Shown: piece by piece, positions 1 through 62,232 of the stretch
Position numbering within the stretch: the first letter of the stretch is position 1
Layout: the number at the start of each line of letters is the position of its first letter
Assembly (NCBI GenBank): GCA_946407635.1
Contig: CAMJOZ010000002.1
Span: 1-62,232, forward strand
From: an uncultured Caryophanales bacterium
GTDB lineage: Bacteria; Bacillota_I; Bacilli_A; Acholeplasmatales; Anaeroplasmataceae
Length of the DNA: 62,232 bases
Direction: 5' to 3'
The notes under the pieces: model-generated
What the model was told of the DNA's origin: nothing
The model's input: the letters and a program-made list of their open reading frames with translations, nothing else
Database searches by the model: none
Made by a program: the position numbers and the translations under genes

Positions 1-905
1 TCTTTTCTTAATTTTTTATCTATTTCATTCATAACAACCATCTTCTTAATAGTCCATTTAGGTTCTATTAAATCATCTATTACTCCATCAGCGGCTAATC
101 TATGAATGATAATATCTTTTCTTAAATGTGTTATTTGATTAACAACAATATTAACATATTCATCAAGTGTTAATATTTTAATTTTATTATTATAATAATC
201 TTTTTCTATTTGTGTATTTTTTAAAATGAGAAGCGAATGAAATTTTATTCCTTGAATATCTAATTTATTAATAAAATTAATTGTATTTAAATAATCATTC
301 ATATTCTCATTAGGTAATCCATTAATAATATGAACAACTATTTCAATATTTTTTTCTCTTAATTTATTTACACAATCAATAAATTCTTGATTTGTTAAGC
401 ATCTATTAATTTTAATAGATGTTTCTTCATTAGATGTTTGAAGTCCTAGTTCAACAGTAATTGGGATTTTTTTATTTAATTCACCTAAATATTCTAATAC
501 ATCAGAAGTAATAGAATCTGCCCTTGTTGCGATATCTAAACCAGCTATTTTATCTCCTGCAGCATTTATCGCTTCTTCATATAATTTTTTTAATTCATCT
601 AATGGCTTATAAGTAGAAGAATTAGCTTGAAAATATGGAATATATTTAATGTTAGGCCACTTATTTTCCATAATTTTTTTTATATCATTAAATTGTTCAG
701 TTATAGTTTTATTTTTATCTCCTGCTAAATCTCCACTACCTAAATTAGAACAAAATGTACATCCACCATATCCTTTAGAACCATCTCTATTAGGACATGT
801 AAAATTACCATTTAATGCTATCTTAGCTACTTTAGAATTATATTTATATTGATAATAAGCTGTTAATGTATTATATGGTTTTTCTTTAGTCATTAAATTC
901 ATCAT
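1..905 (-). CDS. TIGR01212-family (YtqA-like) radical SAM protein, 3' end cut by window
   Basis: Seen: on the minus strand an open frame starts at 905 (ATGATG, with a second ATG at 902) and runs off the window edge after about 301 codons. Near the N-terminus it reads CPNRDGSKGYGGCTFC, the spaced three-cysteine motif for the [4Fe-4S] cluster of the TIGR01212/YtqA radical SAM family, followed by a family-typical region with GLDIATRAD and VELGLQT. Known: members bind SAM and an iron-sulfur cluster; the substrate of this family is not settled. The start overlaps the stop of the upstream exonuclease III gene by four bases (ATGA), and GGAG lies about 13 bases upstream, so the two form an operon. 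The missing C-terminus lies outside the window. Family assignment is firm; biological role is unknown. Confidence 0.87.
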   Translation of the reverse strand, partial: MMNLMTKEKPYNTLTAYYQYKYNSKVAKIALNGNFTCPNRDGSKGYGGCTFCSNLGSGDLAGDKNKTITEQFNDIKKIMENKWPNIKYIPYFQANSSTYKPLDELKKLYEEAINAAGDKIAGLDIATRADSITSDVLEYLGELNKKIPITVELGLQTSNEETSIKINRCLTNQEFIDCVNKLREKNIEIVVHIINGLPNENMNDYLNTINFINKLDIQGIKFHSLLILKNTQIEKDYYNNKIKILTLDEYVNIVVNQITHLRKDIIIHRLAADGVIDDLIEPKWTIKKMVVMNEIDKKLRK

Positions 906-1654
906 AAATTAATATCTAGCTCCACTGGACAGTGGTCAGAACCATACACATCTGTTAATATCTTTGAATCAACTATTTTATCTTTTATTTCATCATTAAC
1001 AATAAAGTAATCAATTCTCCATCCTGCGTTATTAGCTCTAGCATTAAAGCGATAGCTCCACCACGAATAAATTACCTTTTCAGGATATAAATATCTAAAT
1101 GTATCAATATATCCTTCATTTAATAATTGAGTAAATTTTGTTCTTTCTTCAATAGAGAATCCAGCATTTCTAGTATTAGAATCTGGATTTTTTAAATCTA
1201 TTCTATTATGAGCTACATTTAAATCACCACAATAAACAATTGGTTTATTTTTCTTTAATGTATTTAAATATAGTCTCATTTCATCTTCAAATACCATTCT
1301 ATAATCTAATCTTTTTAATTCTTCTTGCGAATTAGGTACATAAGCTGTAATGAAATAGAAGTTATCAAACTCAAGTGTTATTACTCTACCTTCATCATTA
1401 TATTTTCCACCATTAATACCATAAGTAACATTTAATGGTTTTATTTTAGAAAATATAAATGTTCCACTATATCCTTTCTTTTCAGCACTATTCATATATG
1501 TATAATAACCTTCTTTAGATAAATCTATTTGTCCTTCTTGGCATTTAGTTTCTTGTAAGGCAAATATATCAGCGTCTATATTTTTAAAAAAATCATCAAA
1601 TCCTTTATTCATGCACGCTCTAATACCATTAACATTCCAGCTTATAAATTTCAT
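902..1654 (-). CDS. xth: Exodeoxyribonuclease III (AP endonuclease)
   Basis: Mg-dependent exonuclease III/AP endonuclease of base excision repair, cutting DNA at abasic sites. Seen: MKFISWNVNGIRA at the N-terminus, the catalytic Glu in QETKCQ, the YCGDLNVAH Asp-Asn motif, and the terminal GSDHCPVELDI Asp-His pair, all in family order over 250 residues, the usual length. The start at 1654 is chosen because GGAGG lies just upstream on the minus strand; an upstream TTG in the same frame would place the ribosome site inside the gene. It is the first gene of a leftward operon with the radical SAM gene and is divergent from the CoA-binding gene at 1729. Confidence 0.95.
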   Translation of the reverse strand: MKFISWNVNGIRACMNKGFDDFFKNIDADIFALQETKCQEGQIDLSKEGYYTYMNSAEKKGYSGTFIFSKIKPLNVTYGINGGKYNDEGRVITLEFDNFYFITAYVPNSQEELKRLDYRMVFEDEMRLYLNTLKKNKPIVYCGDLNVAHNRIDLKNPDSNTRNAGFSIEERTKFTQLLNEGYIDTFRYLYPEKVIYSWWSYRFNARANNAGWRIDYFIVNDEIKDKIVDSKILTDVYGSDHCPVELDINL

Positions 1655-1728
1655 AATGACCTCCAATTATTCTTGAAATAATTATAAAATTATTTTACCA
1701 TAGAATTAGATTTTTAAAAGGTGCAAAT

Positions 1729-2091
1729 ATGGAATTAAAAGAAATAATGAATTATAAAAATTTTGTGATTATTGGAGATACTTTAAATCCTGATAAATAT
1801 GCCTGCAAAATTAAAAACAAACTAATAGAGAATAATTATAATGTTGAATGTGTTGGTAAAGAATTAAAATCTATTAATGATTGTAAAAATGAAATAGACA
1901 TTATAGATTTATGCATTAATCCAATAAAAGGATTAGAATTATTAAAAGAAAACAAAAAAGATTTCAAATGTGTTTTAATTCAGCCAGGAGCTGAATCTGA
2001 TGATATTAAAAATTATTTGAATAATATCAATAAACCATATTTAGAAGGTTGCGCACTAGTAGGAATTTCTTTATATAGGAGAAAAAAATGA
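1729..2091 (+). CDS. CoA-binding domain protein (CoA_binding_2, YccU-like)
   Basis: Small Rossmann-type protein of 120 residues. Seen: an N-terminal hydrophobic strand FVIIGDTLNP, then IDLCINPIKG, CVLIQPGAESDDI and YLEGCALVGI, the order and spacing of the CoA_binding_2 family. Known: these proteins bind CoA or related nucleotides; their physiological role is unclear. The start ATG follows AAGGTG at a good distance. It overlaps the next gene by four bases (ATGA), so the two are translationally coupled, which suggests related metabolic or redox work. Function beyond ligand binding is not assigned. Confidence 0.82.
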   Translation: MELKEIMNYKNFVIIGDTLNPDKYACKIKNKLIENNYNVECVGKELKSINDCKNEIDIIDLCINPIKGLELLKENKKDFKCVLIQPGAESDDIKNYLNNINKPYLEGCALVGISLYRRKK

Positions 2092-2651
2092 AAACATTAG
2101 TTATTTATTATTTGCCAAGAGAAGAATCTAGAACTAAAAAATTATTAAATTTATTTTTAGAAATTGGTAAATTTAATAATTTTGATTATCTAGATTTAAA
2201 TAACGAAAATATTAAACCATTAAAATTAAATGATTTAATTAAAAGAGATAATTATATTATGAACAATGATTTTAGTGATCCAATGTTTAATTATGCAAAA
2301 GAATTCATTAAATATGATAATATAATTATTGCTTGTCCTTTTTGGGATTTATCATTTCCATCTATTATTAAAATATATATAGAAAATATATGTGTTAATA
2401 ATTTAACATTTAAATATGTTAATGATAGACCTTGCGGTTTATCAAAATTTAAAAATTTTTATTTTTTAACAACCGCAGGCGGACCAATTAATGAAAATAA
2501 TTCTGCATCAACATATTTAAAAGAAATATCTGAATTTTTAGGTAATGGTAATTTTCATTTCTTTTATATAGATAAATTAGATATAGAGGGAATAAATATT
2601 AATAATTTATTTAAAGAAAAAGAAGAAGAATTAAAAAAGTATTTTAATTAA
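2088..2651 (+). CDS. NAD(P)H-dependent FMN oxidoreductase, flavodoxin-fold (azoreductase-like)
   Basis: Flavodoxin_2-type protein of 187 residues. Seen: an N-terminal beta strand with a phosphate-binding stretch (YYLPREESRT), the family segment ACPFWDLSFPSIIKIYIEN, and the FMN-ring loop TTAGGP near residue 128. Known: AcpD-like proteins reduce quinones or azo compounds with NAD(P)H using FMN. Overlap with the CoA-binding gene points to a two-gene operon. The natural substrate cannot be read from the sequence. Confidence 0.82.
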   Translation: MKTLVIYYLPREESRTKKLLNLFLEIGKFNNFDYLDLNNENIKPLKLNDLIKRDNYIMNNDFSDPMFNYAKEFIKYDNIIIACPFWDLSFPSIIKIYIENICVNNLTFKYVNDRPCGLSKFKNFYFLTTAGGPINENNSASTYLKEISEFLGNGNFHFFYIDKLDIEGININNLFKEKEEELKKYFN

Positions 2652-2660
2652 TATAAAACC

Positions 2661-2689
2661 TTGTTTTATTAATAATTTTATCTTAAAAT
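2661..2689 (+). promoter_or_regulatory. Putative sigma-A promoter for the 2714 gene
   Basis: TTGTTT at 2661-2666 and TAAAAT at 2684-2689 are separated by 17 bases, 24 bases before the start codon of the membrane protein. GGGG of the ribosome site follows. Assignment is by consensus only. Confidence 0.45.
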
Positions 2690-2713
2690 TAAATATATGA
2701 AAGGGGCTTAAAA

Positions 2714-3166
2714 ATGAATAAAAAGACTTTAAAATTAATCGTATTAGGTTGCGAGGTTGTGTTTGCTGTATTAGCATTCATTATGATGTTCTTACCTGCA
2801 GTAGAAGGAAAAATATTAGGAACAACATATAATGCATTCCAAACATCATTTGGTTACACTGAAAATTCTGCTAAAATTTGGGGATTCTCTTTTGGTAATT
2901 TCTTAACATTTATCTTCTTACTTGTAGCAATTGGTGCTTGTTGTGTTAAGGTAGTATTTAAAAAAGGAAATATCGGAAAATTTGCTGGTATAGTATCTGC
3001 AGTATTATTTATAGTTGCTGGTATATTCTTTTTCTTAAATCAAACATTCGCAATTAGTGATTTAAAAGATGCTTATAAATTAGCTGTTGGCGCAATCCTA
3101 GCTGGCGTATTCTCTATCATAGCAGGTTGTGTTGTTTGTTTTGATACATTCTTTTTAAAAGATTAA
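2714..3166 (+). CDS. Four-helix membrane protein of unknown function
   Basis: Not recognised. The 150-residue product has four clear hydrophobic segments, about residues 8-28, 54-80, 88-108 and 121-145, joined by short loops; the first loop (about 29-53) is polar and contains aromatic residues, the next has Lys-rich KVVFKKGN. No catalytic motif is visible. It has a good ribosome site (AAGGGG), a promoter-like sequence just upstream and its own terminator downstream, so it is probably monocistronic. The glycine- and alanine-rich helices resemble small integral membrane proteins common in Bacillota, but no function follows. Confidence 0.78.
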   Translation: MNKKTLKLIVLGCEVVFAVLAFIMMFLPAVEGKILGTTYNAFQTSFGYTENSAKIWGFSFGNFLTFIFLLVAIGACCVKVVFKKGNIGKFAGIVSAVLFIVAGIFFFLNQTFAISDLKDAYKLAVGAILAGVFSIIAGCVVCFDTFFLKD

Positions 3167-3188
3167 TTCCTAAAATTAAATAGGCTAT

Positions 3189-3232
3189 AAAAATATCCGT
3201 TGAGTTATATGCTTGATGGATATTTTTATTTT
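3189..3232 (+). terminator. Rho-independent terminator after the membrane protein gene
   Basis: Perfect 10-base arms AAAAATATCC (3189-3198) and GGATATTTTT (3218-3227) with a 19-base loop, followed by more T residues. The A/T flanks mean it could work in both directions. Confidence 0.75.
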
Positions 3233-3235
3233 GTA

Positions 3236-3283
3236 TTGACATTAAATTTTATTGAGTTATAATAAATTGCGAATGATTTGCAA
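3236..3283 (+). promoter_or_regulatory. Promoter and Zur-like operator of the zinc uptake operon
   Basis: Seen: TTGACA at 3236-3241 and TATAAT at 3258-3263 with a 16-base spacer. Just downstream, at 3267-3283, lies TTGCGAATGATTTGCAA, a near-perfect palindrome with one mismatched pair and the 7-1-7 layout of Fur/Zur/PerR boxes around a central G. It covers the expected transcription start and precedes a Fur-family gene and a zinc ABC transporter. Inference: the operon is autorepressed by its first gene product when zinc is plentiful. Confidence 0.72.
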
Positions 3284-3295
3284 AAGAGGGATATA

Positions 3296-3706
3296 ATGTC
3301 ATATAACACTAAACCAAAAGAATATATATATCAATTTTTAGAGAATCATAAAAATAAAAGATTTTCTATTAAAGATTTAAATGATTGGTTAATAGAAAAT
3401 AATTATAATGTTAATTTAGCTACTATATATAGAAATATAGATAAGCTTGTAAAAGATAATGTATTGTTGAAACATCAAAATGTAGATAATGGATACGCAA
3501 CATATCAATATATCGAAAATGAAAAATGTTTAACTCATTTCCATTTTGAATGTATAAAATGTGGTAGAGTATCACATTTAGGGGCTAAAGAAACAAATGA
3601 TTTTTTGAAAATGATAAAAAAGACAATGTTTTTTGAAGTAGAGCCTCAAAATACATACATCAGTGGTGTATGCAATAATTGTAAAAAAGTATTTATTAGT
3701 TTTTAG
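3296..3706 (+). CDS. zur: Fur-family transcriptional regulator, probably Zur
   Basis: Metal-dependent DNA-binding repressor of 136 residues. Seen: an N-terminal winged helix (with LATIYRNIDKLVK as recognition-helix region), then HFHFECIKCGRV and C-terminal CNNCKK, which supply the histidines and the two CxxC pairs of the structural zinc site typical of Fur proteins. The start is taken at 3296 because AGAGGG lies five bases upstream; an in-frame TTG at 3278 falls inside the operator. It is first in an operon with a zinc ABC transporter, which favours Zur over Fur or PerR. Metal specificity is inferred from context. Confidence 0.85.
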   Translation: MSYNTKPKEYIYQFLENHKNKRFSIKDLNDWLIENNYNVNLATIYRNIDKLVKDNVLLKHQNVDNGYATYQYIENEKCLTHFHFECIKCGRVSHLGAKETNDFLKMIKKTMFFEVEPQNTYISGVCNNCKKVFISF

Positions 3707-3713
3707 GAGAAAC

Positions 3714-4682
3714 ATGAAAAAGTTATTAGGAATATTTAGTTTATTATTTAGTTGTTTATTATTTTTATCTAGTTGTAGTAATAATTCAAATTATGATATT
3801 GTTGTTACAAATTTCCCAGGATATGATGCCGCAAGAGCAGTAACAAAAGATACTGGGAAATCTGTTAAAATGCTATTAGCACCAGGATCAGATGCTCATA
3901 ATTATGATCCAACACCTGGTGAGATAGCTTCTATAATAAATTGCAAAATGTTTGTTTATGTTGGTGGCGAATCCGACGAAGGATGGGTTGATAATGAAAT
4001 ATTAGGCATTATAAAAAAGGATGTTAAAATTATCAACATGTTTGATGTATTAGAAGGTTCTTTATATGAAGAAGAGGACCACGATCACGAAGAAGAACAT
4101 GACCATGAGGAAGAATATGATGAGCATGTATGGACAGACCCAACTAATTTTGCTAATATTGTTGAGGCAATAAAGGATGCTTTAGTTGATATTGATTCTT
4201 CAAATAAAGAAACATATGAAAAAAATTGTAATGAATATAAAAATGAATTAACTAAATTAGATAATAAAATGAAAGATGAAATAGCTAAAGCTAGTAAAGA
4301 TGTTATTGTTATTGCGGATAGAAACCCATTTTTATATTTTGAAAAGCATTATAATATAGAAGTTGTTGGTGCTTTTCCTGGATGCTCTACAGTTGAATCA
4401 ATTTCAGCATCTAAAAAGGCAACACTTATAAATACAATTAAAAATAATAATTTAGGAATTGTATTTGTTTTAGAAACTACAGATATCAAAAATAGTGCTG
4501 GAAATGATATTAAAAATGAAATCAATTCACAAATATCTAGCGGTAGCTATAATGGTAAAAATGTAGAAGTAAAATTTATTTATTGTATGGAAAATCCATC
4601 GAAAGATGATTTTAATAATGGTAAGACATATTTAGATATGTTTAATCATAATATTGAGGTAATAAAAGAAGCTTTAAATTAG
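3714..4682 (+). CDS. znuA: Zinc ABC transporter substrate-binding lipoprotein
   Basis: Extracytoplasmic metal receptor of the cluster A-I (ZnuA/AdcA) family. Seen: a signal peptide ending in the lipobox LSSC (about residues 18-21), the VTNFPGYDAARAV start of the mature fold, an acidic His-rich loop (DHDHEEEHDHEEEYDEHVW, about residues 122-140) that in this family gathers zinc, and the DEHVWTDP metal-ligand segment. The start at 3714 follows AGGAGA and gives a proper signal peptide. It lies seven bases after the regulator gene and just before the ATPase gene. The His-rich loop is the main reason to prefer zinc to manganese. Confidence 0.9.
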   Translation: MKKLLGIFSLLFSCLLFLSSCSNNSNYDIVVTNFPGYDAARAVTKDTGKSVKMLLAPGSDAHNYDPTPGEIASIINCKMFVYVGGESDEGWVDNEILGIIKKDVKIINMFDVLEGSLYEEEDHDHEEEHDHEEEYDEHVWTDPTNFANIVEAIKDALVDIDSSNKETYEKNCNEYKNELTKLDNKMKDEIAKASKDVIVIADRNPFLYFEKHYNIEVVGAFPGCSTVESISASKKATLINTIKNNNLGIVFVLETTDIKNSAGNDIKNEINSQISSGSYNGKNVEVKFIYCMENPSKDDFNNGKTYLDMFNHNIEVIKEALN

Positions 4683-4692
4683 AGGTGTTAAA

Positions 4693-5379
4693 ATGGCAAT
4701 ACTAAAAGTTAATCAACTATCTTTAGGTTATGAAAACCAAGTAGTTATTAATAACATTTCATTTGAAGTTAATAATAAAGATTTTGTTTTAGTAATTGGA
4801 TCTAATGGCGTTGGTAAGTCTACTCTTATCAAAGGTATATTAGGTATTATTAAACCTATAAGTGGTGAAATCAGTCGTGATTTAAATTCTAAAAACATTG
4901 GTTATATGCCACAAGAAACTAAAGTAGATAAGAATTTCCCTGCATCAGTTATGGAAATAGTATTGTCAGGTTTAATCAATAAAATGGGAAGAAGACCATT
5001 TTATAATAAAGAGGATAAAGATAAAGCAAGAGAAGCTTTAAGAATTTTAAAAATAGAAAATTTAGAAAAGAAAATCTTTTCTGAATTATCTGGCGGTCAA
5101 AGACAAAAGGTTTTATTAGCAAGAAGTCTATGTGCAACTACTAATTTACTAATATTAGATGAGCCTAGTAATAATCTAGATCAAGAATCTAAAGTTGATT
5201 TTTATTGTACACTTAAGCATTTAAATGAAGGTCATGGAATAACTATAATAATGATTACTCACGATATTTCAAGAGATAGAGATGCTTTTATTGGTAATAA
5301 AGTATTAGAACTTAGAAGTGATGGATATTTTTATGGTAGTACAGATGAATATATGGAGGAATTAGGTTATGATTCTTAA
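4693..5379 (+). CDS. znuC: Zinc ABC transporter ATP-binding protein
   Basis: Cytoplasmic ATPase of 228 residues that powers metal import. Seen: Walker A GSNGVGKST (about residues 37-45), a Q-loop in GYMPQETKVDKNFP, the signature LSGGQRQK, Walker B LLILDEPSNNLD and a switch histidine in MITHD. It begins ten bases after the lipoprotein gene with GAGGTG as ribosome site, and its 3' end overlaps the permease gene by 11 bases, so the two are likely coupled in translation and in the membrane complex. Confidence 0.93.
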   Translation: MAILKVNQLSLGYENQVVINNISFEVNNKDFVLVIGSNGVGKSTLIKGILGIIKPISGEISRDLNSKNIGYMPQETKVDKNFPASVMEIVLSGLINKMGRRPFYNKEDKDKAREALRILKIENLEKKIFSELSGGQRQKVLLARSLCATTNLLILDEPSNNLDQESKVDFYCTLKHLNEGHGITIIMITHDISRDRDAFIGNKVLELRSDGYFYGSTDEYMEELGYDS

Positions 5380-6199
5380 TGATTTTTTTTCTATGCTATC
5401 TTATGATTTCGTTATTAAAGCATTACTAGTTGGTGTTTGTATATCATTATGTTCTAGCTTGCTTGGTGTAAACATGGTATTAAAAAATAAAGCAATGATT
5501 GGTGATGGACTATCACATGTCGCTTTTGGTGCTTGTGCGATCGCAGCATGCTTAAATTGGGCCCCACTTTTAGTTTCGATACCTGTTGTTGTAATAGCAG
5601 CATTTGTTATTTTAAAATTATCAGAAAAAAGCAAAATACATGGTGATAGCTTAATTGCATTATTTGCTTCATCATCTTTAGCAATAGGATATATAGTAAT
5701 TAAGCTTGGTGGTTTAAATAAAGATTTAGATAGTTATCTATATGGAAATATATATATGATATCTACAACAGAATTAATATTAACATTGGTTCTTACAGTT
5801 GTTGTAATAGCATCATTTATTATTTTTTATAATAGAATATTTAGTATTACATTTGATGAAGATTTTTCTAAATCTTCTGGTATAAAAACAGAATTATATA
5901 ACGTTATTATTTCTGTTTTATGTGCATTTACTGTAGTAATTGGAATGAAAGTAATGGGTACATTACTAATTACATCATTAATTGTTTTCCCTGTCTTATC
6001 AGCAAGACAAATATTTAAAACATATAAGCATGTTGTAATAGCTAGTGCTGTAATATCAGTATTATGTTTTGTTATTGGAATATTCACTAATTTAGCTGTT
6101 GATTTACCTGTTGGGGCAACGATTGTTGTAATTAATTTAATTGTATTTTTAATTTTATTAATCACAGGTATTATTAGAAAAAGAATAAGAGTTGTTTAG
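5369..6199 (+). CDS. znuB: Zinc ABC transporter permease
   Basis: Integral membrane subunit of the ABC-3 family, 276 residues with about eight hydrophobic helices. Seen: the family segments LLGVNMVLKNKAMIGDGLSHVAFGA and MKVMGTLLITSLIVFPVLSARQ, the latter corresponding to the cytoplasmic loop that couples to the ATPase. Last gene of the operon, overlapping the ATPase gene, with a terminator directly after the stop. Function follows from family and operon. Confidence 0.92.
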   Translation: MILNDFFSMLSYDFVIKALLVGVCISLCSSLLGVNMVLKNKAMIGDGLSHVAFGACAIAACLNWAPLLVSIPVVVIAAFVILKLSEKSKIHGDSLIALFASSSLAIGYIVIKLGGLNKDLDSYLYGNIYMISTTELILTLVLTVVVIASFIIFYNRIFSITFDEDFSKSSGIKTELYNVIISVLCAFTVVIGMKVMGTLLITSLIVFPVLSARQIFKTYKHVVIASAVISVLCFVIGIFTNLAVDLPVGATIVVINLIVFLILLITGIIRKRIRVV

Positions 6200-6238
6200 T
6201 GTTTCATTTGTTGTGTTCAACACATGGAACACTTTTTA
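6198..6238 (+). terminator. Terminator of the zinc operon
   Basis: Inverted repeat AGTGTTtCAT ... ATGgAACACT with a T-rich tail. The 5' arm starts inside the permease stop codon. Confidence 0.72.
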
Positions 6239-6305
6239 TTTTATATAAATTACAATTTTAAACTAAAATAGCATTTTTCATATTTCTAAAATTTATTTCT
6301 ATTCA

Positions 6306-6334
6306 TTGACTATTGAGTTTTAAATTAGTATAAT
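6306..6334 (+). promoter_or_regulatory. Sigma-A promoter of rny
   Basis: TTGACT (6306-6311), 17-base spacer, perfect TATAAT (6329-6334), followed by a roughly 45-base leader and GGGAGG before the rny start. Confidence 0.75.
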
Positions 6335-6386
6335 TTATATAGAGTTTTTTGGGAAAACTTAAATAAAAATAATATGGGAGGCATTT

Positions 6387-7970
6387 ATGTTAATGCAAGT
6401 ACTAGATGCAATGATTGCATTATGGATTTCCCTTATTGTTGTGGGTTTAGCACTAGGCTTTGTCGCTGGATTCTTTATTAAAGCATATTTAGCTAAGAAA
6501 TCTACAGACACTGCAAAAATACAAGCAGATAAAATTATTGCTAGTGCAAACGAAGAAGCTGAAAAGATTAAAAAACAATCAATTAACGAAGCTAAGGAAG
6601 AAGTAACATTCCTAAGACAGGAAGCTGAAGCAGATATTAAGGAAAGAAAGAGCATAGTTGTTGAGCTTGAAAATAAGTTAAATAGCCGTGAAGATACTTT
6701 AGATAGACGTTCGTCTAATCTTGATAGACGTGAAGAAATGCTTTCAATTAAAGAAGCTAAAATTGATGAGAAAAAAGCAGAATTAGAACAACAGAATAAT
6801 AAGGTGGAAGCTTTACTTAAGCAACAAGAACAAAAATTAGTTGAAGTTGCTGGAATGACTAAGGAGGAGGCTCGCCAAATCATAATGGCTACTGTGCATG
6901 AGACAATGAAGCTTGAAATTGCACAATATGTTAAGGATGAAGAAGAGCGTGCTAGAGCCGAGGTTAAGAATAAGGCTAAGAATATTTTAGCTATAGCTAT
7001 TCAAAAATATGCTGGTGAAACAGCAGGAGAAGCTACAGTTTCTACAGTTTCACTTCCTGTTGAGGAAATGAAAGGTAGAATAATTGGACGTGAGGGTAGA
7101 AATATTCGTGCGTTTGAATCATTAACTGGTGTTGATTTAATTATTGATGATACTCCAGAGGCAGTTGTTCTTTCAGGTTTTGATCCTGTAAGAAGAGAGA
7201 TTGCAAGAAAATCATTAGAAATATTAGTTACTGATGGTAGAATCCATCCAGGTAGAATTGAAGAAGTCGTTGATCGTTGTCGTGGAGAAGTTGAAATGAC
7301 AATCCGTGAAATGGGTGAGGATGCAGTATTTAAAACTGGTATTGGTAAGATTCATCCAGATCTAATCAAATTAATTGGTAGATTAAATTTCCGTACTTCA
7401 TACGGTCAAAACGTTTTAAAACATTCAATTGAAACAGCTATGATAGCTGGTAAGCTAGCTTCAGAAATTGGCGAAAATGAAATGTTAGCTAGAAGAGCTG
7501 GTTTACTTCATGATATTGGTAAAGCAGTCGATCATGAAATTGAAGGAAGCCATGTTGAAATTGGTGTTGAGCTTGCTCAAAAATATCATGAACCAAAAGA
7601 AGTTATTGATGCCATCGCATCTCACCATGAGGATGTTGCTCCAAAAACAATTATTGCTGTTTTAGTTGCGGCAGCCGATGCTTTATCAAGTGCTAGACCT
7701 GGTGCGAGAAGTGATTCATTAGAAAATTATACTAAGAGACTTGAAAACCTAGAAGCTATTTCAAATGGTATTAAGGGTGTTCAATCTTCATTTGCTATTC
7801 AAGCAGGTAGAGAAGTAAGAGTTATTGTAAATCCTGAAGAAATTGATGATCTTGAAACTATTACAGTTGCTAGACAAATCAAGAATGAAATTGAGGCTAA
7901 GCTTCAATATCCAGGAACTATCAAGGTTACAGTTATTCGTGAAACTCGTGCGACAGATGTAGCGAAGTAA
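6387..7970 (+). CDS. rny: Ribonuclease Y
   Basis: Membrane-anchored endoribonuclease that starts mRNA decay in Bacillota. Seen over 527 residues: one N-terminal membrane helix (about 10-30), a long charged coiled coil (about 40-200), a KH RNA-binding domain with [15 protein letters not shown] (about 230-245), and an HD phosphodiesterase domain with [12 protein letters not shown] (about 373-384) and SHHED. The coiled coil is rich in Glu, Lys and Arg, as usual. GGGAGG precedes the start. It is followed by ymdB, miaB and a ymcA-type gene as in Bacillus, although a terminator separates it from them here. Confidence 0.97.
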
Positions 7971-7976
7971 TTATTT

Positions 7977-8004
7977 AGCAAGCAAACAATTTTGCTTGCT
8001 TTTT
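7977..8004 (+). terminator. Terminator of rny
   Basis: Perfect ten-base arms AGCAAGCAAA and TTTGCTTGCT with loop CAAT and a run of T. Confidence 0.88.
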
Positions 8005-8108
8005 ATATGGTATAATTAATTAATAAATGGTATTATTACATTATAATGTAGTTGCTTCCAAAAATAATCTATTATTTTTTGATGGTATAGTAAACAATTG
8101 GAGAAAAT

Positions 8109-8801
8109 ATGAAAAAAATAATAATAACATGTTCTATAATAATTTGTTCAATTGCGCTTGCAATTATTTTAGTTATTTTAATTCCTACAAACATGAAAGA
8201 TTTATCAGTTACAAATTACTTTAATGAAGAAACATTAGAATTAGGAGAATATAAAGTAACAAACTATAAAAAAGAAAAATATGCTAACAAAATTGAAAGT
8301 ATAAAATTTGAAGTAGATAACGCAAATCTTTTTTATAACGACATCATCAAAAGTAATAATCATTATAACAAAGATTTAGATTTTGAAGTTGAAGGATATT
8401 ATGCATATGGATTTATCTGCATTAATAAGTATGTATTTAGATATACTATAATCGAAAAAAAAGTATGTGTAGAGGCCTGTTTCGGTATATACCAGGTTAC
8501 AAATGATGATATAAATAACAATCACAATTATTATATTCCTGGTCCATTTGAAATTTTGAATTTAAACAAAAGCGGGTTTTCCTGTATGGAAAATAATTCT
8601 TATGTTATATATGATTTAAAATTTGATCAGTTAGTTAAACTATTATCATATTTGCCAAATGATTTTTATTCACTTGAATCTAATGAAATACTATTCAAAG
8701 GCGAAGAAAAAAGATTAGAAGATAATCAATTAATTTTTTCTGATTATGTAGTAAAAGCAGTAAACGAGGATAACGAAATTAGGGTGATGCTTATTGAATA
8801 A
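8109..8801 (+). CDS. Single-pass membrane-anchored protein of unknown function
   Basis: Not recognised. The 230-residue product begins with a short basic stretch and one hydrophobic segment (about residues 4-25) that could be an uncleaved signal anchor, followed by a polar, Asn/Asp/Tyr-rich domain likely outside the cell. Two cysteines close together in KKVCVEACFGI (about residues 118-122) might form a disulfide, with a further one in the SCMENN region. GGAG sits at a good distance from the start. An extended -10 sequence (TGGTATAAT at 8008-8016) lies upstream. It sits between rny and ymdB but nothing ties it to RNA metabolism. Confidence 0.68.
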   Translation: MKKIIITCSIIICSIALAIILVILIPTNMKDLSVTNYFNEETLELGEYKVTNYKKEKYANKIESIKFEVDNANLFYNDIIKSNNHYNKDLDFEVEGYYAYGFICINKYVFRYTIIEKKVCVEACFGIYQVTNDDINNNHNYYIPGPFEILNLNKSGFSCMENNSYVIYDLKFDQLVKLLSYLPNDFYSLESNEILFKGEEKRLEDNQLIFSDYVVKAVNEDNEIRVMLIE

Positions 8802-8858
8802 TACATATTTTATAATCTTTGTATTGTTATATTAAACTTGTCGTAAGGAGATTTATTT

Positions 8859-9623
8859 ATGAGAATTCTTTATTTAGGAGATATTGTTGGCGAAAAAACT
8901 TTAGAAGTTTTAAAAAACAATCTTGAACAAATCAAAAAAGAGAATAATATAAATTTAGTTTTTGTTAATGCCGAAAATGTTTCTTCAGGTAAAGGATTAA
9001 TAGAAAAGCATTATCAAGAATTAATGAAAATGGGTATAGCTGGAATATCAATGGGTAATCACACATTTTCAAAATCAGAAATAACTAATTATATTAATGA
9101 TGCTAAAATAGTTCGTCCTGCTAATTTGCCATGTAATATTGGTAAGGATGTATTATACATCAATTATAATGGTCAAATTATCGCATTAGTAAATATGCTA
9201 GGAAGAGTATATACAAATACTCCTTTAGATGATCCATTTAAAACAATGGATGAATTATTAAAAAATATTAAGGCTGATTATATTATTGTTGATTTCCATG
9301 GGGACGCGACAAGTGAGAAAAAAGCATTCTTTTATGATTTTTCAGGTAAAGTTGATGCGATAGTAGGTTCTCATACTCATACTCAAACTGCTGATGAGGA
9401 AGTATATAACAATACATTATTCATTTCAGATATGGGAATGTGTGGACCATATGATTCTATTTTAGGTGATGATATCAATCAAGTTATTGATAGATTTAGA
9501 ACAGGAATGTTTACACCACTTAAGGTTGCTAACACTAATAAATATAAAATAAATGGTGTTGTTCTTGATTTAGGAATTAAAAGAAGTATTAAAAGAATTA
9601 ACATAGAAGTTAAGGGTGATTAA
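8859..9623 (+). CDS. ymdB: YmdB-family metallophosphoesterase (cyclic nucleotide phosphodiesterase)
   Basis: TIGR00282 family calcineurin-like enzyme; the Bacillus member hydrolyses 2',3'-cAMP and affects biofilm and motility choice. Seen over 254 residues: metal-ligand motifs LYLGDIVGEK, VNAENVSSGKG, MGNHTFSK, DFHGDATSEK and GSHTHTQTAD, in family order. GTAAGGAG precedes the start. It is followed two bases later by miaB, giving the ymdB-miaB-ymcA order seen in Bacillus near rny. A cytoplasmic enzyme; activity is inferred from the family. Confidence 0.93.
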   Translation: MRILYLGDIVGEKTLEVLKNNLEQIKKENNINLVFVNAENVSSGKGLIEKHYQELMKMGIAGISMGNHTFSKSEITNYINDAKIVRPANLPCNIGKDVLYINYNGQIIALVNMLGRVYTNTPLDDPFKTMDELLKNIKADYIIVDFHGDATSEKKAFFYDFSGKVDAIVGSHTHTQTADEEVYNNTLFISDMGMCGPYDSILGDDINQVIDRFRTGMFTPLKVANTNKYKINGVVLDLGIKRSIKRINIEVKGD

Positions 9624-9625
9624 TT

Positions 9626-11083
9626 TTGATTAACGAAAAGAAATTAGATAAAGATTTAAAAAGGGTAATGCCTTCTTTAAAGGAAGCTAGAATAAGAAGA
9701 AATAAAGAAGTTGAAACAATCAATTTCCAAATTGATCCCAAATATATAAATTTAGGGAAAGATAAAACATATTTTATTTATACATATGGTTGCCAAGGAA
9801 ATGAGGCAGATTCAGAAATTATGGCTGGTATTTTAGAAGCTATCGGCTATAAGCATAGTGAAGATCCACTACTTGCTGATATTGTTTTATTAAATACATG
9901 TGCGATAAGAGAAAATGCCGAACAAAGAATTTGGGGAGTATTAGGGCAATTAAAGGGTAGAAAGAGAAATAATCCTGATTTATTAATTGGTATTTGTGGA
10001 TGTATGCCTCAAGAAGAAAATGCCACTAATAAATTATTAGAATCATATCCTTTCGTTGATATAATATTCGGTACTCATAATAGGGGTAATTTACCTAAAT
10101 TAATTTTTGATGCTTATTTATCTAAGGCTACTGTAGTTGAGGTTATATCTGGTGAAGGTAATATCTTAGAAAATACACCAAAGGTAAGAGAATCAAAAAC
10201 TAAGGCTTGGGTTCATATTATGTATGGATGTGATGAATTCTGTACATATTGTATAGTTCCATACACAAGAGGAAAAGAAAGATCAAGAGCCAAAGAAGAT
10301 ATAATTAATGAAGTTAATGAGCTTGTTAAAGAAGGCTATATTGAAGTAACTTTATTAGGTCAAAATGTAAATGCTTATGGTAAAGATTTAGGAAATGGTG
10401 AATATACATTTGGAGATTTATTATTTGATATAGATAAAACTGGAATAGAAAGAGTAAGATTTACATCTCCTCATCCAAGAGATATGGATGATAGAGCTAT
10501 GGAAGCTATGGCTAAATGTAAAAGTGTTATGCCACATCTACATTTCCCTGTCCAATCAGGTAATGATAGAGTACTTAAAATAATGAATAGAAAATATACT
10601 AGAGAAATTTATTTAGAAAAGATAAAAAAATTAAAGGAATTAGTTCCTGGTATTTCTATCACAACTGATATTATTGTTGGATATCCTGGTGAAACATATG
10701 AAGAATTTAAAGATACCGTTTCTTTAGTTGAAGAAGCAGAGTTTGAAGGAGCCTTCACATTCATATTCTCACCAAGAGAAGGAACACCTGCATTTTCTAT
10801 GGAAGATCCAATATCTTTAGAAGAAAAACATAAGTGGTTCGATGAATTAGTAGAACATACAAATAAGGGATATCTAAATGGCCATGAAAAGTTCATTGGT
10901 AAAATTGTAAAGGTATTAGTTGATGGTGAATCAAAATCAGGTGATGGAATGCTATGTGGTTATTCAGAGCATAATAAGCTTACTCACTTTAAATCAGATG
11001 ATTTATCTTTAGTTGGTAAGATTGTTAATGTTAAGGTAACTGAAGCGAAGACTTGGTTTATGATAGGTGAGCTTTGTGAATAG
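9626..11083 (+). CDS. miaB: tRNA-2-methylthio-N6-dimethylallyladenosine synthase
   Basis: Radical SAM methylthiotransferase acting on A37 of tRNAs. Seen over 485 residues: an N-terminal UPF0004 domain with three cluster cysteines (YTYGCQGNEAD, NTCAIRENA, GICGCMPQ), the radical SAM motif CDEFCTYCIVPYTRGKERSR (about residue 202 onward), and a C-terminal TRAM domain (about 425-485). The start is a TTG with AGGGTGAT at proper spacing; no better ATG lies nearby. Its end overlaps the YlbF/YmcA-type gene. The length fits the firmicute form, which carries an N-terminal extension. Confidence 0.95.
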   Translation: MINEKKLDKDLKRVMPSLKEARIRRNKEVETINFQIDPKYINLGKDKTYFIYTYGCQGNEADSEIMAGILEAIGYKHSEDPLLADIVLLNTCAIRENAEQRIWGVLGQLKGRKRNNPDLLIGICGCMPQEENATNKLLESYPFVDIIFGTHNRGNLPKLIFDAYLSKATVVEVISGEGNILENTPKVRESKTKAWVHIMYGCDEFCTYCIVPYTRGKERSRAKEDIINEVNELVKEGYIEVTLLGQNVNAYGKDLGNGEYTFGDLLFDIDKTGIERVRFTSPHPRDMDDRAMEAMAKCKSVMPHLHFPVQSGNDRVLKIMNRKYTREIYLEKIKKLKELVPGISITTDIIVGYPGETYEEFKDTVSLVEEAEFEGAFTFIFSPREGTPAFSMEDPISLEEKHKWFDELVEHTNKGYLNGHEKFIGKIVKVLVDGESKSGDGMLCGYSEHNKLTHFKSDDLSLVGKIVNVKVTEAKTWFMIGELCE

Positions 11084-11408
11084 TAAAGATAAATTAATTG
11101 AATATTTTAATAATTTAGAAGAAGTAAAAAGAATTAAAGAGCTTGAAGGATATATTGATAACAATAAAGATATAAAAAATAAATTCAATGAGCTTAAGGA
11201 TTTACAAAAGAAATTAGTAAATGCTAGAGAATATAATCAAATTAATCAATATAATGTTTATTTAAATGATTATAATAATTTAAAAAAGGAATTGTTAGAT
11301 TTACCATTCGTTGAAGAATATTTAGAGCTTTTAGATTGTGTTAATAATATGCTTAATTATTTAACTAAATCTATTGAAATAGATATTGATAAAAAAATAA
11401 ATTCATAA
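11076..11408 (+). CDS. ymcA: YlbF/YmcA-family protein (RicA-like)
   Basis: Helical protein of about 110 residues of the Com_YlbF family. Known: in Bacillus, YmcA (RicA), YlbF and YaaT form the Y-complex that steers RNase Y and also affects competence, sporulation and biofilm. Seen: an acidic/lysine-rich helical protein with conserved-type segments NKFNELKDLQKKLVNAR and DLPFVEEYLELL. The GTG at 11076 is preferred because AGGTGAG sits upstream at the right distance; a GTG at 11067 in the same frame would overlap that site. It overlaps miaB. It is shorter than the Bacillus protein and has only one cysteine, so it may not carry an iron-sulfur cluster. Confidence 0.8.
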   Translation: MNSKDKLIEYFNNLEEVKRIKELEGYIDNNKDIKNKFNELKDLQKKLVNAREYNQINQYNVYLNDYNNLKKELLDLPFVEEYLELLDCVNNMLNYLTKSIEIDIDKKINS

Positions 11409-11419
11409 GGGTGATTAAC

Positions 11420-12886
11420 ATGAAATATGCATTAGTAATCGATCAGGGAACAACTTCTACAAGAGTCATCATCTATGATGAAAGAGGAAATGCTATATTC
11501 AATGAAAAAAAGGAATTAAAACAAATTTATCCTAATATAGGCTATGTTGAGCATGATCCTATGGAAATATTTAATGATACTATTGAATTAATGGAAACTG
11601 CTCTTAAAGAAGTAAACATTGAATATCAAGATATTATTGGGGCTGGTATTACAAACCAAAGAGAAACAACAGTACTTTGGAATAAGGATACTGGATTACC
11701 AATTTATAATGCTATTTGCTGGCAATCAACACAATCTGAATATATCTGTGAAGATTTAAAAAATAAAGGATTAGAAAAAATAATCAATGATAAAACAGGA
11801 TTAGTAATAAATCCTTATTTCAGTGCGACTAAAATTAGATGGATTTTAGATAATGTTGATGGTGCTAAAAAACTAATGGATGAAGGAAAGCTTATGTTTG
11901 GAACAATAGATACTTGGCTTTCTTATAAATTAACCGGCAAACATGTTACTGATTATACTAACGCATCTAGAACAATGCTTTTTAATATTCATGATTTAAA
12001 ATGGGATGATGAATTATTAAAAATATTTGATATTAATAAAAATATATTACCTGAGGTAATTGATTCAAATAAAACAGTAGGTATTATAAATATTCCTAAT
12101 ATAAAAAAATATTTAGATTTAGAATTATGTGCCTTATCAGGTGATCAAGAAGCATCTCTTGTTGGTCATGGTGCTTTTTATGAAGGTGATATTAAAATCA
12201 CTTATGGCACTGGATCCTTTATGTTATTAAATACAGGCGAAAAACCATATAAAAGTAATAATGGCTTAATCACAACTATTGGTTATAAAATTGGTGATAA
12301 AATATCTTATGCCTTAGAAGGTTCAGTTTTTATAGCTGGCGCGGCATTTGGTTTTATTAGAGATAATTTAGAAATAGTAAAAAAATTAAATGAGGATGCA
12401 TTTAAAAATTGTGAATCAAATGGTGTTATATTTGTCCCAACCTTAACTGGATTAGGTGCCCCATATTGGAATTCAGAATGTAAGGGTGCCATATTAGGGC
12501 TTACTCGTGCATCATCAAAAGAAGATATTGCTTTTGGAACAATATTAGGTGTTTCATATTTAAATTATGATGTATTAAAGGCTATGGAAGAAGATGCTAA
12601 AATTAAAATTAATCAAATTTCAGTTGATGGTGGAGCTTCATTAAATAAAATTTTAATGCAAACAGAAGCGAATATAACTAATTGTAAAATAATGACACTA
12701 TCCACTAGTGAGGCAACATCTTTAGGTATTTTCTATCTTATTGGTTTAAATAAAGGTTTATTTAAAACCTTTAATTCTATTAAGAAAAGATATAAGATGA
12801 GTAATTTATATGAACCAGAAAATATTAAATATACTGTTGATTATGAAAAATGGAAAAAGGCAATTAAGGCTATAATGGAGTATTAA
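11420..12886 (+). CDS. glpK: Glycerol kinase
   Basis: FGGY kinase that phosphorylates glycerol to glycerol 3-phosphate with ATP. Seen over 488 residues: N-terminal DQGTTSTRVIIYDE, the substrate region TNQRETTVLW, FGGY-type signature TYGTGSFMLLNTG, and LTGLGAPYWNSE with DGGASLNKILMQ near the C-terminus, all as in GlpK. The start at 11420 follows AAGGGTGAT; an in-frame GTG at 11411 is part of that site. No facilitator gene or glycerol 3-phosphate oxidase is adjacent. Two bases separate it from the pseudouridine synthase gene, so they are probably co-transcribed with the miaB group. Confidence 0.93.
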   Translation: MKYALVIDQGTTSTRVIIYDERGNAIFNEKKELKQIYPNIGYVEHDPMEIFNDTIELMETALKEVNIEYQDIIGAGITNQRETTVLWNKDTGLPIYNAICWQSTQSEYICEDLKNKGLEKIINDKTGLVINPYFSATKIRWILDNVDGAKKLMDEGKLMFGTIDTWLSYKLTGKHVTDYTNASRTMLFNIHDLKWDDELLKIFDINKNILPEVIDSNKTVGIINIPNIKKYLDLELCALSGDQEASLVGHGAFYEGDIKITYGTGSFMLLNTGEKPYKSNNGLITTIGYKIGDKISYALEGSVFIAGAAFGFIRDNLEIVKKLNEDAFKNCESNGVIFVPTLTGLGAPYWNSECKGAILGLTRASSKEDIAFGTILGVSYLNYDVLKAMEEDAKIKINQISVDGGASLNKILMQTEANITNCKIMTLSTSEATSLGIFYLIGLNKGLFKTFNSIKKRYKMSNLYEPENIKYTVDYEKWKKAIKAIMEY

Positions 12887-12887
12887 A

Positions 12888-13808
12888 ATGAAAAAGAATA
12901 ATCAAAACAAAAAAGAAGAATTAATAATTCTAAAAAAATTAATAGTAAAAAGAAGTACACCATTACTTGAATTTCTTATTTTGAATTTAAATGATTCAAG
13001 AAATAATATTAAAATGTTATTAAAAACTAAAAGAATTTTAGTTAATGGTACTCCTGTTACTCAATTTGATTATCCTTTATCAAAAGAAGACGAAATTAAA
13101 ATATCAAAAAATCCAGTTCAAACTAATGATAATAAAAAAACTCCTTCTAAAAAAGAAAGACTTCCTAAAATAGAAATAATATATGAGGATGAATATTTTA
13201 TAGCTGTTAATAAACCACAAGGTATTTTATCAGTTGAATCTGATAAGGAAAGATTATCTGTTTATAGTTTATTAGAACAATATATGACATCTATTGATAA
13301 AAGAAATAGACCATTTATTATTCATAGAATAGATAAAGAAACAAGTGGCGTATTAGTATTTGCAAAAAACGAAAAGATTCATACTATTTTAAGATTAAAT
13401 TGGAATGATTATGTGGTAAGAAGAGAATATGTTGCCATAATAGATGGTCATATGAAAAATAGTGAAGGAACTTTAAAAAATTATTTGAAAGAAAATCAAA
13501 ATCATTTAGTATATGTTTCAAATGAAGGAGATCTTGCAATAACTAATTACAAGGTTAAATTTAAATCTAACGAATATGAATATTTAAATATTAATATAGA
13601 AACAGGTAGAAAAAACCAAATTAGAGTTCAATTAAACCATTTAGGAACTCCAATTATAGGTGATGATAAATATGGACAACCTAAGAATCCACTAAAGAGA
13701 TTAGGCCTTCATGCAAATAAATTAATTTTAAAAAATCCTCTTACAAATGAGGAAGTTACCATTGAGGCAAAAATTCCTGCAATTTTTACATCACTTTTTA
13801 ACAAATAA
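12888..13808 (+). CDS. RluA-family 23S/tRNA pseudouridine synthase
   Basis: Seen over 306 residues: a short lysine-rich N-terminus, an S4 RNA-binding domain (about 22-80), a linker with many lysines, then the catalytic domain with FIIHRIDKETSGVLVFAKN (Asp near residue 147) and RKNQIRVQLNHLGTPIIGDDKYG. This is the RluA/RluD architecture. Which uridine is modified cannot be decided from sequence alone. The start follows the glpK stop by one base. Confidence 0.9.
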   Translation: MKKNNQNKKEELIILKKLIVKRSTPLLEFLILNLNDSRNNIKMLLKTKRILVNGTPVTQFDYPLSKEDEIKISKNPVQTNDNKKTPSKKERLPKIEIIYEDEYFIAVNKPQGILSVESDKERLSVYSLLEQYMTSIDKRNRPFIIHRIDKETSGVLVFAKNEKIHTILRLNWNDYVVRREYVAIIDGHMKNSEGTLKNYLKENQNHLVYVSNEGDLAITNYKVKFKSNEYEYLNINIETGRKNQIRVQLNHLGTPIIGDDKYGQPKNPLKRLGLHANKLILKNPLTNEEVTIEAKIPAIFTSLFNK

Positions 13809-13858
13809 TAATTCATTTATGATAGAATAATATCAGTAATTGTACAATTGGCATTTAT

Positions 13859-14239
13859 ATGCTAGAAAAAATTATTGATATTATTTTTTTTGTATCTAAA
13901 GATACCTTAAAAATAGAACCACCTAAAATATATATTTCTAATTTTTATTATTCATTCATTATAAATAATGAAATATATATTAACATTAAACAAGAATTTA
14001 AATATGTCTTGTTTCAAGCATTACACGAATTAAGGCACCATTATCAGTTATTATATATAATGAATAATACTGATTCTAAATCATTAAGATGGAAAGAAGA
14101 ATTTAATAATTATAATAAATCTAATTATAAAAACCTTACCATTGAAATTGATGCTTATAAATTCGCTTATAAAATGATTAAAATGCTTGGAATAAAATAT
14201 CCGTTATCGAAGGAAGTAAAGGAAGTGATCAAAAAATGA
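13859..14239 (+). CDS. Small HELRH putative zinc metallopeptidase-like protein
   Basis: Not assigned to a named family. The 126-residue product has HELRH (HExxH, residues 56-60) in LFQALHELRHHYQ, a downstream IEIDAY segment (residues 96-100) that could supply a third metal ligand, and no signal peptide or membrane helix. The pattern resembles the core of small gluzincin-like domains found in mobile and phage-encoded proteins. It overlaps the next gene by four bases (ATGA), so it belongs with the SWIM-SNF2 ATPase. Catalytic activity is inference; the motif itself is plain. Confidence 0.72.
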   Translation: MLEKIIDIIFFVSKDTLKIEPPKIYISNFYYSFIINNEIYINIKQEFKYVLFQALHELRHHYQLLYIMNNTDSKSLRWKEEFNNYNKSNYKNLTIEIDAYKFAYKMIKMLGIKYPLSKEVKEVIKK

Positions 14240-17200
14240 AAACTGGACAATTCGTATCTACATTTTTTTATGGATTAGGTATAATAACTAGAATTGAAAA
14301 TGATAGATATTTAGTTAAATATAGTGATGATTTATCTAATTTAGAATCATTTTTTGATCTTGTAGAAATTCCTAATAATATTATTTCATTTATTAAAGAT
14401 AATAACTTCCAAGATTATTTTTCTTTACAAACATTAAGTAAAGGAAATGAATATTTTAAAGAAAATAGAGTTAAAAGTGCTAATATTAACAATAATACAA
14501 TTACAGCTCTTGTAGAAGGAGATAGTAAATATTCTTTATCAATTGTAATTGGTAAAAATAATATTAGAACATCTTGTTCATGCCCTGTACATACATTATG
14601 TAAGCATAGTGCAGCTTCATTTTATTATTTACAAGATAAAATATCTAAATTAAGTATTAATGAAGAAGCTGAACCAAATAATTCAAATTCATATGATGAT
14701 TTAAGAAAATTAACAAATTCTATAACAAGCGAAAAGGAATTAGATAAACTTAATAAGATATTTAAAATATTAAATGAAAATATTGATGATGATTCAATTC
14801 TTAAAAGTTATTTAAGACTTGTTAATAATCTTAATAACATAAAGGTTAGAGACAGAATTATTCAGATGCTAGCATTTAACCTTAAGCTAAGAGATTATAT
14901 ATCATCTATAATATATAATTATTCAGTTTCATTCCAAAATACATTTAAAGCATTTTATAGAAATATTACTTTGATAGATTATTTAAATAAAAATATTAGA
15001 TTTTATAGAAACAGTGAAGATCTAATTTTTGCTTATTTATCTAATTTAATGTATGATGATTTAGTATTAAAAATAATAACTAGTCAAAAATATACAGAAT
15101 ACTTAAAATACTTTTCATTATTTGTTGATATTAAAAGTTTAATATTTAAAAATGAAATATTAAATAATTTAGAAGAATATGATTCTAATACATTAGCTTT
15201 ATTATATGAAAATTCTAATGAGGAAAATAAAATAAAAATATTAAATCAAAATTATCATTTCCTAGATTTAAAGGATATTAATTTAACTGATTATAATATT
15301 TTTGAAGAATTATCTGCCGTAAGAAATATTAATGAGGCATTTGATTATGTATTAGAAAACAAAAAATATTTAAAAGAATTAAATATTAAAAAATTTTATA
15401 TACTGTTATATAAATTCTCTAGCTATAAAAAATACCAAAAGGATGTAATTAAAATTTTAGAAGAAGATAATAGTACTATTTATATTAGAGCTATTATTGA
15501 TGAAAATGTTCAGATTAATGAATTTAATCCTTATTCCTTTTCATATTTTGATTATAGCTATTCCTTTAGTGTTGATTATAACCATAGTATTAACAAATTC
15601 TTTTTTGTTAAATTTGGTAATCATACCATATTAGATATAGCTTTAGTTGATGATAAAATTAAGAATATAACATCTTTATTCCATCATAATAAATATAGCT
15701 TTTATTATGAAATCATTAATTATATTTCATCTGATTCAGAATATAAAATTGAATATAATAAATTTTATAATGAAATAAGAGAAAAAATTGAAAAAGAAAA
15801 AAGATTAGAATATTTAAATAAATTAAATATATTTAAACAAGATTTAATTCAATCAAATACTAACATAGTATCTGATTTTAAAATAGGATTAGAATATTAT
15901 TTTAGCAAAGAAGAATCTTATAAATATTACAATAACGATAATGATAGATTATATTACACATTAGAATTAAAAATATGTGGAAAGAAAAAATATATTATCA
16001 AAAATATTAAAGAATTCTTAGATAACATTAGAAATTCAAATAATTTTAAATATGGTAAAGAATTAGAATTTAATCATAATATCAAAAACTTCAAGGATGA
16101 AGATATTGATATAATTAAATATTTACTTGATATACCAGTTAAAACTATAGATAAATATTCAGAAAATTATCGAACAATAAAAATATCAAATACTATTTTT
16201 GATCATCTTTTATCATTACTTGATAATAGAACTATATATTATAATGATATAGAATATACATATTCAAACATTGAAAAAGAAATAAAGGTAACTGTTGATT
16301 ATAATTACAAATTAGATTTCATATTAGAAGATAATACTAATATATTAGAATCTAATAAAATTTATTTAGTTGATAATAATAATTTTATTATTAATCCAAT
16401 TAAAGCTAACACCAATGAAATGAAATTAATTTCATTTATTAATGATAACAAAAAGATGGATATATCTATCATAAAAGATGAATTTATTAATGATATTTAT
16501 GCTAGATTCTATAATATGATAGAAATATCTCCAACTATAAAGGATGAATTTAAATTATCAATTCTTAGAATAGATTCATATTTTGATTTTAATTCAAATG
16601 AAGAAATAACATTAGATACTAAACTATATAAAGATAATGCTTTAATAACATCCAAAATGCTATTAAGTGATTTAGATAAAGAAAAGCTAGAAGAATATTT
16701 AAATTATATTAAGACATTAGGCTTCATTGATTTTAAAGTATTGAAGGATATGACAAAAATCATTTCATTTTTAATGATGGATTTCACATTTATGAAATCA
16801 ATGTCTAATGTATATTTATCAGAATCCATTAAAAATAAAACAATTCAAAAATTCCAACCACCCGCAATCAAGGTTGATTATGGTGATAACATTATGTCTA
16901 CATTCTTAAGTGAATCAAGCTATTCAGAAGAAGAATTAAGTAAAATAATGAACGGAATCAAGCTTAAGAAAAAATATGTTTTATTAAATAATGACAAAAT
17001 TATTGATATTAGAGATGATACGTCTAATGAATTTTATGAAACAATTAATGAATTAAATTATGATATTGATCATATGCTTGAATCACATAAAATTAAAACA
17101 ATAGAAGCTATTAAAGCTTACGCTCATGAAAATTTATGTACAATCGATGATTATTTTAAAAATCTAATCGAAGAAATCAGTAATTTTAAAAATAGTGATT

Positions 17201-18576
17201 TCAAATTACCAAAAATTAACGCTGAATTAAGAAATTATCAAATAGATGGATATAAATGGATTAAGATTTTATCTAAATATAATTTAGGCGGAATATTGGC
17301 TGATGATATGGGTTTAGGTAAAACTTTAGAATTTATTACAGCTCTAAAATCAGATGATACTTTTATGCCATCACTAATCATTTGTCCAAAAAGCTTAATA
17401 TTTAACTGGTATAGAGAATTTGAAAAATTTGATGGTGAAACACAAATTAAAATTATTTATGGACAACAATCAGAAAGACATAAAATTATTAGTAATATCG
17501 AACAAGAAGAAAAAGTTATTTATATTACACCTTATGATTCATTAAGAAATGATATAGATTTATATGAAAATATAAAATTTAATTATATTATTATTGATGA
17601 AGCTCAAACAATAAAAAATGTTTTTGCGATTAAATCTCAAAATGTTAAAAAGCTTAATGGAAACCATAGATTTGCATTAACAGGAACTCCAATTGAAAAT
17701 AATGTTGGAGATTTATGGAGTATATTTGATTTTATTAATCCAGGATATTTAGACGAATTAAATAATTTCTTACATAAATATCAAGCTTATCCAGATTATC
17801 AAAATTTAATTTCTTTAAAAATAGCTCCTTTCATTTTAAGAAGAAGAAAAGAGGATGTATTAAAAGACTTGCCTCCAAAATATGAAAGAATTCTATCTTG
17901 TGAAATGGAACCATCTCAAAGAATGATTTATGATGGTCATATTGAAAATGCTAAAAAGAAGATGGAAGAATCTGAAAGTGTATTTGATATATTACCTTAT
18001 TTAATTAGATTAAGACAAATCTGTATTAATCCAAAATTATTCATAGATAATTATTTTGAAGAAAGCTCTAAAATGATAGAATTAAATAAAATATTAGATG
18101 AATATATTGAAAATAATCATCGTATATTATTATTCTCTTCATTTGTTAAAGCATTAGAATTAGTTGAAGAATTATTAGTTAAAAAGAATATCAAATATTT
18201 TATGCTAACTGGAGATACCAAAATAGATGATAGATTAAAACTTACAACTGAATTTAATGAAAATGAAGAAATAAAAGTATTCTTAATTTCTCTTAAAGCT
18301 GGTGGTACTGGTTTAAATTTAACAGGTGCTGATACTGTTATTCATCTAGATCCATGGTGGAATGTTAGTGCTGAAAATCAAGCAGCCGATAGAGCTCATA
18401 GAATAGGACAAACTAAAAATGTAGAAATAATTAAGCTAGTTTGTCTTAATTCAATAGAGGAAAGAGTAATTGAATTACAAGAAAAGAAGAAAGAGGTTAT
18501 AGATAAATTAATTGCTAAAGACGATTCATCAATCAGTAAATTATCTTTAGACGATTTAAAATTTATCTTAAAATAA
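14236..18576 (+). CDS. SWIM zinc-finger SNF2-family DNA-dependent ATPase
   Basis: Very large (1446-residue) Swi2/Snf2-type motor. Seen: an N-terminal SWIM zinc finger, SCSCPVHTLCKH (Cys114, Cys116, Cys122, His124); a long Asn/Asp/Lys/Tyr-rich helical middle of about 870 residues; then helicase motifs ADDMGLGKTLEF (about 1021-1032), IIDEAQTIKN, LTGTPIENNVGDLWSIFDF, SLKAGGTGLNLTGADTVIHL and WWNVSAENQAADRAHRIGQ. Known: such proteins remodel or translocate on DNA without classical unwinding. The start overlaps the HELRH gene and the end lies one base before the next gene. Role could be repair, recombination or defence; none is shown. Confidence 0.92.
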   Translation: MKTGQFVSTFFYGLGIITRIENDRYLVKYSDDLSNLESFFDLVEIPNNIISFIKDNNFQDYFSLQTLSKGNEYFKENRVKSANINNNTITALVEGDSKYSLSIVIGKNNIRTSCSCPVHTLCKHSAASFYYLQDKISKLSINEEAEPNNSNSYDDLRKLTNSITSEKELDKLNKIFKILNENIDDDSILKSYLRLVNNLNNIKVRDRIIQMLAFNLKLRDYISSIIYNYSVSFQNTFKAFYRNITLIDYLNKNIRFYRNSEDLIFAYLSNLMYDDLVLKIITSQKYTEYLKYFSLFVDIKSLIFKNEILNNLEEYDSNTLALLYENSNEENKIKILNQNYHFLDLKDINLTDYNIFEELSAVRNINEAFDYVLENKKYLKELNIKKFYILLYKFSSYKKYQKDVIKILEEDNSTIYIRAIIDENVQINEFNPYSFSYFDYSYSFSVDYNHSINKFFFVKFGNHTILDIALVDDKIKNITSLFHHNKYSFYYEIINYISSDSEYKIEYNKFYNEIREKIEKEKRLEYLNKLNIFKQDLIQSNTNIVSDFKIGLEYYFSKEESYKYYNNDNDRLYYTLELKICGKKKYIIKNIKEFLDNIRNSNNFKYGKELEFNHNIKNFKDEDIDIIKYLLDIPVKTIDKYSENYRTIKISNTIFDHLLSLLDNRTIYYNDIEYTYSNIEKEIKVTVDYNYKLDFILEDNTNILESNKIYLVDNNNFIINPIKANTNEMKLISFINDNKKMDISIIKDEFINDIYARFYNMIEISPTIKDEFKLSILRIDSYFDFNSNEEITLDTKLYKDNALITSKMLLSDLDKEKLEEYLNYIKTLGFIDFKVLKDMTKIISFLMMDFTFMKSMSNVYLSESIKNKTIQKFQPPAIKVDYGDNIMSTFLSESSYSEEELSKIMNGIKLKKKYVLLNNDKIIDIRDDTSNEFYETINELNYDIDHMLESHKIKTIEAIKAYAHENLCTIDDYFKNLIEEISNFKNSDFKLPKINAELRNYQIDGYKWIKILSKYNLGGILADDMGLGKTLEFITALKSDDTFMPSLIICPKSLIFNWYREFEKFDGETQIKIIYGQQSERHKIISNIEQEEKVIYITPYDSLRNDIDLYENIKFNYIIIDEAQTIKNVFAIKSQNVKKLNGNHRFALTGTPIENNVGDLWSIFDFINPGYLDELNNFLHKYQAYPDYQNLISLKIAPFILRRRKEDVLKDLPPKYERILSCEMEPSQRMIYDGHIENAKKKMEESESVFDILPYLIRLRQICINPKLFIDNYFEESSKMIELNKILDEYIENNHRILLFSSFVKALELVEELLVKKNIKYFMLTGDTKIDDRLKLTTEFNENEEIKVFLISLKAGGTGLNLTGADTVIHLDPWWNVSAENQAADRAHRIGQTKNVEIIKLVCLNSIEERVIELQEKKKEVIDKLIAKDDSSISKLSLDDLKFILK

Positions 18577-18577
18577 T

Positions 18578-18982
18578 ATGAACCCAGAATTAAATGTAGA
18601 TACAGTAAATAAAATAATGAATGAATTTTTAGACAATAAAAATAAAATAGGTAAAATTCATAACGATTTAGAGAATAATTATGGTAAAGAATATTTCTTA
18701 ACAAAATTATCAAATACTCTAATAGAAGCCTATAATAGCTTTGAAAAATTCTATTTTATGATGGAAAATCAAGAATTATACGCAACTAAATTAGCTAATT
18801 CATCAAAAGCCGCTATCGTATTTTTTGAATTAGAAATGAGTCACCTTGGTAAGAAGATGGGATTATTCAAAAAAAGAAGAATTTTAAGAGCAAATTATGC
18901 TCAAAATCAGAACAATCTTAATTCATTATTGGATTCATTAGACGAAATAAATTCGATGATAGATAAGGCTGTAAAGAAATAA
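18578..18982 (+). CDS. Helical protein of unknown function, third gene of the SNF2 operon
   Basis: Not recognised. The 134-residue product is predicted by eye to be almost all helix, with heptad-like spacing in its C-terminal half and a basic patch GLFKKRRILRANYAQNQ (about residues 99-115). No signal peptide, membrane helix, cysteine pair or catalytic motif is visible. It begins one base after the stop of the SNF2 gene without a strong ribosome site of its own, so translation may depend on coupling. It could be a partner of the ATPase, which is inference from context. Confidence 0.65.
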   Translation: MNPELNVDTVNKIMNEFLDNKNKIGKIHNDLENNYGKEYFLTKLSNTLIEAYNSFEKFYFMMENQELYATKLANSSKAAIVFFELEMSHLGKKMGLFKKRRILRANYAQNQNNLNSLLDSLDEINSMIDKAVKK

Positions 18983-19089
18983 AATTCGATAAAAGGTTAA
19001 TTTAGTCTAATTTTTATTAAAAAATATCTTTTATTTGAAATAAAATAGTGATAAAATACTTGTGTATTTGAAATTAGAGGTGACAAAAT

Positions 19090-20067
19090 ATGATTAAAAT
19101 TGGTATTTATGGATACGGAAATTTAGGACGTGGCGTTGAAGCTGCAATAAAGAAAAATAAAGATATGGAGCTTGTGGCTGTATTCACAAGAAGAGATCCA
19201 AAGGATTTGGTTATCAACACTAAAACAGCAGGTGTTTATAACGTTAAAGATGTATTAAATTTTAAAGATAAAATTGATGTTATGATTATTTGTGGTGGTT
19301 CAAGAACTGATTTACCAGTTCAAACACCAAATCTAGCAAAGAATTTTAATGTTATTGATTCATTTGATACACACGCACATGTTAGTGAACATTTTGAACA
19401 TGTTGATTTAGAAGCTAAGGCTTCAAATCACACAGCTGTTATTTCAGTTGGTTGGGATCCAGGTATGTTCTCAATTAATAGATGTATGATGGAATCAATT
19501 CTTCCAGATGGTTCATCTTATACATTCTGGGGTAAAGGTGTATCTCAAGGACATTCAGACGCAATAAGAAGAATCCCTGGTGTTAAGGATGCAAGACAAT
19601 ATACAGTTCCTGTCCAATCTGCATTAGAAAAGGTTAGAAATGGTGAAAACCCATATTTAACAACAAGAGAAAAACATACAAGATTATGTTATGTTGTTGT
19701 AGAAGATGGAGCTGACAAGGCTAGAATTGAAAATGATATTAAGACTATGCCAGATTATTTCGTTGATTATGACACAACAGTTAACTTCATTTCTCAAGAA
19801 GAATTAGATAAGAACCATAAAGGACTTCCTCATGGTGGCTTTGTTATCAGAAGTGGTGAAACATCTGAAGGCGTTAAGCATGTTATTGAATATAGCTTAA
19901 AGCTAGATTCAAATCCAGAATTCACTGGTAGTGTATTAGTTGCTTTCGCAAGAGGCTGCTATAAGAAATTTATGAATAAAGATTATGGATGTAAAACAGT
20001 ATTTGATTTCGCACCTAGTGAAATCTCACCTATTTCAGTTCAAGATTTATTAAAGCATACTTTATAA
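19090..20067 (+). CDS. ddh: meso-Diaminopimelate D-dehydrogenase
   Basis: NADPH-dependent enzyme that makes meso-diaminopimelate from tetrahydrodipicolinate in one step, feeding lysine and peptidoglycan synthesis. Seen over 325 residues: Rossmann start IGIYGYGNLGRGVE, AVFTRRDP, CGGSRTDLP and the substrate-binding region SVGWDPGMFSINR, as in known Ddh proteins. The start follows AGAGGTG, with a TGATAAAAT extended -10-like sequence at 19049-19057. A strong terminator follows, so it is probably monocistronic. Its presence implies a walled cell or at least lysine synthesis by the dehydrogenase route. Confidence 0.95.
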   Translation: MIKIGIYGYGNLGRGVEAAIKKNKDMELVAVFTRRDPKDLVINTKTAGVYNVKDVLNFKDKIDVMIICGGSRTDLPVQTPNLAKNFNVIDSFDTHAHVSEHFEHVDLEAKASNHTAVISVGWDPGMFSINRCMMESILPDGSSYTFWGKGVSQGHSDAIRRIPGVKDARQYTVPVQSALEKVRNGENPYLTTREKHTRLCYVVVEDGADKARIENDIKTMPDYFVDYDTTVNFISQEELDKNHKGLPHGGFVIRSGETSEGVKHVIEYSLKLDSNPEFTGSVLVAFARGCYKKFMNKDYGCKTVFDFAPSEISPISVQDLLKHTL

Positions 20068-20078
20068 TTTATATTATT

Positions 20079-20110
20079 AAAATGTAAGGATTAAGGCCTT
20101 ACATTTTTTT
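20079..20110 (+). terminator. Terminator of ddh
   Basis: Perfect 11-base arms AAAATGTAAGG (20079-20089) and CCTTACATTTT (20097-20107) with a 7-base loop and T run. Confidence 0.9.
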
Positions 20111-20140
20111 ATATTTATAATATAAAAGTCTAAATTTATA

Positions 20141-20149
20141 TGTTATAAT
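20141..20149 (+). promoter_or_regulatory. Extended -10 promoter of the 20181 gene
   Basis: TGTTATAAT, a TGn-extended consensus -10, lies 32 bases before the start codon; no convincing -35 box is seen. Confidence 0.55.
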
Positions 20150-20180
20150 TGAATAGAATATGGGCGAAAGGAGTAAGAAA

Positions 20181-21935
20181 ATGAAAAAAGGTTTTATATT
20201 TGCTATTCTTTCATCAATAATTGCATTCATTTTCTTAATTACTATGCCTAAAATTGAGGCTGCTTTGGATTTAGATGTTTTTTCAATGCTTGATATTCTT
20301 TCGCCAAATGAGACACCTAATTTCAAAATAATAGAAAACAATACAACACTTGAAATCAACAATCCAGACAAGCAAGAATATTCAGGGAAAAGAATAAGTG
20401 AATATAAGATTAAGGTATTAGGTGATGATGGTGCCGATATTGTACTATTTGAATTTTTTCAAGGTGAAAATAGATCATACACTAAATATACTGCGGATAC
20501 TTTATTTGAAGTAGATGGCGCTTCAATTAATCCATCAAAAAAAATAACATATCTAAAACCTAACAAAACTTCATATAGATTAACTGATTGTTATGACATT
20601 TTAAACGAAGATGATACTGATAAAACTGATATATCCGAAATAGAGAACTCATATTTCACTTATAAAATTACTGTTAAGGCTGATGAAATAAAAAATGGTG
20701 GATATATTAAGCATAAAGATCAAAACCATATTTTTGGTGATGATATAATGCAAGATATCTCTATTGAAGAAAATGAATCTATCGCTCTATTTACAAAACC
20801 AGAAAAAGATTTAGTTTTTTATTATTTAACTAGCGAAGAAAACAATAAAGAATTTGACATCGAATCAATTGAAGAAGAAGAAAAACTTCAATACACTATT
20901 GAACCTTCAAATATTACAGATTATTTAAAAAGTGGACATGAAAATTCAGGATATGATGAAAAAACATATTTTAATTTAAGGGCTCAAGGATTAAAACATA
21001 CATTAGAATATAATACAAATGTTACAAGCCTATCTATTGATAATATGTCTTTATTGAAAACAAATTCAATTAAAGTAAACAAAGCTAAAGACGAAGAATT
21101 TACATTAAAAATCGAATCCCCTATTTATTATTCATTAGATGAAACAAGTGAACCTTTTACATATGATTATAAATATATAATTAATCCATATTTACATATC
21201 AACAACACAGAAATATCTTATGATAAATTAAATCTTACAATTAAGACTCCTAATTATGTTGATAATCAATATGATAGCTTTAAGGAATCAACAGAAGGAA
21301 ATAATAGAATATATAAAATATCAATAGATTCACTAAAAGATATATCTGATCTTTCATTTAAGGTGTCACCTACTGAAACTTATAGCACTAAGCAACAAAT
21401 ATTAAATTCAAAACTAGTATTTGTTGTTGCAATAATGTTTTTGATATTCGTATTATTCTTAATACCTGTTTTATTAAACTTATTATCGATTACAAATATT
21501 GGTTCATTTAAAGATTATTTCTTACCAATATCTGCGTTATTTATGATGAGCGTTGTTGCCTGCGCAACATACTCAATATTAAACTTTGAAGCAATAGGTG
21601 TAATATTTGGATTCTCTATAGCTTATACAATCGCGACAATAGTAGACTTTATCACAACAAGACGAATACCAGCTATTGCTAATACTTTATTAGGATTAGC
21701 TATTGTTATATTTGTTTCTATTGGTAGAGTTTATAATTATAATTTTAATTATGTATTTATATTATCAATAGTAGCCGCTTCATTATGTTATGTTTATTTA
21801 TGGGTTATCACCATTAAAAAATTAAAATTATATTTAGTTGTCTTTAAAGAAAAAAGGAAGAAGAAAAAAGAATTAAAATTACAAAGAAAACAACAAAAGA
21901 AAGAACAGAAACTAAAAAAGAAAGAAATTAACTAA
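20181..21935 (+). CDS. Large surface-exposed membrane protein of unknown function
   Basis: Not recognised. The 584-residue product has an N-terminal hydrophobic segment (about 4-23), a long polar domain rich in Asp, Glu, Asn and Tyr (about 25-415), then five membrane helices (about 417-437, 449-470, 476-496, 508-527, 533-553) and a very basic Lys/Gln-rich tail of about 30 residues. This predicts a large outside domain, a C-terminal membrane bundle and a cytoplasmic basic tail. The start at 20181 follows GAAAGGAG; an upstream in-frame ATG at 20160 lacks a ribosome site. It overlaps the next gene by one base, linking it to the papain-like hydrolase. Confidence 0.78.
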   Translation: MKKGFIFAILSSIIAFIFLITMPKIEAALDLDVFSMLDILSPNETPNFKIIENNTTLEINNPDKQEYSGKRISEYKIKVLGDDGADIVLFEFFQGENRSYTKYTADTLFEVDGASINPSKKITYLKPNKTSYRLTDCYDILNEDDTDKTDISEIENSYFTYKITVKADEIKNGGYIKHKDQNHIFGDDIMQDISIEENESIALFTKPEKDLVFYYLTSEENNKEFDIESIEEEEKLQYTIEPSNITDYLKSGHENSGYDEKTYFNLRAQGLKHTLEYNTNVTSLSIDNMSLLKTNSIKVNKAKDEEFTLKIESPIYYSLDETSEPFTYDYKYIINPYLHINNTEISYDKLNLTIKTPNYVDNQYDSFKESTEGNNRIYKISIDSLKDISDLSFKVSPTETYSTKQQILNSKLVFVVAIMFLIFVLFLIPVLLNLLSITNIGSFKDYFLPISALFMMSVVACATYSILNFEAIGVIFGFSIAYTIATIVDFITTRRIPAIANTLLGLAIVIFVSIGRVYNYNFNYVFILSIVAASLCYVYLWVITIKKLKLYLVVFKEKRKKKKELKLQRKQQKKEQKLKKKEIN

Positions 21936-22696
21936 TGAAAAAGATTATTAAATATGGATTGTTTACACTAAGTTCAATTTTAATATTTATTATCCTATTA
22001 TTTGTTACAAACACTGTAGTAGATCACATTCAATATGATTTAAAAATAAGTGATTTTAAGGCTAAATGTACTCTAGTAAAAGAAGAATACGGAGTAAAAT
22101 ATTATAGCTATAAAAAAGAAGGAGAAGCCCCAGGATATTATTCAACTGGCAGTACAGTTTATCCTGGTAATTATGGTGATGTTATTGTTTCTCCTAACGC
22201 AACATTAGTAAATGAATTTATAAGTGGATTTGTTTCATATTTTGCAGGAGGACATGCCGCCTTTGTAACAAAAGAATTCAATGATTATGAAAAACATTTT
22301 TCTAATTATGATTCTATTGAGGCAACTGGTATGAATGAAGGATTAAATCCATCTCAAATTGCTAATAGAGCATATTGGATTAATGATAGAACATTCAAAG
22401 AAGCTGTAGGCCTAAGAATGAATGGAATAACTGATGAACAAAAAGATGAGCTTATGAGTATAATATATGGTGAGCTTGGTGATTATTATAATTACTCATT
22501 TGGATTATTTGAGAATAAATCTAAAAGTTATTGTAGCGATTTAATTTCAAAGGCTTATAATAGAGTAGGTTATGATTTAAATAAAGATAAGTTTTTTACA
22601 ACAATATACGATTTAGTTGTTTCACCTGATTGTTATATATCTTATTACCATTATTTTGATAGTGATGGTGTAAAACATATTTATTATATAGAATAG
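21935..22696 (+). CDS. Putative YiiX/YebB-like permuted NlpC/P60 (papain-like) hydrolase
   Basis: Membrane-anchored protein of 253 residues with one N-terminal hydrophobic helix (about 7-27). Seen: a possible catalytic His in GGHAAFVTKE (about residue 108) preceding a possible catalytic Cys in SKSYCSDLISKAYNR (about residue 195). This His-before-Cys order and the YCSDLISKAY context match circularly permuted NlpC/P60 enzymes of the YiiX group, which cleave amide or lipid ester bonds. The active domain would lie outside the cell. It is coupled to the preceding membrane protein and lies near ddh, so cell-envelope work is plausible but unproven. Confidence 0.68.
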   Translation: MKKIIKYGLFTLSSILIFIILLFVTNTVVDHIQYDLKISDFKAKCTLVKEEYGVKYYSYKKEGEAPGYYSTGSTVYPGNYGDVIVSPNATLVNEFISGFVSYFAGGHAAFVTKEFNDYEKHFSNYDSIEATGMNEGLNPSQIANRAYWINDRTFKEAVGLRMNGITDEQKDELMSIIYGELGDYYNYSFGLFENKSKSYCSDLISKAYNRVGYDLNKDKFFTTIYDLVVSPDCYISYYHYFDSDGVKHIYYIE

Positions 22697-22708
22697 GAGG
22701 TTTTGAAT

Positions 22709-24556
22709 ATGGCATATGTAGCTTTATATAGAGCATATAGACCACAGAAATTTTCTGAGGTTGTAGGCCAAGAACATGTTATTAAAACATTACAAAATGC
22801 AATAAAATTAAATAAAGTCGCTCATGCTTATTTATTCTGTGGACCTCGTGGTACAGGTAAAACAACACTTGCTAAAATTATGGCTAAGGCTATGAATTGT
22901 GAGACTGGTCCAACAACTGAGCCTTGTTGTGAATGTGAAATTTGTAAAGGAATAACAAAAGGAATTGTTTCTGATGTTATTGAAATAGATGCCGCATCAA
23001 ATAACTCTGCAGATGATATTAGATCATTAAGAGAAACTGTTAAATTCTTACCTTCGCAAGGAAGATATAAGATTTATATTATTGATGAGGTTCATATGCT
23101 ATCTCCTGCAGCTTTCAATGCTTTATTAAAAACATTGGAAGAACCACCTAGTCATGTAATATTTATTTTAGCGACAACTGAACCATATAAATTACCAAAT
23201 ACTATTTTGTCTCGTTGTCAAAGATTTGATTTTAGTTCAATTTCTTTAGACGATATATTAAAAAGATTAAAAATAGTTGCTGAAGAAGAAAATATTAAAA
23301 TATCAAATGAAGCATTACATCAAATAGCTTTATCAGCTGAAGGTGGTATGCGTGATGCATTATCATTATTCGATCAAGCTATTTCATATAGTGTTAATGA
23401 TGAAATAACATTAGATGATGTATTAGATATATCAGGTAATATTTCTTATGTATCAATGATAGATTTATTAAATTATGCAAAAAAGGCTGATGGCCCTAGT
23501 GCTATTAAGCTTGTCGATGACATAATTAAAAAAGGTAAAGAAGTCCCTAGAATCATTAATGATTTAATCTTATTCTTAAGAGATATGCTACTTTATAAAA
23601 ATAATGCGATATTAGACGAAAAGCTTATGTATGATAATCAAGAATTCCAAAGCCTAGCTAATATGACTAAGGCAAGTATTATTTATTCTTGGATTAATAT
23701 ATTAAATGATGCTTTAAATCAAATGAGATTCTCAACTCAAAAAAGAGCTTATTTAGAATTAGCAATATTAAAAATGAGCGATGCTAAAGAAAACGATAAT
23801 GCTTCATTATCAGAAAGATTATTATCTTTAGAACATGAATTTGATAAATTGATGACAGTTAATAAGCCATCAAGAATTAATAGTGGATTCCAGCCTGAAT
23901 TCTCTTCTAATGAAGAATTAATCAAATTAAGAAATGAATCAAAGGCTGAGCCTCTTAATAATATAAAAGAACCTGAGGTAGTAAAGCCTATAGAAAATAA
24001 TATCCCTCAGGATGTAAGCTTTGATATACCCGAGACAACTGGAGCACCAAAGCTTGAGGTTGTAGTTCCTGATGATGAAATAAATGTTGATGATATTTAT
24101 GATGTATTAAAGGATGCAAGTAAGGATGCTAAGGAAGTATTATCTAAAGCATTTACTGAAATGAAAATTAGATATAGTGAGCTATATACAATACAAATGC
24201 TAACAAGAGGTAATATTGTAGCCGCATCTAATAATAGCTTTATTATAGAGCTTGCAGATTCTGCATTCTGTAATAGAATCATGAATTATGAAAATTTCGT
24301 AAAAATAATCGAAATATTAAATGAATATAATTTAGATATTAAAGATTATATTTGTATTCCACACGAAGTCTGGACTAAAATCAAGGTCGAGTATTTGAAT
24401 AAATATAAAAAGGGTGGAGAGATTAAACTTGACCCTGTAAGAACAAATGTTAAAAGAAGAAGAATTCCTGAAGTAAAAATTGAATCTGAGGAAGATAAAA
24501 TGATTAATAGTGCTAAAGAATTCTTTGAAAATGATGATTTAATAGTGGAGGAATAA
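22709..24556 (+). CDS. dnaX: DNA polymerase III subunits gamma and tau
   Basis: Clamp-loader ATPase. Seen over 615 residues: YRAYRPQKFSEVVGQEHV start, Walker A GPRGTGKTTLAK (about 43-54), a zinc module with Cys residues (CETGPTTEPCCECEIC), Walker B YIIDEVHML, sensor 1 LATTEPYKLPNTILSRCQRFDF, and an acidic C-terminal tau region. The start at 22709 has AGGAGG eight bases upstream; an upstream in-frame TTG is less likely. It heads the conserved dnaX-ybaB-recR operon. No obvious programmed frameshift site was identified by eye. Confidence 0.96.
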   Translation: MAYVALYRAYRPQKFSEVVGQEHVIKTLQNAIKLNKVAHAYLFCGPRGTGKTTLAKIMAKAMNCETGPTTEPCCECEICKGITKGIVSDVIEIDAASNNSADDIRSLRETVKFLPSQGRYKIYIIDEVHMLSPAAFNALLKTLEEPPSHVIFILATTEPYKLPNTILSRCQRFDFSSISLDDILKRLKIVAEEENIKISNEALHQIALSAEGGMRDALSLFDQAISYSVNDEITLDDVLDISGNISYVSMIDLLNYAKKADGPSAIKLVDDIIKKGKEVPRIINDLILFLRDMLLYKNNAILDEKLMYDNQEFQSLANMTKASIIYSWINILNDALNQMRFSTQKRAYLELAILKMSDAKENDNASLSERLLSLEHEFDKLMTVNKPSRINSGFQPEFSSNEELIKLRNESKAEPLNNIKEPEVVKPIENNIPQDVSFDIPETTGAPKLEVVVPDDEINVDDIYDVLKDASKDAKEVLSKAFTEMKIRYSELYTIQMLTRGNIVAASNNSFIIELADSAFCNRIMNYENFVKIIEILNEYNLDIKDYICIPHEVWTKIKVEYLNKYKKGGEIKLDPVRTNVKRRRIPEVKIESEEDKMINSAKEFFENDDLIVEE

Positions 24557-24559
24557 AAA

Positions 24560-24856
24560 ATGAATCAACAACAAATGATGAAATTAAGAAAAATGCAAAA
24601 ACAAATGATGGAAGCTCAAGAGCGCCTTCAAGAAACTGTATTTACAGGCACAGCTGGTGGCGGTGTTGTAAAGGTTGAAGTTAAAGGATCTCATGAGGTT
24701 GTTTCTGTAAAAATCGATGAGGAAGCTATTAAGGACGATTTAGAAATGGTTCAAGATATGATTGTTTTAGCTTTAAATGATGCTTCTAAAAAGATTGATG
24801 AAGAATCTAATAAGCTTTTAGGCGGTTTCGGCGGCGGTATGGGATTTGGTTTCTAA
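24560..24856 (+). CDS. ybaB: YbaB/EbfC-family nucleoid-associated protein
   Basis: Small (98-residue) DNA-binding protein found between dnaX and recR in many bacteria. Seen: MMKLRKMQKQMMEAQERLQE start, TGTAGGGVVKVEVKGSHEVVSVKID centre, and a Gly/Phe-rich C-terminus. It forms dimers in characterised species. It starts three bases after dnaX and ends in a one-base overlap with recR. Confidence 0.93.
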   Translation: MNQQQMMKLRKMQKQMMEAQERLQETVFTGTAGGGVVKVEVKGSHEVVSVKIDEEAIKDDLEMVQDMIVLALNDASKKIDEESNKLLGGFGGGMGFGF

Positions 24857-25458
24857 TGAATAAATACCCAAATTCTTTAGAAAATCTAATTGAAGCTTTT
24901 CAAAGCTTGCCATCTGTTGGAAGAAAAACTGCTGAACGCTATGCCTTATATATTTTTTCAAATATGGAAGAAGAAAAATTAATTGATTTTTCTAATTCAT
25001 TAATTTCAATTAAAAAGGATATTAAAAAATGTCCTTGCTGTGGAAACATTACAGAAAATGATTTATGTAATATTTGTAGTGATCCACAAAGAAATAAAAA
25101 ACAAGTATTAGTAGTTGAATCTATTAAAGATTTATATACAATTGAATCATTAAAAGAATATAAAGGTATCTATCATGTTTTAGGTGGAGTTATATCTTTT
25201 TCTAAAGGTATTACAATTCATGACTTAAATATTGATTCTTTAGAAGAAAAGGTAAAAAATAAAGAAGTAAATGAATTAATACTTGCTACAAACGCAACCC
25301 TTGAGGGTGAAACAACTGCGAGATATCTAAAAGAGCTTTTAAAGGATTATGATGTTAAGATTACAAGAATTGCTCATGGATTACCTGTAGGTGGAGATAT
25401 ATCATATTTAGATGAAATGACTATCCTAAAGGCTATGGAAGGAAGAAGAGAATATTAA
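24856..25458 (+). CDS. recR: Recombination mediator RecR
   Basis: Partner of RecF and RecO in loading RecA at gaps. Seen over 200 residues: a helix-hairpin-helix (LPSVGRKTAERYALYIF), a four-cysteine zinc finger (CPCCGNITENDLCNIC), and a Toprim domain (VLVVESIKDLYTIE; ATNATLEGETTARYL). Full family length. It overlaps neighbours by one base at each end, so the operon is tightly packed. RecF is encoded about 10 kb downstream. Confidence 0.95.
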   Translation: MNKYPNSLENLIEAFQSLPSVGRKTAERYALYIFSNMEEEKLIDFSNSLISIKKDIKKCPCCGNITENDLCNICSDPQRNKKQVLVVESIKDLYTIESLKEYKGIYHVLGGVISFSKGITIHDLNIDSLEEKVKNKEVNELILATNATLEGETTARYLKELLKDYDVKITRIAHGLPVGGDISYLDEMTILKAMEGRREY

Positions 25459-25823
25459 TGAATTTAACATTCCATAGTGTTGATAGTGATAATAATAAGG
25501 TCACTTATACTACTGAATATGAATATAAAAATGATGAATATATATTTTTAGATAAATCTGTAGAAGATACTAAAATATATTTAAAAATTGCTGATGATTT
25601 AAAAATTACAATTAAAAGAATTGGCAATATTAATATGAAAATAGTATTAGATCAATATAATATTACAATTGGAAATTATAAATCAAAAGAAGGTTTAGTT
25701 TTTGAATTACTAATATCTAATACAAAAATAGAAATAAATAAAAATAAATTATATTTAGAATATGATTCAACAATATATGATATTAAAACAAATCATAAAA
25801 TCTGGATATTATTTAATTCATAA
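25458..25823 (+). CDS. DUF1934 (YwiB-like) beta-barrel protein
   Basis: A 121-residue protein made mainly of predicted beta strands. Seen: the family pattern with an N-terminal strand, a YTTEYEYKNDEYIFLDKS segment, LKITIKRIGNINMKIVLD and LYLEYDSTIYDIKTNHKIWILF. Known: DUF1934 proteins have a lipocalin-like barrel; function is unknown, and they often lie next to rpoE, as here. It starts in a one-base overlap with recR. No signal peptide. Confidence 0.72.
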   Translation: MNLTFHSVDSDNNKVTYTTEYEYKNDEYIFLDKSVEDTKIYLKIADDLKITIKRIGNINMKIVLDQYNITIGNYKSKEGLVFELLISNTKIEINKNKLYLEYDSTIYDIKTNHKIWILFNS

Positions 25824-25835
25824 TTAAATTTATAC

Positions 25836-25864
25836 TTGAAACTTCTATAAATTTTGAGTAAAAT
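25836..25864 (+). promoter_or_regulatory. Sigma-A promoter of rpoE
   Basis: TTGAAA (25836-25841), 17-base spacer, TAAAAT (25859-25864), 31 bases before the rpoE start and just after the DUF1934 gene. Confidence 0.65.
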
Positions 25865-25894
25865 ATACTAGCATAATCTTTTTGGAGGATTAAA

Positions 25895-26425
25895 ATGGAA
25901 AATCAACAATCATTATTTGAAGCAGCACTTGAAATTATAAGTAAAAAAGAAGGCCCAACTAATATATACGATTTAATCAACGAAACATTAGCTTCTAAAA
26001 ATGTCGAAGATGAATCAGGTGATTTAGCGGCTAAATTATATTTAGATATAACAATTTCTTCAAAATTTGTTTTCTTAGGTGATGATCAATGGGATTTAAA
26101 GAGTCGCCAACCACTTGAAAAATTCGAGAAGGATGGTTCAGACTTCAATAGTAAAGATGATTATCAAAAGCCTGAAAGAAAGCGTTCAGATGAGGACGAA
26201 GACGACGATTACGATTTATCTGATGATGAGGATGAAGACGAAGTTGATCATGATGAAGATGAAGATTACGAAGATCAAAATGAAGACGATGAGGAATATG
26301 AAGACGACTTATCATTTGAAGATGATGAGGATGAAGATGATGATGACTCATACGATGATAAAGACTTCGATGAAGAAAAATATAATAAATATATGGATGA
26401 ATTCGAGGATGAATATAAGGACTAA
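25895..26425 (+). CDS. rpoE: RNA polymerase delta subunit
   Basis: Bacillota-specific RNA polymerase subunit that sharpens promoter selectivity and aids recycling. Seen over 176 residues: an N-terminal HARE-HTH winged-helix domain (about 1-75) with LFLGDDQWDLKSRQP-type end, then a highly acidic, disordered tail of about 100 residues that is nearly all Asp and Glu. The tail is a simple-sequence region. TTTGGAGG precedes the start, and a terminator begins inside the 3' end of the gene. Unlike Bacillus, pyrG does not follow. Confidence 0.93.
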   Translation: MENQQSLFEAALEIISKKEGPTNIYDLINETLASKNVEDESGDLAAKLYLDITISSKFVFLGDDQWDLKSRQPLEKFEKDGSDFNSKDDYQKPERKRSDEDEDDDYDLSDDEDEDEVDHDEDEDYEDQNEDDEEYEDDLSFEDDEDEDDDDSYDDKDFDEEKYNKYMDEFEDEYKD

Positions 26426-26444
26426 TTTTAGTCCTTTTATTTTT
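26417..26444 (+). terminator. Terminator of rpoE
   Basis: Arms AAGGACTA (26417-26424) and TAGTCCTT (26429-26436), loop ATTT, then T-rich. The 5' arm includes the end of the rpoE reading frame. Confidence 0.85.
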
Positions 26445-26486
26445 ACATAAAAATCACATAATTTTACAACAATTATTAATTATAAT

Positions 26487-26575
26487 AAAAGTATCTTAAG
26501 ACAACTTAAGATGCTAAGCTCTCCAATAATTGGAAAAATAGGGAATTTATTTAAATAATTCCCTTATTTTTCTAT
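26487..26575 (+). ncRNA. Putative small RNA or leader with three hairpins
   Basis: Seen: after TATAAT (26481-26486) come three successive hairpins: a ten-pair stem around 26491-26514 (core ATCTTAAG/CTTAAGAT, loop ACAA), a small stem TCCAA/TTGGA around 26522-26534, and a terminator-like hairpin GGGAATT/AATTCCC (26541-26547, 26557-26563) with a T run. No reading frame is present. It lies between rpoE and the response regulator, whose own promoter follows. No known RNA family was recognised. It could also be a second terminator with an accidental upstream stem. Confidence 0.4.
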
Positions 26576-26599
26576 ATTGATGAAATAATGACAAATTTT

Positions 26600-26608
26600 T
26601 GATATAAT
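26600..26608 (+). promoter_or_regulatory. Extended -10 promoter of the two-component operon
   Basis: TGATATAAT, a perfect TGn-extended -10, 23 bases before the response regulator start; AAAGGAG follows as the ribosome site. Confidence 0.6.
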
Positions 26609-26631
26609 TAATAAAAGGAGCCGATGATATT

Positions 26632-27300
26632 ATGTATAAGGTATATTTAGTAGAAGATGAAAAAAATCTAGCATCTTTAGTAGAAAAATATTTAATAAAT
26701 GAGGGCTATGAAACCTTAGTTTTTAATAATGGTGAGGACGCTATAAAGCATTATGATGATAATGCATCATTATGGATTTTAGATATAATGCTACCTGGTA
26801 TTGTTTCTGGATATGATTTATTAAAGAAAATAAAAGAAGCTAATCCTGATATGCCAATCATATTTACATCTGCCCGTGATCAGGATATTGATAGAGTTAT
26901 GGGCTTAGAGCTTGGTTCTGATGATTATGTATCAAAACCATATTCAATAAGAGAATTAATGCTAAGAGTTAAAAATTTATTAGCTAGAAGCTATAAAAAC
27001 ACATCTTTAAATAACAATATTCTTGAATTTAATGGATATAAAATAGATTTTGATAAGAGAATAGTAACAGAAAATGAAAATGCAATTCCCCTTACAAGTA
27101 AAGAATATGATTTATTATTATTCTTAGTAGAAAATAAATCAAAGGCTTTCTCAAGAGAACAAATTCTTGATAATGTATGGGGTAGTGATTATTTTGGGTC
27201 TGATAGAGTTGTCGATGACCTAATGAGAAGATTAAGACAAAAAATGCCTAATCTTAATGTTGAAACAATATATGGCTATGGATATAGATTAACAATATGA
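26632..27300 (+). CDS. OmpR-family response regulator
   Basis: DNA-binding regulator of 222 residues. Seen: receiver domain with acidic pocket (VEDE, residues 7-10), phosphoacceptor Asp51 in LDIMLPG, TSARD and the conserved Lys in SKPYS; then a winged helix C-terminal domain with LTSKEYDLLLFLVENKSKAFSREQIL and a final VETIYGYGYRLTI. It overlaps the kinase gene by four bases (ATGA). The target genes are unknown; the third gene of the operon may be one. Confidence 0.93.
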   Translation: MYKVYLVEDEKNLASLVEKYLINEGYETLVFNNGEDAIKHYDDNASLWILDIMLPGIVSGYDLLKKIKEANPDMPIIFTSARDQDIDRVMGLELGSDDYVSKPYSIRELMLRVKNLLARSYKNTSLNNNILEFNGYKIDFDKRIVTENENAIPLTSKEYDLLLFLVENKSKAFSREQILDNVWGSDYFGSDRVVDDLMRRLRQKMPNLNVETIYGYGYRLTI

Positions 27301-28679
27301 AAAAATTAAACATATCAAGCCAGCTATTACTATTATTTGTTTCAATAATATTAGTCGCTTCAATTGCCTTTTCAATCATCACCTTAACAACCATCAATAG
27401 TGTTGCCGATGATGAAGTATATTCTAGACTATCAACATATTCTTATATATTAAATTCAGATAATTATCGTGGTCCTTATAACCCTCAAGCTGATAACTTA
27501 ATAAATAATTTTCATGATATGAAAATTGGATATCAAATCCAAAGAGTAGATCCAATGAGTGGAAATGTTTTTAACAAGCCTGAAAATACTGATGTTTTTA
27601 TTAGTCAAGATGAAATATCAGATTTGATGAATGAAATCATTAAATCTAACGAAGGTAAATATAATGATTATTATTCTAAGGGTAAAATAAAAACCTCTAT
27701 TAAACCAACAATTTATTATGTTGCTCAAATAAGAGGTAATGGTACTGATATAAATACTTTAAATTATACAATTATGTTTACAGATGCGGATTATACAATT
27801 AATCTAGTTAGAAGTGTTTCATTAAGATTAATTGCTATATTCTTTGTATTAGTATTTTTAGCTATATTAGTTATTTATCTTTGGAGTAATCATTTTGTTA
27901 AAAGAATTAGGAATATTCAATATCATATTATTAATATGCCTAAAAATAAATATGAAGAAAAATATGTTGATTCATCATCTGATGAAATAGGTGTTTTATC
28001 TAAATCAGTTGAAATGATGAGAGAAGAAATAAGTCATAATGAAGAAACAAAACAAGAGATGTTGCAAAATCTAAGTCATGATTTTAAAACACCTATCGCT
28101 GTAATTAAATCATATGCTGAGGCTATCCAAGATGGTGTTGAATCAAAGGATGCCCTAAAAATAATAATTGAACAAGCTGATAATTTAAGAAATAAGGTTA
28201 ATAGATTATTACAATATAACTCATTAGAATATCTAACAAAAGATAAAGAATTCGAAGATGTTAATATGTATGAATTAATAAATGAAGTAGTATTATCATA
28301 CAAATATCAAACAAATATTAATTTTATTTTAGATTTAGAAGAAGGAATAATCTTCAAGGGATATAGAGAAAATTGGAGTACTGTTATCTCTAATATTGTA
28401 GATAACGCTAAAAGATTTGCAAAAACAGAAATAAAAATAATTCTAAGAGAATCAAGAATTAGAATATATAATGATGGCGATCCAATTGATGAACAATTCT
28501 TAAATAGTGTGTTTAAGCCTTATGAAAAAGGAAGTAAAGGTGAATTTGGTTTAGGAATGTCTATAGTCATGAAAACAGTAGACTTCTTTGGTATGAATCT
28601 AAGTGTAAGAAACGAAGAATATGGTGGAGTATCATTCATCATATCAAAAGAAAAAGAGGAAGACAATGAAAATAGTTAG
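27297..28679 (+). CDS. Sensor histidine kinase
   Basis: Membrane kinase of 460 residues partnered with the preceding regulator. Seen: TM1 (about 9-31), an extracytoplasmic sensor of about 145 residues, TM2 (about 179-205), HAMP-like linker, phosphoacceptor His261 in LQNLSHDFKTPIAVIKSY, N box SNIVDNAKRFAK and G box GEFGLGMSIVMK. The HATPase part is compact but complete. The sensor domain has no recognisable family; signal unknown. Its 3' end overlaps the next membrane protein gene. Confidence 0.92.
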   Translation: MKKLNISSQLLLLFVSIILVASIAFSIITLTTINSVADDEVYSRLSTYSYILNSDNYRGPYNPQADNLINNFHDMKIGYQIQRVDPMSGNVFNKPENTDVFISQDEISDLMNEIIKSNEGKYNDYYSKGKIKTSIKPTIYYVAQIRGNGTDINTLNYTIMFTDADYTINLVRSVSLRLIAIFFVLVFLAILVIYLWSNHFVKRIRNIQYHIINMPKNKYEEKYVDSSSDEIGVLSKSVEMMREEISHNEETKQEMLQNLSHDFKTPIAVIKSYAEAIQDGVESKDALKIIIEQADNLRNKVNRLLQYNSLEYLTKDKEFEDVNMYELINEVVLSYKYQTNINFILDLEEGIIFKGYRENWSTVISNIVDNAKRFAKTEIKIILRESRIRIYNDGDPIDEQFLNSVFKPYEKGSKGEFGLGMSIVMKTVDFFGMNLSVRNEEYGGVSFIISKEKEEDNENS

Positions 28680-29469
28680 TTATAAAAATAATTTGTCAAA
28701 ATCAATACTAATTATTCTTATGGCAGTTTTCTTATATATAACTGTAGGCTTTTCTATTGTTCTTGGAATCAAAATTCAATCAAGATTAGTTTCTTATGAT
28801 AGTTTGGATTCTGAAACAATAATAATTAGAGAAATAACAAATGATAGTATTGTATCTGACGATGATATTTATAGCTACTATACAAGTAATCTAGATAAAA
28901 AACTTCCTGTAGGGGCAGTAATAAATGTTAAATATAATATAAATAATTATGTGTTTGAGGTTGTATACCAAAATGTAACATATTTATCTTATCAAGACAC
29001 AATGAATTATTATAAAGATGAAATAATATTATGTTCAATAATATTAGGTATATCTATATTATTATTAGCTGTAACATCATATGGTTTATATAAATTAAGT
29101 AAATTTAATCATAGATATAGTAACGAATATATTAAATTTTATCTTGAAAATTCAGATGATTATTATGTCAATTTAATTAATAACACAAAAGAAAATGATT
29201 TATTATTATACATAAATTATAAAAAAAGATATAAATTAAATTTTCATCCAATATATGGATATTTAATTTATAGAGATTTAGATAATAATTTATTTGTAAA
29301 AGAAGTAGATATTATTGATAAGAATATTTATATTAATAAAACAGGTATATCTTATGTAACTGGAAAAGTATTCGATAATGATGATTTAATGGTTTTAGAA
29401 AATAAAATTAGATTTTTTAATGATAAATCAATAATAAAAATAAACATCTTAAATAATCTAAATTATTAA
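28666..29469 (+). CDS. Membrane protein accompanying the two-component system
   Basis: Not recognised. The 267-residue product has two hydrophobic segments (about 14-35 and about 123-145) flanking an outside domain of about 85 residues, then a cytoplasmic, Asn/Asp/Tyr-rich C-terminal part. The ATG at 28666 follows GAGGAA and lies inside the end of the kinase gene, a sign of coupling. The layout (TM, outside loop, TM, cytoplasmic domain) suggests an accessory sensor or modulator of the kinase. That role is inference only. Confidence 0.72.
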   Translation: MKIVSYKNNLSKSILIILMAVFLYITVGFSIVLGIKIQSRLVSYDSLDSETIIIREITNDSIVSDDDIYSYYTSNLDKKLPVGAVINVKYNINNYVFEVVYQNVTYLSYQDTMNYYKDEIILCSIILGISILLLAVTSYGLYKLSKFNHRYSNEYIKFYLENSDDYYVNLINNTKENDLLLYINYKKRYKLNFHPIYGYLIYRDLDNNLFVKEVDIIDKNIYINKTGISYVTGKVFDNDDLMVLENKIRFFNDKSIIKINILNNLNY

Positions 29470-29479
29470 TAATTAAATT

Positions 29480-29538
29480 TTGTAATAATAATCAATTTAT
29501 ATTATAATATATATACAAGTTGAACAATTATTCAACTT
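29480..29538 (+). promoter_or_regulatory. Promoter and SmtB/CzrA-type operator
   Basis: TTGTAA (29480-29485) and TATAAT (29503-29508) have a 17-base spacer. At 29517-29538 lies the inverted repeat AAGTTGAA ... TTCAACTT with core TGAACAATTATTCA, very close to the known SmtB/CzrA operator pattern (TGAACA-N2-TATTCA). Position over the transcription start indicates autorepression by the next gene product, relieved by metal. Confidence 0.78.
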
Positions 29539-29553
29539 TAAAAGAGGTATAAT

Positions 29554-29853
29554 ATGAAAAAAGAAAATAATAAATATAATACAGCTATACCAGATATGGC
29601 AGAATTCTTTAAAATTCTTGGTGATAATACAAGATTAAGAATCATGTTGTTAATAGATGAACAAAGATTATGTGTAAATGATATAGCTTATAAGCTTGAA
29701 ATGACTAAGAGTGCAGTATCTCATCAATTAGCATTGTTAAGAGCGTCTAAATTAATAACATATGAAAAAGAAGGAAAAGAAGTATATTATAAGCTCGCTG
29801 ATGAACATATTAAAATAATTGTTGAAACTGCGTTTGATCATGTTACAGAATAA
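29554..29853 (+). CDS. ArsR/SmtB-family metal-sensing repressor
   Basis: Winged-helix dimeric repressor of 99 residues. Seen: MAEFFKILGDNTRLRIMLLI start, recognition helix MTKSAVSHQLALLRAS, and a C-terminal helix with Asp83, His85, His96 and Glu99. That D-x-H-x10-H-x2-E spacing is the alpha-5 zinc site of SmtB/ZiaR (CzrA has His at the last position). No alpha-3 CxC arsenic-type site is present. An SmtB-type operator lies upstream. No efflux pump is adjacent and a terminator follows, so its regulon must lie elsewhere or include only itself here. Confidence 0.88.
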   Translation: MKKENNKYNTAIPDMAEFFKILGDNTRLRIMLLIDEQRLCVNDIAYKLEMTKSAVSHQLALLRASKLITYEKEGKEVYYKLADEHIKIIVETAFDHVTE

Positions 29854-29857
29854 GAAT

Positions 29858-29898
29858 AGGATTGTGAAAATAAATCTTGATTTCACAGTCCTTTTTTT
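29858..29898 (+). terminator. Terminator of the ArsR-family gene
   Basis: Twelve-base arms AGGATTGTGAAA (29858-29869) and TTTCACAGTCCT (29881-29892), one G-U pair, then seven T in all. Confidence 0.85.
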
Positions 29899-29926
29899 AT
29901 ACAATATATTTACTATATATTGTATA
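29898..29926. promoter_or_regulatory. Perfect 12-base inverted repeat upstream of the DUF5662 gene
   Basis: TATACAATATAT and ATATATTGTATA flank a 5-base spacer (TTACT), 21 bases before the start codon. All 12 pairs match. It is AT-rich, but each arm carries a C or G at the same position. Likely an operator for an unknown regulator or part of the promoter; no consensus was recognised. Confidence 0.5.
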
Positions 29927-29946
29927 TATAGAATGGAGCTGTTAAT

Positions 29947-30486
29947 ATGATACACCCAATTAAACATTTTATAACTATAACAAAGCATAGACATTTAGTA
30001 ATGCATTATTGTTTTAAATGTGGATTATATAAACAAGGATTATTACATGATCTATCTAAATATGGTTTTACAGAATTTTGGCGTGGTGCTAAATATTATG
30101 ATGGTAAAAAATCTCCACATGTTAATGAAAGAATTAAAAATGGATATAGCATTGCCTGGATGCATCATAAAGGAAGAAATAAGCATCATATTGATTATTG
30201 GCAAGATACAAATATAAATACACATAAGGTTGAACCAGTTGAAATTCCTAATAAATATTTGGTAGAAAGTATTTGTGATAGAATCGCAGCTTCAAAAGTT
30301 TATAATAAAGGTAATTTTAAACCACAAATGGTTTTAGATTATTATTATAAAGAAAGAACTGGAATGCTAATTCATCCAGAAACAGATAAAAAGATAGAAG
30401 AATTATTAAAATATTATTCTGAAAATGGACAAAAAGAATTATTTAAATATTTAAAAAAGAAATATATAAAAATTAAAAATAATTAA
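29947..30486 (+). CDS. DUF5662-family protein
   Basis: Cytoplasmic protein of 179 residues, rich in His and aromatic residues. Seen: KHFITITKHRHLVMHYCFKCG, GLLHDLSKYGFTEFWRGAKYY, GYSIAWMHHKGRNKHHIDYW and ICDRIAASKVYN, the conserved blocks of DUF5662. The HD in LLHDLSK together with the later MHHKGRNKHH histidines looks like an HD-type metal-binding core. Known: no established function for this family. It has a GGAG ribosome site and an upstream inverted repeat. It is the last gene before the origin. Confidence 0.82.
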   Translation: MIHPIKHFITITKHRHLVMHYCFKCGLYKQGLLHDLSKYGFTEFWRGAKYYDGKKSPHVNERIKNGYSIAWMHHKGRNKHHIDYWQDTNINTHKVEPVEIPNKYLVESICDRIAASKVYNKGNFKPQMVLDYYYKERTGMLIHPETDKKIEELLKYYSENGQKELFKYLKKKYIKIKNN

Positions 30487-30774
30487 TATTTTTTATTATG
30501 AAAATTTTTCATAAAATAAAATTCAATGAAAACAAAATTTTCATGTTTAAAATTTAATAAAATACACTTGACAAAAATGTGGATAAATAAAAGTGTTAAA
30601 AAAATATTATCCACAAAAAGACTTTTGTATTTACTACACAAACAACTAACAAAAATCAAGAGATTTTATTAAAATTTTTAAATTTTTTTATGAAAATAAA
30701 TGTAAGTAAACAAATGTGGATTAATTTAATAAAAAATCAAATATTATAACAATTATTAATTTTTTAAAAATTCA

Positions 30775-30806
30775 AAAAAATCCTTTAGGTAAGGGGTTTT
30801 TTTTTT
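30775..30806 (+). terminator. Terminator-like hairpin inside the origin
   Basis: AAAAAATCCTT pairs with AAGGGGTTTTTT allowing two G-U pairs, loop of about six bases, ending in ten T (30797-30806). It would stop plus-strand transcripts entering the origin from the left. Confidence 0.65.
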
Positions 30807-31042
30807 AATTTTTTGTTCTTTGTGTACAATTTTAAAAAAAGTGTAGTTAATTTTTTCAAGGGTGTGGATAAGTTATCAATATTTAAATCAACATGTTGAT
30901 ATGTTTAAAACTCAAAAAAGTGTTGTAAATACTTAATTTTTTTAATATAGTTATCCACATTTTCTCAAATAATTTTTCCATTTAATAAAAAGTTATCCAC
31001 AATTTTCTGTTGATAACTTTTGCTTTTTATTAACATTTTATA

Positions 31043-31051
31043 TGATATTAT
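31043..31051 (+). promoter_or_regulatory. Putative dnaA promoter, extended -10
   Basis: TGATATTAT (TGn plus TATTAT) lies 32 bases before the dnaA start, close after the last DnaA boxes (30993-31016), so DnaA could repress its own gene. Confidence 0.5.
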
Positions 31052-31082
31052 TTTAGTAGCGTAGAAGTTAAGGGTGATTAAT

Positions 31083-32402
31083 ATGATAGATAATTATCAA
31101 ATATTATGGAATAAGGTTAAAGATAAAATAAAAAAGACCTTAAAAAGTGATAATTTTGATGAAGTTTTTTCAGATGTTAAAAAAGTTGTTAAATTTGAGA
31201 ATGGTTATATTTATGTTTTGACACCAGATCAAGTTACAAAATCTAAACTTAATGGTCCTTATTATGATAAGGTTGATAAATGTTTAAAATCTATAACTGA
31301 TGAAAGAGTAAAAATTAAATTTATTACAGAAACAGAAGTAAATAATTCTCAAATAACTCCAAAGAGAACACAAAATATCGAATATAATAATTTAAATCAA
31401 AATTATACATTTGAATCATTTGTTACAGGAGATTCAAATAAATTCGCTTTTTTAGCTGCCTCAAAAGTTGCTAATGAGCCTGGTTTAAATAGTATTTCTA
31501 ACCCTCTTTATATTTTTGGTGGTGTTGGTTTAGGTAAAACACATTTGATGCAAGCTATTGGTAACTTCCAAAATTTAGATACTAAAGTTATTTATGTTCA
31601 AGCAAATGAATTTTTAAATGAATTTACTAAAGCTATTAGAGATAAAGATACAGATGCATTTGATGAAAAATATAATAATGTAGATATATTATTAATAGAT
31701 GATATTCAAATGTTAACTGATAAAGCACAAACTCAATCTAAATTATTCTTATTAATTGATAAATTATATACTAAAAATAAACAAATAGTTATTACTTCAG
31801 ATTGTCCTGCAAATAAATTAAATGGTTTTATGGATAGATTAAAATCTAGATTTAGTAAAGGTTTTATTGTTGATATTAATAAACCTGATTTAAATCAAAG
31901 AAAAGAAATATTAAAAAGAAAAGTATTAGAAACAACAAATAAAAATGTTCCAGATTCAATTATTGAATATATTGCAGAAAACTTTACTAATAATGTAAGA
32001 GAATTAGAAGGAGCATTAAATAGAGTTATTAATTATTGTGAATTATTAAAAATAGATATTACTTTTGAAAATGCTAAAGATGCATTAAATATATTAATTC
32101 AAAATAAAGAAGATAAAGAAAAAGAAAATTATGAAAATGTATTATCTGTAATATCTTCATTCTATCAAATAAGTACAACAGATATTTTAGGTGCTTCAAG
32201 AGCTTCTAAAATAGTTATTCCTAGATTTATAACTATTTATATATTAAAAAATAAATATAATCTTAATTATTCAAAAATAGGTAAAATTTTAAATGGTAGA
32301 GATCACTCATCAATTATGAATGGTTATAATAAAATAATTAATGATTTAGCAACAAATGAAGAATTAAAAATGGCTGTTGATTCAATAATGAAAAAATTAT
32401 AA
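31083..32402 (+). CDS. dnaA: Chromosomal replication initiator DnaA
   Basis: AAA+ initiator that binds DnaA boxes and melts the origin. Seen over 439 residues: N-terminal domain I (about 1-80), a short linker, Walker A FGGVGLGKTHL (about 145-155), Walker B ILLIDDIQ, sensor 1 ITSDCPANKL with arginine finger region RLKSRFSKG, and C-terminal DNA-binding signature NGRDHSSIMNGYNKI. The ATG at 31083 follows AAGGGTGAT; an upstream GTG at 31074 is inside that site. Domain II is short. Flanked by DnaA-box clusters on both sides. Confidence 0.98.
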   Translation: MIDNYQILWNKVKDKIKKTLKSDNFDEVFSDVKKVVKFENGYIYVLTPDQVTKSKLNGPYYDKVDKCLKSITDERVKIKFITETEVNNSQITPKRTQNIEYNNLNQNYTFESFVTGDSNKFAFLAASKVANEPGLNSISNPLYIFGGVGLGKTHLMQAIGNFQNLDTKVIYVQANEFLNEFTKAIRDKDTDAFDEKYNNVDILLIDDIQMLTDKAQTQSKLFLLIDKLYTKNKQIVITSDCPANKLNGFMDRLKSRFSKGFIVDINKPDLNQRKEILKRKVLETTNKNVPDSIIEYIAENFTNNVRELEGALNRVINYCELLKIDITFENAKDALNILIQNKEDKEKENYENVLSVISSFYQISTTDILGASRASKIVIPRFITIYILKNKYNLNYSKIGKILNGRDHSSIMNGYNKIINDLATNEELKMAVDSIMKKL

Positions 32403-32412
32403 TAAATATTCT

Positions 32413-32514
32413 AATAATTGTGGATATTTTATTTATTTTCCACAATTATTATGTTATAATAATTCAGTATAGTAAAGGGATTTTTTAGATTTATCCACAT
32501 ATCCACAATCCCTT
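32413..32514. other. dnaA-dnaN intergenic DnaA-box patch and inverted repeats
   Basis: A perfect TTATCCACA box at 32491-32499 abuts a near-match ATATCCACA at 32499-32507; another near-match, TGTGGATAT, lies at 32419-32427 on the minus strand. Two inverted repeats frame them: AATAATTGTGGA/TCCACAATTATT (32413-32424, 32439-32450, perfect 12) and AAGGGATT/AATCCCTT (32475-32482, 32507-32514, perfect 8) with the boxes in the loop. The first could end dnaA transcripts. The layout suggests a bipartite origin, as in Bacillus. Confidence 0.72.
32452..32460 (+). promoter_or_regulatory. Extended -10 promoter of dnaN
   Basis: TGTTATAAT lies just after the first inverted repeat and before the DnaA boxes, about 100 bases from dnaN, so the boxes would be in the leader. 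Confidence 0.5.
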
Positions 32515-32562
32515 ATTATTACTATTATATTTTTTATAATAATTAATTATATGAGGTGCAGC

Positions 32563-33702
32563 ATGAATATTACAATTGACAGAGAAATTTTAATTGAAAA
32601 TTTGAATATTATTTCTAAAGGACTTCCTAATAAAAGTCCAATGCCAATATTAACAGGTATTAAACTTGATGCTACAGATACTGATTTATTTTTAACATCA
32701 TCAAATTCTGATATTTCAGTAGAAGTTGATATTAATGATTCATCTTTAAAAATTGAATCATCTGGTTCAACAGTTGTTCCAGGTAGATTCTTTATAGATA
32801 TTATAAGAAAAATTAATTCTAAATATGTTAATTTATTTTTATCAGATGATAAGATTTTAGTTATTAAAGCTGATAGAGGTGAATTTAAATTACATATAAT
32901 GGATCCATTAGATTATCCTAAAATTGATTTTGTTGCACTTGAAAATCCATTAGAATTACATTCAGATGTTTTAAAAGAAATTGTTAAGACTACTGTATTT
33001 GCAACATCAACTAGTGAAAAGAAACCAATATTAACAGGTGTTAATTTTAATTCAAATAATAATAGAATTATAGTTACAGCTACAGATTCATTTAGATTAG
33101 CTCAAAAGGTTGTTGAAATTGGAGAATATAAAGATTTTAATATTACTATTCCAGCTAAATCATTAGATGAATTAAGTAAAGCTGTTGATTCTTATGATGG
33201 AAATATTAATTTTTATTTTAGTAATAATAAATTATTAGCTCAATATAAGAATGTAATGTTCCAAACAAGATTATTAGATGGTAATTATCCTGAAACAGCT
33301 AGATTAGTAAATGATTCATTTAATAATGTAGTTAAGTTTAATAAAGATGAATTAATAGAAGCAGTTGAAAGAGTTTCATTATTATCACCTCGTGATAAGG
33401 ATAGAAAGAATGAAATTACTTATTCAATTATAAAATTAAATATTAAGATGGATAGAACTGTTGAAATTTCAACTAATTACATCAACATTGGTGATGCAAG
33501 AGAAGAAATTATTCCAACTTATATTGAAGTAACAAATCCTATTATGATTGGTTTTTCATCTAGATATTTAATTGAAGCTTTAAGAAGTTTTAATTCAACT
33601 GAAATTTCATTAAATTTAAAGGGTGAAATTAGACCTTTCATTGTTAAAGGAGAAAAAGATTATAATTTAACTCAACTAATCCTTCCTGTTAGAATGGATT
33701 AA
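32563..33702 (+). CDS. dnaN: DNA polymerase III beta sliding clamp
   Basis: Ring-shaped processivity clamp, 379 residues. Seen: MNITIDREILIENLNIISKGLPNKSPMPILTGI start, three-domain length, the central VTATDSFRLAQK segment and the C-terminal LILPVRMD that forms part of the protein-binding pocket. The start at 32563 follows GAGGTG; the upstream in-frame ATG at 32551 overlaps that site. Terminator follows directly, so the S41 peptidase gene is separate. Confidence 0.97.
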   Translation: MNITIDREILIENLNIISKGLPNKSPMPILTGIKLDATDTDLFLTSSNSDISVEVDINDSSLKIESSGSTVVPGRFFIDIIRKINSKYVNLFLSDDKILVIKADRGEFKLHIMDPLDYPKIDFVALENPLELHSDVLKEIVKTTVFATSTSEKKPILTGVNFNSNNNRIIVTATDSFRLAQKVVEIGEYKDFNITIPAKSLDELSKAVDSYDGNINFYFSNNKLLAQYKNVMFQTRLLDGNYPETARLVNDSFNNVVKFNKDELIEAVERVSLLSPRDKDRKNEITYSIIKLNIKMDRTVEISTNYINIGDAREEIIPTYIEVTNPIMIGFSSRYLIEALRSFNSTEISLNLKGEIRPFIVKGEKDYNLTQLILPVRMD

Positions 33703-33710
33703 AAAAAATA

Positions 33711-33734
33711 AAATCCCTTTACGGGATTTTTTTT
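33711..33734 (+). terminator. Terminator of dnaN
   Basis: AAATCCC (33711-33717) and GGGATTT (33723-33729), loop of five bases, followed by T residues; preceded by A run. Confidence 0.85.
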
Positions 33735-33746
33735 GAAGGTGATAAA

Positions 33747-35447
33747 TTGAAAAAATATTTAATGTTAATATTAATACCTATTTTTGTTTTAATTTTATCT
33801 TCATGTTTTGTTGAAACCAATATACATAGAAAAAGAAGTAATTTTTATTATGGTGATACAAAATCTATTGGTTATATGTATTCTTATAAAGTTGATGAAA
33901 CAAATGATGTTCCATATATAGGAATAGAAGATATTTTAAATTTTTTATTAGATGATTTTAATGTTACAAACGGAGATAATAATCAAACATTTGAAAAAAA
34001 TGGTGTTAAGATTGTAGCAGATGCGAATAATAATAACATATATTTTGAAAATTATGATAAATTTTTATCTGATATAAATATAGGATTTAATTTAATAAAG
34101 AGTGATAAAACAATAAATTCAATATCAAAGGTAACTAACAGTCATGAAGTAAATATAAATTATTCAAAATATAATTTAAAATTAGAGAATTATAATGGTA
34201 AAATTATTGCTCCATTCCATCCAACATGGACATTATTTAATTTATATAATGAAGTTCATAAGGATGTTAGTTTTAATGGTAATGATTATTATGTTGTTAA
34301 TAATTCATTATTATATGAAAATTTTGGTTCAAAATTATATTTAACTAAATATGGATTAATGTATTATAATGGTAGTTTAGTAGATAATATTAAGTCAAAA
34401 GAATATGCTAATTATAATTATAATGCTACTGCGATGATGTTAGATTTAATTTATGGCGTAAGAGAAAAGAAAAATTTAAATTTTATTGATTATTTAGATG
34501 ATAATCATGGAAAGGTTTATTTATCTTCTGAAAATCCAGAATATTCAGCAAATCAATTAGGTTATATTTTAAGTAATGATATAGATGATTTTCACACTTC
34601 ATATTTATGTACTGGTTTATTTGAAGGATTAAGCAATAGATTAATTAGTAGTAGAAATACTAAATCAGAAAAGAAAATAGCAAGAGAAGAATATGAAGCT
34701 AAATTGAGTCAAATAAAAAATAATTATGAATTTTTTTATGGAACAATTCCTTGGATAAGAAGAAAAGATAATATATGTTATATTTATTTTGATAGCTTTA
34801 AAAAAGATAGTAGTTTAAATTTTTATAATAGAAAGCCTACAAGATATGATGTAGATGATGATTCTTTTGCGATGATGTATGTTGCAATGAATTCAATAAA
34901 AGAATATAACGATAATGAAAATAATCTAATAAAAATAAATAAGGTAGTCTTAGATTTATCTACTAATGGTGGTGGAAATGCAGAAGCTTTAATAAATGTA
35001 TTAGGTTTTATTAATGGAAAAGCTCATATATGTTTAAAAGAAGCTTTAACAGGAGCTTGTAAAGATATATACTACAATGTAGATACAAACTTAGATCAAG
35101 TTTATGATGAAAATGATGGATATAATTCATTATATAAATTTTATGTTATTTCATCACCTTTATCTTATTCAAGTGCTAATGCATTAATTAATTCTGTTAA
35201 AATGGATAAAAGTGCAACTGTAATTGGTAAAAAATCAGGTGGAGGAGCTTGTGTTGTTTATCAAACAGTATTCCCATCTGGAGATATAATTGATATATCT
35301 GGTAATATGGTTTTAGGTTCAATTAATGATCAAAATCAGTTTATTGATATTGATGATGGTGTAGATGTAGATTATGAATTTACTAATGATTATACTTATT
35401 TTGATTCTGAAAAAATAAACTTTTTTATAAATTCTTTACCTGAATGA
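33747..35447 (+). CDS. S41-family peptidase lipoprotein
   Basis: Extracytoplasmic protein of 566 residues. Seen: signal peptide with lipobox LSSC (about residues 17-20), a long N-terminal domain of about 300 residues, then the C-terminal-processing-protease-like domain: LDLSTNGGGNAEAL (about 406-419), catalytic Ser in SPLSYSSANAL (about 475) and Lys in IGKKSGGGA (about 493). The start is TTG at 33747 with GAAGGTGAT upstream. It interrupts the usual dnaN-yaaA order, which makes it a lineage-specific insertion in the origin cluster. Substrate unknown. Confidence 0.87.
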   Translation: MKKYLMLILIPIFVLILSSCFVETNIHRKRSNFYYGDTKSIGYMYSYKVDETNDVPYIGIEDILNFLLDDFNVTNGDNNQTFEKNGVKIVADANNNNIYFENYDKFLSDINIGFNLIKSDKTINSISKVTNSHEVNINYSKYNLKLENYNGKIIAPFHPTWTLFNLYNEVHKDVSFNGNDYYVVNNSLLYENFGSKLYLTKYGLMYYNGSLVDNIKSKEYANYNYNATAMMLDLIYGVREKKNLNFIDYLDDNHGKVYLSSENPEYSANQLGYILSNDIDDFHTSYLCTGLFEGLSNRLISSRNTKSEKKIAREEYEAKLSQIKNNYEFFYGTIPWIRRKDNICYIYFDSFKKDSSLNFYNRKPTRYDVDDDSFAMMYVAMNSIKEYNDNENNLIKINKVVLDLSTNGGGNAEALINVLGFINGKAHICLKEALTGACKDIYYNVDTNLDQVYDENDGYNSLYKFYVISSPLSYSSANALINSVKMDKSATVIGKKSGGGACVVYQTVFPSGDIIDISGNMVLGSINDQNQFIDIDDGVDVDYEFTNDYTYFDSEKINFFINSLPE

Positions 35448-35476
35448 TGCTCATTAATATGGGCATTTTTCTTTTA
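35447..35476 (+). terminator. Terminator of the S41 peptidase gene
   Basis: ATGCTCA (35447-35453) and TGGGCAT (35460-35466) with one G-U pair, followed by TTTTTCTTTT. The first arm starts in the stop codon. Confidence 0.8.
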
Positions 35477-35559
35477 TATTAAGTTTTTATATTAAATACG
35501 ATAAATTATTAGTCCATATAAAAAAACGAAAAAATTAAGGCAATTTTTATGAATTTTAA

Positions 35560-35597
35560 TTGAATATATTTGTTCTATATGATATAATCATATAGAA
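35560..35597 (+). promoter_or_regulatory. Promoter of yaaA-recF-gyrB-gyrA with a palindrome centred on the -10 box
   Basis: TTGAAT (35560-35565), 17-base spacer, TATAAT (35583-35588). A perfect inverted repeat with ten-base arms, TTCTATATGA and TCATATAGAA (35573-35597), has the five bases TATAA as its centre. Either a repressor operator or a torsion-sensitive element of the gyrase promoter; see findings. Confidence 0.75.
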
Positions 35598-35609
35598 AGG
35601 GCGATTTTG

Positions 35610-35816
35610 ATGAAAAACTTAAAAATAACTACAGAATTTATAACTTTAGGTCAATTATTAAAAATTGAAAACATTATTTCATCAGGTGGAGAAGCTAAAT
35701 TTTATTTACAAAACAATATGTGTTATGTGAATGATGAACCAGATAATAGAAGAGGTAGAAAGCTTTATCCAAATGATGTTATCAAAGTAGAAAATAAGAT
35801 TATTAAAATTGTATGA
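35610..35816 (+). CDS. yaaA: S4-domain protein YaaA (RlbA-like)
   Basis: RNA-binding S4 domain protein of 68 residues found between dnaN and recF in Bacillota. Seen: TEFITLGQLLKIENIISSGGEAKFYLQNN and RRGRKLYPNDVIKVENK. The ATG at 35610 follows AAGGGCGAT; a TTG just upstream is in frame but less likely. It overlaps recF by four bases (ATGA). Role in ribosome work is inferred from the family. Confidence 0.9.
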   Translation: MKNLKITTEFITLGQLLKIENIISSGGEAKFYLQNNMCYVNDEPDNRRGRKLYPNDVIKVENKIIKIV

Positions 35817-36835
35817 TAAATAATATTTCATTAAATAATTTTAGACAATTTGATAATTTAAAATTAAATACAAATAATTCTTTAGTTATTATAAGTGGAA
35901 AAAACGCACGTGGTAAAACATCAATACTTGAATCTATTTTTATAGCAAGTACTACTAAATCACATAGAGAAAATAATTTAGAAAATGTAATTAAATTTAA
36001 TGAACCATTTTCTAAAATTGAAATCAATGCTGAGAAAAAATATAAGGTTGTTATTTCAAAAGAAAATAAGAATTTATTTATCAATGGTAATGAAATAAAA
36101 AAATCTAGTGATTATTTAGGTAATATTGATGTTGTTATGATAGCTCCAACAGATATTTCTTTAATAAGAGGATCAAAAGGAGATAAAAGAAGATTTTTAG
36201 ATTTAAATATTTCAATCTTAAATAAAAAATATTTGAATGAATCAAGCAAATATAAAAAGACATTAAATGAAAGGAATGTTTTATTAAAATCTAAAAATAT
36301 AGATAATTTGATGCTGGATGTTTTAACAAATCAGCTAGTTGAATCAATTAAATATATTTATGATTCTAGAATATATCTTATCGATAAGCTTAATTATTAT
36401 TTAAAAGATATATCCAAAGATATGAAAATAGAATCTATAAAGCTTCTATATGAGCCATCATATAATCCAGATAATGTATTAGGCTCTTTTGATGAGAAGA
36501 AGCAATTAGATATTAAATATCAAGCTACTCAAATTGGAACTCATAGAGATGGCTTTAAGATATTAATGAATGATTTAGAAGCAGAAAAATTTGCTTCAGA
36601 AGGGCAATCAAGAATTATTTATATAGCTATTAAGCTTGCCTTAGCAAAAGTAATAAAGGAATTAAAGGGAGAACCTATTATGCTCCTTGATGATATTTAT
36701 CAGGCACTTGATAAGGATAGAATAGCAAGCTTAACAAGTTATTTGAAAAACAATAAACAGGTTTTTATTACTACAACAACAATTTTAGAAATTCCAGATG
36801 AGATTCTAAAAGATGCTTTAGTATTAAGAGTATAG
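35813..36835 (+). CDS. recF: DNA replication and repair protein RecF
   Basis: SMC-like ATPase that works with RecO and RecR at single-strand gaps. Seen over 340 residues: ISLNNFRQFDNLKL start, Walker A SGKNARGKTSILE (about 30-42), signature FASEGQSRIIYIAIKLA (about 262) and Walker B PIMLLDDIYQALD. Slightly short of the usual 360-370 residues but complete. It overlaps yaaA and lies 18 bases before gyrB. Confidence 0.95.
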   Translation: MINNISLNNFRQFDNLKLNTNNSLVIISGKNARGKTSILESIFIASTTKSHRENNLENVIKFNEPFSKIEINAEKKYKVVISKENKNLFINGNEIKKSSDYLGNIDVVMIAPTDISLIRGSKGDKRRFLDLNISILNKKYLNESSKYKKTLNERNVLLKSKNIDNLMLDVLTNQLVESIKYIYDSRIYLIDKLNYYLKDISKDMKIESIKLLYEPSYNPDNVLGSFDEKKQLDIKYQATQIGTHRDGFKILMNDLEAEKFASEGQSRIIYIAIKLALAKVIKELKGEPIMLLDDIYQALDKDRIASLTSYLKNNKQVFITTTTILEIPDEILKDALVLRV

Positions 36836-38887
<2,052 letters not shown>

Positions 38888-38901
38888 GAGAGAATTATTA
38901 T

Positions 38902-41466
38902 ATGGCAATGAATGATAAGGATTTAGAGTTTGAAAAAGCTCTAGAGGAAAGAAAAGAAGATTCAGTTGAACAATTAGATGTTAATAACAAGATGAAAACC
39001 TCATTCCTTAATTATGCGATGAGTGTAATTATTGCAAGAGCTCTTCCTGATGCTAGAGATGGGTTAAAGCCAGTACAAAGAAGAATTCTTTATGGAATGA
39101 ATGAACTAAAAATTTTCTCTAATGTACAACATAAGAAGTCAGCGAGAATTGTCGGTGACGTAATGGGTAAATACCACCCACATGGAGATTCATCTATTTA
39201 TGAAGCAATGGTTCGTATGGCTCAAGATTTTAGCTATAGATATCCATTAGTTGATGGACATGGTAACTTTGGTAACATTGATGGCGATGGCGCAGCTGCG
39301 ATGCGTTATACAGAAGCTAGAATGTCAAAAATAGCTATGGAAATGCTAAGAGATATTGATAAGAATACTGTGGATTTTTGTGAAAACTATGATGCAACTG
39401 AAGTTGAACCAGTTTTATTACCTGCAAGAATTCCAAATCTATTAGTTAATGGTACTACAGGTATTGCCGTAGGTATGGCAACTAATATACCTCCACATAA
39501 TTTAGGAGAAGTAATTGATGGATGTGTTGCATTAATAAAAAATCCTGAACTAACAAGTGAAGATTTAATGCAATATATTAAGGGCCCTGATTTCCCTACA
39601 GGTGGTTTGATTTTAGGTAGAGATGGACTTCATAGTGCTTATACAACTGGTAATGGTTCAATCATTATTAGAAGTAAGGCTCATATAGATGAGCTTGAAA
39701 ATGGTAAATACGAAATAGTAGTTACTGAAATACCTTATGGTATTAATAAGCAAAGAATAATGGAAAGAATTGCTCAGGTTGTTAAGGATAAGATTATTGA
39801 AGGTATTACAGATTTAAGAGATGAGTCATCTATGGCTGGCCTTCGTATTGTAATTGAATTAAAAAGAGATGTTAATCCTGATGTAATTCTAAATATGCTT
39901 TATAAATATACTCAGCTTCAATCAAGCTATAGTATGAACATGGTATGTTTAGTTGATAATAGACCTGTTGCGATTACATTACATGATGCATTAGATGTTT
40001 ATATTAAGCATCAAATAAATGTTATAACTAGAAGAACTGAATTTGATTTAAAGCGTGATTTAGATAGAATTCATATTTTAGAGGGCTTATTGATAGCTCA
40101 TGATAATATTGATGAAGTAATTCATTTAATTAGAAATACAAAAGATGGTACTGAAAAACAAAAATTAATGGATAGATTCAATTTAGATGATGTCCAAGCT
40201 CAAGCTATACTTGATATGAGATTACAAAGATTATCTGGTATGAATTATGATAAGCTTGTTAGTGAGCGTCTTGATTTATTAAAAGAAGTTGATTATTTCA
40301 AGGAAGTTTTAGCAAGCACTGAAAAGAAAAATGAAATATTAATTTCAGAAATGCTTGAAATTAAGAATAAATATAACGATGATAGACGTAGTGAAATTGC
40401 CTTAAACCAAGAAATAGATATTTCTAATGAAGATTTAATTGCAAAAGAAAATGTTATTGTTACAGTAACATCAAAAGGCTATGTTAAGAGAATGAAAAGA
40501 AGCGAATATCGTGCACAAAATCGTGGTGGTGTAGGAATCACTGGTATGAAGACTCATACAGATGATGCAATCGCATTTGCTTTACCTGTTCATACTCATG
40601 ACTATATTATGTATTTTACAAATAAAGGTAGAGTATATACTACAAAGGGATATCAAATTCCAGAAGGAAATAGAACATCAAAGGGTATACCTCTAGTTAA
40701 TATTTTAAATCTACAGGATGATGAGCACCTACAAGCAATGTGTACTGTAGAGGATTATAAGAATGCTGAAAAGGAAGATGATAAATATTTATTCTTCGTA
40801 ACAAAGAAGGGTATTGTTAAGAGAACTAATTTAGCATTATTTAGAAATATTAGACAAAATGGTATTATCGCTATTACTTTAGATGAGGATGATGAATTAT
40901 ATAGAGTTGAAGTAACAGACGGAACAAGAGAAATTGTTTTAGCTTCATCTAACGGAAAAGCTATTCATTTCAACGAAACTAATGTTAGAGCTATTGGTAG
41001 AAATGGTGCCGGTGTTAAGGGTATGGAGCTTGGCAAGGATGATAAGATTGTAGGCTTCGCTGTAATTACTGAAGAAAAACCTTATGTATTAGTATTATCA
41101 AGCCATGGTTATGGTAAGAAAACTGATATATCTGAATATCGTCTTCAACAAAGAGGTGGTTCAGGTGTTAAGGCTATGAATACTACAGATAAAACTGGAG
41201 ATTTAGTAGCTTTAGATGCTGTATCAGATGATAATGATATTTTAGTAACAACTAAACAAGGAATTGTTATTAGATGTCATGTTGATTCAATATCAAAAAC
41301 ATCAAGAGCGACTCAAGGTGTTAAGATTATCACTTTAAAGAATAATACTGAGATTGCTTCAATCGCTGTATTTGATAAGGCAGAGGATGAAGAGCCAGAT
41401 GCTCTAGTAGCCCCTAAGGAAGAAACTCCTGAAGTAGCTGAAGCATTAGAGGCAAAAGAAGAATAA
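38902..41466 (+). CDS. gyrA: DNA gyrase subunit A
   Basis: DNA-cleaving subunit of gyrase, 854 residues. Seen: the quinolone-resistance region [20 protein letters not shown], catalytic Tyr in [10 protein letters not shown] (about residue 136), and six C-terminal beta-pinwheel repeats beginning near residue 525 with the GyrA box at [10 protein letters not shown]. Ser and Glu at the two key quinolone positions match the sensitive Gram-positive form. It ends in an acidic tail. It lies 14 bases after gyrB and ends the operon at a terminator. Confidence 0.97.
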
Positions 41467-41472
41467 AAGATT

Positions 41473-41498
41473 AAGGGCTTAAATGCCCTTTTCTTTAT
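41473..41498 (+). terminator. Terminator of the gyrase operon
   Basis: AAGGGC (41473-41478) and GCCCTT (41485-41490) with a six-base loop and T-rich tail. Confidence 0.82.
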
Positions 41499-41517
41499 TT
41501 ATTCTAATGTTTGTATG

Positions 41518-41526
41518 TGATAAAAT
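41518..41526 (+). promoter_or_regulatory. Extended -10 promoter of the nuclease-helicase gene
   Basis: TGATAAAAT, 31 bases before the start; AAGGAGG follows. Confidence 0.5.
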
Positions 41527-41557
41527 AATCATAGATTATTAGGCAAGGAGGATTCTT

Positions 41558-43894
41558 ATGGAAAAAATTGCTGTAAAAGAATTAGCATATTTTTATCAAT
41601 CAAGTGGCGATTTAACAGTTGAATTTTTTTCTAACCATGATATGGAAGAAGGATCTCGTGCCCATGATTATCTACAAAGTAAATATAAAGAAAAAGATAT
41701 TTCTGAATATTATATTAAACAAGAAATAAATATCCTAAATAGTACATATTTACTTCATGGATTTATAGATGGAGTATTAGTTAGAAAAGGTAAAATGATT
41801 ATTGAAGAAATTAAATCTACAACATCTGATTTAGATTTAATTAATTTAGATTATCATAAAGAGCATTTAGCTCAAGCTAAAATTTATGCTTATTTATATG
41901 CACTTCAAAATGAAATGGATAATATAGATATAAGATTAACTTATATTTCTATTATTGATTATGAAACTAAATCATTTGATTTAAATATTAGTAAAGAAGA
42001 ATTAGAAGATTTTACTTTCAAAGCTTTAACAGAATATATTGAATTTAATAATAAGCTATTAGAAGCTGAAAAACTAAGAGAAAAAACTATAAAAGAAATA
42101 TCATTTCCTTTTAAGAACATGAGACATGGTCAAAAAGAATTAATGAAGGCTGTTTATGATAATTTAAATAATGAAGGTATATTATACGCTATAGCCCCAA
42201 CAGGTATTGGCAAAACTATGGCTACCTTATTTTCATCTTTAAAGGCATTAAAGAAAAAAGATAAATTATTTTATACAACTGCCAAAGGTAGTGGTAAAAA
42301 CGCACCTTTAGATGCGATTAAAATATTAAAAAATAATGGGTTAAAGCTAAAGGTTATCGATATAGTTGCTAAAAGAAAAATATGCAATAAAAAAGCATAT
42401 AGTTGTAATCCTGATGAATGTCCATTCGCTAAAGGATATTTTGATAGATTAAAGGCCGCGACTAAAGAAGCAATTGATAATTATGATATATATGATATGA
42501 ATAATATCTTAGAAATAACTAATAAGCATAATATTTGTGCATTTGAATTTAGCTTATATTTATCATATTTTTGTGATGTTATAATAGCTGATTATAATTA
42601 TGTATTTGATCCACATGCTCATTTAATTAGATACTTTGAGGATGATATGTATCATCCTAAGGTATTAGTAGATGAAGCACACAATTTAATATCAAGATCA
42701 AAAGAAATGTATTCAGGTCTTATTGAATCAGATGATATTAGAAATTTAAGAAAGCTAATGACTGGTCTTACACCATCTATAAGAACAGTTGCGAATAAAG
42801 CATTAGCGATAATAGAAGGATATAGAGAAAAAATAGTAGATAAAGCTATTTATGTAGATACTAAACCTGATTTAAATTTAGATAAAATATTACATGAATT
42901 ATTATTAAAATGTGATGAAATATTAGAAGAAAATAAAAACAAGAAAATAAAAGATAAAGATAAAATTTTAGAAATTTATTTTAAAATAATGGATTTCAAT
43001 AATTCAACTAAATTTTTTAAAAATACTCATAGATTAATTGTAAATTTAGAAAATGATAATGTTATTGTTAATAATTATTGCTTAGACGCATCCGAATTTA
43101 TTTTAGACACAATAAAAAATAGTATTAGAGGTATTGTTTTATTTTCTGCGACATTATACCCAATTAAATATCACGCTGATTTATTGACATGTGGTGAAGG
43201 TAAATATTTAGAATTACCATCTCCATTTAATCCAAATAATTTAAATATTATTATTAATAAAAATATTTCAACTAAATATAATGATAGAGAATTAAGTATA
43301 GATACAATATTAGAATCTATTGAAACATTAACAAGTCTTAATCCTGGAAATTATATCGTATTTTTCCCGTCATATCAGTATTTAAAGATGGTTGAAGAAA
43401 ATATAGTAGAGCCTTCTTACGAATTAATAGTTCAAAAGAATAATATGACTGATCAGGAAAAGAATGATGTTATTGATAAATTTAAGACTACGACAAATAA
43501 TAAGGTTGGGTTATTTGTTTTAGGTGGAACATTTAGTGAAGGAATAGATTTTATTGGAGATAGCTTATCTGGTGTTATAATAGTAGGAGTAGGATTGCCT
43601 TTAGTATGTGATCAAAATAACATTTCAAAGGATTATTTTGAAGAAAAATATCAAAAAGGATTTGATTATGCATATAGATATCCTGGTTTTACAAAGGTAA
43701 TTCAAGCTGTAGGTAGAGTTATTAGAACTATGGATGATAAGGGTGTAGCTATATTATTAGATGAGAGATTTGTTTATAAAAATTATGTTGAACTATATCC
43801 ACCTCATTGGCAAAACATTAATGTAGTTACTAACAATTATGATTTAAAAAGAAAGGTAATGGATTTTTATAATGGAATTCAAAAAAATAAATAA
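41558..43894 (+). CDS. PD-(D/E)XK nuclease fused to XPD/DinG-like iron-sulfur helicase
   Basis: Seen over 778 residues: an N-terminal RecB/Cas4-like nuclease domain with a GSRAHDYL histidine, LHGFIDGVLVRKGKMIIEEIKS (the D ... ExK core) and HLAQAKIYAYLYALQ; then Walker A APTGIGKTMATLF (about 214-226), four cysteines in ICNKKAYSCNPDEC and ICAFE for an iron-sulfur cluster, DEAH box VDEAHNL, and C-terminal GGTFSEGIDF and QAVGRVIRTMDD. Known: XPD/DinG helicases move 5' to 3'; similar nuclease-helicase fusions occur in Bacillota. AAGGAGG precedes the start. Probably DNA repair; not shown. Confidence 0.9.
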   Translation: MEKIAVKELAYFYQSSGDLTVEFFSNHDMEEGSRAHDYLQSKYKEKDISEYYIKQEINILNSTYLLHGFIDGVLVRKGKMIIEEIKSTTSDLDLINLDYHKEHLAQAKIYAYLYALQNEMDNIDIRLTYISIIDYETKSFDLNISKEELEDFTFKALTEYIEFNNKLLEAEKLREKTIKEISFPFKNMRHGQKELMKAVYDNLNNEGILYAIAPTGIGKTMATLFSSLKALKKKDKLFYTTAKGSGKNAPLDAIKILKNNGLKLKVIDIVAKRKICNKKAYSCNPDECPFAKGYFDRLKAATKEAIDNYDIYDMNNILEITNKHNICAFEFSLYLSYFCDVIIADYNYVFDPHAHLIRYFEDDMYHPKVLVDEAHNLISRSKEMYSGLIESDDIRNLRKLMTGLTPSIRTVANKALAIIEGYREKIVDKAIYVDTKPDLNLDKILHELLLKCDEILEENKNKKIKDKDKILEIYFKIMDFNNSTKFFKNTHRLIVNLENDNVIVNNYCLDASEFILDTIKNSIRGIVLFSATLYPIKYHADLLTCGEGKYLELPSPFNPNNLNIIINKNISTKYNDRELSIDTILESIETLTSLNPGNYIVFFPSYQYLKMVEENIVEPSYELIVQKNNMTDQEKNDVIDKFKTTTNNKVGLFVLGGTFSEGIDFIGDSLSGVIIVGVGLPLVCDQNNISKDYFEEKYQKGFDYAYRYPGFTKVIQAVGRVIRTMDDKGVAILLDERFVYKNYVELYPPHWQNINVVTNNYDLKRKVMDFYNGIQKNK

Positions 43895-44309
43895 AATAGA
43901 TTTAATGGTTGATGATTTTATAAAGAATAATACAAATGAAAAATTCGCTGAATTAATAGAAGAATTAATTAATACAAATGTTATTCTTATTAATAAAGAA
44001 TTAGGAGACAATAATTTAAAAAAATTAAATGATGATGCTATAACACCACTTGTTATAACAGATAGCTTAAAACAAAATTATATTCCAATTTTTTCAGGTG
44101 ACCATCAAATCATTAATGATGAATTAAAGAAAATGAAAAAGGTAAATTATGTATTTAAGGATTTATGTAATGATTCAATTGTGAATAACGATTATATTGA
44201 AGGATATGTATTAAATCCATTTACACAAGGATTAAAATTACCAAAAGAAGTGATTAAGATTGTAATTAAATATATCAATGAAGAACAAAATGAAAAGGCT
44301 GTATCATAA
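43872..44309 (+). CDS. SseB N-terminal-domain protein
   Basis: A 145-residue cytoplasmic protein. Seen: NKFAEL-type helical start, LITDSLKQNYIPIFSGDHQI, GYVLNPFTQGLKLPKEVIKIVIKYI, the pattern of the SseB/PF07179 fold (mixed alpha/beta with a buried VLNPF). The ATG at 43872 lies inside the end of the helicase gene (23-base overlap), so translation is probably coupled. Known: SseB domains have no single established function in Gram-positive bacteria. Confidence 0.78.
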   Translation: MEFKKINKIDLMVDDFIKNNTNEKFAELIEELINTNVILINKELGDNNLKKLNDDAITPLVITDSLKQNYIPIFSGDHQIINDELKKMKKVNYVFKDLCNDSIVNNDYIEGYVLNPFTQGLKLPKEVIKIVIKYINEEQNEKAVS

Positions 44310-44328
44310 GATACGGCCTTTAATTTTT
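44294..44328. terminator. Bidirectional terminator between convergent genes
   Basis: AAAGGCTGTATC (44294-44305) pairs with GATACGGCCTTT (44310-44321) with one G-U pair and loop ATAA; both sides are A/T-rich. It ends the SseB-like gene and the leftward lipoprotein gene, which meet here. Confidence 0.87.
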
Positions 44329-46276
44329 AATATTTAACTAAATAATAATTTATTCCTTCACGAGTACCTGCAGGATATGCAGTAAAATACATATCTAAGC
44401 CATCGGCTGTTGTTAATTCATTATTTGCTTGTGTGATTGTGAACGGTAATTGTTCTTGATCATTATGGAATGAGAAGTAGTTTGGAGAAAGGTGATTTGT
44501 TTTACATACTGCACTAAATGGATTAGTAGAACCAGTAGAACCTTTTAATAATAAGCTATCTTTAGAATATAAAACATTTACTAGCTTATAACCGCTATTA
44601 TCTAAATCAGCATATTGACCTTCAAATATAATATTATTATTTTTCATTAATTCATTATAGCCTTTATATATAACTGTATCAGCGTAGATAGAACCACCTA
44701 TTACAGATATTCCTGCTTGAGATACTAAAGCTAATTTATATTTACCATTAGAAGCTTTACTTCCGATCAAACTCTTACAATTTTGTAATGAATTTTTCTT
44801 TTCATATTCGTGATATTGGCTCGCATCTATAATTGAGTTATAGAAATAGGCAATACCACCTCTTAGATTTGGTAATCTATCTTCTATATTTTTAAAAATA
44901 CAAGAATTGAATGAAACCTTTAAATTTAGATTATTGTAATAATCAGGTCCTGGTGTTATTATTTCAAAATAATCACTTATCTCAACATCTTTTCCTAAGT
45001 AAACATTATAAACTGTATATTTTCTATCAGCTATTACATCACCAACCTGATAATCAGTTCCGGCAACTAAAGCTCCACCTTTTTTAGCTCTACCATTAGA
45101 TGGTTCATAGCTACCAACCTTATAATATGTTTTTCCAGCCTTAAATGTAATATCTTCAGTTAATAATTGACCACCAGCAGAATTACCAGTGTCACCTAAT
45201 AGGAAGCCCTTCTTTTGAGGTATCGCAGCACCATATAATATATCTTCAAAAGAAGCACCTATTTCACGTAAGCTTCTATAATATCTACATGTATCGGTTG
45301 TTTCTTGATATCCATCTGGATTAGATTTCCATAATTGATAATCAGCTTCTATTTCTGACATCATTTTATAAATATAACCATTTTGATCATCAGATCCAGC
45401 ATTAAAATTACAGAAAGAAATATGAACATTTTCAAATCCAGAGCCATTTAGTGGAGCACTACTATATGTGCTTGGAGTATTATATGTTGGGTTTGAAACA
45501 TCAATTTGTCCATCATATGATTTACCAAATTCACAATGATCAATCCAAATGTTATCACTAAATCCAATTTTAAAATAAGCCCAACCCCAAACATCGTAGT
45601 CACCTATTGTTTTTGTAGGGGAATCAGATTTTGAATCTTCCCATTGCCATATTTCATCAAATTTTAAATTTCTAATAGCGACATTATTACATGAATTAAT
45701 TTTAAATCCACCATGTATTATTTTTGATCCATTTTTGGAAAAAATTAATACATCTTTTAATCTTGATATTTCAATTTGACCTATACCTGATTCAACTAGA
45801 GGATCATATGAATAAAAATCAAAAGAAGTATCACCAAATCCTTCAGCCCAATTCTTTACAAAAGAATATTCCTTTTGAATTGCATAATCTTTGATTTTGT
45901 TGTATCCTAGGTCTAAATCATTTTCTATTTCGATAATATGAACATTAGATGCCTCATTTACAGTTTGAGTAAGTGTACCATCGTTGTTTAATACAGTAGT
46001 ATAAGTATTTTTAGCTTTATGGATGGCATCTAAAAATTCATTTTCATTTTTAACTTTAATATGAGATTCAGTATTTTTATATTTTTCGAAGCTTTCTAGT
46101 TTGTTTTCTATCACTCCGCCAGCACTATATTGAATCTTCTCCATATCATCAAGTTCATTATAGGTTTCCTTTTCTCCCTCTGGTTCAGGATCCTTATTAT
46201 TTGGGTCTGCTGGAGAAGAACAAGAAGCTAATAAAAGAAGTGCCGATAAAGGTAATAATATTTTTTTAATTTTCAT
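44327..46276 (-). CDS. Pectate-lyase-like (polysaccharide lyase family 1) lipoprotein
   Basis: Secreted lipoprotein of 649 residues. Seen: signal peptide with lipobox LLASC (about 16-20), a Pro/Glu-rich linker, then right-handed beta-helix features: IHGGFKINSCNNVAIRNLKF, NIWIDHCEFGKSYDGQIDV (the WIDHC ... YDG.IDI pectate lyase pattern, about residue 245), and FENVHISFCNFNAGSDDQNG. Known: PL1 enzymes cleave pectin with calcium. The usual family length is shorter; here extra loops bring it to 649. GGGGGT precedes the start. The only leftward gene right of the origin. Pectin as substrate is likely but not proven. Confidence 0.82.
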   Translation of the reverse strand: MKIKKILLPLSALLLLASCSSPADPNNKDPEPEGEKETYNELDDMEKIQYSAGGVIENKLESFEKYKNTESHIKVKNENEFLDAIHKAKNTYTTVLNNDGTLTQTVNEASNVHIIEIENDLDLGYNKIKDYAIQKEYSFVKNWAEGFGDTSFDFYSYDPLVESGIGQIEISRLKDVLIFSKNGSKIIHGGFKINSCNNVAIRNLKFDEIWQWEDSKSDSPTKTIGDYDVWGWAYFKIGFSDNIWIDHCEFGKSYDGQIDVSNPTYNTPSTYSSAPLNGSGFENVHISFCNFNAGSDDQNGYIYKMMSEIEADYQLWKSNPDGYQETTDTCRYYRSLREIGASFEDILYGAAIPQKKGFLLGDTGNSAGGQLLTEDITFKAGKTYYKVGSYEPSNGRAKKGGALVAGTDYQVGDVIADRKYTVYNVYLGKDVEISDYFEIITPGPDYYNNLNLKVSFNSCIFKNIEDRLPNLRGGIAYFYNSIIDASQYHEYEKKNSLQNCKSLIGSKASNGKYKLALVSQAGISVIGGSIYADTVIYKGYNELMKNNNIIFEGQYADLDNSGYKLVNVLYSKDSLLLKGSTGSTNPFSAVCKTNHLSPNYFSFHNDQEQLPFTITQANNELTTADGLDMYFTAYPAGTREGINYYLVKY

Positions 46277-46420
46277 AAAATTAATACCCCCTAATTAATA
46301 AAATTTTAACATAAAAAATAATGAAAACATTATGAAAATACTAATTATTTAACAATAATTATTATTTTGTGTTAAAATTATTGTAAAATGTACAAGTTTT
46401 GATTTTAAGGGGGTGATTTT

Positions 46421-47953
46421 ATGCTTCAGAAAATAAATGAATTATTAGATTATTTTTCTGAAAATAATAAAAGATATTATATATCACTATCCCTAGTGGC
46501 GTTAGCTTTAGGCTTTTTAACAACACTATTTTTTTGTTATTCAGTATCACCTTTATATTTAGAATCAAATGGATTTGGAGAAGTTTCTTCAACTATTAAA
46601 GTATTAGGATACGGTATGAAAAATGGTTTGAAGCCATACATTGATTTAGCTGAAAACAGCGGTCCATATCTATTCTATTATGCACTTATTGGTGCGTGGA
46701 TGCATAAAAGTATAGGCTTTTATTTACTTCAATCTATATGCACATCAATTGCTATATTCAGCGTTTTAGACTTGGGTAAAAATTTAGGTTTAAGAAGAAG
46801 AAGCATTGGTTTATTTACGTTTTTCTTTTTATTAATTTACTTAATCAATTTTGAAGGAACAATAGTTTCTGATTCATTTATGTGGGCATATTTATTACCT
46901 GTTAATTTCGTTGTTAAGGGTGTAATGTCTAAAAATGATGTTATCCTTTCAAGAGCGATATTCTTAGATGGATTAGTTTTCGGTATATTATTATTCACTA
47001 GACCAATAGATATTTTTATTTCTGCCTCTGTAGGCTTATTTATCATTGTTTATACAGTTATTAACAAATGTAAAATAAAATTACCTAAATATATTTTATT
47101 AGGATTAAGTGGAGCGGTTGTAACAAGCGGTTTTGTAATGCTATTAACACTTACTGGTGGATACTTTAATGAAATGATTGATTATACATTCGTTAAGAAT
47201 TTTGGATATACTGGTAGAATGCTTGCTAATAATGATAGTATGAAATTATTATGTGTAATGATGTCTTTAGAAACATCTTTCGCGATAGTTGGTTTACTAA
47301 TGTCATTTAGAAATGATTATCCTAAAGAATTAAAAATATTTATGATGGTTGTATTACCTTTATATTTAGCATATGGATGTGTATTCTTTATTCATATTAC
47401 TCACTTTAAGGTATTCCTACCATTATATTTATTAGCTTTAGGCTTTCCTTTAAGATATTTTGATATAAATGAAATAAAATATAAAAGATTTATTCAATAT
47501 GTTATCGCAATAGTTACGTTCTTTGGATTAATTATTTATGCAATGTTCTTGCCATCTGCGATATTAAATAGCACATCTGAAAGTGGAGCGAAAAGCCATT
47601 TAAAACTAGTAGATGTAAAAGAATATATGGATTCAAAGAAAAAAGATGGAGATTATCTAGCAATTGATACTGTTCCTAATAGTTATTCAGTTTTAGAGAG
47701 AGTTCCAAATTTTAAAATTTTCACTAAACAAACCGAGTGGAAAGAAAAAGGACTATATGATGACTTATATGATGAATTAAATAATTATGTTAAGGATAAT
47801 GTTACATATTTAATTATTAAGGAGGATTCTTTAATAATTGATTATGAACCATTCCTAATAACTTTAAGATCAAAATTTGAATATAAAAAGGAATTATCAT
47901 ATTTTAATGGAGATAAAGAAATATGGTCTTTCTATGAAAGGAAGAGCCTATGA
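46421..47953 (+). CDS. Multi-spanning membrane protein, putative GT-C glycosyltransferase
   Basis: A 510-residue integral membrane protein with about eleven hydrophobic segments and a C-terminal soluble domain (about 395-510). Seen: in the first outside loop GYGMKNGLKPYIDLAENSGPYLFYYALI, which resembles the G-x-PY-x-D-x-x-E-x-x-G-P-L motif of GT-C/PMT-like lipid-linked sugar transferases. GGGGGTGAT lies before the start. It overlaps cardiolipin synthase by four bases. Envelope polysaccharide or glycolipid work is inferred; acceptor and donor unknown. Confidence 0.68.
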   Translation: MLQKINELLDYFSENNKRYYISLSLVALALGFLTTLFFCYSVSPLYLESNGFGEVSSTIKVLGYGMKNGLKPYIDLAENSGPYLFYYALIGAWMHKSIGFYLLQSICTSIAIFSVLDLGKNLGLRRRSIGLFTFFFLLIYLINFEGTIVSDSFMWAYLLPVNFVVKGVMSKNDVILSRAIFLDGLVFGILLFTRPIDIFISASVGLFIIVYTVINKCKIKLPKYILLGLSGAVVTSGFVMLLTLTGGYFNEMIDYTFVKNFGYTGRMLANNDSMKLLCVMMSLETSFAIVGLLMSFRNDYPKELKIFMMVVLPLYLAYGCVFFIHITHFKVFLPLYLLALGFPLRYFDINEIKYKRFIQYVIAIVTFFGLIIYAMFLPSAILNSTSESGAKSHLKLVDVKEYMDSKKKDGDYLAIDTVPNSYSVLERVPNFKIFTKQTEWKEKGLYDDLYDELNNYVKDNVTYLIIKEDSLIIDYEPFLITLRSKFEYKKELSYFNGDKEIWSFYERKSL

Positions 47954-49503
47954 CAGAAAATGAAAGACGAAGCTTACCTTTATGGAAAAGAATAATTGCA
48001 ATAACATTAGGTTTGATCTTATTAGCCGCTCAAGGAGCTTTAATTTATTTCTTATATGTTTTTTATATGCTTTATCAAACGAATAATCAATCAGTTGTAG
48101 GATTTATCTATTTGGGTGTTGAGATATATAGTGTATTTCATGTTTTATATGTTATTCATAAGCCAATGAGTACTAATTATAAATTAACATGGTCAATTTT
48201 GATATTAGTTTTACCTGTATTTTTTATTCCTATTTATATTTTTAATTCAACATCTAGAAGATTATCAAAAAGAAAAAGAAATAAAATTCATAAAGCAATT
48301 GAATTAATTCCAACTAAAACTGATATTGAAGAATTAGTTGATAAGGATTTATATGGATATAACTTTGCAAAAATTTTAGCTGATGAAACATTCGCTCCAA
48401 CATATTCAGATTCTAAATTTATATTTTTCAAAAATTGTGAAGAAAAATACAAAGATATGTTAGAAGAAATAAAAAAAGCCAAAGACTATGTTTATTTAGA
48501 ATTCTTTATTATAGCTAAAGGTCAATTGATGAATGAACTATATGAAACATTGTTAGCTAAAGGAAAAGAAGGAGTTTCAATTAGAATTCTTTATGATGAT
48601 GTTGGCAGTTTAAAAGGATCTTTAAGAAAATTAGTAAAGAAAATAGCTATGATACCTAATTGTGAGATAGCAAGATACCAACCATTAGGCTTAAATTTTA
48701 ATTTTCTAGCAAATTATAGAGACCACAGAAAGATTGTTGTAATAGATGGTATTATTGCGTATTGTGGTGGAGATAATTTGGCAGATGAATATATTCATAA
48801 AAAAGAAAAATTTGGATATTGGAGAGACAATTGTGGTAAATTCATAGGAAGATGCGCATTTACATTTACTGTATTGTTTTCTGAGATGTGGTATACATCA
48901 ACTAAAAAATTAGTAACTTATAATCCTAAACAAGAATATGAAGTATTTGAAAATGAAGGTTATATTATTCCATTTGGAGATGGACCTCTTTATAAATCAA
49001 ATTCAGCATATGATTTATTTACATCAATGATTTCTAAGGCTAGAAAATCATTATATATATCAACTCCATATTTTATTATTGATGATACAATGATTAATTT
49101 AATTGCGTTAAAATGTAAAGAAGGAGTAGATGTTAGAATATTAATGCCTAAGATTCCTGATAAGAAGATGCCTTTTTATATGGGTAGAGAAAATTATCGT
49201 GAAATTATAAAATATGGCGGTAAGATTTATGAATTTACTCCAGGATTTAATCACGCTAAAAACATTATTGTAGATAATAAATATGCATTTATAGGAACTA
49301 TTAATATGGATTATCGAAGCTTGTTTTTACATTATGAATGTGGAGCTTTAATAATAGATAATAAAGAAATTTATAATATGTGTGCGGACTTTTTGGATGC
49401 ATTAAATGATTCGGAGCTAGTAAGCTATGAGATATGGAAGAAAAGACCATTATACCAAAAGCTTATTGCGTTCATTTTAAATTTATTCGCACCAATGTTT
49501 TAA
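47950..49503 (+). CDS. cls: Cardiolipin synthase
   Basis: Phospholipase D-type enzyme that joins two phosphatidylglycerols. Seen over 517 residues: two N-terminal membrane helices (about 13-40 and 48-70, with a third near 77-97), first HKD motif in DHRKIVVIDGIIAYCGGDN (about residue 258), second in NHAKNIIVDNKYAFIGTINMD (about residue 436). Full family length. Coupled by overlap to the putative GT-C gene, so both probably act on membrane lipids. Confidence 0.95.
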   Translation: MTENERRSLPLWKRIIAITLGLILLAAQGALIYFLYVFYMLYQTNNQSVVGFIYLGVEIYSVFHVLYVIHKPMSTNYKLTWSILILVLPVFFIPIYIFNSTSRRLSKRKRNKIHKAIELIPTKTDIEELVDKDLYGYNFAKILADETFAPTYSDSKFIFFKNCEEKYKDMLEEIKKAKDYVYLEFFIIAKGQLMNELYETLLAKGKEGVSIRILYDDVGSLKGSLRKLVKKIAMIPNCEIARYQPLGLNFNFLANYRDHRKIVVIDGIIAYCGGDNLADEYIHKKEKFGYWRDNCGKFIGRCAFTFTVLFSEMWYTSTKKLVTYNPKQEYEVFENEGYIIPFGDGPLYKSNSAYDLFTSMISKARKSLYISTPYFIIDDTMINLIALKCKEGVDVRILMPKIPDKKMPFYMGRENYREIIKYGGKIYEFTPGFNHAKNIIVDNKYAFIGTINMDYRSLFLHYECGALIIDNKEIYNMCADFLDALNDSELVSYEIWKKRPLYQKLIAFILNLFAPMF

Positions 49504-49518
49504 AAATAATATTTTAAA

Positions 49519-49564
49519 TTGATAAGAGATTAATATTGAATTATAATAAAATTAATCTCTTTTT
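49519..49564 (+). promoter_or_regulatory. cls terminator overlapping the HD-GYP promoter
   Basis: Terminator arms AAGAGATTAAT (49524-49534) and ATTAATCTCTT (49551-49561) with a T run to 49565. The hairpin loop contains TATAAT (49542-49547), which is 17 bases after TTGATA (49519-49524). One stretch seems to serve as end of cls and promoter of the next gene. Confidence 0.65.
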
Positions 49565-49579
49565 TCGGTGGTGAGTTTT

Positions 49580-50902
49580 GTGGAAGGAAATAGCATTAGA
49601 AAAAACTCTAATATCATTTATTATTTCAACGATAATACAATCTTAAAATATTTAAGAAAGGTATTAAATGAAATAAATAATCAACATATGGATAGTAGTA
49701 TGAAAAGTGCATTCATACTTAAAAGATATTTAGAAAAATATAAACCATTAGATGATGAAGAATCAAGAAAACTAGTATTATTATGCTTATTAAAGGATAT
49801 TGGTGTTTTCTATATGGATAAAACAATATCCAACAATGCATTAGCCGCAGCTTCAAGCTATAGTTTTTTGAAGAATTGTTCACCATTTGGCGATTTTGCA
49901 AGACCAATTTTATTCTATAAAAGTAAATATTTGGAAGGAAACGATGATAATAAATATCATAGTGCTGGTTTATTATTAGCTTTAGTTAATCAAATTATTA
50001 TTTATAATTATCAAGAATATACAATTGATGAAATGTTTGATTTGATTAAAAATGATCCAAGAGGAATATTCCATCCTGATCAGATAAAGAAGATGTATAA
50101 ATTATTAAATAATGATCCTGATATATTAGACAAGCTTAATAGTAGTGCAAGTCTATATATTTATGAAACTAGTAAATATATTTCGTTAGCTAATTATTCA
50201 GTTGAAGAATTATTAGGATTCGTTGATACAACAAACTTCTCATTTGAATTCCATAATCATGAAACATTAGCTCATACAGTTACTGTTGCTAAAATCGCTG
50301 AAGAATTAGCCAAAAGAAGTAGATTGACTGAAGGTCAAATTCTTGAGATTAAGCTTGCTGGATTAGTTCATGATATCGGTAAGATTAGAGTTCCAAGAGA
50401 AATTTTAACATTCCCTGGTAAACTTGAAGGTGAAATGAGAGATGAAATGCGTAAGCATGTTGTATATACAAGAGAAATAATTGAAGGATGTTTTTCATAT
50501 AAGATTGTTGATATAGCAGCTAATCACCATGAAAAGCTTGATGGATCTGGCTATCCAAATGGTTTAACTGAAATTGATTTATCAGTCGCTGATAAAATAA
50601 TAGCTGTTGCGGACATAGCAAGTGCTCTTTATTGTAAAAGAAGCTATAAAAAATCATTTGATGATGATTTAATAAAAAAGATTTTAAAAGAAGATGCCGA
50701 AGCAGGTAAGCTTGATAAAAGAATTGTTAAGCATCTTATGGATGATTTTGATGAAATAATGGAAGAAGCTAAGCTTATAGAAGCTGAAGTATTAGATAAG
50801 TATCAGAAGATGCAAGATGAATACGAGGCATTATCAAAAAGTGAGGCATTATTCCAATTATTTGATTACGAAGATATTGAAGAAGATATTTTCAATGATT
50901 AA
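49580..50902 (+). CDS. Tandem HD-GYP protein (second domain intact)
   Basis: Putative cyclic-di-GMP phosphodiesterase of 440 residues. Seen: the C-terminal half has the HD-GYP core NHETLAHTVTVAKIAE, LVHDIGKIRVP (about 263-273), AANHHEKLDGSGYPNGL (about 314-330) and VADIASALYCKRSYKKSF. The N-terminal half resembles a second, degenerate copy: LLKDIGVFYMDKT takes the place of LLHDIGK, and the GYP region is missing. The GTG at 49580 is preferred because GGTGGTGAG precedes it; two GTG codons just upstream overlap that site. Known: HD-GYP domains hydrolyse c-di-GMP to GMP or pGpG. Confidence 0.87.
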   Translation: MEGNSIRKNSNIIYYFNDNTILKYLRKVLNEINNQHMDSSMKSAFILKRYLEKYKPLDDEESRKLVLLCLLKDIGVFYMDKTISNNALAAASSYSFLKNCSPFGDFARPILFYKSKYLEGNDDNKYHSAGLLLALVNQIIIYNYQEYTIDEMFDLIKNDPRGIFHPDQIKKMYKLLNNDPDILDKLNSSASLYIYETSKYISLANYSVEELLGFVDTTNFSFEFHNHETLAHTVTVAKIAEELAKRSRLTEGQILEIKLAGLVHDIGKIRVPREILTFPGKLEGEMRDEMRKHVVYTREIIEGCFSYKIVDIAANHHEKLDGSGYPNGLTEIDLSVADKIIAVADIASALYCKRSYKKSFDDDLIKKILKEDAEAGKLDKRIVKHLMDDFDEIMEEAKLIEAEVLDKYQKMQDEYEALSKSEALFQLFDYEDIEEDIFND

Positions 50903-50923
50903 TAAAATTTAATAATAAAACAT

Positions 50924-50960
50924 AAGCAATGGCGTTTATGCTATTGCTTTTTTGTTTTTT
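50924..50960 (+). terminator. Terminator of the HD-GYP gene
   Basis: AAGCAATGGC pairs with GCTATTGCTT with one G-U pair, followed by a long T run. Confidence 0.88.
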
Positions 50961-50989
50961 AATAATATAATTATTTGGGGTTAATTATT

Positions 50990-52363
50990 ATGGATGAAGC
51001 AAGAAAAAATAAATTATTACAAAATAAATATATGCTTTTATTAACAGTTCCAATTTTTATTGAGCTATTATTACAGCTTGTTGTAGGTTATTCTGATCAA
51101 ATTATGATGAGTCAATATGAGAATGCTGTAAATGGTATTGCTAACGCTAATACGGTTATAAATGTTATTTTAAATGTCTTTATCGTGTTATCCAGCGCCT
51201 CAATTATATTAATAACTCAATATAGAGGAGCTAAGGATAAAAATAAAGAAGAACAGGTTTATTATTCTTCATTTTGGTTTAATTTTATTACTTCATTAAT
51301 AATAACTGCGATTGTTGTTTTATTATCAAGATTTTATTTAGTGTGGATTCAAACACCTGAATCTGCATTAAATGATGCAATTTTATATTCTATGATTGCA
51401 GGTGGATCTATAGTGTTTCAGATAATGGCTACTACATTATCTTCATATTTAAAAGCTAATAGTTTTATGAAAGAATCAATGATTACTAACATTATTATGA
51501 ATGTTATAAATATTGTTGGGAACATCGTTTTAATAAATGTATTTGCACAAATAGATATGCCTATTATTGGTGTTGCTTTATCATCATCAATTTCTAGAAT
51601 AATAGGATTTATTATTTTGTTAATTATTTACATTAAAAAAGTAGGAGTATCTTTATCTTTCAAAAAATTTATTCATAATCGAAGAATGGTAAAGATGATT
51701 TTAAGAGTAGGTGCTCCATCAGGTGGAGAATCTTTATCATATCAAACAAGCCAAATTATTATTCAAATAGTTGTAAATCAAATAGTTATTTACAATATGA
51801 ATAATGTTGGTATAGGTAATATTAAAACTTATGCATCTATGTTTGCGATGGTAACATATTTATTTACATCAGCTGTTAGTCAGGCGATGCAAGTAATTGT
51901 TGGTGAATTATTAGGAGCTGGCGAAACTAAAGCTGTTGATACTATTGTGAAAAAGACAAGGAATATTTCTATTGTTGTTTCTACAGCTATGGCATTAATT
52001 TTCTTTTTATTATCTGATTATATGTTTAGAATATTCCATGTAAGTGATCCTGAACTTTTAAAGATAGCCAAGGGTGTTATGGGTATTGAAATAGCGCTTG
52101 AATTTGGTAGAGCCTTTAATATTGTATATGTTAGAGCATTACAAACATCTGGTGATGTTGTGTTTCCTACAGTAAGTGCCATTATATTTTGTTGGAGCGT
52201 AGCTGTTTTAGGATCATTTATATTTGGGTCACCATATATTTTAAATATGGGGTTATTAGGAGTATGGATGGCAATGGCCTTAGATGAATGTATAAGGGCT
52301 GCTATATTTGTTGTTAGATGGCATAAAGGAAGATGGAAAACATTCAATTTGAGTAAAATTTAG
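50990..52363 (+). CDS. MATE-family efflux transporter
   Basis: Twelve-helix exporter of 457 residues. Seen: two homologous six-helix halves, with the family start LTVPIFIELLLQLVVGYSDQIMMS and the second-half GAPSGGESLSYQTSQI; polar residues lie in the first helix as in drug/sodium or drug/proton MATE proteins. The ATG at 50990 is chosen; GGGG lies about ten bases upstream. It lies between the HD-GYP and GGDEF genes but has its own upstream terminator. Substrate unknown. Confidence 0.88.
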   Translation: MDEARKNKLLQNKYMLLLTVPIFIELLLQLVVGYSDQIMMSQYENAVNGIANANTVINVILNVFIVLSSASIILITQYRGAKDKNKEEQVYYSSFWFNFITSLIITAIVVLLSRFYLVWIQTPESALNDAILYSMIAGGSIVFQIMATTLSSYLKANSFMKESMITNIIMNVINIVGNIVLINVFAQIDMPIIGVALSSSISRIIGFIILLIIYIKKVGVSLSFKKFIHNRRMVKMILRVGAPSGGESLSYQTSQIIIQIVVNQIVIYNMNNVGIGNIKTYASMFAMVTYLFTSAVSQAMQVIVGELLGAGETKAVDTIVKKTRNISIVVSTAMALIFFLLSDYMFRIFHVSDPELLKIAKGVMGIEIALEFGRAFNIVYVRALQTSGDVVFPTVSAIIFCWSVAVLGSFIFGSPYILNMGLLGVWMAMALDECIRAAIFVVRWHKGRWKTFNLSKI

Positions 52364-52397
52364 TATATTTTTTTAAAATGTTTTAACTTCTATAAAT

Positions 52398-52426
52398 TTG
52401 ACATTTTAATGTAATTAAGTTAGAAT
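52398..52426 (+). promoter_or_regulatory. Sigma-A promoter of the GGDEF gene
   Basis: TTGACA (52398-52403), 17-base spacer, TAGAAT (52421-52426), 40 bases before the GTG start. Confidence 0.7.
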
Positions 52427-52465
52427 ATTATCAATGTATTTCGGTAACGAATTGAGGCGATTTAA

Positions 52466-53521
52466 GTGAATAAAGAGTTTTTTAAAGATAAGCAAGAACA
52501 GGTTGATGAATTAACAGGTCTTTATAGAAGAGATGTTATCATTCAATATATTGATAATTTAATATCAAATAATAAGCCATTTTCTTTTGCTATATTAGAT
52601 ATTGATAATTTTAAATATGTTAATGATGATCACGGACATCTTTTTGGTGACGAAGTTTTAAAAGCAATAGCTAAAAAAGTTCAACAAGAACTTGATAATA
52701 TAGGTGTTGTTGGTAGGTATGGTGGAGATGAATTTTTAATAATATTAGAAAACATCGTGGATTATAATGCTATATGGGAAATATATCATACATTATTAAG
52801 TGTTTCTTCAAATACAGGTGATGAAAAAATAGATGAATTAAATATTACTGTTACTATTGGTTCATCTAGATTCCCTAAGGATGCAACATCAATTGATGGA
52901 TTATTTGAGTTAGGTGATAAAGCTTTATATCGTGGAAAAATGAAAGGTAGAAACTGTTTTATCATTTATTTGCCTGAAAAGCATGCAAATATTAACTTAA
53001 TTTCAAGTAGAGATAGAATTGTTTCGTCAATGTATTTACATACAAGAGTATATAATGGTATTACTAATTCAAAAGAATTTTCAAAAGGTATAACCGATAC
53101 TATAAATTATTTAGGCAATTATTTTATGATTGACCATTTATGTATTCAAACTGATGACAAATTATATTTTGAATATTTCCATCCTTTATGTAGAAAAAAA
53201 GATTTTAAGGCATTGACTTCAGTTTTATTAACTAAATATGTAAACCCAACAATAGGTATATATTATAGGAATACATTCTTATATGGTGAATTAGCCTCAC
53301 CTATTGATAAGTCTTCATTAGAAGAAGGAATATATTCAAGTGCTTATATTGAATTAAGATTTAAGAATAAGTTATTTGGTTATGTAAGAGCTGATATTAC
53401 TGAAAATGTTAGAGGTCGTATTTGGCAAAATCTTGATTTAGATGTTTTATTAACTTTAGCTCATACATTAGCTCAAGAATTATATTACAAAAATATAAAA
53501 GTTGAAGATATAATAAAATAA
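52466..53521 (+). CDS. Diguanylate cyclase (GGDEF)
   Basis: Makes cyclic-di-GMP from two GTP. Seen over 351 residues: N-terminal GGDEF domain with DELTGLYRRDV, FAILDIDNFKYVNDDHGHLFGD and the intact active site RYGGDEFLIILE (about 88-99); a KALYRGKMKGRN end; then a C-terminal half of about 180 residues without a recognised family, possibly a GAF-like sensor. The order (GGDEF first, sensor second) is less common. No RxxD inhibitory site is clear. GAGGCGAT precedes the GTG start. No membrane helix. Confidence 0.9.
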   Translation: MNKEFFKDKQEQVDELTGLYRRDVIIQYIDNLISNNKPFSFAILDIDNFKYVNDDHGHLFGDEVLKAIAKKVQQELDNIGVVGRYGGDEFLIILENIVDYNAIWEIYHTLLSVSSNTGDEKIDELNITVTIGSSRFPKDATSIDGLFELGDKALYRGKMKGRNCFIIYLPEKHANINLISSRDRIVSSMYLHTRVYNGITNSKEFSKGITDTINYLGNYFMIDHLCIQTDDKLYFEYFHPLCRKKDFKALTSVLLTKYVNPTIGIYYRNTFLYGELASPIDKSSLEEGIYSSAYIELRFKNKLFGYVRADITENVRGRIWQNLDLDVLLTLAHTLAQELYYKNIKVEDIIK

Positions 53522-53525
53522 ATTT

Positions 53526-53549
53526 AACCTCCTATTTGGAGGTTTTTGT
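53526..53549 (+). terminator. Terminator of the GGDEF gene
   Basis: Perfect AACCTCC/GGAGGTT arms (53526-53532, 53538-53544), loop TATTT, T-rich tail. Confidence 0.9.
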
Positions 53550-53652
53550 TTTGGATAAAACGCATTCATAAGCACATAATAGTTACTTGTAACTATATAT
53601 TTAAAATATTAAATATAAAAGATGTTTTATTGTTTGATTTTGACAGCAAGTG

Positions 53653-53661
53653 TGATATAAT
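53653..53661 (+). promoter_or_regulatory. Extended -10 promoter of prs
   Basis: TGATATAAT, 39 bases before the GTG start; a weak TTTGAT is at -35 distance. The preceding TTGACA (53640-53645) is too close to be the -35 box. Confidence 0.55.
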
Positions 53662-53700
53662 TCAAATGGATAATTTTTGAATATTTAAGGGGGCATTATT

Positions 53701-54684
53701 GTGTCAATATTATTAGGAAAGAAAGTTAAAATTTTTAGCTTATCTTCAAATAAAGAATTAGCAGAGGAAATTGCAGAGGCTGTAGGTGTGCCTCTATCAA
53801 GCTGTGATGTTCTTCATTTCGCTGATGGTGAAATAAATGTACAAATTAATGAAACTGTAAGAGGTCATCATATATTTGTTATTCAACCAACATCAGCTCC
53901 TGTTAATGATCATTTAATGGAGTTATTAATTATGTGTGATGCTTTAAAGCGTGCATCAGCAAAAACAATCAACTTAGTAATTCCTTATTATGGCTATAGC
54001 CGTCAAGATAGAAAGGCTCGTAGTCGTCAACCTATTTCCGCTAAATTAGTTGCAGACTTATTACAAGTTGCTGGAGCTGATAGAGTTATTACAATGGATA
54101 TTCATGCATCACAAGAACAAGGATTCTTCGATATTCCAGTTGATAACTTCATGGGACTTCCAATTATTGCAAACTATTTAATGGATAAGCATTTAGAAAA
54201 TGTTGTTGTTGTATCTCCAGACCATGGCGGAACTACAAGAGCAAGAGAATATGCTAAAGTATTAGACACAACAATTGCTATTATAGATAAGAGAAGACCT
54301 GAACCAAATAAGGCTGAGGTTATGAATATTATTGGTAATGTTGCTGGTAAGACTTGTATTTTAGTTGATGATATGTGTGATACAGCTGGTACATTAACTA
54401 TTGGTGCTAAGGCTTTACTTGAAGCTGGCGCAACTGAAGTATATGCTGCTGTTACTCATGGTGTATTATCTGGCCCAGCAATCGAAAGAATTCAAAATTC
54501 TTGCTTAAAAGAAATGATTATTACTAATACTATTAAATTAGCTCCTGAAAAGAAGATTGATAAGATTACAGTTTTATCAGTTGGTCAATTATTAGGACAT
54601 GGTATTTTAAGAATATTATCAGATGAACCATTATCAGGTTTATTCACATATTCTTATGATAAGAGTAAGAGAGAATTATTATAA
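53701..54684 (+). CDS. prs: Ribose-phosphate pyrophosphokinase
   Basis: Makes PRPP from ribose 5-phosphate and ATP for nucleotide, His and Trp synthesis. Seen over 327 residues: [19 protein letters not shown], the catalytic flexible-loop region [41 protein letters not shown] and the PRPP loop [12 protein letters not shown]. Start is GTG after AAGGGGG. It has more CGT and GTT codons than neighbours, suggesting high expression. It is followed by pth as in Bacillus. Confidence 0.96.
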
Positions 54685-54686
54685 TA

Positions 54687-55256
54687 ATGAAATTAATTAT
54701 TGGACTTGGAAATCCAGGATCTCAATATGAATTAACAAGACATAATGTTGGTTTTATAATTATTGATGAATTTGCCAAAAGAAATAATATAGAATTCAAA
54801 TTAGATTCTAAATTAAAGGGTGCTATAGGTACTAAAACAATAAATGGTGAAAAGATTATGTTATTAAAGCCAATGACTTATATGAATTTGTCTGGTGAAT
54901 CAGTTATTGCAGTAATGAATTATTATAAAATAGAAGTTGATGATATTATTGTAATAAGTGATGACTTAGATTCACCACTTGGAAGAATTAGATTAAGAGA
55001 TCATGGATCTAGTGGTGGTCATAATGGTCACAAAAATATAGTTAATCATATTCATTCTGAAAATTATAAGAGAATAAAAGTTGGTATCGGTAGGGATGCA
55101 AATATTCCAGTTGTTGATTGGGTATTAAAAAAGCTTAATGAAGATGAGCTTGCAACAATCAATCAAGCAGTTGATAAAGCATGTGATGCTTTAAATGATT
55201 ATGTAAATGGAATAGATTTCATGAAAATAGCTTCTAAATATTCAACTAAAGCATAA
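54687..55256 (+). CDS. pth: Peptidyl-tRNA hydrolase
   Basis: Recycles tRNA from stalled peptides. Seen over 189 residues: IIGLGNPGSQYELTRHNVGF (with catalytic His in TRHNVG, about residue 20), LLKPMTYMNLSGESV, DDLDSPLGRIRLRDHGSSGGHNGHKNI. Usual family length. Two bases after prs, so co-transcribed; terminator follows. Confidence 0.96.
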   Translation: MKLIIGLGNPGSQYELTRHNVGFIIIDEFAKRNNIEFKLDSKLKGAIGTKTINGEKIMLLKPMTYMNLSGESVIAVMNYYKIEVDDIIVISDDLDSPLGRIRLRDHGSSGGHNGHKNIVNHIHSENYKRIKVGIGRDANIPVVDWVLKKLNEDELATINQAVDKACDALNDYVNGIDFMKIASKYSTKA

Positions 55257-55281
55257 ACAGGATTTAATCCTGTTTTTCTTT
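55255..55281 (+). terminator. Terminator of prs-pth
   Basis: AAACAGGAT/ATCCTGTTT with a three-base loop and T run. Confidence 0.88.
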
Positions 55282-55306
55282 TTTGTTAGTGATATAAATA
55301 TCGTAA

Positions 55307-55335
55307 TTGATTATTATCATCAATTGTGATATTAT
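55307..55335 (+). promoter_or_regulatory. Promoter of the riboswitch transcript
   Basis: TTGATT (55307-55312), 17-base spacer, TATTAT (55330-55335) preceded by TGA, giving an extended -10. Transcription would start near 55342, before the aptamer. Confidence 0.6.
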
Positions 55336-55360
55336 TATTTCGTATTTTAATAGATTCCAT

Positions 55361-55477
55361 AAAAGGGAGTAGAAACCTGTTATACAGGATTATGTGTCGT
55401 CATACCCAGTATTAAAAAATACTCGTACATAAGTTAAATTTCGAGACTTTTACCATTTGGTAGGAGTCTTTTATTTT
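55361..55477 (+). promoter_or_regulatory. yybP-ykoY (manganese) riboswitch with terminator
   Basis: Aptamer 55361-55450: AAAAGGGAGTAG at the 5' side, helix CCTGT/ACAGG (55376-55388), helix TTATGTG/TACATAA with the conserved TCGTCA loop (55397-55402), a small AGTATT/AATACT stem, and closing CGAGACTTTT. This order matches the Lactococcus yybP-ykoY aptamer. The terminator GACTTTTACC/GGTAGGAGTC (55445-55454, 55459-55468) plus T run shares GACTTTT with the aptamer's closing helix. Inference: manganese binding stabilises the aptamer, blocks the terminator and turns the gene on. Confidence 0.8.
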
Positions 55478-55495
55478 TAGAAAGAAGGTTATTTG

Positions 55496-56548
55496 ATGAT
55501 TCCTGAATTTTATGAAGGTTGGGCTGCAGCCCCCAAGATTTTAATATTAATTGCATTTATGGCTGTTGGTGTTTTCTTCTTGGTTAAGTTTTGTGATTTG
55601 TTTGTAGGTTCTGCCTCAGCTATCGCTAAAAAATTACATATAGCCCCAATGATTATTGGTTTGACTGTTGTTGCGATGGGAACATCTTTACCAGAACTTG
55701 CAGTTTCAGTATCAGATTCTATTGGATGTTTAATAGATGGTGGTAATGCAAATGTAGCGATTGGTAATGTTGTTGGTTCAAATATAGGCAATATATTATT
55801 GGTATTAGGTTTATCAATAATTTTTACACCTATAATAATAAAAAAGAGTAATTTATATAAAGAATTTCCTGTCTTAATTGGTGTTTCATTATTGTTATTC
55901 TTATTTGTAATAATTTATGGTAGCGCAACTGGTAATTATGTTATTACTAGATGGATGGGTATTATATTTATAGTTTTAATTATTGCTTATATAGCATTCT
56001 TAGTAATCGATGCTAGAAGACATCCAGTAGAAGGAAACCAAGAAGAAATAAAAGATATGAATATGTGGAAGGCAATATTATTTGTCATTTTAGGTGCAGC
56101 AGGTATAGCTGCTGGCGGTGAATTTGTTGTCTTTGGAGCTAAAGGTTTAGCTGTTACTGGCGCGACTGCTATGGGAATTAATCATGATTTAGCTGAATCA
56201 TTAGTAGGATTAACAATTGTAGCTGTTGGAACATCTTTACCAGAGCTTGTAACAAGCGTTGTTGCAGCTAAAAAAGGCGAAAATGATATTGCATTAGGTA
56301 ATGTTATTGGTTCTAATATATTCAATATATTATTTGTTTTAGGTATTTCCGCGACAGTAAATCCATTAACTACAGGTAGTGAAATAGTTATTGATTTAGT
56401 TGTTATGATGACTGTAACATTGTTATTATTTGGTTTTGCATTAACTAAAAAATTAAATAAAAAAATGGGTATAATATTCCTTGTAATTTATGCTTTATAT
56501 TTAACATATTTAATACTAAGAACAGTAGGAGTAATCCCACAAATATAA
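55496..56548 (+). CDS. CaCA-superfamily (YrbG-like) cation exchanger
   Basis: Membrane antiporter of 350 residues with about ten helices. Seen: the two alpha repeats, GTSLPELAVSVSDS with NVAIGNVVGSNIGNILLVLG and GTSLPELVTSVVAAKKG with DIALGNVIGSNIFNILFVLG, each with the conserved Glu and Asn residues that bind calcium and sodium. The acidic loop between halves is short. The ATG at 55496 follows AGAAGG. Known: relatives exchange Na for Ca. A manganese riboswitch in front suggests it also, or mainly, exports manganese; this is inference. Confidence 0.88.
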   Translation: MIPEFYEGWAAAPKILILIAFMAVGVFFLVKFCDLFVGSASAIAKKLHIAPMIIGLTVVAMGTSLPELAVSVSDSIGCLIDGGNANVAIGNVVGSNIGNILLVLGLSIIFTPIIIKKSNLYKEFPVLIGVSLLLFLFVIIYGSATGNYVITRWMGIIFIVLIIAYIAFLVIDARRHPVEGNQEEIKDMNMWKAILFVILGAAGIAAGGEFVVFGAKGLAVTGATAMGINHDLAESLVGLTIVAVGTSLPELVTSVVAAKKGENDIALGNVIGSNIFNILFVLGISATVNPLTTGSEIVIDLVVMMTVTLLLFGFALTKKLNKKMGIIFLVIYALYLTYLILRTVGVIPQI

Positions 56549-56551
56549 AAT

Positions 56552-56582
56552 AAGAAGAGTTTTACTCTTCTTTATTTTTATT
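56552..56582 (+). terminator. Terminator of the exchanger gene
   Basis: AAGAAGAG/CTCTTCTT (56552-56559, 56565-56572), loop TTTTA, T-rich tail. Confidence 0.87.
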
Positions 56583-56613
56583 ATATATGATAAAATTTTT
56601 ATGAGGGATTATT

Positions 56614-57939
56614 ATGGCAACGAAAAGGCAAAAGAAAAAAGCATATAACACAACTAAAAAAATAGCAAAAAAATATCCAATAATATTTATAGTGATTTTA
56701 ATAATTATAATTGCATTAGGTGTTACTGCATTCATATTATATAATAATGGATATTTTGATAAATGGTTTAATAAAAATACAAATAATAGTAATAATGAAG
56801 TCCCTATTGAGGTTAATGGAGATGTTCAAATCTATTCCATTGAAATGCATGATGAATATGGTGATTCTTTATTCATAAAATATGGCGATTATGATATTTT
56901 GATTGATGCTGGAGATAGAGGAGATGGAGAATTTGTTAGAGATTTTGTAGATTCGCATATCTCTAGTGATAAAAACCTAGACATATTAGTTGTTACACAC
57001 TGCCATAGTGATCATATGGGTGGATTAACAAAAATGTCTAATTCTGATTCTGACCCTAAAGCATTAGATAATGTTAAAACAATATCTAATATTATCGATT
57101 TTGGTCATATGAGATCTAATTACACAATGTATAAAACATATAACACTTTAAGACAATCATTTATAGATAAAGGGACACATTATTATTCAGCTTATGAAGC
57201 AGTTAAGCACACTGGTGGATTATCAAATATTATTAATTTAGGTGAATTATCAGTTGAAATTCTTGATACATTTAATTATGCTGATAAAAATACAGATTTA
57301 GTTGGAGATATTGATTTCAATGCATATAGTGTAGCAACATTAATCACTTATAAGAATACAAAATTATTCTGTGCTGGTGATTTGGAAAATGTTGGTGAAA
57401 AGACATTGGTTGAGCACGCCAATGAGACATCATTAAAGAATGTGAAAAAAGAAGATACTGTTATTTATAAAGCTTGCCATCACGGAACAGACGTCGGAAC
57501 AGCTAATAATAAATCAACAGGATATAAATCTACTAATGGTGGGAATAGAATGGCTTTATTACAATTATTAAATCCAGATTATTGTTTTGTAAGTGCCGCT
57601 ATTAATGAATCTGACCATCCATTCCCTAGAGCGATTGCAACCATGCTTTATTTTACAAATAATTTATATTTCAATGGAACAATGGGAACAATATGCTTTG
57701 ATTTAGATGGAACAAATGTAGGAGTTCAAGGCTTAGGTGCGACAACAAATTATAAACTTGATGGATTTACTATTGACTATGAAGCAGAAAAGAATTTAAA
57801 ATATATAGATACAGTATGGTATAATAATCATGTCTTTAAAGGCGCTAAAGCTTGGTATACAGGGGATATTGAAAACCCAACAGACAAAGAATTGACAGAA
57901 TGGTATTTAGAAAAGCTAAAGAATGATTATCCAAAATAG
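56614..57939 (+). CDS. Membrane-anchored MBL-fold hydrolase (ComEC-C-like)
   Basis: A 441-residue protein. Seen: a basic N-terminus, one membrane helix (about 24-46), a polar linker, then a metallo-beta-lactamase domain with DILIDAGDRGDGEF, the metal motif THCHSDHMGG (about residue 128), LFCAGDLENVGE and ACHHGTDVGTAN. This resembles the C-terminal domain of ComEC without its channel. The basic N-terminal tail suggests the catalytic domain is outside. TGATAAAAT at 56588 could be its -10. Nuclease or phosphodiesterase activity is possible, not shown. nrnA follows 14 bases later. Confidence 0.85.
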   Translation: MATKRQKKKAYNTTKKIAKKYPIIFIVILIIIIALGVTAFILYNNGYFDKWFNKNTNNSNNEVPIEVNGDVQIYSIEMHDEYGDSLFIKYGDYDILIDAGDRGDGEFVRDFVDSHISSDKNLDILVVTHCHSDHMGGLTKMSNSDSDPKALDNVKTISNIIDFGHMRSNYTMYKTYNTLRQSFIDKGTHYYSAYEAVKHTGGLSNIINLGELSVEILDTFNYADKNTDLVGDIDFNAYSVATLITYKNTKLFCAGDLENVGEKTLVEHANETSLKNVKKEDTVIYKACHHGTDVGTANNKSTGYKSTNGGNRMALLQLLNPDYCFVSAAINESDHPFPRAIATMLYFTNNLYFNGTMGTICFDLDGTNVGVQGLGATTNYKLDGFTIDYEAEKNLKYIDTVWYNNHVFKGAKAWYTGDIENPTDKELTEWYLEKLKNDYPK

Positions 57940-57953
57940 AAGGAGGATTTTAT

Positions 57954-58907
57954 ATGGAATTCATATTAAATAAAATTAAAGAATATAATAAAATCCTGAT
58001 ATTTGGTCATGTTAGACCTGATGGAGATTGCATTGGTAGTCAATATGGTTTAGCAAGAATTATTAAAGAATCATTCCCTAATAAAGAAGTAATTGTTTCT
58101 GGTGAAACATCTGATTATGTTTCTTTTATTGGTGAACCTACTATGGCTAATGATGCTGATTTCAAGGGTTCTTTAGGAATATGTGTTGATATAGCTAACT
58201 CAGAGAGAGTATCTGATCAAAGATATAAAAATTGTGATTATATAATAAAAATTGATCATCATCCTAATGTTGAAGCATTTGGTGATTATAATTATGTTGA
58301 TGATACTGCTCCAGCTTGTGCTCAAATAATAACTGAATTTTATTTAAATTATAATAAAGAACTAAAGATGACAAAAGATGCTGCTATGGCTTTATATGTT
58401 GGCATTTTAACTGATACTGGAAGATTTAAATTTGATTCTGTAAAATCAAAAACATTTAAGATGGCATCTATATTATTAGATTTTGGTATTAGTTTAGGTT
58501 ATATTGATAACAAATTATCAGTAGAAACTGTAAAAACATTAAAATTAAGAGGATATTGTTTAGAAAATTTCAATGTTACTGAGAATGGATTTGCATATAT
58601 AAAAATGACAAGAGAAATTATTAATAAATATGGTGTAACTGATGAAGAGGCAGCTAATCAAGTAACAGCTATTTCAACAATTGAAGGATGTCCTTCATGG
58701 GCTTTATTTATTGAATATCCTACAGAAATAAGAATAAGATTAAGAAGTAGAGGACCAATAATTAATAGTCTTGCAGAAAGATGGGGTGGCGGAGGTCATC
58801 CTAAAGCATCAGGTGCAACTTTAGGAACTTGGGATAAGCTACCTGAATTCTTAAAAGAAATAGATAAAATAGTAAAAGAATACAAAGAAAATAATTTAGA
58901 TGATTAA
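57954..58907 (+). CDS. nrnA: DHH-DHHA1 phosphoesterase NrnA (oligoribonuclease/pAp phosphatase)
   Basis: Degrades very short RNAs and 3',5'-pAp; family members also act on pGpG, the linear product of cyclic-di-GMP. Seen over 317 residues: GHVRPDGDCIGSQYGL (DHH motif I), CVDIANSER, IDHHPN (the DHH signature), LTDTGRFKFD and the C-terminal DHHA1 RWGGGGHPKASGATL. GAAGGAGG precedes the start. Known: Bacillota without Orn use NrnA instead. Confidence 0.93.
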   Translation: MEFILNKIKEYNKILIFGHVRPDGDCIGSQYGLARIIKESFPNKEVIVSGETSDYVSFIGEPTMANDADFKGSLGICVDIANSERVSDQRYKNCDYIIKIDHHPNVEAFGDYNYVDDTAPACAQIITEFYLNYNKELKMTKDAAMALYVGILTDTGRFKFDSVKSKTFKMASILLDFGISLGYIDNKLSVETVKTLKLRGYCLENFNVTENGFAYIKMTREIINKYGVTDEEAANQVTAISTIEGCPSWALFIEYPTEIRIRLRSRGPIINSLAERWGGGGHPKASGATLGTWDKLPEFLKEIDKIVKEYKENNLDD

Positions 58908-58981
58908 AAAATAAATAATACTTGCATTTTTTATAATAATCTTGTAAAATGATTAAGGACTTTTATTTGTCCTTAATATTT

Positions 58982-59056
58982 AGGAATATAGCCAAGCGGT
59001 AAGGCAAGGGACTTTGACTCCCTCATGCGCTGGTTCGAATCCAGCTATTCCTGCCA
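58982..59056 (+). tRNA. tRNA-Gln(UUG)
   Basis: Acceptor stem AGGAATA/TATTCCT (58982-58988, 59046-59052), discriminator G and encoded CCA (59054-59056), D-arm with AAGCGGTAAGGC, anticodon loop CTTTGAC with anticodon TTG, and T-arm GCTGGTTCGAATCCAGC. The body matches bacterial tRNA-Gln closely. The rest of the gene-free stretch 58908-59225 holds a structured trailer and the toxin operon promoter. Confidence 0.95.
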
Positions 59057-59065
59057 GTCTAAAAT

Positions 59066-59155
59066 TAAACGATTTTGTCGCAAGACAAACCTGTTTAGCA
59101 TAAAAGTTACATAAAAAGTAGCGAAAGATAGAGACCTAGCAATAGGTCTTTTTCT
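59066..59155 (+). terminator. Structured tRNA trailer and terminator
   Basis: TAAAC/GTTTA (59066-59070, 59093-59097) encloses a hairpin TTTGTC-GCAA-GACAAA (59074-59089). Then a terminator AGACCTA-GCAA-TAGGTCT (59132-59149) with T run. Both loops are GCAA. Confidence 0.65.
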
Positions 59156-59178
59156 TTTAAGAATAGGAAGTGATATTA

Positions 59179-59207
59179 TTGATTATGTATCACATTTGTG
59201 ATACAAT
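59179..59207 (+). promoter_or_regulatory. Promoter and perfect palindromic operator of the Fic toxin-antitoxin operon
   Basis: TTGATT (59179-59184), 17-base spacer, TACAAT (59202-59207). At 59186-59205 the palindrome TGTATCACATTTGTGATACA (perfect 9-base arms, TT centre) covers the spacer and most of the -10. Inference: the ribbon-helix-helix antitoxin binds here and represses its own operon. Confidence 0.75.
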
Positions 59208-59225
59208 AATAGTAAGGTGATCAAT

Positions 59226-59552
59226 GTGAAAAATGAAGTAATACATGCAAGAATATCTGAAGAAATAAAAAAAGAATCTGAAACTATCTTGAATAATATT
59301 GGAATGACCTTAAGTCAATCAATTGATTTGTTTTTAAGACAGGTTGTTTTAAAAAGAGGTATCCCTTTTGAGTTAAATGATATTTCTAATAGAAGGGATG
59401 ATGTCGAGGAATTATCTTATATTATTAATTCGGTTGATGGAAATGAACCTCCAGTGGAAGCTAAAAAATTAATTCATCTATATTCGTTAGGATATATTGA
59501 TTATGAAACAGCAAAATTTGGTATTATGAGGCTATTTACAAATGGTAGATAA
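59226..59552 (+). CDS. RelB/DinJ-type antitoxin with VbhA-like C-terminal region
   Basis: A 108-residue protein. Seen: residues 1-50 (VIHARISEEIKKESETILNN, GMTLSQSIDLFLRQVV, RGIPFEL) are typical of RelB/DinJ ribbon-helix-helix antitoxins. Residues 63-96, LSYIINSVDGNEPPVE and LIHLYSLGYIDYETA, resemble VbhA antitoxins of Fic toxins, whose motif is [S/T]xxxE[G/N] followed by EP and Y..GEIS..E. Here the motif reads INSVDG, with Ile for Ser/Thr and Asp for Glu. Start is GTG at 59226 after AAGGTGAT; an earlier GTG at 59217 overlaps that site. It overlaps the Fic gene by 11 bases. Confidence 0.8.
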   Translation: MKNEVIHARISEEIKKESETILNNIGMTLSQSIDLFLRQVVLKRGIPFELNDISNRRDDVEELSYIINSVDGNEPPVEAKKLIHLYSLGYIDYETAKFGIMRLFTNGR

Positions 59553-60234
59553 GTATGTATATCCTGGGACAAAGGTTTTAATTAATAAACTTGATATTAA
59601 AGATGGAAAAAAATTAGATGCTGCTGAATATTCAATTGTGTCTTTGAACATCAATAATTTAATTAGAAATCCCATTTTAATTAGATCTTTAAAAGATATA
59701 TTTGTGATTCATAAGATGTTATTTTCTGATTTATATGAATGGGCAGGAAATAAAAGAAATATCAACATTTATAAAGAAGAACCTATTTTAGCTGGTTTAT
59801 CCGTTAATTATTCAGATTACAATAGTATAAATACTGATCTTAATAAATTAGACAAAGAATTTATTAAAATTAATTGGAGTGAATTAAAATCTAAAGAAAA
59901 AATAGATAAAATAGTTGTATTTATTTCAAAATTATGGAGGATACATCCATTTAGAGAAGGAAATACTAGAACTGTAACAACATTTCTATACTTATTTGTT
60001 AAGCAGATAGAATTGAAGGTAAATATTGATTTTATAGGTAAGCATGCTAAATATTTTAGAAATGCACTAGTCATGGCATCGATAGATGAATATAGCGAAT
60101 ATGAACATTTAACTAATATTTTAATGGATTCAATTTCTCTTAAAGAAATTAATGAAAATAAGTATAAAACAATTAAAGAATATGAAGTTGAAAAATATGC
60201 ATATCAAACTCATAATATTAAAAATAATGAATAG
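59542..60234 (+). CDS. Fic-domain protein (putative nucleotidyltransferase toxin)
   Basis: Fic/Doc family protein of 230 residues. Seen: YEWAGNKRN (about 65-73), the flap region, and the Fic motif HPFREGNTRT (135-144). Catalytic His135 and the anion-hole GN are present. The canonical motif is HxFx(D/E)GNGRxxR; here the first Arg (143) is present but the second Arg position (146) is Thr. Known: Fic proteins usually transfer AMP to target proteins. No inhibitory SxxxE[G/N] is seen in its own sequence. Partner of the upstream antitoxin by overlap. Target and transferred group unknown. Confidence 0.86.
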   Translation: MVDKYVYPGTKVLINKLDIKDGKKLDAAEYSIVSLNINNLIRNPILIRSLKDIFVIHKMLFSDLYEWAGNKRNINIYKEEPILAGLSVNYSDYNSINTDLNKLDKEFIKINWSELKSKEKIDKIVVFISKLWRIHPFREGNTRTVTTFLYLFVKQIELKVNIDFIGKHAKYFRNALVMASIDEYSEYEHLTNILMDSISLKEINENKYKTIKEYEVEKYAYQTHNIKNNE

Positions 60235-60247
60235 TGGTTGGTGAATT

Positions 60248-60442
60248 ATGGATTTAATTAAAAATAAAAAATATATGAGAATTCAAGGAGAAGAATTATC
60301 ATATAAAACAAAAAAGCCAGTAGGTGGTTTTGTGTTAACTTGGAGAAGAGTAAGAGATGGCATTTATTCAGAAGAAGATAAAAATACATATCTTGCCATT
60401 GATGAAATGTTTAAAAATCATCATATGATTGTTTCGAGGTAA
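60248..60442 (+). CDS. Small conserved-looking protein of unknown function, third gene of the Fic operon
   Basis: A 64-residue, basic protein with no membrane helix. Seen: KYMRIQGEELSYKTKKPVGGF, LTWRRVRDGIYSEEDKNTYLAIDEMF. The GxF-x5-R-x-G-x-SEED pattern recalls small uncharacterised proteins in Bacillota; no function is known to me. It starts 13 bases after the Fic gene with no terminator in between, so it is co-transcribed. It ends five bases before the 5'-nucleotidase gene. It may belong to the toxin operon or be a passenger. Confidence 0.65.
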   Translation: MDLIKNKKYMRIQGEELSYKTKKPVGGFVLTWRRVRDGIYSEEDKNTYLAIDEMFKNHHMIVSR

Positions 60443-60447
60443 TTTAA

Positions 60448-62208
60448 ATGAAAAAAATATTTAGTTTTATTTTAATGTTTATATTTGTTTTAACTTTAAG
60501 CTCTTGTGGAAAAAATGAAGAGATCAAAATTTTATATACTAATGATATTCATGGCTATATTGCAAATCAAAAGGAGGATGAAAATAAAAATATAATTCCA
60601 CTTTTAAGATTAAATAATTTAGCTGCATACAAAAAAAAGTTAATTGATGAGAATAAAAATGTATTATTATTCGATGCAGGGGACGAAATTCAGGGGTCAG
60701 TTTATGGTTCTCTTGATAAAGGCGTTGAGATGATTAAAATTTTGAATAAAGCTGGTTATGATTTGGCTGTGCCTGGAAATCATGATTTTGATTTTGGTAT
60801 GGATGGCTTTAAAAGAATTGTTAAAGATGCAAATTATCCTTTTATTTCTTGCAATTTCAGGTCATTAGAAAATAATAAAAATATATTTGACTCCAGTAAT
60901 GTATTTAATATTGGTGGCAAAAAAATTGGTGTTGTTGGTGTATCTACACCCGAATCTATTACAACATCTACTCCTAAATTTTTCCAAAATGATAAGGGGG
61001 AATTTATATATACATTTGATGGAATAAAAGATAGAAATGATTTATATAATTCTGTTCAAAAGGCAATTAATGAGATAAGAAATGATGTAGATTATTTAAT
61101 TATTTTAGGTCATTTAGGAGTTGGAATTGATGCGGAAAAAGCAGGAATTAGAAGTATAGATGTTATTAATAATACAACTGGCATAGATGCTTTTATTGAT
61201 GGTCATTCTCATACTGTTGTTGAAAATAAAATTGTAAAGACAAAGGATAATAAAGATTGTATTTTAACTCAAACTGGGTGCTATTTAGATGGAATTGGCG
61301 AAATGACAATCAATAAAGATGGAATATCTACTAGATTAATTAATGATTTAAGTAGCTATAGTGATAATGATGTTAAAATAATGGAAGATTCATTAATTCA
61401 GTCTATTACAAATATACTTAATAACAAAATTGCAAAGCTTGAAAAGCCTTTGTTAGTAACAAGCTCTGATAATTTGAAACAAAGACTGGTTAGAGCTAGA
61501 GAAACTAATTTAGGTGATTTTACATCCGATAGTGTTTATTGGTATTTAAATATGGAAAAAGAATTAAATTGTGACATTGCATTAACAAATGGTGGTGGAA
61601 TAAGAGCTAATTTATTAGCTGGAGATTTAAAATATTTAGATGCTAAGACAGTTGAACCATATGGGAATCAGGTTTGTTTAATAAAAACAAAGGGCATTAA
61701 TATAAAAAATGCTTTAGAGATGGGAGTTACTGTATTAGAAAAATGGGACGCTGAGTGGAATACACCAGCTGAAAATGGTGGTTTTTTGCAGGTATCTGGC
61801 ATGAAATTTGAGGTTGATTGTAGTGTTAAATCGAGTGTAAAAACTGATGATCATGGCATGTTTTTATCTGTAGATGGTGATTATAGAGTTAAAAATGTTA
61901 TGGTTTATAATAAGAGCACTAAGGTATATGAGAATTTAGATCTTAATAAAGAATATTATGTTGGTGGAATTAATTATATTTTAAGAAATAGTGGTAATGG
62001 TCTATCAATGTTTAAGGATTCGGAAAATGTTGTTGATTATGTTGGTGAAGATTATATGATTTTAGCTAATTATATGGCATCATTTAAGAGTTCAAAAGGA
62101 GATGTTGTTGTTAATAATTTGAATTCTCCATTAAAGAAATACGAAAACTATTTATTAGATTATGAAAATCCGGCTGGTTCATCAAGAATAAAGATATTAA
62201 ATTTATAG
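60448..62208 (+). CDS. 5'-nucleotidase/2',3'-cyclic phosphodiesterase lipoprotein (UshA-like)
   Basis: Extracytoplasmic metallophosphatase of 586 residues for nucleotide scavenging. Seen: lipobox LSSCG (about 17-21), metal motifs YTNDIHGYI (about 31-39), FDAGDEIQGS, VPGNHDFDFG, ILGHLGVG and IDGHSHTVV, then the C-terminal 5'-nucleotidase domain with TNLGDFTSD, ALTNGGGIRANL and GFLQVSGMKFEVD. Complete. Five bases after the small gene, so it may be read from the toxin operon promoter. Confidence 0.93.
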   Translation: MKKIFSFILMFIFVLTLSSCGKNEEIKILYTNDIHGYIANQKEDENKNIIPLLRLNNLAAYKKKLIDENKNVLLFDAGDEIQGSVYGSLDKGVEMIKILNKAGYDLAVPGNHDFDFGMDGFKRIVKDANYPFISCNFRSLENNKNIFDSSNVFNIGGKKIGVVGVSTPESITTSTPKFFQNDKGEFIYTFDGIKDRNDLYNSVQKAINEIRNDVDYLIILGHLGVGIDAEKAGIRSIDVINNTTGIDAFIDGHSHTVVENKIVKTKDNKDCILTQTGCYLDGIGEMTINKDGISTRLINDLSSYSDNDVKIMEDSLIQSITNILNNKIAKLEKPLLVTSSDNLKQRLVRARETNLGDFTSDSVYWYLNMEKELNCDIALTNGGGIRANLLAGDLKYLDAKTVEPYGNQVCLIKTKGINIKNALEMGVTVLEKWDAEWNTPAENGGFLQVSGMKFEVDCSVKSSVKTDDHGMFLSVDGDYRVKNVMVYNKSTKVYENLDLNKEYYVGGINYILRNSGNGLSMFKDSENVVDYVGEDYMILANYMASFKSSKGDVVVNNLNSPLKKYENYLLDYENPAGSSRIKILNL

Positions 62209-62232
62209 ATTTTTGTAGTATAAATAGTATAC

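Follow-up and report, generated by a model that had tools for sequence, protein, structure and literature searches.

The Mn2+ riboswitch yybP-ykoY (RF00080) is known from L. lactis, X. oryzae and the E. coli mntP leader. In the excerpted text of PMC6754395, an invariable adenosine in loop L3 gives its N7 to Mn2+ and an adenosine in L1 is conserved, the quoted L3 contexts being ACA-UACU and UCA-AUUC. In L. lactis the helix P1.1 acts as the switch helix and competes with a terminator (PMC11087558, in part). The S. pneumoniae mgtA aptamer (Martin et al. 2019, as described in excerpts of PMC9495176) is a three-way junction that binds both Ca2+ and Mn2+; its affinity is higher for Ca2+, yet transcription is activated more strongly by Mn2+. 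The pairing of this riboswitch with a CaCA exchanger has been described before. In Bordetella, Mn2+ induces the CaCA-superfamily protein BP3410 by way of a yybP-ykoY riboswitch whose leader is recognised by Rfam (8.5e-15), calcium is without effect on BP3410 expression (data not shown in that paper), and a functional copy of the gene is accompanied by about five-fold less cell manganese (PMC8546581, excerpts). For Vibrio vulnificus, yrbG is mentioned as being under yybP-ykoY control (PMC13274385, excerpts). A search of the open-licence literature found no title on the lineage described below.

We analysed a window of 62,232 nucleotides, the whole stretch of DNA under study, from a gut bacterium of a rumen Bacilli lineage. 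Gene family, aptamer homology and covariation, the overlap between P1 and the terminator, and the company of other manganese exporters were all computed here. Where the original prediction had placed it, 5' of a CaCA gene (55496-56548), we found a yybP-ykoY-type leader with an overlapping terminator (55361-55478); its structured part (aptamer fold, 55361-55451) lies inside the 239-base gap between pth and the CaCA gene. The parts of the locus are the following.

54687-55256: pth (PF01195).
55255-55275, + strand: terminator-like hairpin at the end of pth, a 9-pair stem and T run that parts pth from the leader.
55361-55451, + strand: yybP-ykoY-type aptamer core, a three-way junction without P4 (covariation and a match to the covariance model R1 described below; no RF00080 match).
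55361-55365, + strand: 5' strand of P1.1, the switch helix, with its partner at 55447-55451 (AAAAG/CUUUU; folding and covariation).
55366-55371, + strand: 5' strand of L1 (GGAGUA), facing GAGA (letter conservation).
55372-55375, + strand: 5' strand of P1.2, with its partner at 55439-55442 (GAAA/UUUC).
55376-55388, + strand: P2 hairpin (folding and alignment).
55390-55432, + strand: arm composed of P3.1, L3 and P3.2 (folding and alignment).
55402, + strand: L3 adenosine matching the Mn2+-sensing A41 of L. lactis and A48 of X. oryzae (sequence context UCA/ACA).
55443-55478, + strand: intrinsic terminator with stem 55443-55470 and T-rich tail; it shares bases with the 3' strands of L1 and P1.1.
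55483-55488, + strand: Shine-Dalgarno-like AGAAGG (sequence).
55496-56548, + strand: CaCA (YrbG/TIGR00367-type) cation exchanger of 350 aa, the proposed Mn2+ exporter.

From 5' to 3', the aptamer is composed of P1.1, L1 with GGGAGUAG, P1.2, P2, P3.1, L3 with UCA, P3.2 and the 3' strand UUCGAGACUUUU, with P1.1, P1.2, P2, P3.1 and P3.2 paired around L1 and L3. Loop L3 is UCGUCAUACCC, and the counterpart of the quoted L3 contexts is UCA-UACC. The arm is followed by a 6-base junction, GUUAAA, in place of P4 and a four-way junction; the missing P4 was not treated as excluding, because a three-way junction has been reported for S. pneumoniae mgtA (PMC9495176, in part). A promoter search gave 8 sites against 10.7 expected from shuffles and was thus no better than shuffles. 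Elsewhere in the window, 56614-57939 encodes a protein of the metallo-beta-lactamase fold that starts with a hydrophobic N-terminal segment and to which the Avs1a MBL model matches weakly (36 bits against a cut-off of 420); at a guess, it is probably an ordinary hydrolase.

The original prediction had looked to the Rfam yybP-ykoY model for confirmation, which the scan did not give. At the gathering score RF00080 hit nothing in the window, and at E<=10 it matched neither 55250-55560 nor any other place in the source genome. It likewise gave no match at the gathering score in the 20 CaCA loci scanned (of 42). Nine of the 55 family genomes had one match each at E<=1, always below the cut-off, and among 149 genomes of the phylum there was one match at E<=0.001. 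This failure reflects the model and not a biological feature, because the E. coli mntP leader fails too, with 41.6 bits against a cut-off of 45 (L199, 5462-5558), and the P1 pairs are absent from the printed consensus structure of RF00080. The Na+ (DUF1646) and Li+ (nhaA) riboswitches were dropped as candidates, neither being listed when the leader was scanned against Rfam at E<=10. Although Rfam misses the aptamer, alternative folds, covariation and homology support the predicted yybP-ykoY aptamer and its mutually exclusive terminator.

Covariation was assessed in the leaders of CaCA relatives, for which 42 loci were fetched (42 of the 55 family genomes have a CaCA match). Leaders of the GGGAGTAG type were sought at these loci by script, which turned up 29 distinct sequences; 26 of these make up alignment A2. 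L057 and L066 were omitted for their closeness to kept rows, and L073 was also omitted, a four-way form that precedes a gene reading as a P-type ATPase. Two-sided changes occur at 22 of the 28 pairs across the 26 leaders, compared with 17.3 on average in shuffles, and the covariation score is 0.396, compared with 0.149 when shuffled and at most 0.229 when slid. The covariance model R1, built from A2 and trained largely within the family, matches the window at 55359-55455 with 88.6 bits, the window being one of its 26 training sequences; no other match was found in the source genome. At E<=0.1, R1 gives 125 matches in 54 of the 55 family genomes, as against nine of 55 for RF00080 at E<=1. Of 295 phylum genomes, 62 have matches at E<=0.001 (77 in all), six of these 62 belonging to the family; the matches outside the family number 66, in 56 genomes. 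The larger alignment A3 has 102 rows, of which 100 are distinct; its 100 loci comprise 75 of the 125 in the family, 24 from the phylum and L073. In A3, which was itself fitted to the model, all six helices covary (0.721 against 0.196 shuffled), 98% of the cells of P1.1 and 95% of those of P1.2 are paired, and all four P1.2 pairs show two-sided changes. Every letter of L1 GGGAGUA is kept in at least 100 of the 102 rows and the counterpart of the L3 adenosine is A in all 102, the rows having been picked by a model that favours these letters. L1 and the CA of L3 are alike before mntP, P-type ATPase, CaCA and SPFH genes.

The link to accepted leaders runs through both models. Eight of the nine RF00080 places in the family (E<=1) are R1 places too, and six of these eight, with RF00080 E values from 3.6e-8 to 5.5e-4, lie before P-type ATPases, have a P4-like hairpin and stand outside the R1 training set; the ninth match (G048:C15) is not an R1 place. 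R1 also matches the four-way L073 (39.4 bits) and weakly recovers the E. coli mntP leader at the right place (17.7 bits, E 0.015 in 24 kb). The alx leader was not found by R1 in a 24-kb search, and scored 13.1 bits (E 0.0027) when a selected 302-base stretch, running from 5' of alx into the gene, was searched by itself with filters off. The leader shows homology to accepted yybP-ykoY leaders (those that RF00080 also matches and, weakly, E. coli mntP and alx), and its riboswitch class is supported.

Folding is consistent with two competing structures. When 55359-55452 is folded alone, P1.1 and P1.2 form, with a stability at shuffle level (z -0.5; 55 of 200 shuffles at least as good). When the 3' arm of the terminator is included (55359-55475), P1 is lost, the terminator forms, and the whole is more stable than shuffles (z -3.1). 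The terminator has a 12-pair stem and a T-rich tail, and its 5' arm is the 3' half of P1 and L1; terminator-like sites in 55200-56700 number 8, against 0.4 expected from shuffles. Under one rule set, a terminator starting within the 3' strand of P1/L1 is present in 77 of 100 distinct leaders and 20 of 300 shuffles, and when a higher stem score is demanded, in 49 and 5, respectively. P1 and the terminator also vary together, CGCAG/CUGCA occurring with the terminator arm GAGACUGCAGUACC and UAUAG/CUAUA with AAGACUAUAUAUUUUCA.

The first open frame after the 125 family matches encodes a P-type ATPase in 30 cases, MntP in 26 and CaCA in 25 (24 genomes), or 81 of 125 together. The rest comprise flotillin-like SPFH (13), other SPFH (6), Na/Pi, TrkH, PHO4 and TauE proteins (one each), and other or none (21). 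Each cluster takes its name from a single scanned member (the CaCA cluster from the window's protein), and the choice of first frame errs in places, at least two of the 21 (L137 and L175) being mntP leaders that precede PF02659 matches. Outside the family, 64 of the 66 matches were read, as P-type ATPase (35), MntP (14), CaCA (9), Na/Pi (2), TrkH (1) or unmatched (3), these labels being best BLAST matches to the family set, with three of the nine CaCA at only 26-29% identity. The leader lies directly 5' of CaCA in 24 of the 42 family genomes with a CaCA match. In G024 it stands ahead of a Na/Pi gene that is followed by CaCA, and in G046 the contig start cuts the region, only 100 bases preceding the CaCA match. 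Another 16 have no leader adjoining CaCA, mostly with proteins of at most 52% identity, but G016 and G018, at 62 and 69% identity, are among them; G006 is cut by the contig end.

Several other genes follow the leader. Those for flotillin-like SPFH proteins do so in 13 family genomes (L107, L083, L085, L088, L089, L092, L096, L111, L113, L120, L123, L143 and L171), and those for a 331-aa SPFH protein in six (L189, L190, L192, L194, L195 and L196), where the leaders have a P4-like hairpin by reading; RF00080 gave no match to the L190 leader at E<=0.1. The SPFH / Band 7 identity comes from one scanned member per group, the Flot model being just under its cut-off. A tie between manganese sensing and membrane scaffold proteins is unexpected, and a literature search found no title on the pairing of riboswitch, manganese and flotillin. 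Further followers are Na/Pi symporters (L078 in G024 C1, L211, L217), TrkH (L082, L245), a PHO4 phosphate transporter (L112) and, in two genomes, a 437-aa protein (L207, L208).

The predicted YrbG-like sodium/calcium exchanger downstream of the leader was borne out by PF01699 (8.9e-62; 208 bits against a cut-off of 24.9) and TIGR00367 (4.9e-63; 213.1 against 179.65), and the existing annotation reads calcium/sodium antiporter. Its nearest solved structure by sequence is NCX_Mj (3v5s, 2.1e-34), whose ten known ion-ligand positions were used for comparison. The two alpha repeats have TSESN and TSESN at these positions, as do all 59 distinct CaCA relatives compared, leader or not. The labels in this comparison are rough (30 linked, 28 unlinked, 1 edge; L007 and L027 were labelled unlinked yet have a leader), and no signature of manganese linkage was seen in the ligands of the 59 proteins. 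With the ligands the same with or without the leader, the substrate is therefore not readable from these residues.

In eight of the 55 family genomes (G014, G041, G042, G044, G045, G046, G047 and G051) the CaCA match is followed on its own strand, at a distance of 101-128 bases, by a MntP match, and in seven of these, all but G046, the R1 leader directly precedes the CaCA-mntP pair. MntP is matched in 54 of the 55 genomes, the only exception being the window's own (G000), where the absence may be an assembly gap, the assembly being 95% complete in 100 contigs. Nramp has no match in the source genome and so adds no manganese importer context. Three E1-E2 ATPases are matched there, none with an R1 leader; by reading, one has HMA-like metal-binding motifs and one looks Cd/Zn-like. 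Export of Mn2+ by the window's CaCA protein is likely, and the case is strengthened because the same leader precedes MntP and P-type ATPases, eight relatives have CaCA next to mntP, the source genome gives no MntP match and BP3410 offers a precedent.

Taken as a whole, the explanation that the leader is a yybP-ykoY-type Mn2+ riboswitch before a CaCA exchanger that exports Mn2+ has, in our estimate, a probability of roughly 0.82. We infer Mn2+ as the ligand of this copy and the direction of the switch: as a member of the Mn2+ (yybP-ykoY) class, the leader would turn transcription on. At low cytoplasmic Mn2+ the nascent RNA would form the terminator 55443-55478 and transcription would stop. At high Mn2+, binding between L1 and L3 would dock the P1/P2 and P3 arms and hold P1.1 closed, preventing the 5' arm of the terminator (GAGACUUUU) from pairing, and RNA polymerase would read into the CaCA gene. 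The exchanger, for which we infer Mn2+ as the transported ion, would then extrude it against an inflow of Na+ or H+.

Other explanations share part of this evidence. The annotation of the protein as a calcium/sodium antiporter with the usual ligands kept, and the three-way-junction aptamer of Streptococcus with its higher affinity for Ca2+ (PMC9495176, in part), would fit a switch that responds to Ca2+ at least as strongly as to Mn2+, the exchanger being an ordinary Ca2+ exporter or exporting both. We consider this explanation, which in the form with export of both ions overlaps with the preferred one, unlikely: the Streptococcus switch is activated more by Mn2+ than by Ca2+ (same source), the excerpts of PMC8546581 report BP3410 expression as unaffected by calcium, and MntP, a Mn2+ efflux family, adjoins CaCA in eight relatives. 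A variant aptamer of the same fold with a changed ligand (another divalent ion or Na+), governing a wider membrane-stress or ion regulon that includes SPFH and phosphate/potassium transporters, would account for the SPFH genes after 19 of 125 matches and for the single Na/Pi, TrkH, PHO4 and TauE genes. It is very improbable in our judgement, with L1 and the L3 CA identical before mntP, P-type ATPase, CaCA and SPFH genes and with 81 of the 125 matches preceding P-type ATPase, MntP or CaCA.

The negative RF00080 result, and a P1 fold that alone is no stabler than shuffles, would agree with a plain terminator or attenuator that resembles a riboswitch by chance. All helices show compensatory changes, and 56 genomes from beyond the family have matches; these speak against it, and we give it almost no credence; the level of covariation refutes it for practical purposes.

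With a Mn2+ riboswitch and a Mn2+-exporting CaCA protein as the preferred explanation, a broader proposal may be made, although we hold it tentatively and rather doubt it. In this rumen Bacilli lineage a P4-less Mn2+ riboswitch, unseen by Rfam, might run a regulon beyond metal export, which CaCA joins and in which, in the window's species, it replaces MntP as the Mn2+ exporter, while SPFH (flotillin-like) scaffolds and some phosphate/potassium transporters would be switched on by the same ion. If true, manganese excess would be linked to membrane protein upkeep. In practice, RF00080 misses most such leaders in this group, and annotation relying on it overlooks manganese regulation here. The analysis also offers a likely substrate for 'calcium/sodium antiporter' proteins in many uncultured Bacillota.

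In comparison with the classic yybP-ykoY riboswitches of L. lactis, X. oryzae and E. coli mntP, the leader is alike in its P1.1/L1/P1.2, P2 and P3.1/L3/P3.2 layout, in the GGGAGUAG and A(A/G)GAC blocks and in the L3 adenosine, and as in L. lactis its P1.1 is common to the terminator (PMC11087558, in part). In contrast to them, it has no P4, forms a three-way instead of a four-way junction, and is not detected by RF00080. By description, it resembles S. pneumoniae mgtA in the three-way junction and the cation exporter downstream, although that switch controls a P-type ATPase and the window's a CaCA protein (PMC9495176, in part). Likewise by description, it resembles Bordetella pertussis BP3410 in having a CaCA-superfamily protein under a manganese riboswitch; BP3410 belongs to a proteobacterium and its leader is seen by Rfam, whereas the window leader is unseen (PMC8546581, in part). 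The protein is of the same family as NCX_Mj (3v5s/3v5u) by sequence and is alike at 9 of 10 ligand positions, D240 being replaced by N both in it and in its 59 compared relatives. Earlier reports cover the mechanism, the form without P4 and the CaCA partner one by one; therefore what is new here is their combination, as one further member. The locus is a solid further example of a known system, ordinary in kind and useful in practice.
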